Virus record (IMG/VR): IMGVR_UViG_3300009156_000421
Location: 1 to 34,028 of that record
Source of the DNA: a virus
Length of the DNA stretch: 34,028 bases
Strand: one strand, 5' to 3'
Part shown: in pieces, positions 1 through 34,028 of the stretch
Layout of the letters: every line of letters starts with the position of its first letter
Position numbering within the stretch: the stretch's first letter is position 1
Made by a program: the position numbers and the translations under genes
Notes under the pieces: model-generated
What the model saw: only the letters and a program-made list of their open reading frames with translations
What the model was told of the DNA's origin: nothing
The model's database searches: none

Positions 1-62
1 GATCTCCGGTCTCTCTCCTCCCGCGCTTGTGTGTCCACCGTGGCAGACTACCATCCCTGGTG

Positions 63-130
63 GTTGACTTTTCGCTCGAACTGTCAACGACCTCGCATAC
101 TGCACGGACTTGTACATCGTTTTCGTTGAC
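63..130. repeat. GTTGAC inverted/direct repeats, possible operator
   Basis: GTTGAC at 63-68 faces its reverse complement GTCAAC at 83-88, and a third GTTGAC lies at 125-130. They sit in the only sizeable gene-free stretch of the window (1-344), upstream of the first gene pair. A TTGACA -35-like string is embedded at 126-131 but has no convincing -10 partner. Otherwise I see nothing in 1-344. The repeats may be an operator or chance. Confidence 0.25.
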
Positions 131-344
131 ACTCGCACACGAACGAAGTGATCGGGCGTTTCGCCCTACTCGATGTGGCGCGGCAAAGTCAAGATTTCCC
201 TGCGACCGGCCGGCTTGCAGTTCCGTTCACAGTGGCGGTACGGTACGCGGCAGGGCGGGTGCGAACCGACGCCCCTGCTGGACCCGGCGCCTCCACGTTG
301 GAGCCAGACCCGCCATCTTCACCTCTTGGAGGAGGGGCCGAACA

Positions 345-527
345 GTGTCGTGCAGTCCTGTCATCATCTTTCGCTCGATCCCCTACGACGGCAGCACCTC
401 GCTCTGTCCGTGCTGTCAGGAACGCGAGCGCGATTGTGATTTCAAGATCCTCTGTTCCGTCTGCCGCGAGGCCTGCCCCAACGCCCCCTATCAATGCGCG
501 TGCGGGCGGTGGTTCGATGGGCGATGA
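345..527 (+). CDS. small Cys-rich zinc-binding protein
   Basis: This 60-residue protein starts at GTG 345, chosen because a strong Shine-Dalgarno run (GGAGGAGGGG, 328-337) lies 7 nt upstream. It has ten cysteines, at 3, 21, 23, 24, 31, 37, 40, 44, 51 and 53, including a CPCC cluster, a CSVC knuckle and a CAC, which suggests binding of one or two zinc ions. Its stop codon overlaps the ATG of the ATPase gene at 517 by 11 nt, so the two are probably translationally coupled and may work together in replication. I do not recognise the family. It could be a zinc-ribbon primase accessory or a transcription regulator; the function is open. Confidence 0.62.
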   Translation: MSCSPVIIFRSIPYDGSTSLCPCCQERERDCDFKILCSVCREACPNAPYQCACGRWFDGR

Positions 528-1986
528 AGATGCCAGCGCGGGACGACTCATTCAGCAAGGCTTAGACCTCGTCTTGGACTGGCCCGACTTCGCCAGCGCC
601 CGACTGCACAACTGGCGGAATACGAGCGATGGTGTGCGCGGCGAGCTTACGGTGACGCAGAACGGGGTGAAGTGTTCGTGGGGCAGCTGGAACCTCGCGA
701 GCACCACCACCCGCGATGCCCTCGCCAAGCGGCTGAAAACCGTGAGCCCCGATATCCCGTGGGGTCCGCATCTCGAGGAGGCCGCGTACCGATTCACGCT
801 GGCCGCTCGGACGGGCGAGCCCCTGGTCTTCTTGGACGGCTCGGCAATCACCGAAGACGCCGAGATCCTCCTGCCGGGATGGCTCTACGCGGGGCAACCC
901 ACCCTGCTCTACGCGGATGGCGACACGGGCAAGAGCATGACCGCCCTCGCCCTCGCGATCGCCATGCAGACAGGGCAGACGCTCCCGGGCCTCACGCCGA
1001 CGCGCGCGGTGCCGGCCGCGTACCTCGACTGGGAAACCTCCCAGGCCACGACCACCCAGCGGCTTCGACTCCTGGCGGCCGGGCTCGACATCCCCCCGCC
1101 CCGGCTCCTCTACAAGCGCATGACGCGTCCCCTGGTCGAAGACGTGGGAATGCTCTCGGTCGAACTCGCCCGGCACAAGGTCGGGTTCATCGTGGTCGAT
1201 TCCAAGATGTTCGCGATCTCCGGGGGTGATGGGGCCGCCTTCCATGAGCCCATCACCGCCTTCTACAACGCCCTCCGACTCTTCGCCCCGGCCGCCGTCC
1301 TCGTCCTGAACCACATCACCAACGCCGATGCCCGCACCGGGGCCACCGCCCGTCCCTTCGGGGGCGCCTTCGCCTTCAACGGCCCGAGGGTCATCTGGGA
1401 GGCCCGCCGGGATCAGGAGATCGAGGACGCGACGGCGATCGTCTTCACCAACACGAAAGCCAACAACCTTGCCCGCAAGGCCCCGGCCTTCGGACTCCGC
1501 TTCCGGGGGGGCGGACAGTCCCCGGCGGACAGTGAAATTCGGATCGAGGCGCTCCCGCTCACCGACGTGGCCCCCAAAACGATGATCGGCGCGACCCTCC
1601 GACAGCGCCTGCTCGTCCTCCTGTCCGCGCCGATGTCCGTCGAGGATCTTTTGGAGGCTCTGCCGGGCGCCAAGGAGGATTCAGTCACCCGTATCCTCCG
1701 ACGAATGAAGACACTTTACTTTGAAGTCACACAGCTGTCCGACGGGCGCTATCTGGCGACGACTCCACCGGGAACGGACAAGGCGGACACTGTCCGGACG
1801 GACACTGTCCTCGCCCATCGTCTCGCGCCCACGGATGAGGAGGTTACTAGACCTCATCCTGGGGCGGACGGACACTCTTTGTATATAAGGGACTGTCCGC
1901 TGTCCGCCAGAGACAGGGAAACCCCTACAGAATCAACTGAACCGTCTTGGATCACGACGGATCCGCCTGATTCGGATCCTCTATGA
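517..1986 (+). CDS. RepA/AAA_25-like replication ATPase
   Basis: A 489-residue P-loop ATPase of the RecA/DnaB superfamily, similar in layout to RepA-type helicases (AAA_25). An N-terminal region of about 120 residues precedes the motor core. Walker A is GDTGKS near residues 135-140; Walker B is the hydrophobic strand ending VVDSK near 222-230; an LNHI sensor-like strand follows. The C-terminus (about 360-420) looks like a winged helix (MSVEDLLEALPG, then SVTRILRRMK). The frame is open further upstream, but ATG 517 is preferred because it overlaps the stop of the zinc protein gene. The last 200 nt carry GGACACTGTCC repeats that may be DNA sites rather than protein constraint. Likely role: helicase or helicase loader. 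No DNA polymerase is visible in the window. Confidence 0.78.
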   Translation: MGDEDASAGRLIQQGLDLVLDWPDFASARLHNWRNTSDGVRGELTVTQNGVKCSWGSWNLASTTTRDALAKRLKTVSPDIPWGPHLEEAAYRFTLAARTGEPLVFLDGSAITEDAEILLPGWLYAGQPTLLYADGDTGKSMTALALAIAMQTGQTLPGLTPTRAVPAAYLDWETSQATTTQRLRLLAAGLDIPPPRLLYKRMTRPLVEDVGMLSVELARHKVGFIVVDSKMFAISGGDGAAFHEPITAFYNALRLFAPAAVLVLNHITNADARTGATARPFGGAFAFNGPRVIWEARRDQEIEDATAIVFTNTKANNLARKAPAFGLRFRGGGQSPADSEIRIEALPLTDVAPKTMIGATLRQRLLVLLSAPMSVEDLLEALPGAKEDSVTRILRRMKTLYFEVTQLSDGRYLATTPPGTDKADTVRTDTVLAHRLAPTDEEVTRPHPGADGHSLYIRDCPLSARDRETPTESTEPSWITTDPPDSDPL

Positions 1987-2040
1987 CAACGCGTCACCGT
2001 TCTATGCCGTTTTGTCCGTTCGGAAGTCAGAACCGGACAG
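1785..2040. repeat. GGACA/TGTCC repeat cluster, candidate origin or operator
   Basis: The perfect 11-mer GGACACTGTCC occurs at 1785-1795 and 1800-1810. GGACGGACACT lies at 1866-1876 and faces CTGTCCGCTGTCC (1892-1905) across an AT-rich core with TATATAA. Further TGTCC/GGACA copies are at 2014-2018 and 2035-2039, with outliers at 1511-1533. The cluster spans the 3' end of the ATPase gene and the following gap, a typical place for iterons next to a replication initiator. Origin function is inference. Confidence 0.45.
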
Positions 2041-2134
2041 GAAATCCGTCGCGCGACGCCCGCCGAGGGGCAGAGAGGCGGCCCCCCACGTCGAACTGGC
2101 TCCAGCGGGCGCCCAGAGCCCCCAGGAGCGGACT

Positions 2135-2455
2135 GTGAGCGCCTCTGAGATCTGGCTGAACCCCGCTCGAGCCGCTCGGCTGGTCAAGTGCTCGCGCGGC
2201 ACCCTCTTCGCGGCCGTCTTGCGCGGAGAACTGCGCGGCGCATGCGGGAAATGCCATCGAATCCTGTCCAAAGCGGCCCTGGAGCGCGGCCATCTCTGCA
2301 AACGAGCCCCGCGACGGGTGAAAACGATCCCAATGGTCTTTCGGCGCCAACATCTCGAGAAATTTAGCGTTTCGCCGTCCCATCGAGCCGCTGGACGCGC
2401 CTCGGCGCGAAAACGGGCGAAAATCCCGAAAAACGGGCGAAAATCCGCGAAATAG
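2135..2455 (+). CDS. excisionase-like HTH DNA-binding protein
   Basis: A 106-residue basic protein. Residues about 7-35 (WLNPARAARLVKCSRGTLF) fit the helix-turn-helix of the excisionase/MerR-like family: wing-and-helix with an AARL-x-S-R-G-T-L core. GTG 2135 is chosen over the upstream in-frame TTG at 2012 because AGGAG (2124-2128) sits 6 nt before it and the HTH then starts at the usual place. The tail is very basic and ends in a Lys/Arg-rich stretch encoded by a 17-bp direct repeat. It lies just after the GGACA repeats and could bind them. No integrase is seen, so a control role is as likely as excision. Confidence 0.62.
   Translation: MSASEIWLNPARAARLVKCSRGTLFAAVLRGELRGACGKCHRILSKAALERGHLCKRAPRRVKTIPMVFRRQHLEKFSVSPSHRAAGRASARKRAKIPKNGRKSAK
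2410..2446. repeat. 17-bp A-rich direct repeat
   Basis: AAAACGGGCGAAAATCC occurs at 2410-2426 and again at 2430-2446, a 20-bp period that is not a multiple of three. The copies are A-rich in an otherwise GC-rich window and lie at the 3' end of the HTH gene, coding its basic tail in two different frames. This suggests selection on the DNA, for example a protein-binding site, or a recent local duplication. Confidence 0.5.
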
Positions 2456-2474
2456 ATGACCAAAAGGAGCCGTC

Positions 2475-2669
2475 ATGCCTGAAAACCATCTCGAGCAACC
2501 GATTCGCGAGGGGGAGGTGATCGAACGGCCGAGCGCGACGTTCTCGGCTTTGCAAGTCCTGCGCCTCTACCGGATGGAGCACGCGAACCGCCTGCGGAAC
2601 CCGTGTACGCGCGGGCACCCGATCTGCGTCGCGTGCGCCCGCGCCGACGAGCTGCTGGCCCAGCGATGA
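2475..2669 (+). CDS. small Cys-containing hypothetical protein
   Basis: A 64-residue protein with a clear Shine-Dalgarno (AAGGAG at 2464-2469) 5 nt before ATG 2475. The middle is helical (LQVLRLYRMEHANRL) and the end has a C-x8-C-x2-C pattern (PCTRGHPICVAC), possibly half of a zinc site or a dimer interface. Its stop overlaps the next ATG in an ATGA, so it heads a chain of four tiny co-translated genes. The family is not recognised. Confidence 0.6.
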   Translation: MPENHLEQPIREGEVIERPSATFSALQVLRLYRMEHANRLRNPCTRGHPICVACARADELLAQR

Positions 2670-2752
2670 TCTGGCTCATCATCGCCGCGATCGCGTTCGG
2701 CCTGGCGCTCGTCGGCGCGTTGCTCGCGCTGTTGGGAAATCACCGCGAATGA
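2666..2752 (+). CDS. 28-residue single-pass membrane peptide
   Basis: ATG 2666 overlaps the upstream stop (ATGA). The peptide is almost entirely one hydrophobic helix (IWLIIAAIAFGLALVGALLA) followed by a short polar tail, GNHRE. It fits a single transmembrane segment and could be a small inner-membrane effector or a holin-like peptide. It is supported by the overlap chain and the strict membrane pattern; there is no recognised homologue. Confidence 0.5.
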   Translation: MIWLIIAAIAFGLALVGALLALLGNHRE

Positions 2753-2841
2753 GTCGCCCGACGCGCGCCGAGCTCTACGCGGGTTCGCTCGCCTTCGTGC
2801 TCGTCATCCTGCTCGCGATCTGGTTGCTGGTGTACGGATGA
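2749..2841 (+). CDS. 30-residue membrane peptide
   Basis: ATG 2749 overlaps the preceding stop (ATGA). A polar N-terminus (MSRPTRAELYAG) is followed by one hydrophobic helix (SLAFVLVILLAIWLLVYG) ending at the C-terminus. It is the second of two successive single-pass peptides; they may form a pair. No separate ribosome site is visible, so expression probably depends on re-initiation from the gene before. Confidence 0.5.
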   Translation: MSRPTRAELYAGSLAFVLVILLAIWLLVYG

Positions 2842-2909
2842 CCTGGCGGCGATGGTATCCTCGTCGCCCGGTACGCGGCGGCCGACGGTGGCGCCGCTGG
2901 CGTGGGTAG
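2838..2909 (+). CDS. 23-residue Arg/Trp-rich peptide
   Basis: ATG 2838 overlaps the preceding stop (ATGA). The peptide is almost only Arg, Trp, Pro and Gly (MTWRRWYPRRPVRGGRRWRR, then WRG). Such composition could bind nucleic acid or disturb membranes, as Arg/Trp-rich antimicrobial peptides do. It is very short, so a chance frame cannot be excluded; the unbroken ATGA chain is the main support. Confidence 0.4.
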   Translation: MTWRRWYPRRPVRGGRRWRRWRG

Positions 2910-2937
2910 AAACTCCGCACGACTTGGAGGTACTCCG

Positions 2938-3627
2938 ATGAAGAAGTGGCTGGGCATCCTCGCGCTCGCGCTCCTGCCGCACGTCGCGCTCGCCGCGCCC
3001 GCGATCCTCTCGTTCGACAATCCGACCGTGGACGGCGGCACCGTCACCTATGACGGCGCGGGCGGGGCGCTGTCGGCCGCCAACGTGATCTTCCAGCAAG
3101 TCATCGGCGTGGACACGCCCGCGAATGCCGGGGCCTCGCTGTTCTGCTATCCCGTGCCCTGCCTGCTCAACTTCACCACCGGAGACAACCTGACCGAAGG
3201 CCCGCCGGCCTACACGTTCGCGGGCGGCGGCGATCTCACGCTGACGGGCGGGCTCAACACCGCGCCCGATGGCAGCGGGGCGCAAATCTCGCCAGCGGGC
3301 ACGCTGCTCGCGCACAGTGGCGTCTTCGCGGATCCCTCGCTGGTGCTCGGCGGCGGCGGCACCTCGATGCTCTTCATCGGCGTGGGCGAGGATGCGAAGG
3401 ACGTGACGCTGACGGACTATTACGGCGTGACGGGCTTCGGGTTCGCGTTCGCGAATACGGAGCTCTCACTCGCGAACGCGGTCTTTGATCCGACCACGGC
3501 GGCGTTCACGGCGACCGTGACCGATGCGGACTTCGCGAACACGGCGGTGCCCGAGCCGGGCACGTTGCTGTTGCTCGGCACCGGCCTCCTGGCCGCCGTG
3601 CCGCTGGCGCGGCGCGTTCGGCGGTAG
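2938..3627 (+). CDS. PEP-CTERM sorting-domain protein
   Basis: A 229-residue secreted protein. ATG 2938 is chosen because GGAGG (2926-2930) precedes it by 7 nt and a signal peptide begins there (MKKWLGILALALLPHVALA, likely cleavage near residue 20). The middle is rich in Gly, Thr and Asp and beta-type. The end is a textbook PEP-CTERM signal: V-P-E-P-G at 204-208, a hydrophobic helix (TLLLLGTGLLAAV) and an Arg-rich tail. In bacteria this signal is recognised by exosortase EpsH/XrtA for sorting to the surface, often with exopolysaccharide. Its presence in a phage-like region is odd; it implies an exosortase-bearing host and a possible role in changing the surface of the infected cell or lysogen. 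Confidence 0.85.
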   Translation: MKKWLGILALALLPHVALAAPAILSFDNPTVDGGTVTYDGAGGALSAANVIFQQVIGVDTPANAGASLFCYPVPCLLNFTTGDNLTEGPPAYTFAGGGDLTLTGGLNTAPDGSGAQISPAGTLLAHSGVFADPSLVLGGGGTSMLFIGVGEDAKDVTLTDYYGVTGFGFAFANTELSLANAVFDPTTAAFTATVTDADFANTAVPEPGTLLLLGTGLLAAVPLARRVRR

Positions 3628-3716
3628 ACTAGGCCCGCGCCGGGGCGAGGTGCCGTCGCGCGCTGTCATGGTGGAGGCGCGCGGCGGGGAGTGCCAGTTC
3701 GCCCCGGCGTGTTGTC

Positions 3717-3744
3717 TTGACGGATACTAAACGGTCGCTAAGAT
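3717..3744 (+). promoter_or_regulatory. promoter for 3751 gene, near-leaderless
   Basis: TTGACG (3717-3722), a 16-nt spacer and TAAGAT (3739-3744). The -10 box ends 6 nt before ATG 3751, so the transcript probably begins at or next to the start codon. The gap 3628-3716 shows no gene or clear terminator. Confidence 0.45.
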
Positions 3745-3750
3745 GGGGCG

Positions 3751-4023
3751 ATGGCTGCCGTCTCCGTCCTCACCGCCGCCAAGCAGTACAAGACGACCAA
3801 GCCCACGATCCTCACCGCGATTCGCAACGGGAAGATCCCCGCGCAGATCATCACGGTGTACCAGATCCGCGTGAATCCGAAGGACGTGGCCGCTTACGTC
3901 AAGGCGATTCCCGAGTGGCGCCGGGAGAACGGGCGCCGAGGGGGGCTCGTCAAAGCGGCGAACCGGGCGGCGCGGCTTCAGCGGCGCGCTAGTGCATCCG
4001 CTGAAACCGCCCCGTCCGCATAG
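3751..4023 (+). CDS. small HTH/excisionase-like protein
   Basis: A 90-residue basic protein. Residues about 4-45 (VLTAAKQYKTTKPTILTAI, then a basic turn and a beta hairpin leading to YQIRVNPKDVAAY) match the layout of excisionase/MerR-type HTH domains, in which the HTH is followed by a wing and a short helix. The start lacks a strong Shine-Dalgarno but follows a promoter-like pair by 6 nt. The gene converges on, and overlaps by 35 nt, the minus-strand zinc-ribbon gene. It may regulate the neighbouring divergent operons. It is a second HTH protein distinct from the one at 2135. Confidence 0.6.
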   Translation: MAAVSVLTAAKQYKTTKPTILTAIRNGKIPAQIITVYQIRVNPKDVAAYVKAIPEWRRENGRRGGLVKAANRAARLQRRASASAETAPSA

Positions 4024-4213
4024 CGCGCAGACTCTCCGTCGCGCGCCACCGCCGGCCACAGTTCCGGCAGGCTAACCCTTCCGGGTCCAGCCGCCAGACG
4101 CCCCCGCATTTCCCGCAGCGCGGGGGCGCGTCCGTGAGCCAGCGCCCATCCGCCCCGGGGAACACGGGCGGCCGATCAATCTCGCCGTCCCCGAGTTCTG
4201 GGACACGCGGCAC
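3989..4213 (-). CDS. zinc-ribbon protein (minus strand)
   Basis: A 74-residue minus-strand protein with two CxxC knuckles (C33-GK-C36 and C49-RN-C52) forming a classic zinc ribbon, then a basic C-terminus. The start is GTG at 4213, 15 nt after the stop of the upstream minus-strand gene, so the two form an operon; no strong ribosome site is seen. Its 3' end overlaps the converging + gene. Function unknown; nucleic-acid or protein binding is likely. Confidence 0.62.
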   Translation of the reverse strand: MPRVPELGDGEIDRPPVFPGADGRWLTDAPPRCGKCGGVWRLDPEGLACRNCGRRWRATESLRAMRTGRFQRMH

Positions 4214-4228
4214 AACATCGCCAGGGGC

Positions 4229-4666
4229 TTAGGACGTGTACGCGGGCTCGGGCTTCGGTTCGGGCTTGGGCGCGGGCGTCGGTTTCGGCGCGGGATCCAC
4301 GCCCCAGCGCGTCGGCAGCTTCTTCGCGGTGGCCTCGCCTTCGGGCGGCGGCGGGGCTTCGGCTTCGATGGCGGCCTTCCGCTCCGCGTACTCCGCGTCG
4401 ATCTGCACCTTCTGCGCCTCGAGGTCCGCCATGCGCTTCTCGCTCGCGTCGTGGACCTTGTGCGCTTCCTGATTCTCGCGATCCAGATCCCCGAGCACCT
4501 TGCCGTAGTAGGCGTCGAGTTCGTTCAGCTTGATCTGGGCCTCGGTCAGCGGAGGCGGCGCCTCGGCGGCCTGGGCCTCCGGGGTCTCCGGGGTCTCCTC
4601 TTCGACTTCGCGCAGCTGGCCGGGGTTCTCGGGATCGTAGACCTGGCGACGACGTTTGGCCGTCAT
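4229..4666 (-). CDS. coiled-coil, Pro-rich hypothetical protein (minus strand)
   Basis: A 145-residue charged protein. ATG at 4666 is chosen because AGGAGGAGG lies just upstream on the minus strand. Residues about 45-100 form a Lys/Glu/Ala-rich coiled coil (ASEKRMADLEAQKVQIDAEY), flanked by Glu/Pro-rich linkers and a Lys-Pro repeat tail (PAPKPTPAPKPEPKPEP). It is divergent from the terminase gene, with 62 nt between starts. It could be a structural or scaffold-like protein or a DNA-packaging accessory. The family is not recognised. Confidence 0.65.
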   Translation of the reverse strand: MTAKRRRQVYDPENPGQLREVEEETPETPEAQAAEAPPPLTEAQIKLNELDAYYGKVLGDLDRENQEAHKVHDASEKRMADLEAQKVQIDAEYAERKAAIEAEAPPPPEGEATAKKLPTRWGVDPAPKPTPAPKPEPKPEPAYTS

Positions 4667-4692
4667 GGCGCCTCCTCCTGGCTGTGGGGCGG

Positions 4693-4720
4693 TTGCGTTT
4701 TGCGTCGGCGCGGATAGTAT
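4693..4720 (+). promoter_or_regulatory. promoter for terminase gene, near-leaderless
   Basis: TTGCGT (4693-4698), 16-nt spacer, TAGTAT (4715-4720). The -10 ends 8 nt before the GTG start at 4729, and there is no Shine-Dalgarno. The -10 lies in the palindrome GATAGTATC, so a minus-strand TACTAT box for the divergent gene overlaps it. Confidence 0.42.
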
Positions 4721-4728
4721 CACGCGCA

Positions 4729-6537
4729 GTGAGTCTGATTCGCCTCCCGTCGGAACAGGATCTGTGGCGATTCTCGCTTCAGGTGCCCATCGCCACCAAG
4801 GACTTTGGCGTGCGCCCCATCACGCCGTGGGGCACCCAGCGCGTCGCCCTCCGCACCATCCTCGCCGGGAAAGAGAAGGGCATCAACCAGTTCCTGTTCG
4901 TGAAGGCCCGCCAGGTCGGCCTGTCCACGTTCATGCTGATCCTCACGCTCCTCTGGATGCAGCGGTTCGCGGGCCTCCAGGGCGTGACGATCACCGATTC
5001 CGCCGAGAACAAGGAGTACTTCCGCGATCTGTTCATGGGCATGATGGACGAACTCGTCCGACGCCACGACGAGGCCGGGGAGGACACCGGCCCCGCCGCG
5101 ACCATCGAGGAGAAGCCGCTCGATCCGAGCAAGACCCGCGCCCGCAATCAGGTGCAGATCGTCTGGAACAATATGAGCCGGCTGTTGCTCCAGACGTGCG
5201 GGCGGCAGACATGGACCCGGCTGGGCGTCGGACGAGGCTTGTCGTTCACCCATGGCACCGAGGTGCCGCTCTGGCCGCACGGCGGGAAGGCCGTGACCTA
5301 CTTGCGGAGCGCGTGGTCCGAGGTGAATCCCGCGTCCCTCTACGTGCTCGAGGGGACCGCGCGCGGCAAGAACTGGTTCTACGATCTCTGGCTGTCCGCC
5401 CAGAAGGCGAAGACGATGAAGGCCGTCTTCATCAGCTGGTGGCTCCGCGAGGACAACCGGATCCGCCCGCGCCAGAAGAAGCTCTGGCAGGCCTACGGCA
5501 ATCCCGGGCTCACGCCGAAGGAGCGCGAGTGGGATCAGTTGCTCCGCAAGCGCGACCGGGTGGTGCTCGATGTGGAGCAATGGGCGTGGCGCCGCTGGTA
5601 CGTCGCGGAGAAGGCGGCCGGCTCCCAGCGCCTCGCGGATCAGGAGATGCCGACCGTCTGGGAGGACGCCTTCAGCGCGAGCATGGAGCGCCCGTTCCTC
5701 GATCGGCTGACGCAGGAGCGGATCGATCTCTCCCTCTGCGAGCCCGCCGCCGCGTACTGCTACGAGTGGGGCAACACGATGGAGACGACCCATCCCTCGC
5801 CGGCCGGGCTGAAAGATCCGATGCTCCGGGTCTGGACGCCGCCCGATACGCGGCCGGTCGTGGTGTCGGCCGTCCCCGCGCACAGTGCGATGCCCGACGA
5901 TCCCTCCTGGGTCGTCTCGGTCTGGTCGGCCGCGCTCGATGAGGACAAGCTCGAGCAATCCGCCGAGTTCCACACCGAGTCCAACATCGGCCTCCAGGCC
6001 TTCGCGTGGGTGACGCTCCATCTCGCCGGCGCGTATGGCGCGCAGCACAAGACCCTGATCTTGGAAGTGAGCGGGCTCGGCGCGGGCGTCCTCACCGAGA
6101 TCCAGCGCCTGGTGCGGCAGGGCTACGGCACGACGCGGACGCCCGGCTTCCTCGATGTGCTGGGCTCGGTGCGGCACTACATCTGGCGGCGGCCCGATTC
6201 GCTCACGGCGCGGGGCGCCTACCAGTGGAAGTCGAACGCGGAGACGCAGGCCACGGTGCTCCAGCGGTTCCGCGACCAGATCCAGCGCGGTGCCGCCACC
6301 GTGCGCTCGGAGTACCTCGCGGAGGAACTGACGCGGCTCGAGGGCGCCGGCGACGGCTTCGTCCCGACGGGCGAACTCCCCCGAGGCCACCGGGCCCAGG
6401 CCGGCGCCCTCGCCGTCGAGAGCTACGTCGCGCAGCTGTACCCGACCTTGAAACGCTACCGGGAGCGCGGGCAGCCCGCGACCACGGTCCAGGGCCGCAC
6501 GATCCAAGAGTTCTTCGGGACGCTGGGCCGCCGATAG
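4729..6537 (+). CDS. terL: terminase large subunit
   Basis: A 602-residue packaging motor that uses ATP to pump DNA into the prohead through the portal and cuts the concatemer. The adenine-binding/Walker A motif is KARQVGLST (residues 59-67). A Walker B-like acid lies at E178 in HGTEVPLW, and the coupling motif is EGTARGKNWFYDLW (208 onwards), the usual spacing for phage terminases. The C-terminal 250 residues should be the RNase H-fold nuclease; I cannot place every catalytic acid. GTG 4729 is chosen because the protein then begins SLIRLPSEQDLW and follows the -10 box by 8 nt; the frame is open upstream to 4684. No small subunit is obvious nearby; the zinc proteins next to it are candidates only by position. 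Confidence 0.88.
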   Translation: MSLIRLPSEQDLWRFSLQVPIATKDFGVRPITPWGTQRVALRTILAGKEKGINQFLFVKARQVGLSTFMLILTLLWMQRFAGLQGVTITDSAENKEYFRDLFMGMMDELVRRHDEAGEDTGPAATIEEKPLDPSKTRARNQVQIVWNNMSRLLLQTCGRQTWTRLGVGRGLSFTHGTEVPLWPHGGKAVTYLRSAWSEVNPASLYVLEGTARGKNWFYDLWLSAQKAKTMKAVFISWWLREDNRIRPRQKKLWQAYGNPGLTPKEREWDQLLRKRDRVVLDVEQWAWRRWYVAEKAAGSQRLADQEMPTVWEDAFSASMERPFLDRLTQERIDLSLCEPAAAYCYEWGNTMETTHPSPAGLKDPMLRVWTPPDTRPVVVSAVPAHSAMPDDPSWVVSVWSAALDEDKLEQSAEFHTESNIGLQAFAWVTLHLAGAYGAQHKTLILEVSGLGAGVLTEIQRLVRQGYGTTRTPGFLDVLGSVRHYIWRRPDSLTARGAYQWKSNAETQATVLQRFRDQIQRGAATVRSEYLAEELTRLEGAGDGFVPTGELPRGHRAQAGALAVESYVAQLYPTLKRYRERGQPATTVQGRTIQEFFGTLGRR

Positions 6538-6547
6538 GGGTCAGTGC

Positions 6548-6553
6548 TAGACT
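6548..6553 (+). promoter_or_regulatory. -10 box upstream of 6563 gene
   Basis: TAGACT at 6548-6553, within TGCTAGACT, ends 9 nt before ATG 6563. No good -35 is seen. The same hexamer at the same distance precedes the gene at 29893, which supports a real element. There is no Shine-Dalgarno for this gene. Confidence 0.35.
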
Positions 6554-6562
6554 CGCGCCGAG

Positions 6563-7027
6563 ATGGGTCCACGGGCGAACTTTGAATGCGCCCACTGCAC
6601 CGACGTGGAATTCGGGCCCGAGCCGACCCAGATCGTCGTCTACGAGGATCTCCCGCTCAAGAGCGTGCGGTGCCCGGTGTGCAGCTGGAAGAAGGGTTTC
6701 CGGCGGCGATTTGATGCCATCCAAGTCTCCACCACCGGGCACCGCATCGCGAAGATCCTCGATCCGATGATGGAGCCCCAGATCAATCAGGCGTCGATGA
6801 TGAAAGACGACGCCAAGCGGAGCGAGCGGCAACTGGCCGAGGATCACGCCCGCGCCATCGAGATCCTGCCCGAGCCCCAGCGCCCGGCGATGCGGGAGGC
6901 GCTCCACGGCGGGCCGTCGAAGTGGGTGCCGGCGAAAACGGTCGGGATCTCGCCCCAGGCGGCCTATGACTCGCGGATGCACATCTGGCCGCACATCAAC
7001 CGCCGCATCGTGCCGACGCGGGCCTGA
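6563..7027 (+). CDS. zinc-ribbon protein between terminase and portal
   Basis: A 154-residue protein. The N-terminal domain has two CxxC knuckles, C9-AH-C12 and C37-PV-C40, a zinc ribbon that resembles FmdB-like regulators. The rest is helical with a basic stretch (KRSERQLAEDHARAIE) and a tail that mentions an HTH-like SPQAAYDSRMHIW. It starts after a TAGACT box and overlaps the portal start (TGATG). The position suggests a packaging accessory, possibly acting with TerL at the portal, but this is inference. Confidence 0.68.
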   Translation: MGPRANFECAHCTDVEFGPEPTQIVVYEDLPLKSVRCPVCSWKKGFRRRFDAIQVSTTGHRIAKILDPMMEPQINQASMMKDDAKRSERQLAEDHARAIEILPEPQRPAMREALHGGPSKWVPAKTVGISPQAAYDSRMHIWPHINRRIVPTRA

Positions 7028-8766
7028 TGGCCCCGAAGTCGTCCGCCTACGAGACCCGGCGGCGCATCGATGAGGCCCGCGAGCTCCTGCACGTCTACAT
7101 CACGCGCGCCGGCATCTCGCGCGAACAGCGGCGCGTGCAGGGGTCGAATCTGCGCCAGTGGTACGAGGCGGGCACGGAGGACGGCTACTCGGCCCGCTAC
7201 AACAAGTTGCGGGCGCATCTGGACCGGCTCTCCTCGTACATCTGGTCCCCCGACAGCGTCCGGTTCGGCGTGCATCTGCCGCCGGCCACGCGGAAGGACT
7301 GGCTCGATCCGGCCCAGACGGCGCGGGACGAGTTCCGCCAGGTCTGGGCGAACAGCGGCGCCGATCTCTCGGTGAGTCTCGCGCTCGAGTGGGCGCTGGT
7401 CTACGGCGCGAGCCCGCTCAAGATTCAACAGGATCCCCAGAAGGGCTTCGTCATCACCGCGATCGATCCGTGGGATTTCGGCGTGACCCGCGAGGATCAG
7501 CCGTCCCTCACCGATCAGGACGTGTACTGCCACTGGTACTCCTTGTCGATGCCGCAGTTCGAGCGGTGGGTGCAGGGCCATCCCCGCGAAGAGGAGATGA
7601 TTACCAAGGCGGCTCGGCTCGCGTCCCCGCACGCCGGGGGCTCCGGGTACACGCGGCTCGTCATCTCGGGGCTCACGGGCCCCTTTCCGAACTCGGTCGT
7701 CTCGGGCGCGATGCCGGGCGACGTGAACGACTCGACGTACTTGCTCGAGGCGAACGTGATCGAGCCGGTCGTCTTGCTCTGCGATGTCTGGGAGCGCCGC
7801 GCGTACCACGACACGCTCGCGGGGCCCTACGAGGACTGGCGGGTGACGACGGTGCTCCACGACGGCACCGAGCCCCTCATCCGGCGCCGGAACCCGATCT
7901 TGCCGTGGATGAAGACGCCGACGGGCCAGGTCTTCCCCGGGCAGGCCCCGTTCGGGATCCTCACGCCCCGGCCGATGCCGAACTACCTCTGGGGCCGCTC
8001 CGAGCTCGCGAGCCTCCTGATGCTCCAGCAATGGCGCGAGCGCCACGTCCGCTCGATGGACGAGGTCGTGCAGCGGCAGCTGGACCCGTCGAAGCTCTTC
8101 ATCGGTCTCAGCGACTTTGAAGAGGCGGGCCGGGCGCTCTCGAACGTCGGCGGCAGCTACGGCACGGGCGATCCGAACGTGAAGTTCGAGACGATCAAGG
8201 TGGAAGTCGGCCAGGAAGCGTTCGCCATGATCGGCCAGATCGACCAGATGTTCGATGATCAGAGCGGGATTCCGCCGACGCTCCAGGGCCAACAGACGCC
8301 CGGCGTCCGGTCGAACGATCAGCTGATCTCGATGGCGGGCATCGGCGCCGGCCGCATCCGGCACATGGCCCTCCAACTCGAGAGCGTGCTCTCCCACATG
8401 GCGACGTTGGGGTTCCGCATTCTCCAGCACGCGGACGACCAGACCTACGAATCGCCGCAGGGCCAGCGGTTCATCCTGGCCCAGCTGCCGTCGGGTCTGA
8501 CGCTCCAGGTGTCCGCGCACTCGTCCTCGCCGATCTTCTCGGAACAGACGCAGATGAAGGCGCTGGAACTCTTCAAGGCGGGCGCGATCGACGGCGAGTG
8601 GCTCATCGAACTGATGGACCCGCCGCACCGCGAGGAGATGAAAGAGACCTCGCGGCGGCTCGCGGAAGGCCGTGCCGAGAACCAGAAGCAGCTGATGATG
8701 CTGGCGGCGGCGCGGATCGAGCGCAAGGCGCAACGGCTCGGGCCGGGGCGGCCGGTGGGGAGCTAG
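7027..8766 (+). CDS. portal protein
   Basis: A 579-residue protein placed right after the terminase and before the scaffold and capsid genes, with portal size and features: an N-terminal helical region (RNKLRAHLDRL-like), a hydrophobic clip-type core (LALEWALVYGASPLKI), a long helix region and a DQSGIPPTLQGQQTPGVRSN loop, then a helix-rich C-terminus (EEMKETSRRLAEGRAENQ). The portal forms the twelve-subunit ring at the capsid vertex through which DNA is packed and ejected. ATG 7027 overlaps the upstream stop. The family is assigned from context and general layout rather than one signature motif. Confidence 0.75.
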   Translation: MAPKSSAYETRRRIDEARELLHVYITRAGISREQRRVQGSNLRQWYEAGTEDGYSARYNKLRAHLDRLSSYIWSPDSVRFGVHLPPATRKDWLDPAQTARDEFRQVWANSGADLSVSLALEWALVYGASPLKIQQDPQKGFVITAIDPWDFGVTREDQPSLTDQDVYCHWYSLSMPQFERWVQGHPREEEMITKAARLASPHAGGSGYTRLVISGLTGPFPNSVVSGAMPGDVNDSTYLLEANVIEPVVLLCDVWERRAYHDTLAGPYEDWRVTTVLHDGTEPLIRRRNPILPWMKTPTGQVFPGQAPFGILTPRPMPNYLWGRSELASLLMLQQWRERHVRSMDEVVQRQLDPSKLFIGLSDFEEAGRALSNVGGSYGTGDPNVKFETIKVEVGQEAFAMIGQIDQMFDDQSGIPPTLQGQQTPGVRSNDQLISMAGIGAGRIRHMALQLESVLSHMATLGFRILQHADDQTYESPQGQRFILAQLPSGLTLQVSAHSSSPIFSEQTQMKALELFKAGAIDGEWLIELMDPPHREEMKETSRRLAEGRAENQKQLMMLAAARIERKAQRLGPGRPVGS

Positions 8767-8770
8767 CGCG

Positions 8771-8989
8771 ATGCCCATCACGCAGGCCGACCTCCACAAC
8801 TGGTTCACCTACCACCCGCCCACCGAGGAGCAAGCGGGCCGCTACGGGGAGATCCGCGAGGCCGCGATGGACTTCGCGTTGGTCATCCTCACGAACACGC
8901 CGCCGTCGGCGGATCAGACCGCCGCGATCCGCAAGATTCGGGAAGCGGTAATGACGGCCAATGCCGCCATCGCCTGTGAGGGCCGATGA
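8771..8989 (+). CDS. Acb2-like anti-CBASS cyclic-nucleotide sponge candidate
   Basis: A 72-residue protein whose pattern closely matches the Acb2/Tad1 hairpin family as I remember it: N-terminal FTYHPP followed by Q-x-x-RY-x-x-IR, a helix ending A-x-x-F-A-x-x-I, a P-P-S turn, and a C-terminal helix ending E-A-V-M-x-A-NAAIA. Family members in Pseudomonas phages and T4 (Vs.4) bind cyclic oligonucleotides that activate CBASS, and some also block Thoeris. Shine-Dalgarno GGGGAG lies just upstream and the stop overlaps the next ATG. Placement between portal and scaffold genes fits early-acting cargo carried in a late operon. One oddity: the usual tryptophan before ANAAIA is threonine here. Function remains to be tested. 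Confidence 0.72.
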   Translation: MPITQADLHNWFTYHPPTEEQAGRYGEIREAAMDFALVILTNTPPSADQTAAIRKIREAVMTANAAIACEGR

Positions 8990-9117
8990 GGCTCAGGCGC
9001 CGCCGGGGGTTCACGTCGAAGGATGTGCGCCAGATGCCGCCGAAGCGGAAGCCCTTTGAGCGGGCGGGGGAGCGGACCCGGATGACCAGGCGGACGATCC
9101 GCAAGGCGTCCCGCTGA
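8986..9117 (+). CDS. 43-residue basic peptide
   Basis: ATG 8986 overlaps the Acb2-like stop (ATGA). The peptide begins MRLRRRRGFTSKDVRQ and is rich in Arg and Lys throughout, including RMTRRTIRK at the end. It is probably nucleic-acid binding. It is too short for family recognition; translation coupling to the gene before it is the main support. Confidence 0.5.
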   Translation: MRLRRRRGFTSKDVRQMPPKRKPFERAGERTRMTRRTIRKASR

Positions 9118-9129
9118 GGAGGCGCGGTC

Positions 9130-9282
9130 ATGTACGTCATCCTCATCGTGGTCTTGGTGCTCCTGCTCGCGGGCGTCTTTCCGACGTGGCCGCATAGTGC
9201 GTCGTGGGGCTACGGCCCGAGCGGGCTCGTCGGGGTCATCCTCATCGTGCTGCTGATTCTGTTCCTCACAGGGAGGCTCTGA
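9130..9282 (+). CDS. DUF3309-like small membrane protein
   Basis: A 50-residue protein with two hydrophobic segments (VILIVVLVLLLAGVFP and LVGVILIVLLILFL) around the polar loop TWPHSASWGYGPSG. That loop and the LP/FPTWP-x-S-x-x-WGYGPSG pattern are the signature of DUF3309, small membrane proteins common in proteobacteria, of unknown function. AGGAGG upstream (9116-9121) serves as ribosome site. The phage copy may affect the host membrane; its stop overlaps the next ATG. Confidence 0.75.
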   Translation: MYVILIVVLVLLLAGVFPTWPHSASWGYGPSGLVGVILIVLLILFLTGRL

Positions 9283-9374
9283 TGCCACACGCCCTGCTCT
9301 TCCAAGCGGCGACCCAGGCGCACGTCGGACCGCACCTGGTGCTCTTCTTCTGGTCGTTGTCGTGGTTCTTCTGA
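9282..9374 (+). CDS. 30-residue aromatic-rich peptide
   Basis: ATG 9282 overlaps the DUF3309-like stop (TGATG). The N-terminal half is polar and the C-terminal half (LVLFFWSLSWFF) is hydrophobic and aromatic, and may insert in the membrane. Short, no family known; a coupled microprotein is plausible but not certain. Confidence 0.4.
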   Translation: MPHALLFQAATQAHVGPHLVLFFWSLSWFF

Positions 9375-9393
9375 CCCCCGTAGAAATCGAAAC

Positions 9394-9421
9394 TTGACGA
9401 TTCGGGCCGGCGGGGTGTATT
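9394..9421 (+). promoter_or_regulatory. promoter for 9434 gene, short leader
   Basis: TTGACG (9394-9399), 16-nt spacer, TGTATT (9416-9421); TATTCG at 9418-9423 is an alternative -10. ATG 9434 follows 10-12 nt later and has no Shine-Dalgarno, so the transcript leader would be only a few nucleotides. Confidence 0.42.
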
Positions 9422-9433
9422 CGCTGGTTCGAC

Positions 9434-9901
9434 ATGGCGTTACCCCCGCCGTCGCCATCGGGAGCCGGGGCGGCCCCTCTCACGCCGCCGCCGATGGCGA
9501 CCCCGCCGACCCAAACCATGGGCGGCGGCATGACCGCGCAAGTCCGCGTCGAGATCAACAACGTCGTGAAGTCGCTGATCCGCATCATGGGGATGCTGAA
9601 GGAAGTCCGCTCCGACGAAGCGCGGGCCGTGCTCCAGGCGCTCAAGGCGATGGAGAAGGTCACGCCCGATGTGGATGAAGGCGTCAGCCAGTCCGAAGTG
9701 AAGGCGCTCATGGCGAGTGCCCAGACGGCGGCGCCGGGGCCCGGGATGGGCCGACCAGGCGCCTCGCCGGGGCCGCCCAGCGGGGGCTTGGGCCCGAAGC
9801 CGCCGTCGCCCATGAACGCGACGGGCATCGGCGGCGGCGGTGGCCTCGGCGGTGGCGGCGGCATTCCCGGCTTGGACAACGCCCTCGGAGGAGGACCGTA
9901 A
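9434..9901 (+). CDS. low-complexity hypothetical protein, virion-region
   Basis: A 155-residue protein with Pro/Ala-rich ends around a helical core, about residues 36-95 (VRVEINNVVKSLIRIMGM, then RSDEARAVLQALKAMEKV). The C-terminus is Gly-rich (GGGGGLGGGGG). Its position between portal and scaffold suggests a structural or assembly role. Stop and next ATG overlap (TAATG). Not recognised. Confidence 0.65.
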   Translation: MALPPPSPSGAGAAPLTPPPMATPPTQTMGGGMTAQVRVEINNVVKSLIRIMGMLKEVRSDEARAVLQALKAMEKVTPDVDEGVSQSEVKALMASAQTAAPGPGMGRPGASPGPPSGGLGPKPPSPMNATGIGGGGGLGGGGGIPGLDNALGGGP

Positions 9902-10140
9902 TGGCATCCAATGTGAGCATGAACAAGTTCGCGCCGAAGGCCTCGGGCATTCGCGATCCGCGCAACGATACCAGCAAGCGGAAGGGGATGTTCTGGAACC
10001 CCGTGCGGTTCCAGTATCTCGGCGGCGAGGCCGGGCCCTATACGCAGGCCGGCACGCGGCGCCCCCGCCGGATCGGCGTCCAGGGCGACGGCCAGGACGC
10101 GGTGGGCCCGATCTCGGATCGCGGACGCGGACGCGGGTAG
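9901..10140 (+). CDS. small basic hypothetical protein
   Basis: A 79-residue basic protein, Gly/Arg-rich, ending RGRGRG. ATG 9901 overlaps the previous stop. It has no signature motif. It belongs to the head gene cluster and could be a minor virion or DNA-binding protein; the function is open. Confidence 0.6.
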   Translation: MASNVSMNKFAPKASGIRDPRNDTSKRKGMFWNPVRFQYLGGEAGPYTQAGTRRPRRIGVQGDGQDAVGPISDRGRGRG

Positions 10141-10143
10141 GCC

Positions 10144-10686
10144 ATGGCGACCCCGGCCACGCCGCCGGTCCCGCCGACGCCGCCCACCCCGCCCGATCCG
10201 AACGTCGTGCAGTTGGGGCAGCTGATGGCGGTCCTCGGGCAAGACCCGAAATACCGGGATCGCATCCTCGGGCTGATCGAGGAAGCCTCCCCGACGACGC
10301 ACATCCCCGAGCGGGCCGTCGCCCGGCAGGCGGAACAGAAGATCGAGGCCGAACTCAAGCCGCTCCGCGAAGAGAACCAGAAGCTCACGCAACGGCTCGG
10401 GCAGATCGAGTCGAGCCTGGCCCAGCGGACGTGGCAGGAGCAGTTCGGCGTGGACGATGAAGAGTTCGTCGCCGTGACCGCGCTCGCCAAGGAAAAGAAG
10501 ATCGGCGATCCCAACACGGCGCTCGAGTACTACCGCCAGGCCGATCTGGGCCGGCCCCGGGGCACACAGTCGTCGGCGCATCTGAACGACGAGTCCCGCA
10601 AGGAGCTCTACCGGAATCCCAAGCAGTGGTACGAGAAAGAGGCGAACAAGATCCTGTCCGAATCGCGCCGACGCCGGTCGGCCTGA
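10144..10686 (+). CDS. putative scaffolding protein
   Basis: A 180-residue protein placed before the decoration and major capsid genes, where scaffold genes usually lie. It has a Pro-rich start, a helical coiled-coil centre (about 60-105, with AEQKIEAELKPLREENQKL), acidic patches and a very basic C-terminus (SESRRRRS), the layout of scaffold proteins that bind coat protein by the basic tail and leave the prohead. Called from layout and position; no catalytic protease motif was seen. Confidence 0.6.
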   Translation: MATPATPPVPPTPPTPPDPNVVQLGQLMAVLGQDPKYRDRILGLIEEASPTTHIPERAVARQAEQKIEAELKPLREENQKLTQRLGQIESSLAQRTWQEQFGVDDEEFVAVTALAKEKKIGDPNTALEYYRQADLGRPRGTQSSAHLNDESRKELYRNPKQWYEKEANKILSESRRRRSA

Positions 10687-10699
10687 AGGAGCGCCACCC

Positions 10700-11038
10700 A
10701 TGGCAGATCGCGTAGCCGTCGCAGGGGCCGCCGCAGGGACGGGGGGCGCGAGCTACCGGCGCATCCTGACCTCGCTCGCCAAGGTGGCCGGGAACTACGT
10801 CCTCAACGAGGCCAACTTCGCGGGACTCGGCCAGTATCTGCCCTGCCTCGCGCTGATCGCGGTCACGCCCGGCGCGGGCGGCGCGACCCTCCAGGTCTCC
10901 ACCGACAACGGCACGACGTGGCTCCCGCTGGTGACGGGCACCGCCGGCTTCGGCGCGTCGGTCTACCTCGACACGGCGAACACGTTCCGCCTCGTCATCA
11001 CGACTAACGCGGCCGATGTCCGCATCTTCGTGCAGTAG
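10700..11038 (+). CDS. capsid decoration or head protein candidate
   Basis: A 112-residue, small-residue-rich beta-type protein (ATLQVSTDNGTTWLPL and RLVITTNAADVRIFVQ) directly before the capsid gene. AAGGAG precedes ATG 10700. Such small Ala/Gly/Thr-rich proteins next to the coat gene are often decoration or cement proteins that bind the outside of the capsid. Inference from context. Confidence 0.55.
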   Translation: MADRVAVAGAAAGTGGASYRRILTSLAKVAGNYVLNEANFAGLGQYLPCLALIAVTPGAGGATLQVSTDNGTTWLPLVTGTAGFGASVYLDTANTFRLVITTNAADVRIFVQ

Positions 11039-11071
11039 GCACGTCACCAAAAGGAAGATCGGAGGCTCAAG

Positions 11072-12118
11072 TTGGCACTCGTAAATTTTGGGATCGTGCC
11101 GGGAGGTGCTGTCGGGACCGAGCTCCAGGCTGTCACGCGCCGCGCCGCGATGCCCGCCGTCGTCGTGCAGCTGGGCAAGGCCACGCCGACGCTGTCCGCG
11201 ATGCTCGCCGCCGCCGAACCCGTGAAGGGCGGCGTGTCGCCGGTCACCATTCCCGTGCAGGGCACGCGGATGGTGACGGGCCAGTTCGTGGATTACAGCG
11301 GCGCGGGCAGTGCGCCGACCGTGGCGCCGGGCCTGATGAACGCGGAGTACAACCTCAAAGCGTTCACGACCTGGATTCCCTACTATTTGTTTGAAGGCCT
11401 CATCCAGCAAGACGCGGAACTCGTCCCGATTATTTGGGCGAGAATGAACGATGCCGGCAACGTGGCGTCGGACACGTTGGCGACCAAGCTGTTCGCGCCG
11501 CTGTCCGCGAACACCGGCCTCGAACCCTTCTCCTTGCCCGATGTGTTCGCGGCGACCGATCCCACGCAGGGGGCGCTCGGGAACATTCCCGTCACCAATA
11601 CCTGGTGGAGGGGCAACAACGCCACCATCGCGTCCCTCAACGTGGGCGGCACCGCGCTGACCACGATCACGCGGGCGGGCGTGCTCGCCTCGCTCCACTG
11701 GGCGCAGAAGGGCTCCGGCGGCGAACCGCCGTCGTGCGGCCTGATGTCGCCCGGCGCGTTCATGGCGCTCGCGGCCGATGTGATCGGCGCCGAACGCTAC
11801 AACATCACGCCCGAGGGCAGCTACGGCGAGGTCGGCGAGGGGCCCACCGTCGCGTTCCCGGCGCTCCGCATCGGCGGCGTGTCGGTGTACTCCGACGTGT
11901 ACTACCCCGACAACACGACCATCGCCTGGCCGAACTACAACTACCTCCAGTACAAGATCCATCAGGACGCGGCCTTCACCGTGATCGGCCCCGAGTCGCT
12001 CCTGCCGCAGTACCAGCTGGGCTACGTCATGGTGATGCTGTGCCTGCTCGAGACGGTGTGCTCCAAGCGGAACGCCCAGAGCATGATGACCGGGTGGACG
12101 GGCGCGTTGACGATTTAG
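11072..12118 (+). CDS. major capsid protein
   Basis: A 348-residue protein in the place of the coat gene, after scaffold and decoration genes. It has mixed alpha/beta content, an N-terminal arm (AMPAVVVQLGKATPTL), E-loop-like and A-domain-like regions and no membrane segment or enzyme motif, consistent with an HK97-fold coat. It begins with TTG 11072; GGAGG at 11061-11065 is 6 nt upstream, and no better ATG is near. A TTG start for the most abundant virion protein is unusual. The coding region opens with an AT-rich patch. Confidence 0.75.
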   Translation: MALVNFGIVPGGAVGTELQAVTRRAAMPAVVVQLGKATPTLSAMLAAAEPVKGGVSPVTIPVQGTRMVTGQFVDYSGAGSAPTVAPGLMNAEYNLKAFTTWIPYYLFEGLIQQDAELVPIIWARMNDAGNVASDTLATKLFAPLSANTGLEPFSLPDVFAATDPTQGALGNIPVTNTWWRGNNATIASLNVGGTALTTITRAGVLASLHWAQKGSGGEPPSCGLMSPGAFMALAADVIGAERYNITPEGSYGEVGEGPTVAFPALRIGGVSVYSDVYYPDNTTIAWPNYNYLQYKIHQDAAFTVIGPESLLPQYQLGYVMVMLCLLETVCSKRNAQSMMTGWTGALTI

Positions 12119-12130
12119 CGACCATGGCCC

Positions 12131-12814
12131 GTGACCCTGCAAGACTACGTCACCAAGGTCTACCGGCTCCTCCGCGATACGGGGACGCTCTACAACCAAG
12201 CTGACGTTATCGCGTGGATCAACGAGGCGCGGCACCTCCGCGACTACGACACCCGCCTCGTTCGGAAAGTCGTCAGCTTCACCCTCGTCGCGTCCCAGTC
12301 CACCTATGACCTGAACCTCGTCCAGGCGGGGCAGATGGTGCGCGGGGACGCGGCCTTCGCGAACGCCCGCGACGTGGTCTCGATCTACGTCATCCCCACG
12401 GGCGGCTCGGCGGGCGGCAGCGGGCTCCGGTATCCGCTCGGGCGCGAGCCGTACTCCAAGATTTCCTATCTGACCTCCACGTCCTGGCCGTCCTATCCCC
12501 GCGCCTACGGGGTGCTCGGCTGGAACACGGTCGTCATGGCCCCGCCGCCGGCCATCGGCTACGCCGCCGAGTGGGATCTGGTGGGGAACTACCCCGACCT
12601 CGCGGGCCTCGCGGAGGTCGAGCCGATGCCGGATCCCTACAACGATCCGGTGCCGTACATGGCTGCCGCCATCGCCAAAGAAAATATGCAGCGATTTGAC
12701 GAGGCCCAGATGTTTGAAGGCACGTATGTGAAGCGCCTGAACCAGCTGGGCTTCGGCGTGCGGAAGTTCTCGATCAAGAATCCCGGCGCCGATCTTCCAC
12801 GCGGGATGCGCTGA
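12131..12814 (+). CDS. putative head-tail adaptor
   Basis: A 227-residue protein after the coat gene. The N-terminus (QDYVTKVYRLLRDTG, then DVIAWINEARHLRDYDTR) resembles adaptor and tail-completion proteins that bind the portal from below, in which an N-terminal helix bundle is followed by a beta part. Start GTG 12131 lacks a Shine-Dalgarno. Its stop overlaps the ATG of the next gene (TGATG). Likely a head-to-tail connector; family not proven. Confidence 0.58.
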   Translation: MTLQDYVTKVYRLLRDTGTLYNQADVIAWINEARHLRDYDTRLVRKVVSFTLVASQSTYDLNLVQAGQMVRGDAAFANARDVVSIYVIPTGGSAGGSGLRYPLGREPYSKISYLTSTSWPSYPRAYGVLGWNTVVMAPPPAIGYAAEWDLVGNYPDLAGLAEVEPMPDPYNDPVPYMAAAIAKENMQRFDEAQMFEGTYVKRLNQLGFGVRKFSIKNPGADLPRGMR

Positions 12815-15273
12815 TGCCCGCCGTCCGAGGGAAAGAGGGCCCGCTCCCCAGCAAGACCCTCCAGTTCACCGACTTCAGCAAGGGGCTGATGCGGACGGGC
12901 GCGCGGGACGGCATCCCCGAGGAAGGGCTCTGGCAGTCGCTGAACGCCCAGGTGATCGGGCCGGGGCACATCATCACGCTGACCGATCCGGCCCCGCCGA
13001 TCACGACCGTGACGCCCGAGGTGGTGTCGCTCTGGGGCGTGATGATGCAGATCAAGGCCCCGGGCGAGCGGATCGGCGTCGAGTCGGAGCGGCTGATCGC
13101 GATCCTCACCGATGGGTCCGCGCTCGCCATCGATCCGGCCACGGGCGTGTCCACCACGATCACCCCGGCGGGCGGGCTCGATCCGACGAGTCGGCTCACG
13201 ATGTGGCGCGACACGCACGTCCTCTTCGCCGGGCGGACCCATGGCTATGCGTCGTGGGACGGCACGACCTTCCTGCACTATCCCGCCACGTTTGAGGGCA
13301 CGACGACCAGCGGCTCGAGCGCCGTGGTATGGACCGACGGCCCGACGCCGATCGATGCGCTCGACGCGGGCATGGCGATCTCGGGGATCGGGATTCCGGC
13401 GGGCACGCTGATCCTCGGCGTCGGCGGCACCGACATCGCCCCGCCGGGCACGTTCGACGTGGATCTCGTCTCGGGCTTTCCGACGCTCCTCTGGACCGGC
13501 GGGGCCACGCTCCCGGCCGACCTGACCCCCGGCGTGGTCATCTCGGGCACCGGCATCCCGACGGGCGCGACCATCATGTCGGTGGTGGGCGAAGACCTCC
13601 CGCCCGGCGCCCCGTTCACGGCGAACACCGTGACGGCCTCGAGTCAGCTGCTCTACACGGGGGGGCTGACGCCGGCCGAGGATCTGGTGGTGGGGCTCCG
13701 CGTGGTGGGCGCGGGCATCCCGGCGGGCACCACGCTGGTCGCGATCACCGGGCCGCATCTGCCGCCGGCCTCGACGTTCGCGGCGAAGACGACCAGCGCC
13801 AAGAACAAGGTGAGCTATCTCAGCGGCCCGACGGCGGCCGAGGCGCTCATGGCCGGGCTCTTGGTCACGGGCCCCGGCATCCCGGCGGGCACGACGCTCA
13901 CGGCGGTCAGCGGCACCGAGCTCACGCTGTCGAAGAACGCGACGGCGACGGCGGCCAGCGTCGTCCTGACGGTGGGCCCGACGCTGACGCTCTCGGTGAA
14001 CGCGACGGCGACGGCGACGGGGATCGCGGTGACGACGGGCCCGACGATCACGATCTCGCAGAACGCGACCGCGACGGGCTCCGCGACCACGATGACCGTG
14101 CAGGCCACGATCACGCTCTCCAACAGCGCGACGGCGTCGGGCACGGTCACGCTCACCATCGGCGCGGGCGCCCCGAAGGGCACCGAGGCCGATCCCGAGT
14201 CGCAGGGCCCCCGCGACGTGGCGGTCTTTGAAGGGCGGGCGTGGCTGGTCAGCGGGCCCCGGGGGCTCATCTACACCGGCCCCGGCTCGTTCACGTCGTT
14301 CAGCGCGGCCTACGCGGGCGGCGCGATCACGATGCCCGACTCGGTGTTCCCCGGGCAGATCACGACGATTCGCGCCGCCATCCAGCTGCTCTGGATCTTC
14401 GGGCCGGGCGCGATCAACACGATCAGCAACGTGCAAGTCGTGAGCGGCTTCACGATCTTCCAGAACGAGAATCTGGTGGCGGGCACGGGGACGGCGCTGG
14501 CGGATTCGGTCGCGCCCTTGTTCCGCACGATGGTCTTCCTCTCGCCGCCGGGGGTCTACGCGATCCTCGGGGCCACGCCCCAGAAGCTCTCCGACCAGCT
14601 GGACGGGATCATGCCGACCGTGACGCCGGTCACCACCTCGCCCGGCGCGGTGTTCAACCTGAACTCGTTGCTGGTGTACGCGGTGCTGGTGGATCTCGAC
14701 GGCGAGCGGCGGCTCCTGATCTACTCGCGGCCGACGTGGCTCGTCGGGGAGCAGGGCACCGACTTGAAGTGGATCACCACGGTGGTCCGCACCGACGGGC
14801 AGATCCAGTGCTGGGGGACCAACGGCACCGACATCCGGCAGCTGTTCGCGGGCGAGGCCGGCGACTACGACATCCGCTTGAAGAACTTCGACTTCGATAT
14901 GTTCACGCGGCGCGACTCGATCCGGCGGATCGCGGTGCAGGCCCAGGTGCTGCCGAAGATCAACCCGGTGGCGTTCGATCCCGATCTCCAGGTGGAGGTG
15001 GAGAACGAATCCACGACCACGGGCACGGTCGGCGGCATCCTCGCGAGCGAGGTGACGTGGATCAACGACGCCCTCCTCGAGACGCCGTGGATCAATTCCG
15101 TCGCGGCCCCGGTGACGTGGGTCGCGCAGGGCAATCTGGTCTACCTGAGTGAGGTGAAATTCAGCGGGAATATGCTGAGTGCCCATCTCTTCGGCCGGCG
15201 CTCGGTGCCGCTCATCATCGGCAGCGTGGCGATGGAAGTCGGACTCGGCGGCGAGTGGACGTTCGCCCCCTGA
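12814..15273 (+). CDS. repeat-rich tail/stabilisation protein
   Basis: An 819-residue, beta-rich virion protein. N-terminal residues (DFSKGLMRTGARDGIPEEGL) resemble podovirus tail or stabilisation proteins that follow the adaptor. Residues about 167-375 hold four repeats of about 53 residues, each with a G-x-GIP-x-G-x-x core, and residues about 367-452 hold four repeats of about 21 residues with a (T/S)-x-(N/S)-(A/S)-TA core. Such repeats usually form beta solenoids or stacked beta sandwiches. Residues 453-819 look like a beta-propeller (EGRAWLVSGPRGLIYTGP, DLKWITTVVRTDGQI). It probably sits below the portal. ATG 12814 overlaps the previous stop. Confidence 0.55.
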   Translation: MPAVRGKEGPLPSKTLQFTDFSKGLMRTGARDGIPEEGLWQSLNAQVIGPGHIITLTDPAPPITTVTPEVVSLWGVMMQIKAPGERIGVESERLIAILTDGSALAIDPATGVSTTITPAGGLDPTSRLTMWRDTHVLFAGRTHGYASWDGTTFLHYPATFEGTTTSGSSAVVWTDGPTPIDALDAGMAISGIGIPAGTLILGVGGTDIAPPGTFDVDLVSGFPTLLWTGGATLPADLTPGVVISGTGIPTGATIMSVVGEDLPPGAPFTANTVTASSQLLYTGGLTPAEDLVVGLRVVGAGIPAGTTLVAITGPHLPPASTFAAKTTSAKNKVSYLSGPTAAEALMAGLLVTGPGIPAGTTLTAVSGTELTLSKNATATAASVVLTVGPTLTLSVNATATATGIAVTTGPTITISQNATATGSATTMTVQATITLSNSATASGTVTLTIGAGAPKGTEADPESQGPRDVAVFEGRAWLVSGPRGLIYTGPGSFTSFSAAYAGGAITMPDSVFPGQITTIRAAIQLLWIFGPGAINTISNVQVVSGFTIFQNENLVAGTGTALADSVAPLFRTMVFLSPPGVYAILGATPQKLSDQLDGIMPTVTPVTTSPGAVFNLNSLLVYAVLVDLDGERRLLIYSRPTWLVGEQGTDLKWITTVVRTDGQIQCWGTNGTDIRQLFAGEAGDYDIRLKNFDFDMFTRRDSIRRIAVQAQVLPKINPVAFDPDLQVEVENESTTTGTVGGILASEVTWINDALLETPWINSVAAPVTWVAQGNLVYLSEVKFSGNMLSAHLFGRRSVPLIIGSVAMEVGLGGEWTFAP

Positions 15274-16640
15274 TGGCTGACGACGACCCCCTCATCCAAG
15301 AGGACGACAAGCGGAAGCGCCAGTTCGGGCAGAACCCGAGCCGCGCCCGCGATCCGCTCTTCTACGAGGGGAAGACCCCGGTCCTCGGCCAGGAGGTGTC
15401 GGTCGAAGAGCCGACGGGCGAACTCACGTTCCCCGAAGCGGGCCCGTCGGCGGTGCCCCCGGTGGCCCCGGGCGCCGCCCCGACGCCCAACCCGTACCCG
15501 CCGTTCCCCGAGTTCGAGCTCGAGATGCCCGAGTTCAATTTCGAGTTCAACCGCCCCCAGCCGGACATGACCGCGCTCGCGCCCGAGGTGCCCGAGGTGC
15601 CGTGGTGGTCGAAGGCGCTCACGGTCGGGGAGACGGCGCTGGAGAAGTCGCTCGCGGCCAAGGAAGCCTACGACAAATCCCAGGCGCTCGGTGCCCCGCC
15701 GTCGTGGAGCGGACCCAATCCCAATCTCTTCTCACTGACCGGCGCGGCCCCGGAGGAATGGTTCGCGGGCTCGGAAGGGATGTTCAATCTCACGGGCGAA
15801 GGGCTGCCGGCCACGGACGCCGCCTACAACCTGGGCGTGGACACCAACCTGACCACGGGCCTCGCGGGGGATGTGGCGCCGAAGGCCGCGCCGTTCACCA
15901 CGTTCGGGAGTTCCATCGCCCCGGCCCTCTCCGCGCTCGGGGCGGGGCTCGGGGCCTATCAAGCGGCGACGGCCGAGCCCGGCTCGCCGGAACAGATCGA
16001 GTCGAGCCTGGGGGCGGTCAGCGGGGGGCTCGGGCTCGCTAGCTCGCTGGGGATGCTGGGCCCCGGCATGGCGGCGGCGCCCTATGCGACGGCGGCCCTG
16101 GCGCTGCCCCTCATCACCGGCAAGCTCTACGAGGCCTACGGCCCGCCGTCGGCCGACAAGATCCAGACGCCGCCCGGCTGGGCCTATGTGCCCGGCACCG
16201 GCAACAGTCGCGGCGTCGGCGGGTATGTGGTGGACCCGGCCACGGGGCGGGTCGTCCAGTACACGGGCGGGGGCCGCTACGTCCCGTTCGCGATCATGTC
16301 CCCGGCGCAATTCCAGCAATACGGGATCGAACCGACGGGGGCCCTGGCCCAGCGGCCCGAGTACGCGGGCGTCGGGAAGGCGATCCGCGAGTCGGACATT
16401 GCCCAGGCCGGGCAACCCAGCAGTCCCGGCGGGCAACCGCAGTATCCGACCGAGGCGCACCAGCGGAGCTATCTCGAGGAGTGGCGCCAACCCTACATCG
16501 ACCAGATCAAGGCGCAGTACCCGATGGCGGACGAGGGGGAACTCTGGCGCCTCTACACGCAGTCGCCGTGGTATCAGCAAGAATTGCTGATGCTCCAAGG
16601 CTGGAATCCCAACACACCGCCCGGGGATCGGGGGCGCTAG
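15273..16640 (+). CDS. virion-region hypothetical protein
   Basis: A 455-residue acidic protein. ATG 15273 overlaps the upstream stop (TGATG) and is preferred to GTG-type starts upstream. The first 120 residues are disordered and rich in Pro and Glu; the middle, about 220-270, is a Gly/Ala-rich hydrophobic patch (SLGMLGPGMAAAPYATAA) that may insert in a membrane; the end is helical and polar. This is typical of internal or ejection proteins of short-tailed phages. Not recognised. Confidence 0.6.
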   Translation: MADDDPLIQEDDKRKRQFGQNPSRARDPLFYEGKTPVLGQEVSVEEPTGELTFPEAGPSAVPPVAPGAAPTPNPYPPFPEFELEMPEFNFEFNRPQPDMTALAPEVPEVPWWSKALTVGETALEKSLAAKEAYDKSQALGAPPSWSGPNPNLFSLTGAAPEEWFAGSEGMFNLTGEGLPATDAAYNLGVDTNLTTGLAGDVAPKAAPFTTFGSSIAPALSALGAGLGAYQAATAEPGSPEQIESSLGAVSGGLGLASSLGMLGPGMAAAPYATAALALPLITGKLYEAYGPPSADKIQTPPGWAYVPGTGNSRGVGGYVVDPATGRVVQYTGGGRYVPFAIMSPAQFQQYGIEPTGALAQRPEYAGVGKAIRESDIAQAGQPSSPGGQPQYPTEAHQRSYLEEWRQPYIDQIKAQYPMADEGELWRLYTQSPWYQQELLMLQGWNPNTPPGDRGR

Positions 16641-16641
16641 G

Positions 16642-16962
16642 ATGCCGCTCATCAGTCCATTGCTCTGGCAGGGGTTGCCGTTCAAGCACGCGGATGGGGA
16701 AATGGATTTCCTCGGGATGCACGACAAGTGGCACTCGATGCTCGGGAAGACCGTGGGCGAGATCGCGGACTTCCGGCTCGACAACCTCAAGGACATGGGC
16801 GAGATCCATCAGCGGATGCACGACGAGCTCACGCGGCGGCTGGGGATCGAACACTCGCCCGACTTCTCGCTCTATGATCTGGAGCAACGGCAGGGCTGGG
16901 TGCTCTTCATGCAGGCCCATTCCATCGAACATGAGCGGCTCCGCGCCGCGACGGGGTTGTAA
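16642..16962 (+). CDS. small helical virion-region protein
   Basis: A 106-residue, His- and Met-rich helical protein (MLGKTVGEIADFRLDNLKDM, MHDELTRRLGI). ATG 16642 follows the previous stop by 1 nt. It lies inside the internal-virion gene set and probably helps build that structure; function unknown. Confidence 0.6.
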   Translation: MPLISPLLWQGLPFKHADGEMDFLGMHDKWHSMLGKTVGEIADFRLDNLKDMGEIHQRMHDELTRRLGIEHSPDFSLYDLEQRQGWVLFMQAHSIEHERLRAATGL

Positions 16963-16965
16963 ATC

Positions 16966-17910
16966 ATGGCGCCAGCCTTCGACATCGGGGATCTCGGCTC
17001 CTTCGATCTGGGCGGCAGCTTCACCGATTTCGAGCCGAGTTTTAATCTCGGCGCCGGGAATCTCGGCCTCGATCTCGGGGGGCTGGGCAGCGACCCCGGG
17101 GGCCAACAGTGGGACTGGCTCAAGAACATCGACTGGGGCGACGGCGGCAGTAAGTGGAATTGGTCGTTGCCCAACATCTCGGGGAACACCATGGACTGGA
17201 TGAAGGCCGCCGGCTGGCTCGGGAAAGAAGGCTTCGGCGCGTGGCAAGGCGTCGATCGGATGAACCAGATGCGCGAGTACAACGACGCCTACGCGAAATG
17301 GGTGGAGGCCCAGAACGCCTACACCAAGCAGAAGCAGGCCTGGGAAGCGGACTTCATGAACCAGTTCAAGGGCGCCCAGGAAGGGTTCGCGGGCGCGAAT
17401 GAAGAATTCCAGGGGCAGCTGGGCGCCGCGACCGAGCAGGCCAACATGGTGCTCGCGGAGTACATGAAGGCCGCGAAGCCCTTGCTCGCCGAGAGCCAGG
17501 AACTCCTCGTCCCTGCCGTGGCGGCGCTCGCTCGGGGCGAGGTGCCGGAACAGTGGCAGCCGCTCCTGAACGACGCGAAGCAGAAGGCGACGGCGGCGGC
17601 GGTGCAGTCGATGGTCTCGGCGGGGATGTCGCCGGATGAGGCGCGGGCCAGCGTCCAGCCCGTGGTCGATCAGCAAGCGCACCAGATGCTGTTGGCGCTG
17701 GCGTCCTCGATGTCCACGCAGGGCCTCGCGGTCGGGCAGCAAGGGATGGCCGGGCTCCAGGGCGCCGGGGCGCTGACGGGCATTCTCGGGCAGCTGGCGG
17801 CGGCGGGCATCGGCCCCGCCACGCAGGAGTTCGCGGCGATGGCGAACGTGCTGGGTCGCATCCTGGGCGGCGGCGGGACGATGGTCCCGCCGGGCAAGCC
17901 GAGTGCGTGA
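16966..17910 (+). CDS. coiled-coil virion protein
   Basis: A 314-residue protein. Residues about 1-50 are Gly/Asp/Phe repeats (DIGDLGSFDLGGSF), then about 90-165 is a long Lys/Gln/Glu helix region and 170-300 are Ala-rich helices. It is the second of three large ejection-type proteins and sits directly upstream of the transglycosylase gene. Ala-rich helices of this type are common in internal core proteins that form the DNA ejection tunnel. Called from context. Confidence 0.58.
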   Translation: MAPAFDIGDLGSFDLGGSFTDFEPSFNLGAGNLGLDLGGLGSDPGGQQWDWLKNIDWGDGGSKWNWSLPNISGNTMDWMKAAGWLGKEGFGAWQGVDRMNQMREYNDAYAKWVEAQNAYTKQKQAWEADFMNQFKGAQEGFAGANEEFQGQLGAATEQANMVLAEYMKAAKPLLAESQELLVPAVAALARGEVPEQWQPLLNDAKQKATAAAVQSMVSAGMSPDEARASVQPVVDQQAHQMLLALASSMSTQGLAVGQQGMAGLQGAGALTGILGQLAAAGIGPATQEFAAMANVLGRILGGGGTMVPPGKPSA

Positions 17911-17911
17911 G

Positions 17912-20749
17912 ATGGCCGACACCGACACCGAACCGGACGCGACCAAGACGGCGAACCGGCAGTACGACTGGTTCACGTCCCAGTTCGCGGAGCCGGCGCG
18001 CAAGTGGTTCGACTACAAGATCGGGGAGCCGACGTTCCCGCCCGAGCCGGTGGTGGAGCCGGTGGCGGCACCTGAGCGGCGGCCCCCCTCGGATATACCG
18101 GCCGGTATACCGCCCGCTATACCGGCGGCGGCTCCCCCGAAGGCCCCCGTCGAGGCCCCGCCGACGGCGGAACCCGCGCCGCTCGTTCCCAATCTGCCCG
18201 CGCCCCGCGAGATGCGGAAGCGCGGCGCCGCGACCCGCAGTCCGGTCCCCCCGGCGTATCACGACCTCGCCACGCGAGTCGCCGAGCAGGAAGGGATCCC
18301 CCGCGAGATCCTCGTCACCCTCATGCGCCAAGAGAATGATCGGTTCGATCCCCGGCGCCGGGGCAAGGACGGGGAGGTCGGACTCATCCAGATCCTGCCC
18401 TCGACAGCGGGGCTCTCGGCGCAGGCGCTCGAGGATCCGGTCACGAACCTCCAGGCGGGGGCTCGATACTGGAAGCAGCTGTCCGCCCAGTTCGGGGGCG
18501 ATCTCGAGAAGACCTTCACCGCGTGGAACGCGGGGCCGGGGCGCGTGAGCGCGGCGGTGCGCGAGGCGGGGCCGCGCTGGCGGGAGCGGTTCCCCGTCAC
18601 GGACTCGCTGAAGTACGCGGACCACGCGCTCGGGCTCCTCCGCGAGGAGCAACCGGCCGCGCCGCCGGCGCCGGTCGAAGCGCCCCCCGTCCGCCCGGCC
18701 CCACCCCCGCTCGCCCCACCCGCGCCGCCGCCCGCGCCGCGTTTCGGCACGCCCCCGGCGGCCGATCGCCCGGGCGAGCGCGCCGAGCCCGTCGCCGTGC
18801 CGCCGCCGCCGGCGCCCGCCCCGCCCGCCGCCACCGGGCCCCCGTCGGGAGCCCCACAGGGGACGCCCATGGACACCGAGGCCGAGAAGGACGAGAAGAA
18901 GGGCTGGTTTGCGCGGATGACGGACTGGCTCGCCCAGCCGGGCGTGCCGAATCCCTCAGGCGAGCCGATCCGCGTGCCGAGCGGCAATCCGCCGCCCCCG
19001 GAGCGCGACCGCTGGTGGCAGGACGTGCCGGCCCCCGCCGCCGTGCCCCCGTCACCCCCGGCCCCGACGCCTGAGGGCGCGGCGCCGGCCCCCGGCTCGT
19101 CCGAGCCCTCGGCGCCCGCGCCGGCCCCGCGATTCACTCTGACGGGCGCGCCGACGCCGGGCGCTGCCCAAGCGTTCACCCTGCCGCCCGCGCCGGCCGA
19201 CGCCCCGCCCGATGCGAACGCGGCGGTGGCCGCGCTCACGTCGCCGGGCGCGCCGCCCGCGCGCGACGACTGGGCGCGGGATCCGCAGTTCGGGACCACG
19301 ATGCCCACCACGTTCGGGCCCGCCGCGCCCGCCGGGCCTGAGGCGCCGACCCTCCCGGGCTTTGCCCGGGAGCTCGAGACGCTGCGGGCGGCGGGCCGGG
19401 CCCAGGCCGAGGCGCACGCCGACCGGCAGGAGGCGATCCGACAGAGTCTCCCCGAGCGGGACGCCATCGCACAGCAAGTGAAGCAGGCGCGGGCCGAGTA
19501 CGAAGAGGGCCTGAAGGTCGCGCGCCCCGAGGCGAAGGAACTCAAGCGGCTCCCGAAGGCGCCCGACGTGACGATCCGCCCGTGGCTCGATCCCGAGGGC
19601 AAGAACGCGATCCAGGTGATCGCCCAGACGCTCGGGATGCTCGCGGTGGGCGCGGCCGGCGCGTACTACCGCGCCCCGGTCACGGCGATGACCCACTTCC
19701 GCGAGGCGGCCGAGGCGTGGCGGCGGGACGAGGTGGACGCCGCCAACAGCAAGCTGAAGCAATTCGAGATGACCGTGACCGGCATCAAGCACGACAACGA
19801 GCTCGCGCTCAAGGAATACGAGCTCGCGGACAAGGCCTACGCGCACAACATCGACGCGAAGAAGGCCATGGTGCTCTCGCGGCTCGATGGGTTGAAGCTG
19901 CACGACGAGATGTTCACGGCGAAACTCTTGCCCTACGAGGCGGCGCTCGCGGCGACCAAGGATCAGATCGCCAACGCCGGGCAGATCCTCACGCACTACG
20001 AGAAGTACCTGGACATTGCGGCGAAGGCCCAGCAGGCCGGGAGCAACATCCCGGGCTCGATGTTCAAGCTGATGGGCGAGCTCGATGGGCTGAAGCAGGC
20101 GCTGCCTGGGCTCACCGATCCGGCCGAGCGCGCCCAGGCCGAGCGCCGCATCAGCGTGCTGGAGCAGACGCGCGATCACTACACCCAGTACCAGCAACAG
20201 CTGAACCGCGACCGCCAACTCGCGACCCAGGATGCGAAGGCCTACGGCGACTGGAACAAGCGGCTCGGTGAGGCGCCGCACTTCATGGCCGGGGTCAATC
20301 AGCTGAAGAAGGACTACATGATCCTCGAGGCCCACAACCTCTTGCCGACGGGCCCGACCAAGGCGGAAGAGTGGTACGCCTGGGCGATCCAACAGAACCC
20401 GATGATGTGGAATCAGGAGACCCGGGAGGCGTGGCAGCGCATCCAGCAGTTCTATCCCGAGTTCGTCGTCGGGCAGGCGCGCACGTTCTGGAATGACATC
20501 GGCGTGCGGACCAAGGATGCCTTCGGCCCGTTGAAGGGGCAGCTGATCTCGTTCGATCAGGCCATGGGCTTCCTCAACTCGGCCGGCGACCGGATTGTCG
20601 AGTTCCAGGGGCGGGGCAAGAAGAAGGTTGACGAGTTGCTGCGGCGCCTGAGCGGCCAAGCCGCCGCCGGGGCTGGCGGGCTTCCCGGTGCGGTGACCGA
20701 GCCCGAGGCCCCCACCCTCGAGGGCGCGGTGACCGAGGAGGAGGACTAG
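17912..20749 (+). CDS. internal virion protein with lytic transglycosylase domain
   Basis: A 945-residue modular protein. Residues about 116-255 are an SLT (lysozyme-like) domain: catalytic Glu141 in RQENDRF, then GEVGLIQILPSTAG and later FTAWNAGPGRVSA, the usual order of this family. The enzyme cleaves the MurNAc-GlcNAc bond of peptidoglycan and here should open the cell wall for DNA entry, as in podovirus internal proteins. Residues about 255-490 are a Pro/Ala linker; about 490-880 are coiled coil and hydrophobic helices (AQTLGMLAVGAAGAYYRAPV). A GTG nine nt upstream is in frame, but ATG 17912 follows the previous stop by 1 nt and is preferred. It carries the motif ERRPPSDIP at 55-63, also found in the next protein. 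Confidence 0.75.
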   Translation: MADTDTEPDATKTANRQYDWFTSQFAEPARKWFDYKIGEPTFPPEPVVEPVAAPERRPPSDIPAGIPPAIPAAAPPKAPVEAPPTAEPAPLVPNLPAPREMRKRGAATRSPVPPAYHDLATRVAEQEGIPREILVTLMRQENDRFDPRRRGKDGEVGLIQILPSTAGLSAQALEDPVTNLQAGARYWKQLSAQFGGDLEKTFTAWNAGPGRVSAAVREAGPRWRERFPVTDSLKYADHALGLLREEQPAAPPAPVEAPPVRPAPPPLAPPAPPPAPRFGTPPAADRPGERAEPVAVPPPPAPAPPAATGPPSGAPQGTPMDTEAEKDEKKGWFARMTDWLAQPGVPNPSGEPIRVPSGNPPPPERDRWWQDVPAPAAVPPSPPAPTPEGAAPAPGSSEPSAPAPAPRFTLTGAPTPGAAQAFTLPPAPADAPPDANAAVAALTSPGAPPARDDWARDPQFGTTMPTTFGPAAPAGPEAPTLPGFARELETLRAAGRAQAEAHADRQEAIRQSLPERDAIAQQVKQARAEYEEGLKVARPEAKELKRLPKAPDVTIRPWLDPEGKNAIQVIAQTLGMLAVGAAGAYYRAPVTAMTHFREAAEAWRRDEVDAANSKLKQFEMTVTGIKHDNELALKEYELADKAYAHNIDAKKAMVLSRLDGLKLHDEMFTAKLLPYEAALAATKDQIANAGQILTHYEKYLDIAAKAQQAGSNIPGSMFKLMGELDGLKQALPGLTDPAERAQAERRISVLEQTRDHYTQYQQQLNRDRQLATQDAKAYGDWNKRLGEAPHFMAGVNQLKKDYMILEAHNLLPTGPTKAEEWYAWAIQQNPMMWNQETREAWQRIQQFYPEFVVGQARTFWNDIGVRTKDAFGPLKGQLISFDQAMGFLNSAGDRIVEFQGRGKKKVDELLRRLSGQAAAGAGGLPGAVTEPEAPTLEGAVTEEED
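18094..18124. repeat. TATACCG triplicate, 12-bp period
   Basis: TATACCG occurs at 18094-18100, 18106-18112 and 18118-18124, exactly 12 bp apart, and the first two form the perfect 16-bp palindrome TATACCGGCCGGTATA (18094-18109). The sites code for I-P-A-G-I-P-P-A-I-P, using the rare ATA codon each time. Nearby isoleucine codons are mainly ATC. This is a possible DNA-binding site inside the transglycosylase gene. Confidence 0.5.
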
Positions 20750-20753
20750 GGCG

Positions 20754-22433
20754 ATGGCGGACCCGACGACGCCCGCCGATCCCTACGCGGAGTTCCAGGC
20801 GCTGAAAGCGGAGGAGGCGAAGGTCCGCGAGCGCGCGGCGGCCCGCGCCGGCGGGCCCGGCGCGGGCCCGGCACCCGGCGGCTGGCTCGGGTACGGCGAT
20901 CCCGTCGAGCAGGGCGTCAACTGGGCCGCCGAACGGCTGCCCGAATCGATCTTCCCGAAGGGTGGCTGGGCGCGCTGGGCGGGCGGCAAGGTCATCCCGC
21001 AGAACGCGCCCGAGGCGGCGCTGATGGCGCTGACCTTGCCGCTCGGCGGGCCCCTCTTCAGCACGGGCGCCAAGATCGGGGCGAAGGTGGGCGCGCCCCT
21101 GGTCTCCCAGGTTCTGCGCCGGGGGGCGACGCAGGCGGCGAAGAGCGGCCTGGCGGCGGGCGGCGTCGCCGGGGCGACCGGCCACAACCCCTACCTTCAC
21201 GGGGCGCTCGGCGCGGTGGGCGGCGGGCTCGGCCAGACCGTCGGCGATGTCGGCGGCGCCGCGCTTCAGGCGCTGGGCGTCCCTCGGCTCCTCAAGACCG
21301 CCGGGGAGAAGATGAAGGACTTCACGGCGGGCGCGTTCAAGCACATCCCGACGGCCGCGACCGCGAAGGAAGCCTGGACGAACATCCTCACGGGCCAGAA
21401 CGCGAAGGCGCTCGAGAAGCAGATTCGGGATCTGGGCCAGAAGTACCAGGTGAATCCCAAGAACTGGGATCCGGTGGCGGATCCCGAGATCATGAAGTGG
21501 GCGACGGTGGCGGACGGGCTCGCGCAGGCGCAGGGCGCGGTGGACAAGATCTACAAGATCAATCCCGCGCACCCCATGATCGCGGTGCCCCAGATGCAGG
21601 GCATCTGGCAGTACGGCCCGCCCGAGGCGCGCCAGTGGCTCATCAAGAAGGGCTATATGCTCACTGGGGCCGGGGAGGCCGGAAAGTACGCGGACCTCGG
21701 CAAGGAACTGAAGGGCGCCCAGATCATGCAGCAATGGCTCACGGGCGAGGCGGATCCGAACAAGATCACCCCGGAGTTGGTGGATGCCGCGATCGAGAAG
21801 TACATCACCAAGGACATGACGCTCACCGCCGAGGGCCTGACGGAACTCGGCCGGCGCTTCTCGGTCATGCGGCCGGGCCTCGAACAACGGCTGGGCAAGG
21901 CCGCCGCCCAGGATCTCGAAAAGACGCTCCTCCACGATGCGGGGCACGGGCTCCAGCGCGGCGTCTCAGGCGAAGCGCCGAAGATCGGGCTCACCTTCAA
22001 GCCGCCCTTTGTCGCGGTGGAACGGCAGGGGGTGCTGCCCTCGATCCCGGGCTGGGAGCAGGCCGCCCAGCCCGGCGTGACGCTCGGCGAGCGCGCGGTG
22101 CAGGCGCTCACGCCGAAAGTCGCCGCCGTCGCCGCTGAACAGCCCGTGAAGCCGCTGGAGCATCCCGCGCCGCCGCCCCCACCCGAGCCCGAGCGTCGGC
22201 CGCCGTCCGATATCCCGGTCGGGGGCGCGCCCGCGCCGCCCGTCGCCGCCCCGGCCCCCGTCGAGGCCGCGCCCGCGCCCGCCGCGCCCGCTGCCGCGTG
22301 GTTCCCGCCGGCGCCGGCCGCCGGGGGCGAGACGCCCTGGTTCAATCAGCCGATGGCGCCGCCGCCGACCTTGACGGGCGCGGAGCGTCCGCCCCAGCTG
22401 TCGCTTGATCTCGAGAAGACGAAGGAGGAGTAG
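20754..22433 (+). CDS. large virion-region protein
   Basis: A 559-residue protein. Residues about 1-30 form a coiled coil (EFQALKAEEAKVRERAAARA); a Gly/Ala-rich hydrophobic region (about 80-160) may insert in a membrane; residues about 160-440 are helical; the end is a Pro/Ala linker carrying ERRPPSDIP (480-488) like the transglycosylase protein. GGAGGAGG lies 9-16 nt upstream. It is probably the third of the ejection proteins. Not recognised otherwise. Confidence 0.6.
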   Translation: MADPTTPADPYAEFQALKAEEAKVRERAAARAGGPGAGPAPGGWLGYGDPVEQGVNWAAERLPESIFPKGGWARWAGGKVIPQNAPEAALMALTLPLGGPLFSTGAKIGAKVGAPLVSQVLRRGATQAAKSGLAAGGVAGATGHNPYLHGALGAVGGGLGQTVGDVGGAALQALGVPRLLKTAGEKMKDFTAGAFKHIPTAATAKEAWTNILTGQNAKALEKQIRDLGQKYQVNPKNWDPVADPEIMKWATVADGLAQAQGAVDKIYKINPAHPMIAVPQMQGIWQYGPPEARQWLIKKGYMLTGAGEAGKYADLGKELKGAQIMQQWLTGEADPNKITPELVDAAIEKYITKDMTLTAEGLTELGRRFSVMRPGLEQRLGKAAAQDLEKTLLHDAGHGLQRGVSGEAPKIGLTFKPPFVAVERQGVLPSIPGWEQAAQPGVTLGERAVQALTPKVAAVAAEQPVKPLEHPAPPPPPEPERRPPSDIPVGGAPAPPVAAPAPVEAAPAPAAPAAAWFPPAPAAGGETPWFNQPMAPPPTLTGAERPPQLSLDLEKTKEE

Positions 22434-22694
22434 ATGGCGCTGGGGATGCCGACGCCACTCCGCGATGAACGCACGACCGAGGACCGCGACTTCGGCCAGT
22501 GGACGACGCCGGTCCTCACGCTCGCGCTCCAGGCGCTCGAGGACCGCGTCCTCGTCTGGGCGGTGACCATCGGCGCGGGCGCAGTGTGGACGTTCACGAT
22601 CCTCCACGCCGATCTCTACCGCATCATCGCGGCGTCGTTGTACTCTGCGACGGTGCTCTGGCCGGTGCTCTTCTTCCGACGCCGAGGAGGCTGA
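22434..22694 (+). CDS. holin-like membrane protein
   Basis: An 86-residue protein with two hydrophobic segments (about 39-58, VLVWAVTIGAGAVWTFTILH; about 61-81, LYRIIAASLYSATVLWPVLF), a polar N-terminus and a positive tail FFRRRGG. This is the pattern of a class II or III holin, which forms pores in the inner membrane to trigger lysis. ATG 22434 follows the previous stop directly. No free-standing endolysin gene is seen beside it, which weakens the call. Confidence 0.5.
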   Translation: MALGMPTPLRDERTTEDRDFGQWTTPVLTLALQALEDRVLVWAVTIGAGAVWTFTILHADLYRIIAASLYSATVLWPVLFFRRRGG

Positions 22695-22695
22695 C

Positions 22696-22932
22696 ATGGA
22701 CTGCAACCATCCCGACATCCCCGCGATCAACCGGAAGCCACTCCTGCGCCCCTCGGGGAAGAAGGTTTTTCACGACATCACGCCCACGCGCTTTGTCACC
22801 GAGCTCCCGTCGGCGTCGAACGGGCCGATCCGCGCTCGCGCCTATCGGGACGGCAAGGACCGGGACGCGAACGCCGTCGATCCCAAGGGCACCCCGCAAC
22901 AGGCGAGCGAGTTCTCGCCGCGCCGAGACTGA
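22696..22932 (+). CDS. small hypothetical protein
   Basis: A 78-residue, polar, basic protein. ATG 22696 is 8 nt after GAGGAGG. It is rich in Pro, Asp, Arg and Lys, with no membrane segment or motif I know. It is probably soluble and perhaps partly disordered. It lies between the holin candidate and the Gp80-like protein; the role is open. Confidence 0.55.
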   Translation: MDCNHPDIPAINRKPLLRPSGKKVFHDITPTRFVTELPSASNGPIRARAYRDGKDRDANAVDPKGTPQQASEFSPRRD

Positions 22933-22943
22933 GAGGCGCCGCC

Positions 22944-23378
22944 GTGTCGAACCTTTCAAATTACCTAGAGAACCGCCTCGTCGATCACATACTCCGCGCC
23001 ACGGCCTATCCCGTGCCGACGGCGATCTATGTGGGGCTCTTCACGACGCCGTCGAGTGACGCCGGGCCCGGCACTGAAGTGAGCGGGGGCGGCTATGCGC
23101 GAGTGCAAGTGGGCCCCGGTCTCGCATCATGGGCCGCGACGCAGGGGGGCACGGCGGGGGCCAGTTCGGGCACGACCGGCCAGTCATCGAACGTCGCCGA
23201 CATCACGTTTCCGGCGCCATCCGCGAACTGGGGAACGATCACGCATTTCGGATTGTTCGACGCAGTGACCGGAGGGAACCTGTTGATGCAGACGGCGCTC
23301 GCGGTAGCTAAGATCGTGAACAGTGGTGATCAAGCACCAAAATTTCCTGCGGCAGGCCTCACAGTTACTTTGGACTAA
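22944..23378 (+). CDS. Gp80-like tail-associated protein
   Basis: A 144-residue beta-rich protein. The N-terminus SNYLENRLVDHILR, then PTAIYVGLFTT, an EVSGGGYARV turn and a C-terminus with WGTITHFGLFD and FPAAGLTVTLD match the Gp80-like phage tail-fibre protein family. GTG 22944 is chosen since the protein then begins MSNLSNYLENR. The HNH endonuclease gene starts 4 nt after its stop, and the C-terminus appears intact, so the insertion did not break it. Confidence 0.72.
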   Translation: MSNLSNYLENRLVDHILRATAYPVPTAIYVGLFTTPSSDAGPGTEVSGGGYARVQVGPGLASWAATQGGTAGASSGTTGQSSNVADITFPAPSANWGTITHFGLFDAVTGGNLLMQTALAVAKIVNSGDQAPKFPAAGLTVTLD

Positions 23379-23382
23379 CACC

Positions 23383-23868
23383 ATGCCGAACATTCTCGGC
23401 AACACCCACACTGACGAGGCCAAAGAAAAGATGGCGGCGGCGTCGGTGCTTCGGTGGAAGAAGCCAGAGCAACATGAGCAACAGGCTGCACTGCGGCGTG
23501 GGTACAAACACTCCGCTGAGACCAAGGCGAAGATGTCGGCCACGTTTCTGCGGAAGATGGCCGACGATCCCGCCTACGCCGCGATGCGCCGAGAGAATGC
23601 GCGGCGCAACAGTCTCAGGGCCCGCCAGCGATTCCTCGCCACGCTGGCGGGCACCAATCTGGTACTCGCGGACATTCCCCTGAGCAAGGAAGAGAAGAAG
23701 ATGCTCCGGGCGTTTCACTGTGCGATCTGCCGCACGCTGGATCGTCCGAGGCAGCTGGCGCACATCGTGGCGCGGTCGCACGGTGGCCCGCAACGGCACA
23801 CCTGGGGCAACACGATCCCGCTCTGCGCCCCCTGTCACGCCGCCGTGGATCACGGCAAGGTGATCTGA
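23383..23868 (+). CDS. NUMOD3-HNH homing endonuclease
   Basis: A 161-residue protein. Two NUMOD3-like DNA-binding repeats (HTDEAKEKMAAAS and YKHSAETKAKMSATF) precede an HNH nuclease domain of about 50 residues with CAIC, the AHIVARSHGG catalytic histidine segment, an N in GNTIPL and CAPCHAAVDH. Free-standing HNH genes of this kind spread by cutting allele-free copies and are typical invaders of phage gene clusters. Start ATG 23383 is chosen over the in-frame GTG 23323, which would overlap the previous gene. Local AT content is raised at its 5' edge (about 23330-23400). Confidence 0.82.
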   Translation: MPNILGNTHTDEAKEKMAAASVLRWKKPEQHEQQAALRRGYKHSAETKAKMSATFLRKMADDPAYAAMRRENARRNSLRARQRFLATLAGTNLVLADIPLSKEEKKMLRAFHCAICRTLDRPRQLAHIVARSHGGPQRHTWGNTIPLCAPCHAAVDHGKVI

Positions 23869-23869
23869 C

Positions 23870-25204
23870 ATGGCCTGGGATCCCACTCAACCGCCGAATA
23901 ACGGCGCCCTCCTCTCCGCGCCCATTCGGGCGAACTGGGCGGCGCTCGCGCCGCTGATGCAGGGCCCGGGCGGGACGCCGTTCCCGCTCCTCGCGCCGGA
24001 TGGGACGGGGTCGGCGCCGAGCTACAGCTTCGCCGCCAGTCCGACGACGGGGCTCTATCAGAACGCCGGCAACCTGATTTTCATGGCGGCGGGCGTGCGG
24101 ATGTTTGGGATCGGCACGGGGGGGACGTATATCGACTACGGCTTCCTGACCATTCGGGATCTCAATCTCGGGATCAACACGGGCGTGAGACTCCTGCCCG
24201 ACGCGGATCATGTGCTCGGCCTCCGAAACCTAGCGAACGCGCAGACCCTGCGCGTGTACGAGACGATCGACGGGGGCGGGAACGGCAGCTGGTTGGAGTT
24301 CTCGGCGGGCAGCACGATGTTAATCATGACGCGGCAACAAGGGACCGGCCTGGCGCGGGCGCTCGGCATCGGCACGATGGGGTCGGCACCGCTCATGTTC
24401 CGCATCAACAACGCCACGGTGTGGCTCATCGACACGAACAGTTCCTTCTATCCCGGCGCGGATAACGCCTACGACATTGGGGGCCCATCGCTCCGACCCC
24501 GCTCGATCTACGCCGGCACGTCCTTCGTGACCCCGGTGGTGGACTACCCGACCGGCGCCGCGCCAGCCACCCCTGCGGCCGGCCACGTCGTCACCTACGC
24601 GAAGGCCGACAAGAAGATGTATCAGAAGGACGACGCGGGGCTGGAAACGCCGCTGGGCGGCGGCGGCACCGCGCCCTCCATGGTGCCGCTCTGGCTCGAG
24701 AACGCCCGCTTCCCCGATGGCAGCGCGAACAACCTGTTCCCCTTGCCGGTGGAGCGCATCTCGACGGGGACGGTGGTCGGCACGGTGCCGAAGCTGGTGG
24801 AACTGGTCTACCAGTTCCGCGCCGCCAACGTGGAATGGCTCCTCTGGAAGTGTGTCGCGCCACTCGACTACGTCTCGGGCGGCGCCGTGGTGCTCGTCAC
24901 CAAGTGGACGATGATCTCGGCGACGACGGGCAACATTCGCGTGACGGGCGCGTTCGGCCACGTGGTCGATGGCACGACCCAGTCCGCGACGGCGCTGGTC
25001 ACGCCCGCCGCGAACGTGAGCGCGGATCAGTCGGTGCCGACGACGCTCGGGGCGCAGAAGGAAACCCGGCTCACCCTGACCTCCACGGGGTTGGTGGCCG
25101 GCAGCAAGCTGGTGCTGGCGCTGTCGCTGGGGGCGGGCGGCACCTCGCCCGCGACCGGCGACCGCGTGCTGGAGTCCGCGCATCTCGAGTTCGCCCGCGC
25201 ATGA
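23870..25204 (+). CDS. tail fibre protein
   Basis: A 444-residue Gly/Thr/Ala-rich protein. The N-terminus (MAWDPTQPPNNGALLSAPIR) resembles fibre anchors; the middle has GLYQNAGNLIFMAAG and a PVVDYPTGAAPATPAAGH segment often found in fibre chains; the C-terminus is a beta domain. The stop overlaps the next ATG (ATGA). It likely attaches to the tail and binds host surface polysaccharide or protein. Fibre assignment is by position and composition. Confidence 0.6.
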   Translation: MAWDPTQPPNNGALLSAPIRANWAALAPLMQGPGGTPFPLLAPDGTGSAPSYSFAASPTTGLYQNAGNLIFMAAGVRMFGIGTGGTYIDYGFLTIRDLNLGINTGVRLLPDADHVLGLRNLANAQTLRVYETIDGGGNGSWLEFSAGSTMLIMTRQQGTGLARALGIGTMGSAPLMFRINNATVWLIDTNSSFYPGADNAYDIGGPSLRPRSIYAGTSFVTPVVDYPTGAAPATPAAGHVVTYAKADKKMYQKDDAGLETPLGGGGTAPSMVPLWLENARFPDGSANNLFPLPVERISTGTVVGTVPKLVELVYQFRAANVEWLLWKCVAPLDYVSGGAVVLVTKWTMISATTGNIRVTGAFGHVVDGTTQSATALVTPAANVSADQSVPTTLGAQKETRLTLTSTGLVAGSKLVLALSLGAGGTSPATGDRVLESAHLEFARA

Positions 25205-25899
25205 GCGTCGATTTCTCAGCGGGGACCGACCGGCAAGTCCTGAGCGCCAACCTCACGACGGGCTCGCTGATCTCGTTCGGCACCTGGATGCTGGCGAACA
25301 CGATGGGCCAGGGCAATAGCGGGGCGGTGTGGGCGCATGGGATCACGGGCGGGTTCCGCCTCTACTTCAAGTTCAATGGCACGGCGGGCTCCAACAAGCT
25401 CCACATGATCTCCCAGCGGACCACCAACGGGATCTGGGAGATGACCACGGGCTTCGCCGCGCCGCTGGCGCGGTGGCGCTGGGTCGGCGTGACCTACGAC
25501 ATGGGGGCGACGGCGAACCATCCGACGGTCTATCTCCTCGATCAAGGGGCCTGGAGCGTCCTGACCAATGGCGCGGGGCTCACGCGCACCTCCGCGCCGT
25601 CGGGGGCGGTGGGGGCCGATGCAAAGCCGCTCCACTGGGGCAACAACGAGGCGCTGAACACCTCCTTTGTCGGCTACCTCGCGCACGGCGCCGCCTACAG
25701 CCGCCTCCTCACCGAGAGCGAGATGCGGCTCGTCGCGGAGCGCGGAGCGCGGCGGTTGCCCCGGGATCTCCTCTTCTCCTGGCCCGCCGTGCGGGCGGTG
25801 AGCGGCGTCATCAAGGATGAACGGGCCACGCTCGACGGCACGCTGTCAGGCGGCGGCACCGTGATCTCGACGGCGGAACATCCCCCCGCCCGCTGGTAG
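25201..25899 (+). CDS. LamG/concanavalin A-like receptor-binding protein
   Basis: A 232-residue protein. ATG 25201 overlaps the upstream stop (ATGA), and an open upstream extension is rejected. The centre has the beta-sandwich pattern of LamG-type lectins: GGFRLYFKFNG, RWRWVGVTYDMGA, FVGYLAHGAAYSRLLTESEM, the last being typical of such domains in phage and bacterial adhesins. Probably a carbohydrate-binding part of the tail fibre. No enzyme motif is seen. Confidence 0.68.
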   Translation: MSVDFSAGTDRQVLSANLTTGSLISFGTWMLANTMGQGNSGAVWAHGITGGFRLYFKFNGTAGSNKLHMISQRTTNGIWEMTTGFAAPLARWRWVGVTYDMGATANHPTVYLLDQGAWSVLTNGAGLTRTSAPSGAVGADAKPLHWGNNEALNTSFVGYLAHGAAYSRLLTESEMRLVAERGARRLPRDLLFSWPAVRAVSGVIKDERATLDGTLSGGGTVISTAEHPPARW

Positions 25900-25902
25900 C
25901 GT

Positions 25903-27207
25903 ATGGCGATCCCCCAGCTGTGGGATGAAGCCCTCGCGCAGTGGGATGGCGCCGGGAATCTCTGGGATCCCCCGCCGCCCTCCGCGCTCTTCGCCGGGGC
26001 TCTCCTCGGCACGGGCGTCCTCGATGGCGTCCTCGTCCTGGGCGTCGTCGCGCTGGAGGGCCAGCTCCGGGGCACCGCCGTCGTCGCGGGCCCGCTCCGC
26101 ACGGGCATCTTCTTCGGCGGCGATCTGGATGGCACGGGCACGCTCGCCGCCGCCACCCTCCAGACGGGGACGCGGTTCAGCGGCGATCTGCGCGGCACGG
26201 GCCTCTTCACGGGGGCCTTCTACATCCCGCCGGCCGGGGCGCTCTTCGCGGGCGAGCTCCGGGGGATCGGGCTCCTCAGCGGCTTCCTGCCGGGGGTCGC
26301 GCTCACCCTCCCGCGTCAGTTCGGCCCGGCCTCGCCCTACGCGGAGACGCCGTGGCTCGATGAGAACTTCGCCGCCATCCTGGCCCAGATCAACCGCCCG
26401 CAGGCGCTCGGCATCGGGCTCCTCGCGGAGCGCCCGGCGCCGGGGCGGCAGGGCTCGATCTACGTCGTCACCGATCAGAACGACGAGTGGTGGGTGGACG
26501 ATGGCGTGGCGTGGCGCTCCATGGGCGCGTTCGGGTTCGGCATGGTGGTGCATGAGCAGGCCACCGACAACCTCCTCCTGCTCGGCGCGCCGACGGGTCC
26601 GCCGACCGCGTCCCACGTCCTCACGGCGGCGAAGGCCAGCGTGATTCCGACGCAGGCGATTGTCGATGGCGCGGTGCTCTACGTCGCGAATCGGCAGGGG
26701 CTCGCGGGCACCGCCGCGTGGCACCACCTCACCGAAGCCGGGCGGCGGACGCCGCTCGAGCCGGTGCTCTTCCGGTATGGCTTCCAGGGCTTCGCCAGCA
26801 CGACGACTGAGCAGACCCTGTTCGGCCCGTTCCTCAAGGGCGGGACGCTGGTCGGACGGTATCTCGAGGTCTGGTGGCGGGGCGATGCCAGCAATGGCAC
26901 GGCGGTGCCGCATACGCTGACGCTCCGGTTCTACTACGCGGGCACCGCGCTGGTCGTCACCACGCTGACCATCCCCGTCGGGAGCTTCCAGCCCCTGAGC
27001 GTCCTCCTCCGCATCGATGGGTTGCTCGGCGCCGTGCAAGCCGCGCTGCCGGTGTCGGTCGTCGCCCCCGGGGCCGTGAGCCATGTCCTCACACCCGGGG
27101 CCGTGGATGCGACGGTCGATCAGGGGTCGGGCCTCAGCGCCGCGTGGGATGTCGCGGACGCCGCGCTCACCCTCCGCACCTTCGCGGCCACGGTCACGCT
27201 CCGCTGA
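25903..27207 (+). CDS. tail fibre protein, N-terminal repeats plus shared C-terminal module
   Basis: A 434-residue protein. Residues about 25-140 hold short beta repeats (LRGTAVVAGPLRTGIFF, LDGTGTLAAATL, LRGTGLFTGAF). The rest shares a module with the two next proteins: WLDENFAAILAQIN, then G-S-IYVVTDQNDEWWVDDG-x-AW. This is the longest of three paralogues. It probably binds a host receptor with the C-terminal part. ATG 25903 follows the upstream stop by 3 nt. Confidence 0.6.
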   Translation: MAIPQLWDEALAQWDGAGNLWDPPPPSALFAGALLGTGVLDGVLVLGVVALEGQLRGTAVVAGPLRTGIFFGGDLDGTGTLAAATLQTGTRFSGDLRGTGLFTGAFYIPPAGALFAGELRGIGLLSGFLPGVALTLPRQFGPASPYAETPWLDENFAAILAQINRPQALGIGLLAERPAPGRQGSIYVVTDQNDEWWVDDGVAWRSMGAFGFGMVVHEQATDNLLLLGAPTGPPTASHVLTAAKASVIPTQAIVDGAVLYVANRQGLAGTAAWHHLTEAGRRTPLEPVLFRYGFQGFASTTTEQTLFGPFLKGGTLVGRYLEVWWRGDASNGTAVPHTLTLRFYYAGTALVVTTLTIPVGSFQPLSVLLRIDGLLGAVQAALPVSVVAPGAVSHVLTPGAVDATVDQGSGLSAAWDVADAALTLRTFAATVTLR

Positions 27208-28151
27208 TGGCGCTCACGCTGCCCTACGAGTTCGCGGGGGTCGGGCTGAAGACGCCGACCTCGCGGCTCGACGCGAACTTCCAGGCCGTCGCGGACTACC
27301 TGAACACGCACGGGGCCGTGACCGGCCTCATCGGAAACCGGCCCGCGCCCACGTCGGTCGGCGCGATCTACGTCGCCACCGACCAACAGGATCTCTGGTG
27401 GATGGCGGATGGCACGGCGTGGCATCCGGTGGGGCGGGCCGCCGACGGCACCCTCGACGTGGATCCGGTCACCGGCACCGTGCGGGCCTGGGGCGCGGCG
27501 GTCGGGGCCACCGCGCAGTCGGTCCTGGCGATGCCGCTCGCGACCGGCACCGTGACGCCCGTGGCGGGGTGCGCCTCGCTCTGGGTGGGCGACACGCAGG
27601 GCGTGGACGGGCGGGCGGCGTGGCGGCAGACCACCGAGGACGGCTGGAGCGGGCCGCTGGACAAGTGTCTCTACCGGGCGACGGGCTACCCGCTGGTCAC
27701 CGTCACCAACAGCGCCGTGGAGACCCTGTGCTGGAGCCAGCCCCTCGCCGCCAACACGCTCCGGGGCGGGGGCGCGGGGGGCGCGGAGCCCCGAGGGATC
27801 GAGTGCGCGTTCGGCTTTGACACCACCAACAGCGCCGCGAGCGCCCGCACGCTCACGCTCCGCGTCAAGCTCGGCGGGCAGACCGGCTACACAGCCACCC
27901 TCACGCTGCCGGCCAGCATGGGCCTTCGCCTCGGGGCGCTCGTCATGCGGATCGAGCCGCTGGTGGGCAGCGGCGGCTACACGGGGTTCTCGCGGGTGGT
28001 CTCCCAGTGGGATCTGGTCGAGACCCTGTCGCTCGGGACGCCCATCATCGATGGGGCGGTGCCGCAGACGCTCGAGCTCACCGCGCAACTCTCGCTCGCC
28101 GCCACGTCGCTCACGGTGCGATTCTTCAGCGCGACGGTGAGTGCCACCTGA
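27207..28151 (+). CDS. tail fibre paralogue 2
   Basis: A 314-residue protein beginning MALTLPYEFAGVGLKTPTSR, with RLDANFQAVADYLN and G-A-IYVATDQQDLWWMADG-T-AW shared with its neighbours. ATG 27207 overlaps the previous stop (TGATG). The C-terminal half is a Thr/Ser/Leu-rich beta region ending LTVRFFSATV, also echoed in the next gene. Likely an alternate or stacked receptor-binding protein. Confidence 0.6.
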   Translation: MALTLPYEFAGVGLKTPTSRLDANFQAVADYLNTHGAVTGLIGNRPAPTSVGAIYVATDQQDLWWMADGTAWHPVGRAADGTLDVDPVTGTVRAWGAAVGATAQSVLAMPLATGTVTPVAGCASLWVGDTQGVDGRAAWRQTTEDGWSGPLDKCLYRATGYPLVTVTNSAVETLCWSQPLAANTLRGGGAGGAEPRGIECAFGFDTTNSAASARTLTLRVKLGGQTGYTATLTLPASMGLRLGALVMRIEPLVGSGGYTGFSRVVSQWDLVETLSLGTPIIDGAVPQTLELTAQLSLAATSLTVRFFSATVSAT

Positions 28152-29074
28152 TGCCGCTCATCCTGCCCTACACGTTCCGCACGGCCGGCAAGGGCACGCC
28201 GCTCAACCGGCTCGACGCCAACTTCGCGGCCATCGCGAGCTACATCAATGTCCGCACGGCCACCGTCGGGCCCGTGGCGAGCCGCCCCCTCGCCGGGCAC
28301 GCGGGGGCGCTCTACATCGCGAGCGACCAGCACTTCGCGTGGTATCTGGACGACGGCGCGACGTGGCACGCGGTCGGCGGCATGGGCATGGCGGGCGCGA
28401 TCACCGTGAACCCCACCACCCTGAACGTCCGGTTCTTCGGCGCCGATGCGGGGACCGACGGGCAGAAGGTCATCACGGGGCAGCGCGGGACCGCCCCCAC
28501 GACGAGCCCGCCCGATGTGGCGCAACTCTGGATCGAGGACAAGCAGAGCCAGAACGGGGCGGCCAACTGGACGACGCGCTCCGAAGCCGGGGCCGTGCGG
28601 CCGGTGGACCCCACCCTCTTCGGCACGGTGGGCAACGTCTCGGGCTTCTTCTCGCTCAGTGGCACGGGCGAAGCGACGGTCGGCAGCTGGGCGCTGAAGG
28701 GGCGGACGCTCATCAGTCGGTCGCTCGAGGTCGCGCTCCGGTTCGACGTGAACGCGCCCAGCGCGGCCCGCACGCTCACGTTCCGCGTGAAGCTCGGCCC
28801 CGGCCCGACGACGCTCGCCACGGCGGCGCTCGCGCTGCCCACCATGGCGCTCGGCCAGGGGCTCCTCACCGTGCAGATCGATGCGATCAGCGCCGCGATC
28901 CAGCGGGCCTTCGTGCAGCACGCCGTCGTGGTGCCCGCGCCGACCTCGTTGGCCTTCACCCCGTCGGACGGCACGCTCGATGCGACCACCGATCTGCCGC
29001 TCGCGCTCTCCGCGCAGTGGAGCGGCAGCGGCGCCACGCTGAATGCGTATACCCTCACCGTGCGGCTGATCTGA
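28151..29074 (+). CDS. tail fibre paralogue 3
   Basis: A 307-residue protein beginning MPLILPYTFRTAGKGTPLNR, with RLDANFAAIASYIN, G-A-LYIASDQHFAWYLDDG-A-TW and a beta C-terminal half ending LNAYTLTVRL. ATG 28151 overlaps the stop of paralogue 2. The three genes form a head-to-tail duplication array, as seen where phages vary host range. No chaperone or reverse transcriptase of a diversity element is seen next to it. Confidence 0.6.
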   Translation: MPLILPYTFRTAGKGTPLNRLDANFAAIASYINVRTATVGPVASRPLAGHAGALYIASDQHFAWYLDDGATWHAVGGMGMAGAITVNPTTLNVRFFGADAGTDGQKVITGQRGTAPTTSPPDVAQLWIEDKQSQNGAANWTTRSEAGAVRPVDPTLFGTVGNVSGFFSLSGTGEATVGSWALKGRTLISRSLEVALRFDVNAPSAARTLTFRVKLGPGPTTLATAALALPTMALGQGLLTVQIDAISAAIQRAFVQHAVVVPAPTSLAFTPSDGTLDATTDLPLALSAQWSGSGATLNAYTLTVRLI

Positions 29075-29085
29075 AGGAGGCGACG

Positions 29086-29283
29086 ATGCGAATCTGTATC
29101 CTGGTCGCGGTCCTGGGCCTGGGGCTCGCGGGGTGTGATGAGGACCGGCCGACCACCGGGCCCAGCGTCCACTGTTTCAACGAACAGACGGGGACGTTTC
29201 AGGAAGCGTCCCCGGCCAAGGTGATCTACAAGCAGAGCGTCAGTACCGGCAAGGTGACCGTGACCTGTCCGGTGGGGGAGTGA
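29086..29283 (+). CDS. small lipoprotein
   Basis: A 65-residue protein with a lipoprotein signal: MRICILVAVLGLGLAGC with lipobox LAGC (Cys17). GAAGGAGG lies 5 nt upstream. The mature part is polar, with two further cysteines. It should be lipid-anchored in the outer or inner membrane of a Gram-negative host. The position after the fibres fits an o-spanin or a superinfection-exclusion lipoprotein; neither is proven. Confidence 0.6.
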   Translation: MRICILVAVLGLGLAGCDEDRPTTGPSVHCFNEQTGTFQEASPAKVIYKQSVSTGKVTVTCPVGE

Positions 29284-29285
29284 CG

Positions 29286-29819
29286 ATGCATACGCGCGGA
29301 TGGGTCATCGGGGTGACCACGGGGCTCGTCCTGACCGGATGCGCCGCGAAGGAACGAATGATCCCGGTCGGATCGACGGTGGTCGCGGACACGACGGGCG
29401 GCAAGGGCCCCGACGTGTATTCCTACTGCGACGAGAAGGGCAACTTGCTCTACATGACCAAGGATAAGAGCGGCCCCGTCGCCGTCATCCAGGGCGGGTG
29501 CAAGGCCAAGCCGCCGGATGTTCCGATCGCCGCCGCGAGTCCGGTGATCCCGCCGCTCAGTCGGCATTTCCTCGATCAGCCCGTGGCCCAATGTGTGATT
29601 GCCACGCCGGTCAGCCCGACCGCCGTCGCACTCACGCCCTGCCCACCGGGAGCGCCGAGTTCCCTCCCGGCGCCGACGCCGCCGGGCGTGAGTGTGACTT
29701 CGCCCGAGCCGCGTGAGCCGGTGGTGCTCCGCATCGAGGTGGTGCCCGTGGCGCCGGCGGCCCCCGCGCCCAAGGCGGCGCCGAAAGCGGCCCCGAAGAA
29801 ATCATGCCCCTGCCCATGA
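29286..29819 (+). CDS. second lipoprotein, Pro/Ala-rich tail
   Basis: A 177-residue protein. ATG 29286 lies just after the first lipoprotein stop; a GTG two codons earlier overlaps that stop and is also possible. Signal peptide and lipobox LTGC (Cys15) follow. The middle has YSYCDEKGNLLYMTKDKSG; the end is Pro/Ala/Lys-rich and closes with CPCP. Probably a lipoprotein acting with the first one at the envelope. Spanin, or phage-conferred surface change, are both possible. Confidence 0.6.
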   Translation: MHTRGWVIGVTTGLVLTGCAAKERMIPVGSTVVADTTGGKGPDVYSYCDEKGNLLYMTKDKSGPVAVIQGGCKAKPPDVPIAAASPVIPPLSRHFLDQPVAQCVIATPVSPTAVALTPCPPGAPSSLPAPTPPGVSVTSPEPREPVVLRIEVVPVAPAAPAPKAAPKAAPKKSCPCP

Positions 29820-29854
29820 GCACGCGGGGCTCAGAATCGGGTCTGCCGAATACT

Positions 29855-29883
29855 TGACCGAGGCTAGCCGCACCGCGTAGACT
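29855..29883 (+). promoter_or_regulatory. promoter for 29893 gene, near-leaderless
   Basis: TTGACC just upstream (about 29854-29859), 18-nt spacer, TAGACT (29878-29883). The -10 ends 9 nt before ATG 29893. No terminator is seen in the 29820-29853 gap. Confidence 0.42.
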
Positions 29884-29892
29884 GGCGGCACC

Positions 29893-30084
29893 ATGGTCAC
29901 GCGGCACATCGCGTATTTGCCCCGGCCCGGCTACGAGCTCCTATCGTCCACGGGGCTTCGGCGGTTTCCGCAGTGCGTGCGCGAGCGCGTCACGATCATG
30001 GTGCCGCCGACGATGCGGGCGTGGATGCCTCTCCTCGCCCAGATGAAGCTGCGGGTCTTGATGCCGCACTTCACCGTGAACTGA
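29893..30084 (+). CDS. small basic hypothetical protein
   Basis: A 63-residue protein, MVTRHIAYLPRPGYELLSST at the start and basic and Met-rich after (RERVTIMVPPTMRAWM). It opens the next transcription unit, behind a promoter-like pair and without a Shine-Dalgarno. No family recognised; support comes from the promoter and the intact frame. Confidence 0.5.
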   Translation: MVTRHIAYLPRPGYELLSSTGLRRFPQCVRERVTIMVPPTMRAWMPLLAQMKLRVLMPHFTVN

Positions 30085-30112
30085 CCCGCGCACTCGAACA
30101 GGAGCCTCCACC

Positions 30113-30265
30113 ATGATCCGAGTCATGACCGTCGTCTTTCTCTTAGCGACCGCCAGCCTCGCGTGGGCTGACTGTTCCACCAACACGGTCGTCACGCCGC
30201 ACGGGCGCGTCATCAGCTGCACGACGTGCTGCATCGGCGGCAGTTGTAGTACGACGTGTTTCTGA
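30113..30265 (+). CDS. secreted Cys-rich peptide
   Basis: A 50-residue precursor: signal peptide (about 1-19, VMTVVFLLATASLAWA) and a mature part of about 31 residues with six cysteines at 21, 36, 39, 40, 45 and 49, including a CTTCC cluster. AGGAGC lies 8 nt before ATG 30113. Six cysteines could give three disulphides, as in small exported toxins or envelope peptides, or bind metal. The stop overlaps the next ATG (TGATG). Absent from the longer-frame list because of its length. Confidence 0.55.
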   Translation: MIRVMTVVFLLATASLAWADCSTNTVVTPHGRVISCTTCCIGGSCSTTCF

Positions 30266-30378
30266 TGCCCCGCGCCTACGAGATCCCGAGCTTCCGCCTC
30301 GCCCTCCACTTCGGACAGGTGCGGCTCGCGCGCCTGTCCGGGTGGCGGCGCTGGCGCTGGTGGTTGCCGTGGATGTGA
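30265..30378 (+). CDS. 37-residue Trp/Arg-rich peptide
   Basis: ATG 30265 overlaps the stop of the Cys-rich peptide. N-terminus MPRAYEIPSFRLALHF; C-terminal SGWRRWRWWLPWM is strongly Trp/Arg. It resembles the short Arg/Trp peptide at 2838. Its stop overlaps the GTG of the nuclease gene (GTGA). Membrane or nucleic-acid contact is possible; not certain to be translated. Confidence 0.42.
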   Translation: MPRAYEIPSFRLALHFGQVRLARLSGWRRWRWWLPWM

Positions 30379-31244
30379 CCGTCAAGGCGCCCGGCCTCTA
30401 CGTCATGTCGCTGGCGGACTACCTCGCGGATCCCTGCCCTGAACCCTCGCTGAACCACTCCATCGCCGTCCCCCTTCTCCACCAATCCATGTGGCACGCC
30501 TTCCACGCCCATCCGAAGCTCAACCCGGAGGGGATCGCCCGCCCCAGCACCGACGCCTTCGATCTCGGCACCGTCGTCCATGAACTGGTGCTGGAGGGCG
30601 ACGACCGGATCTGGGAAGTCCACGCCAAGGACTGGAAGACCAAGGCGGCGAAGACCGAGCGCGAGGAGGCGCGAGCGGCCGGGCAGATCCCGCTGTTGAC
30701 CGCGCAGATCCAGAAGGCCCGCGCCATGGCCGCCGCTGTCGTCCGCCAAGTCGAGGACTTTCCCGATCCGATGCCGTTGCACCACGGGGTGGCCGAGCGC
30801 GTGGTGCTCTGGCGCGAGGGCCCGATCTGGTGCCGGGCGCGGATCGACTACCTCCACACCGATTTCGGGACGATTGACGATCTCAAGACCACAGGCGCGT
30901 CGGCGCACCCGGCCGACTGGACCCGCAACCTCTTCGACACGGGCCTCGATCTCCAGGTGGCCTTCCACTGCCGGGGCGTCCAGAAGGTCACGGGCACCCG
31001 CCCCGACTTCCGGTTCCTGGTGGTCGAAGACGAGGCGCCCTACGCCCTGAGCCTGATCGGCCTCGCCCCGGAGGCGCTCGACTTCGCGGAGCACCGGATG
31101 CTGACGGCCATCGAGCTCTGGGGCCGGGGTCTCCGCACGGGCCAGTGGCCGGGGTACACGCGGCGGCCGGTCTATGCCGAGGTGCCCCCGTGGGTGCAGA
31201 CTCGCTGGACAGATCGGGTCTACTACCGAGGAGGCGAGCCATGA
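30375..31244 (+). CDS. RecE-like PD-(D/E)XK exonuclease
   Basis: A 289-residue protein. GTG 30375 overlaps the upstream stop (GTGA) and is preferred to GTG 30342. Residues about 62-75 give GTVVHELVLEG, the conserved GxxxHE helix of RecE/YqaJ-type PDDEXK domains; the acids are probably D158 in RARID and D169 with K171 in IDDLK. The enzyme resects double-strand ends for strand-annealing recombination. It is followed, after two small genes and a glycosidase-like gene, by a Sak4-like ATPase, so a recombination module is likely. Confidence 0.72.
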   Translation: MTVKAPGLYVMSLADYLADPCPEPSLNHSIAVPLLHQSMWHAFHAHPKLNPEGIARPSTDAFDLGTVVHELVLEGDDRIWEVHAKDWKTKAAKTEREEARAAGQIPLLTAQIQKARAMAAAVVRQVEDFPDPMPLHHGVAERVVLWREGPIWCRARIDYLHTDFGTIDDLKTTGASAHPADWTRNLFDTGLDLQVAFHCRGVQKVTGTRPDFRFLVVEDEAPYALSLIGLAPEALDFAEHRMLTAIELWGRGLRTGQWPGYTRRPVYAEVPPWVQTRWTDRVYYRGGEP

Positions 31245-31489
31245 CGCGCCTGGAAGCGATCCGCAAGGCGGTCGATTCAAGCGAGCGCCACGATGCCTAT
31301 GAGGACCGGCTCCTCCAGCTGAAGATCTACGAGCTCACGACGGGGCTGAAGGACGCCGAGGTGAACGAGCGCGACTTGCTCTGGGGCGCGCATGACCTCC
31401 TCGAGCGCGAGACGATCGACGCCTACGCCCAGCTGCACCTGATCGATCCCGAAGCGTGCGCCCGCCTGCGCGAGGGCGAGGTGCCGTGA
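31241..31489 (+). CDS. helical microprotein, paralogue A
   Basis: An 82-residue helical protein. ATG 31241 overlaps the nuclease stop (ATGA); GAGGAGG is just upstream. Residues about 24-70 align with the next protein along RLLQLKIYE...RETIDAYAQLHLI. The two genes look like a tandem duplication. Function unknown; accessory to the recombination enzymes by position. Confidence 0.58.
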   Translation: MTRLEAIRKAVDSSERHDAYEDRLLQLKIYELTTGLKDAEVNERDLLWGAHDLLERETIDAYAQLHLIDPEACARLREGEVP

Positions 31490-31716
31490 GAACGCGGCTC
31501 GAGATCACGCAGGCCCGGCTGGAGGTCTTGCGCGAGGATTGCGGCATGGTAGAGGCGCGGCTCTTCGCGCTCGCCATCGAGGCGATCGACCCGGGGCTGA
31601 CCGAGGCTGAACTCCTTGAGCGCCAGACGCTCCAGCAGATGCACGCGCAGTTGGTGCATGAGACGATCGACGCCCTGGCCGAACTCTACTACCTGAGCGA
31701 AGGAGCGCGAGCATGA
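31486..31716 (+). CDS. helical microprotein, paralogue B
   Basis: A 76-residue protein starting GTG 31486, overlapping the previous stop (GTGA). Residues about 25-70 (RLFALAIEA, ERQTLQQMHAQ, HETIDALAELYYL) match paralogue A by position and residue type. Charged, all-helical, probably a dimer. Its stop overlaps the next ATG (ATGA). Confidence 0.58.
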   Translation: MRTRLEITQARLEVLREDCGMVEARLFALAIEAIDPGLTEAELLERQTLQQMHAQLVHETIDALAELYYLSEGARA

Positions 31717-32960
31717 CGCACACCGTGCAGTGGGCCACCGAGTCCCGCCCGCCGGTCAGTCCCGACCTGACCCACTACTGGGTGCAGATCGAGACGCCGG
31801 CCGGCGCCTACGTCGCCGCAAACGTGGTGCCGCTGACGGCACGGTCCCAGGCCTTCACGCTCCCGCCGGGGGAGTACGTCGAGACGGTGGCGGGCTCCAA
31901 CGCGGACGGCACCGTGCGGGAGGGCCGGATCAGCCGCCCTTTTTCGGTGGGGAACGGGCCGGTGGTTAAGCCGTTTCCGTTCCCCGTCTGGGCGGATGCG
32001 CCGGTGCCGCCGGATCCGAGCGCCCCGGATAAAGCGACGTGGGAAGACAACATGATTACCTGGGGCATCATCCACGGGGACTTCCTGTCCAGCGAGCCCC
32101 CGCCCGACATCGATACGAAGCTCAACCACGTCTACTACGACATGGGCCGCGTGATGTACCAGATCGCGGACTACACCCAGTCCCCCGAGCCGTGGTCGGA
32201 GTACGCGAAGCAAGCGTTGGCGTGGTATCGCGACGAGTACGTCCTGCCGAACAACGGCGCGGTGCCGGGCTATCAGAACTTCACGACGGGCCTCCGCATG
32301 GATTTCGAGCGCACGGGCGACGAGGAGTCCAAGCGCACGGCGATCCTCCTCTCGCAGAATGCGATGTACGCGGGCGACTACACCGACCCGAACTACGTCA
32401 CCTACCACAACACCAGCCGGGAGGTGGCCTACGCGATCCTGAGCTATATCAATGCCGAGTTGCTGGGCGAGCCGAAGCGCGAGATCCGCGCCCGCTGGGT
32501 CGATCAGTCCTACGCCTACTTCGCCCAGTGGTACGACGTGGCGACGTGGGCCGCGTGGCAAGTCTCGCCCTTCATGACGGCCATCACCGCGCAGGCGCTG
32601 ATCGCGGACTGGGAAGAGACCGACGACCCCCGCTGTCTGCCAGCCCTGACGGGGCTGGCCGACTGGCTGTGGGCGACCGCGTACCATCCGCCGACCCACG
32701 CCATGCTCTACCAGCTGAACCCCGACTGCGTCTCCGAGGGCGGGCTGTCCACCACGGGGGCACCCGACCTCAACATGATTATCGCGCCGCTCTACGGCTG
32801 GCTCTGGGCCCAGACCGGCGACGAGACGGCTCGCGACCGCTTCGATGAGCTCTTGCTCGGCCAAGCGAATGCCTATCTCGCGGGGGGCAAGCAGTTCGAC
32901 CAGAACTACTGGTGGGCCTTCCTTGGGATGGAGTGGCGCGAGATGGCGGCACCCGCATGA
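31713..32960 (+). CDS. alpha/alpha-toroid glycosidase-like protein
   Basis: A 415-residue protein. Residues about 1-90 are a beta domain, fibronectin-like (HYWVQIETPAGAYVA ... FTLPPGEYVETVAGS). Residues about 105-410 are helical repeats rich in Trp, Tyr and Asp (YYDMGRVMYQIADYTQSPEP, AKQALAWYRDEYV, QSYAYFAQWYDVATW), as in six-hairpin glycosidases and glucuronyl hydrolases. It may cut a host polysaccharide, or bind it as a depolymerase. I cannot pinpoint catalytic acids. ATGA overlaps at both ends (31713 and 32957) tie it into the recombination operon. Confidence 0.6.
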   Translation: MTHTVQWATESRPPVSPDLTHYWVQIETPAGAYVAANVVPLTARSQAFTLPPGEYVETVAGSNADGTVREGRISRPFSVGNGPVVKPFPFPVWADAPVPPDPSAPDKATWEDNMITWGIIHGDFLSSEPPPDIDTKLNHVYYDMGRVMYQIADYTQSPEPWSEYAKQALAWYRDEYVLPNNGAVPGYQNFTTGLRMDFERTGDEESKRTAILLSQNAMYAGDYTDPNYVTYHNTSREVAYAILSYINAELLGEPKREIRARWVDQSYAYFAQWYDVATWAAWQVSPFMTAITAQALIADWEETDDPRCLPALTGLADWLWATAYHPPTHAMLYQLNPDCVSEGGLSTTGAPDLNMIIAPLYGWLWAQTGDETARDRFDELLLGQANAYLAGGKQFDQNYWWAFLGMEWREMAAPA

Positions 32961-33907
32961 TCTCCTTCCGCCCGGCCACGCGCCAGAACACGCCGCTCAT
33001 CATCGGGCTCGCGGGGCCCTCCAAGAGCGGCAAGAGCTACAGCGCCCTGCGGCTCGCGAGGGGCATGGCCGGCGGGGGCCGCATCATCATGCTCAATACG
33101 GAGCCCCACGGGCACCACTACGCCGACCAGTTCGCCTACGAAGCGGCCGACATTGGCTCGCCGCACCGCGTGCAGAAGTACATCGAGGCCATCGCCGCCG
33201 TCGCCCAGGAGAAACCCGCCGTCCTGATCATCGACACCTTGACCCACCTCTGGGACGGCATCGGCGGGCTGAAGGAATGGAAGGACGAGGTGGCGCTGAA
33301 GCTCGCGAAGGGCGATCTCGGTCGGATCGACAAGATGAGCGCCCCCGCGTGGGCTCAGGTCAAGGCTGAGGAGAACCACTTCATCTACCTGATGCTGGAA
33401 CTCCCGTGCCACATCATTCTGTGCTTCCGCGCCAAGGACAAGATGGTCATCCCGAAGGGCGGCGGCGAGTGGACCGTGATTCCGATGCAGCCGATCATGT
33501 CTGACCGGATCGCCTTTGAGACCCTCTTCACCTTGACCCTGCCCGAGTACGCGCACGGCGTGCCGGATCTGTCGATCTCCGCAATGCGGGAGCCGTTCGA
33601 CACGATGATCCCCCCGGGCAAGCCAATCGATGAGGCGCTGGGCGAGCGACTGGCCGCGTGGGCACGGGGGGGCTCGAGCGATCCGGTCCAGGTGCTGGCG
33701 CCCCCGGTGTTCGCGCATGAGCCGTATCCCCGGCCCGAGCGCACGCCCGTGGACGACGCGGAGGATCAGATCAACAATGTCAAAACGATCGCCCAGCGAA
33801 AAGCCCTGATGGAGCGGCTCAAGGCCAACTGGGGCTCGTTCCTCGGCGTCGAACAGAAGCGCCTCGCCGAGGCCAACAAGCGAGCGGAACAGCGCGTCGG
33901 AGGGTGA
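32957..33907 (+). CDS. Sak4-like RecA-family ATPase
   Basis: A 316-residue AAA_24/RecA-like ATPase. Walker A GPSKSGKS (20-27), Walker B PAVLIIDTLTHLWD with D93, and a sensor-like LPCHIILCFRAKDK. This is the layout of Sak4-type single-strand annealing proteins, which are found with PDDEXK exonucleases in phages and help recombination of ends. ATG 32957 overlaps the upstream stop (ATGA). The last 90 residues are Pro-rich, then helical. Confidence 0.72.
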   Translation: MISFRPATRQNTPLIIGLAGPSKSGKSYSALRLARGMAGGGRIIMLNTEPHGHHYADQFAYEAADIGSPHRVQKYIEAIAAVAQEKPAVLIIDTLTHLWDGIGGLKEWKDEVALKLAKGDLGRIDKMSAPAWAQVKAEENHFIYLMLELPCHIILCFRAKDKMVIPKGGGEWTVIPMQPIMSDRIAFETLFTLTLPEYAHGVPDLSISAMREPFDTMIPPGKPIDEALGERLAAWARGGSSDPVQVLAPPVFAHEPYPRPERTPVDDAEDQINNVKTIAQRKALMERLKANWGSFLGVEQKRLAEANKRAEQRVGG

Positions 33908-33910
33908 GCG

Positions 33911-34028
33911 ATGGATGAGAGGCCCGCCAACGATCTCCTCGCCGTCCCCGCTGCCCCCCGAACCGGCACGCCGCGCAAGATCATCCAGCTGCTCGTCTCG
34001 CGGAACGCGCTCATCGCGCTGACCGACC
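33911..34028 (+). CDS. partial hypothetical protein, runs off the window
   Basis: ATG 33911 follows the ATPase stop by 3 nt. The first 39 residues are visible (MDERPANDLLAVPAAPRTGT, then basic KIIQLLVSRNALIALTD). The frame is open to the window edge, so length and function cannot be judged. The end resembles the opening of small beta-type phage or bacterial proteins of the QLLVS type; low certainty. Confidence 0.45.
   Translation, partial: MDERPANDLLAVPAAPRTGTPRKIIQLLVSRNALIALTD

Follow-up and report, generated by a model that had tools for sequence, protein, structure and literature searches.

The roles of PEP-CTERM proteins are largely unknown, and what becomes of their cargo at the cell surface is an open question. 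Together with exosortase (EpsH), these proteins define a Gram-negative sorting system (Haft et al. 2006, PMC1569441; PF07589, TIGR02595). Under the established model, Sec exports the protein, the C-terminal helix retains it and exosortase processes it at the PEP motif (PMC1569441). The system is associated with exopolysaccharide, and hosts carry many PEP-CTERM genes (PMC1569441). One host member, PepA, keeps polysaccharide bound to cells and functions in flocculation (PMC9850573). Among phages, T5 encodes an envelope protein, Llp, that blocks adsorption to infected cells and to debris (PMC9586334). Our literature search, thin on subscription journals so that absence is not proof, found no report of phage-encoded PEP-CTERM proteins, nor any work linking PEP-CTERM with auxiliary metabolic genes; in two papers that pair PEP-CTERM with phage, virus or prophage, PEP-CTERM refers to a host gene. 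The sorting signal is already known; what looks new is its use by phages, on many unrelated cargo domains.

The DNA analysed here is an IMG/VR virus record of 34,028 bases (hereafter the window), whose PEP-CTERM gene founds what we call family A (Table 1). The ORF at 2938-3627 (+) encodes 229 aa, from an ATG at 2938 to a TAG at 3625-3627, with a strong Shine-Dalgarno sequence (GGAGGT) 6 bases 5' of the ATG. In the N-terminus (MKKWLGILALALLPHVALA followed by A), inspection and a script show a charged stretch, a hydrophobic stretch and an AxA site, and a signal peptide is predicted from the hydropathy (maximum 2.2) and that site; its first 12 residues are identical to those of the L005 homologue, a protein 52% identical overall. 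At the extreme C-terminus, the VPEPG motif (residues 204-208), the helix and a basic tail with 4 Arg among the last 8 residues run to the end of the protein at residue 229, and this tail scores above the curated cut-offs of both PF07589 (20.7 bits) and TIGR02595 (16 bits). The signal peptide and the complete C-terminal sorting signal described in the sequence-only reading were therefore borne out by these cut-offs and by the signal-peptide features.

Table 1. Features of the window around and downstream of the PEP-CTERM gene.
Feature	Position	Strand	Evidence or remark
AAA-domain protein	628-1986		upstream of PEP-CTERM gene
64-aa protein and two tiny membrane proteins (28, 30 aa), overlapping	2475..2841	+	direct reading, translation
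PEP-CTERM protein gene (family A)	2938..3627	+	ORF, RBS, PF07589 26.4 bits, TIGR02595 19.6 bits
Predicted Sec signal peptide MKKWLGILALALLPHVALA	2938..2994	+	n/h/c regions, AxA site, hydropathy
Mature domain, no named family, conserved cysteine pair C70/C75	2995..3546	+	family A alignment
PEP-CTERM sorting signal VPEPGTLLLLGTGLLAAVPLARRVRR	3547..3624	+	PF07589, residues 203-229
Small HTH gene	3751	+	weak excisionase-type PHROG match
Large terminase subunit	4684..6537	+	tblastn MW202753 E 6e-69, MW202825 E 1e-58; phrog_2 1e-5
Portal-like protein	7027..8766	+	position; weak SU10_portal and phrog_104 matches only
Acb2/Tad1 hairpin-domain protein, 72 aa	8771-8989	+	PF24729, 54 bits
Major capsid protein	11072..12118	+	NF033394 72 bits (cut-off 80); tblastn 39.8% to MW202825 capsid, E 1e-62
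SU10-type adaptor	12131	+	
Transglycosylase protein	17903	+	
Podophage fibre protein	22944	+	
NUMOD3/HNH homing-endonuclease-like gene	23323-23868	+	adjoins podophage fibre gene
Exonuclease VIII	30342	+	PHROG search
FN3 + helical-domain protein, 415 aa	31713..32960	+	homologues in L005, L025

Like the host proteins of the PEP-CTERM/exosortase system, the window protein combines a signal peptide, PEP motif, helix and basic tail with a highly variable mature domain that has no internal membrane segment. It differs from them in lying among phage genes, whereas the host version usually sits in single-gene operons, in the lack of an exosortase in the phage record, and in that phage mature domains match no named PEP-CTERM family. 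The named PEP-CTERM families that matched scored far under their NCBIfam cut-offs, the protein minus its tail matched no NCBIfam model, and the whole protein had no match in PHROG. It shares its type of tail with the PepA floc proteins (NF033554; Aquincola, Zoogloea; PMC9850573), and a surface and exopolysaccharide context is plausible; its NF033554 score was 29.9 bits, under the cut-off of 80, and the mature domain alone gave no match to that model. With the superinfection-exclusion proteins of the T5 Llp type (PMC9586334), the likeness is one of proposed role (a small phage envelope protein blocking adsorption): Llp is a periplasmic lipoprotein, whereas the window protein carries an exosortase signal. 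An AlphaFold model of the mature domain, built from six sequences, gave no usable fold (pLDDT 33.9), and searching family A against solved structures returned only weak SiaP matches (best E 0.048) that we take as chance.

Some 1 kb separates the gene from the terminase downstream, with the portal-like and capsid genes following, so that it stands outside the structural block of the window. Directly 5' of it are the tiny membrane-protein genes (2666-2841, +), joined by ATGA overlaps at 2666 and 2749, and we infer that these overlapping genes may be functionally tied to it. Three further contigs represent this phage, more than 99.9% identical over the aligned parts. One of them, of 44.8 kb, includes the whole window and extends into small phage-like genes; neither a tRNA nor a terminal repeat was found in it, and no integrase turned up in the scanned genes of the window. 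Hallmark genes are closely linked to PEP-CTERM genes in independent contigs and, in relatives, on both sides (L027, L032, L017, L053). The phage-like region of the sequence-only reading is thus upheld by the terminase, capsid, adaptor, fibre and transglycosylase genes downstream on the same strand, and that the window could be host chromosome outside the phage is excluded by the surrounding phage genes and the three further contigs. More generally, a host flank or contamination was ruled out as the source, since phage genes flank both sides in several contigs.

Homologues of family A occur in five other phages (loci L005/L006/L007, L025/L034, L020, L032 and L043). They are 47-65% identical to the window protein overall and keep its architecture, and the tail is present in all of them, including those found through patterns from the mature domain. 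Differences cluster at third codon positions, with dN/dS between 0.17 and 0.72 across pairs (0.32 for the window against L032), which indicates a translated gene under purifying selection, and identity is higher in the tail (0.91) than in the mature domain (0.57). A chance motif at the C-terminus was ruled out by the architecture conserved in these diverged homologues and by the selection pattern, and the tails kept across complete family B ORFs (see below) also speak against it. By sequence criteria, we therefore regard the window protein as a confirmed PEP-CTERM protein with a complete sorting signal under selection.

The setting of the family A gene varies. In L005 and L025, it lies between terminase-like genes and a gene of the 415-aa type, which follows directly with a four-base start/stop overlap; in L032, it lies between capsid (phrog_10, E 6e-59) and tail genes in a phage with a phrog_12 portal (E 8e-102); at L051, on the same contig as L043, it is part of a replication region that also encodes a DNA polymerase A and a synthetase of PurZ type. 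The latter genes of the L051 contig (3300009162_000040; 2-499 and 1548-3323, -), the synthetase being a fragment matching phrog_1211, make a Z-genome (2-aminoadenine) phage possible. Family A was absent from 50,697 phage records. Two scans of 84,980 species genomes of bacteria and archaea gave no relative; they used short conserved peptide patterns, which can miss distant relatives, and within this limit a host protein from which the gene may have come, as had been suggested, did not emerge.

PEP-CTERM tails are not confined to this family. A strict high-GC VPEP pattern found 27 stretches in IMG/VR, all 27 with the tail in frame at the C-terminus, and a looser one found at least 120. The loci collected hold at least 141 PEP pattern matches in at least 43 clusters by mature domain. 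Among the matches listed, the motif stands 14-45 residues before the stop in 138/141, a signal-peptide-like start is present in 118/141 (most others are cut by the ends of the stretches collected or fall under the script threshold), and the largest clusters have 36, 20 and 10 members. Tandem pairs of PEP-CTERM genes occur on single phage contigs (L024, 3720-5092, +; contigs of L084, L092, L135, L154 and L169). The gene lies between terminase and portal in L017, L053 and L058 and directly between capsid and portal genes in L027, and many relatives carry it in late structural operons. The portals of the carriers differ in type (phrog_1216, phrog_2271, phrog_12, P22-type), showing that PEP-CTERM genes occur in phages of unrelated build. 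Proviral flanks of host DNA could account for several singleton clusters; they do not account for the repeated families, which are linked to phage genes. VPEP-tail proteins are therefore found in other phages, among IMG/VR loci; representatives of families A to E had no homologues among the phage isolates of INPHARED, and families A and B had none in plasmids. Altogether, phage-encoded PEP-CTERM proteins are a recurrent gene class with many unrelated mature domains, not the property of one odd phage.

Family B, the commonest family, was searched through its mature domain alone, which avoids the bias of searching by tail; searches started from two sub-clades, as a diverse alignment of 15 members was too diverged for scanning. 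This gave 102 loci, 6 of them truncated where the contig stops. No tail has been lost from the 96 ORFs that are complete: it is of the canonical [VA]PEP form in 91 and a close variant (TPEP, SEPA, VEPS) in 5. In diverged pairs (<60% identity), the 14-residue tail core has a mean identity of 76%, against 41% for the mature domain; compositional constraint on the membrane helix may account for part of this difference, although the PEP motif itself is kept too. In 55/102 loci, the ~4 kb of flank covered includes a homologue of terminase, portal or capsid (the hallmark seed from L062, labelled TerL, is a P22-type portal; PF16510, 384.6 bits).

How might such a protein act? During infection, Sec would export it, and the C-terminal helix with its Arg tail would anchor it in the inner membrane, where the host exosortase would cut it or hand it over at the PEP motif. 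Its mature domain would reach the outer membrane or the space beyond, amid the host exopolysaccharide, and would there most plausibly mask or alter the phage receptor or the matrix, such that neither the infected cell nor its debris would adsorb progeny and competitor phages. These steps differ in strength. Exosortase genes were absent from 29 viral records, and any processing must therefore use the host enzyme; from the biology of the PEP-CTERM family, export and processing by host exosortase are very probable. Together with the polysaccharide role of host PepA, the lack of a viral exosortase suggests that the host enzyme would place the phage protein on the infected cell. Phages tend to retain only useful genes, and the phage versions thus point to a surface function important in infection, for which we hypothesise a block of adsorption or superinfection. 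The earlier proposal that the phage uses a host surface-sorting system is supported in part, by a phage-encoded protein with a complete, selected signal and by the lack of exosortase in the 29 records; cleavage and the surface role are putative.

Our preferred reading, held with somewhat less than even confidence, is thus a phage-borne substrate of host exosortase, displayed on the infected cell and most plausibly blocking adsorption or superinfection. For the class as a whole, we see an even chance that host exosortase serves as a display route for many cargo domains, often encoded in late operons, that control adsorption or matrix. The late-operon placement fits exclusion at debris, or a role in the virion, better than early exclusion, and one common receptor-blocking mechanism is not evident from mature domains that are unrelated between families. 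If the protein were a virion component, produced along with the structural proteins and joined to the particle (for example to aid exopolysaccharide binding), this would explain why several relatives carry the gene inside the head and tail operon. However, its Sec signal peptide and membrane-anchor tail would divert the protein from capsid assembly in the cytoplasm, mature domains differ wholly between families and the window gene is outside the structural block, which leaves this role distinctly unlikely.

An unlikely but better-placed option is a matrix or aggregation protein that retains or remodels exopolysaccharide, keeping infected cells aggregated or providing an accompanying polysaccharide-active enzyme with its target, with no block of adsorption. 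Host PepA holds polysaccharide on cells (PMC9850573), and the candidate enzyme is the 415-aa FN3 + helical-domain protein, also encoded in the window and 61-76% identical between the phages of the window, L005 and L025. This protein had no match in Pfam; its model (pLDDT 54) weakly resembles GH76, heparinase and alginate lyase folds (best Foldseek E 2.9e-3), making its helical domain a putative (alpha/alpha)6-toroid and the protein possibly polysaccharide-active. The gene overlap in L005 and L025, taken with this resemblance, leans towards a polysaccharide role, subject to the poor model; against it, the enzyme assignment is weak, the two genes are 28 kb apart in the window and the mature domain without its tail does not match PepA. 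The gene could also be a passenger ('moron') taken from a host and serving that host without a direct part in infection. PEP-CTERM genes are abundant in their hosts (PMC1569441) and the location of family A varies among phages, but the scanned window genes include no integrase, the pattern-limited scans of species genomes gave no family A relative, and a gene that recurs in phages whose portals are of unrelated types probably benefits the phage, so that we consider this quite unlikely. Finally, because the signal peptide and tail are the only feature common to all families, the proteins might act as decoys that saturate host exosortase and strip the host of surface proteins, which may include factors for defence or adhesion. 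Conserved mature domains of 160-200 aa, under the purifying selection described above, would be superfluous in a decoy, and we judge this reading very improbable.

If the preferred reading of exosortase-dependent display holds, phage PEP-CTERM proteins would supply small, testable exosortase substrates and hint at how phages of exopolysaccharide-coated bacteria handle adsorption and superinfection. That many uncultivated phages carry such genes suggests frequent borrowing of the host exosortase machinery for surface display and, for annotation, PEP-CTERM genes in viral contigs should not be equated with host contamination.

The carrier contigs have further features of their own. The 72-aa Acb2/Tad1 protein of the window is likely a cyclic-nucleotide sponge against CBASS-type defence, with relatives in the family B contigs L017, L023 and L026. 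In the contigs of L037 and L026 (G026:C1:12657-14216, -, and G016:C1:9915-11474, -), the large-terminase frame stays open over 657 aa only with readthrough of four TGA codons, for which TGA recoding or frameshifts are possible explanations.

What the first reader, a model, noticed from the sequence alone, without database searches (positions are those of the whole stretch)
8771..8989. Acb2-like anti-CBASS candidate in the head-gene operon
Sequence shows the FTYHPP, Q-x-x-RY, P-P-S and C-terminal ANAAIA pattern of the Acb2/Tad1 hairpin family, in a 72-residue protein with a good Shine-Dalgarno. Known members sequester cyclic oligonucleotides of CBASS and Thoeris. It is placed between portal and scaffold, with a basic peptide and a DUF3309-like membrane protein, which could be a small counter-defence cluster. 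Threonine replaces the usual tryptophan before the ANAAIA tail, so ligand choice may differ.
Basis: partly seen in the sequence, partly recalled or inferred. Interest (0 to 1): 0.85.

Follow-up and report, generated by a model that had tools for sequence, protein, structure and literature searches.

The report
Compact Acb2-type phage nucleotide sponge
A small gene in an uncultured phage encodes a short form of the Acb2/Tad1 "sponge" proteins, which phages use to soak up bacterial alarm molecules; it belongs to a large, mostly soil-phage branch with a changed binding end that apparently nobody has tested.

Summary
The ORF at 8771-8989 (+) is real: 72 aa, Shine-Dalgarno GGGGAG, under purifying selection in relatives. 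It belongs to the Acb2/Tad1 hairpin family: Pfam PF24729, 54 bits against a 27-bit cut-off. The proven sponges T4 Vs.4 and PaP2 p26 hit the same model at 65-71 bits. AlphaFold2 gives a short helix plus a two-helix hairpin (pLDDT 92.9). Best explanation: an oligomeric sponge that sequesters cyclic-oligonucleotide alarm signals; binding itself is inferred.

(1) Threonine at the tryptophan position is the fixed state of a branch (64 of 64 relatives), not a quirk. More telling, the basic residue at position 65 (R79 in T4, which contacts cGAMP; Arg in PaP2 and Tad1; Lys in solved "Acb2 homolog 43") is Ala here.
(2) The "counter-defence cluster" is not supported. In two close relatives the portal is followed directly by the basic-peptide gene without acb2, and one of these keeps DUF3309. 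The other carries acb2 between terminase and the next gene. Acb2 is an independent, relocating accessory gene.

The family is known and other phage genomes already carry annotated members. This is a new member of a known kind; the open question is which ligand the branch prefers.

The parts
8771..8989 (+). acb2-like gene, 72 aa, Acb2/Tad1 hairpin family (PF24729)
8758..8763 (+). Shine-Dalgarno-like GGGGAG, 8 nt before the ATG, overlapping the end of the portal gene
   Evidence: sequence
8804..8821 (+). codons for F12-T-Y14-H-P-P17: N-terminal part of the presumed ligand pocket; Y14 corresponds to T4 Y8 / PaP2 Y11 (T4 Y8 stacks on cGAMP)
   Evidence: register; T4 residues from PMC10097602
8855..8857 (+). 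codon for R29, invariant in the branch; corresponds to T4 K23 / PaP2 K26
8954..8974 (+). codons for T62-A-N-A65-A-I-A68: branch signature at the C-terminal side of the pocket; T62 = T4 W76, A65 = T4 R79, A68 = T4 F82
7027..8766 (+). portal protein gene (weak SU10-type portal match); directly followed by the 43-aa basic gene, without acb2, in relatives L089 and L090
8986..9117 (+). 43-aa basic peptide gene; conserved after the portal in relatives that lack acb2 there, so a neighbour and not a partner
9130..9282 (+). DUF3309 membrane peptide (PF11752); present in L089 without acb2 beside it; neighbour only

Best explanation
The gene encodes a compact Acb2-type sponge. During infection the 72-aa protein folds as a short N-terminal helix plus a helical hairpin and assembles, probably as a hexamer, with ligand pockets between protomers that bind host cyclic-oligonucleotide alarm signals without cutting them. 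This keeps CBASS (and perhaps other nucleotide-signalling defence) effectors inactive. The gene is an independent accessory gene that has been inserted into the head-gene operon and uses its transcription. Shown here: family membership, predicted monomer fold, conserved N-terminal pocket residues and oligomer-interface positions, purifying selection, presence/absence and relocation between close relatives. Inferred: oligomer, ligand binding, anti-CBASS activity, use of the operon's transcription, and which ligand.
For: PF24729 54 bits vs cut-off 27; T4 Vs.4 71 bits; PaP2 p26, the protein of the Acb2 crystal structures 8h2j/8h2x, 65 bits. A family profile containing this protein reaches PDB 9ptq 'Acb2 homolog 43' (E 2.8e-8), T4 Vs.4 (E 0.0019) and, weakly, Tad1 (E 0.05). 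Structure: helices 5-11, 22-42, 47-68, pLDDT 92.9; the best viral fold matches are mostly named Acb2/Tad1 hairpin proteins. Kept relative to T4: Y8->Y14, K23->R29, hexamer interface A66->A52, A73->A59, A77->A63, L29->F35 (T4 residues from PMC10097602). dN/dS-type ratios 0.06-0.31 in the pairs where it could be estimated. Accessory behaviour: empty site in L089 and L090, second site in L090; diverse neighbours in other phages.
Against: No binding data. The narrow branch profile alone does not reach solved Acb2 or Tad1; the link runs through intermediates and Pfam. Foldseek against PDB finds no Acb2 or Tad1 structure with this model, while a T4 control model finds both T4 and PaP2; this hairpin is about 10-12 residues shorter per helix. 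T4 residues R79 and F82, which contact cGAMP, are Ala here (F82 is also Ala in PaP2), and H11 is Pro.
Confidence: 0.74

Rival explanations
1. It is a sponge, but tuned to a signal other than the classical CBASS dinucleotides (for example a cyclic trinucleotide, a Thoeris ADP-ribose signal or an undescribed one), because the C-terminal half of the dinucleotide pocket is rebuilt.
For: A65 replaces the basic residue found in T4 (R79), PaP2 (R85), Tad1 (R) and 9ptq (K); T62, N64, R57 and D48 are invariant in 64 of 64 relatives. N64 is shared with Tad1.
Against: Y14 and R29 are kept; PaP2 has Ala at the T62 and A68 positions and still binds cGAMP; other residues could take over the role of R79.
Confidence: 0.2
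2. A hairpin protein that lost ligand binding and serves another role, for example a small morphogenesis factor in the head operon.
For: Position directly after the portal, also in Gordonia phages ChisanaKitsune and FlyingTortilla; Foldseek misses Acb2 structures.
Against: Absent after the portal in L089 and L090, elsewhere in L090, and in unrelated contexts in most relatives, including a cluster of small genes in Tunturi_1 and neighbourhoods of tRNA or toxin-antitoxin genes; pocket and interface positions conserved.
Confidence: 0.05
3. A chance ORF or a chance resemblance.
For: The protein is only 72 aa, and high G+C gives many long spurious frames.
Against: Pfam well above cut-off, 142 confirmed relatives in viral contigs, purifying selection, good SD.
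Confidence: 0.01

Closest known systems
Acb2 (T4 Vs.4, PDB 7uq2; PaP2/PaMx33-type p26, PDB 8h2j, 8h2x, 8ixz)
   Same: Same Pfam family over the full model; short N-terminal segment plus antiparallel helical hairpin; Y14 and R29 match T4 Y8/K23; small residues of the hexamer interface kept
   Different: 72 aa instead of 88-93; hairpin helices of 21-22 residues against 32-33 in the T4 model; T4 R79, F82, H11 and W76 replaced by A65, A68, P17 and T62
PDB 9ptq, 'Acb2 homolog 43' (76 aa)
   Same: Compact hairpin of the same length class; profile match E 2.8e-8 over almost the whole protein
   Different: Lys at position 65 and Phe at position 62 where this branch has Ala and Thr; no paper on it was found, so its ligand is not known to me
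Tad1 (PDB 7uav, 8smd, 8kbb-8kbh)
   Same: Shares the second hairpin helix motif; N64 and M61 match Tad1 ...ALMWMNR
   Different: Tad1 has an N-terminal beta domain that is absent here (123-138 aa in solved chains); only a stretch of about 21 residues aligns, E about 0.05
phrog_1454 (phage family without assigned function)
   Same: E 4.6e-18 over residues 4-70; this branch's PHROG
   Different: PHROGs v4 assigns no function

Membership tests
Acb2/Tad1 hairpin family (Pfam PF24729) | Profile match above the curated cut-off over the full model | tested here: met
   54 bits vs 27, model positions 1-58; proven Acb2s score 65-71 bits
Acb2/Tad1 hairpin family (Pfam PF24729) | Two antiparallel helices forming a hairpin | tested here: met
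   Predicted helices 22-42 and 47-68, pLDDT 92.9; best BFVD matches are mostly Acb2/Tad1 hairpin proteins
Acb2 | Fold match to solved Acb2 structures | tested here: inconclusive
   No Acb2 or Tad1 hit for this model; T4 control model finds 7uq2 and 8h2x. The short hairpin limits the method; sequence profile A4 reaches 9ptq and 7uq2
Acb2 | Cyclic-dinucleotide contact residues (T4 Y8, H11, K23, R79, F82) | tested here: inconclusive
   Y8->Y14 and K23->R29 kept; H11->P17, R79->A65, F82->A68 not kept (residues from PMC10097602). PaP2 Acb2 also lacks H11 and F82
Acb2 | Homohexamer | not testable with these tools
   Interface positions A66, A73, A77, L29 of T4 map to A52, A59, A63, F35; no oligomer was modelled
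Acb2 | Binds and releases cyclic oligonucleotides, blocks CBASS | not testable with these tools
   needs biochemistry and plaque assays
Tad1 | N-terminal beta domain before the hairpin | tested here: not met
   72 residues, no strand in the model
Counter-defence gene cluster (acb2 + basic peptide + DUF3309) | The genes stay together in relatives | tested here: not met
   L089: basic peptide and DUF3309 without acb2; L090: acb2 at another place, basic peptide stays

The most novel reading that the evidence does not exclude
The branch with T62/N64/A65/A68 (142 confirmed relatives of this protein in viral contigs; all 64 aligned carry T62) is a separate class of compact sponges whose rebuilt pocket captures a nucleotide alarm signal not bound by known Acb2, pointing to a defence signal used by the hosts of these environmental phages.
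Probability: 0.15. Interest if true: 0.65.

Novelty: new member of a known kind. Interest (0 to 1): 0.34.

Why it matters
Acb2-type sponges show which alarm signals a phage meets. This branch is common in uncultured environmental phages and has kept one changed pocket signature across 64 relatives, so one binding screen would tell which signals matter there. Within one phage group the gene is present after the portal, present after the terminase, or absent from both sites, which makes its status as a portable accessory gene directly visible.

Tried and rejected
phmmer of the protein alone, and the narrow branch profile, against PDB: no sponge hit. hhalign of the branch against T4-type Acb2: probability 2%; the broader set A4 gives 79.5%. 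Foldseek against PDB: no Acb2 or Tad1, with a T4 positive control that works. PADLOC and NCBIfam: nothing for this protein. DNA megablast of the head region against named phages: no match. Tree test of whether the window's acb2 and that of L090 (same contig as L020) are sisters: not resolved (p-AU 0.606, 73 columns), so one move or two acquisitions cannot be told apart. Counter-defence cluster: rejected. A structural role as main function: judged unlikely because acb2 is dispensable at this site in relatives. Host and host CBASS: not determined; no tRNA genes in the window.

Full report
Observation. GGGGAG lies 8 nt before the ATG; the gene starts 4 nt after the portal stop codon and overlaps the start of the next gene by 4 nt. 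Pfam PF24729 (Acb2/Tad1 hairpin) matches with 54 bits against a cut-off of 27, over the whole model. A profile of relatives made without this protein scores it 128.8 bits; the next best frame of the window scores 3.3. PHROGs gives phrog_1454, without a function.

Is the family call meaningful? Two sponges with published structures and binding served as controls: T4 Vs.4 (71 bits) and PaP2 p26 (65 bits; matches the chains of PDB 8h2j/8h2x). Both hit the same model; 14 ordinary control genomes do not. The protein alone, or its narrow branch, does not reach a solved sponge. A wider profile that includes it and phage intermediates does: 9ptq "Acb2 homolog 43" E 2.8e-8, T4 Vs.4 E 0.0019, several Tad1 chains E about 0.05. 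hhalign of that wider set with the T4-type set gives 79.5%, against 2% for the narrow branch.

Fold. AlphaFold2 with 64 sequences gives helices 5-11, 22-42 and 47-68, mean pLDDT 92.9. Foldseek against PDB finds no sponge, although a T4 control model finds T4 (E 3.3e-9) and PaP2 (probability 1.00 at 22-24% identity). The T4 model has helices of 33 and 32 residues against 21 and 22 here, so the compact hairpin is a real difference and also makes the comparison weak. Against predicted viral proteins, seven of the best eight matches are named Acb2/Tad1 hairpin proteins.

Residues. T4 Vs.4 stacks cGAMP with Y8 and F82 and contacts it with Y8, H11, K23 and R79; mutations at L29, A66, A73 and A77 hit the hexamer interface (PMC10097602). 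Alignment (register also from Pfam) maps Y8->Y14, K23->R29, H11->P17, W76->T62, R79->A65, F82->A68, and the interface to F35, A52, A59, A63. Invariant in all 64 aligned sequences: F12, R29, D48, R57, T62, A63, N64, I67, A68. PaP2 has Ala at both the T62 and A68 positions, so neither Trp nor Phe is needed for a working sponge. The basic residue at position 65 is Arg in T4, PaP2 and Tad1 and Lys in 9ptq, but Ala here and in at least 90% of the branch. Inference: one pocket half and the oligomer core are kept and the other half is rebuilt, so a changed ligand preference is possible but not shown.

Surroundings. Three viral contigs (L086-L088) carry the same phage, 99.96-99.98% identical over the aligned stretches. 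Two close relatives give a natural comparison. L089 (portal 91%): terminase - 154-aa gene - portal - basic peptide - DUF3309, with no acb2 in the 5.8 kb held. L090 (portal 89%, capsid 92%; same contig as L020): portal - basic peptide with no acb2 between, but an acb2 66% identical between terminase and the 154-aa gene. More distant relatives L171 and L172 (portal 42-48%) and L091-L094 show no acb2 in the held stretches. Immediate neighbours of acb2 in other phages form only small groups of similar proteins and hit many different PHROGs. So acb2 is an accessory gene that comes, goes and moves; the basic peptide and DUF3309 are not its partners. Whether the window and L090 copies descend from one insertion is not resolved. 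The gene also follows the portal in Gordonia phages, so such junctions in head operons are used more than once. dN/dS-type ratios of 0.06-0.31 show selection on the protein.

Mechanism. Shown: family, predicted monomer fold, conserved positions, selection, mobility. Inferred from the characterised family (PMC10097602, PMC12043709, PMC12657218): hexamer, sequestration without cleavage, block of CBASS effectors. Not known: host, host defence, and ligand.

Novelty. Acb2-like genes are already annotated in named phages from similar evidence (Microbacterium phage Statler, PMC13348362; mycobacteriophages Xandras and BigBubba, PMC11953737), and a compact homolog has a solved structure (9ptq). The finding is a well-supported new member of a known kind. 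What is worth testing is the ligand of the T62/A65 branch and the relocation in one phage group.

Noticed in passing
window 2902-3627 (+): A protein with a PEP-CTERM sorting signal (PF07589, 26.3 bits, cut-off 20.7) inside the phage genome; present at 100% in the same-virus contigs L086-L088, not found in relative L090. An exosortase-type signal in a phage is unusual and hints at the host group.
   Followed up: partly
window 23323-23868 (+): NUMOD3-HNH homing-endonuclease-like gene.
   Followed up: no
L090 7691-10131: About 2.4 kb of DNA after the basic peptide gene, with two large frames (445 and 388 aa), where the window has DUF3309.
   Followed up: no
L084 5001-5204 (cyanophage S-2L, MW334946, 35199-35402): An Acb2/Tad1 hairpin ORF (67 bits) that is not annotated in the record, just before the tail assembly gene.
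   Followed up: partly
L149 and other Brevibacillus/Paenibacillus phage records: Acb2/Tad1 hairpin-like proteins labelled 'putative phosphomannomutase' in Jenst, SecTim467, Vegas, PBL1c and Likha: probably a spread annotation error.
   Followed up: no
L141 (G006:C193:12077-12232) and L148 (phage ScoobyDoobyDoo): Hairpin domains inside longer open frames (360 and 148 aa): possible fusions of the sponge hairpin to other domains, or just long frames.
   Followed up: no
L083 and L158, Gordonia phages: Acb2-like gene directly after the portal and followed by genes annotated as RNA ligase and ADP-ribosyltransferase.
   Followed up: no
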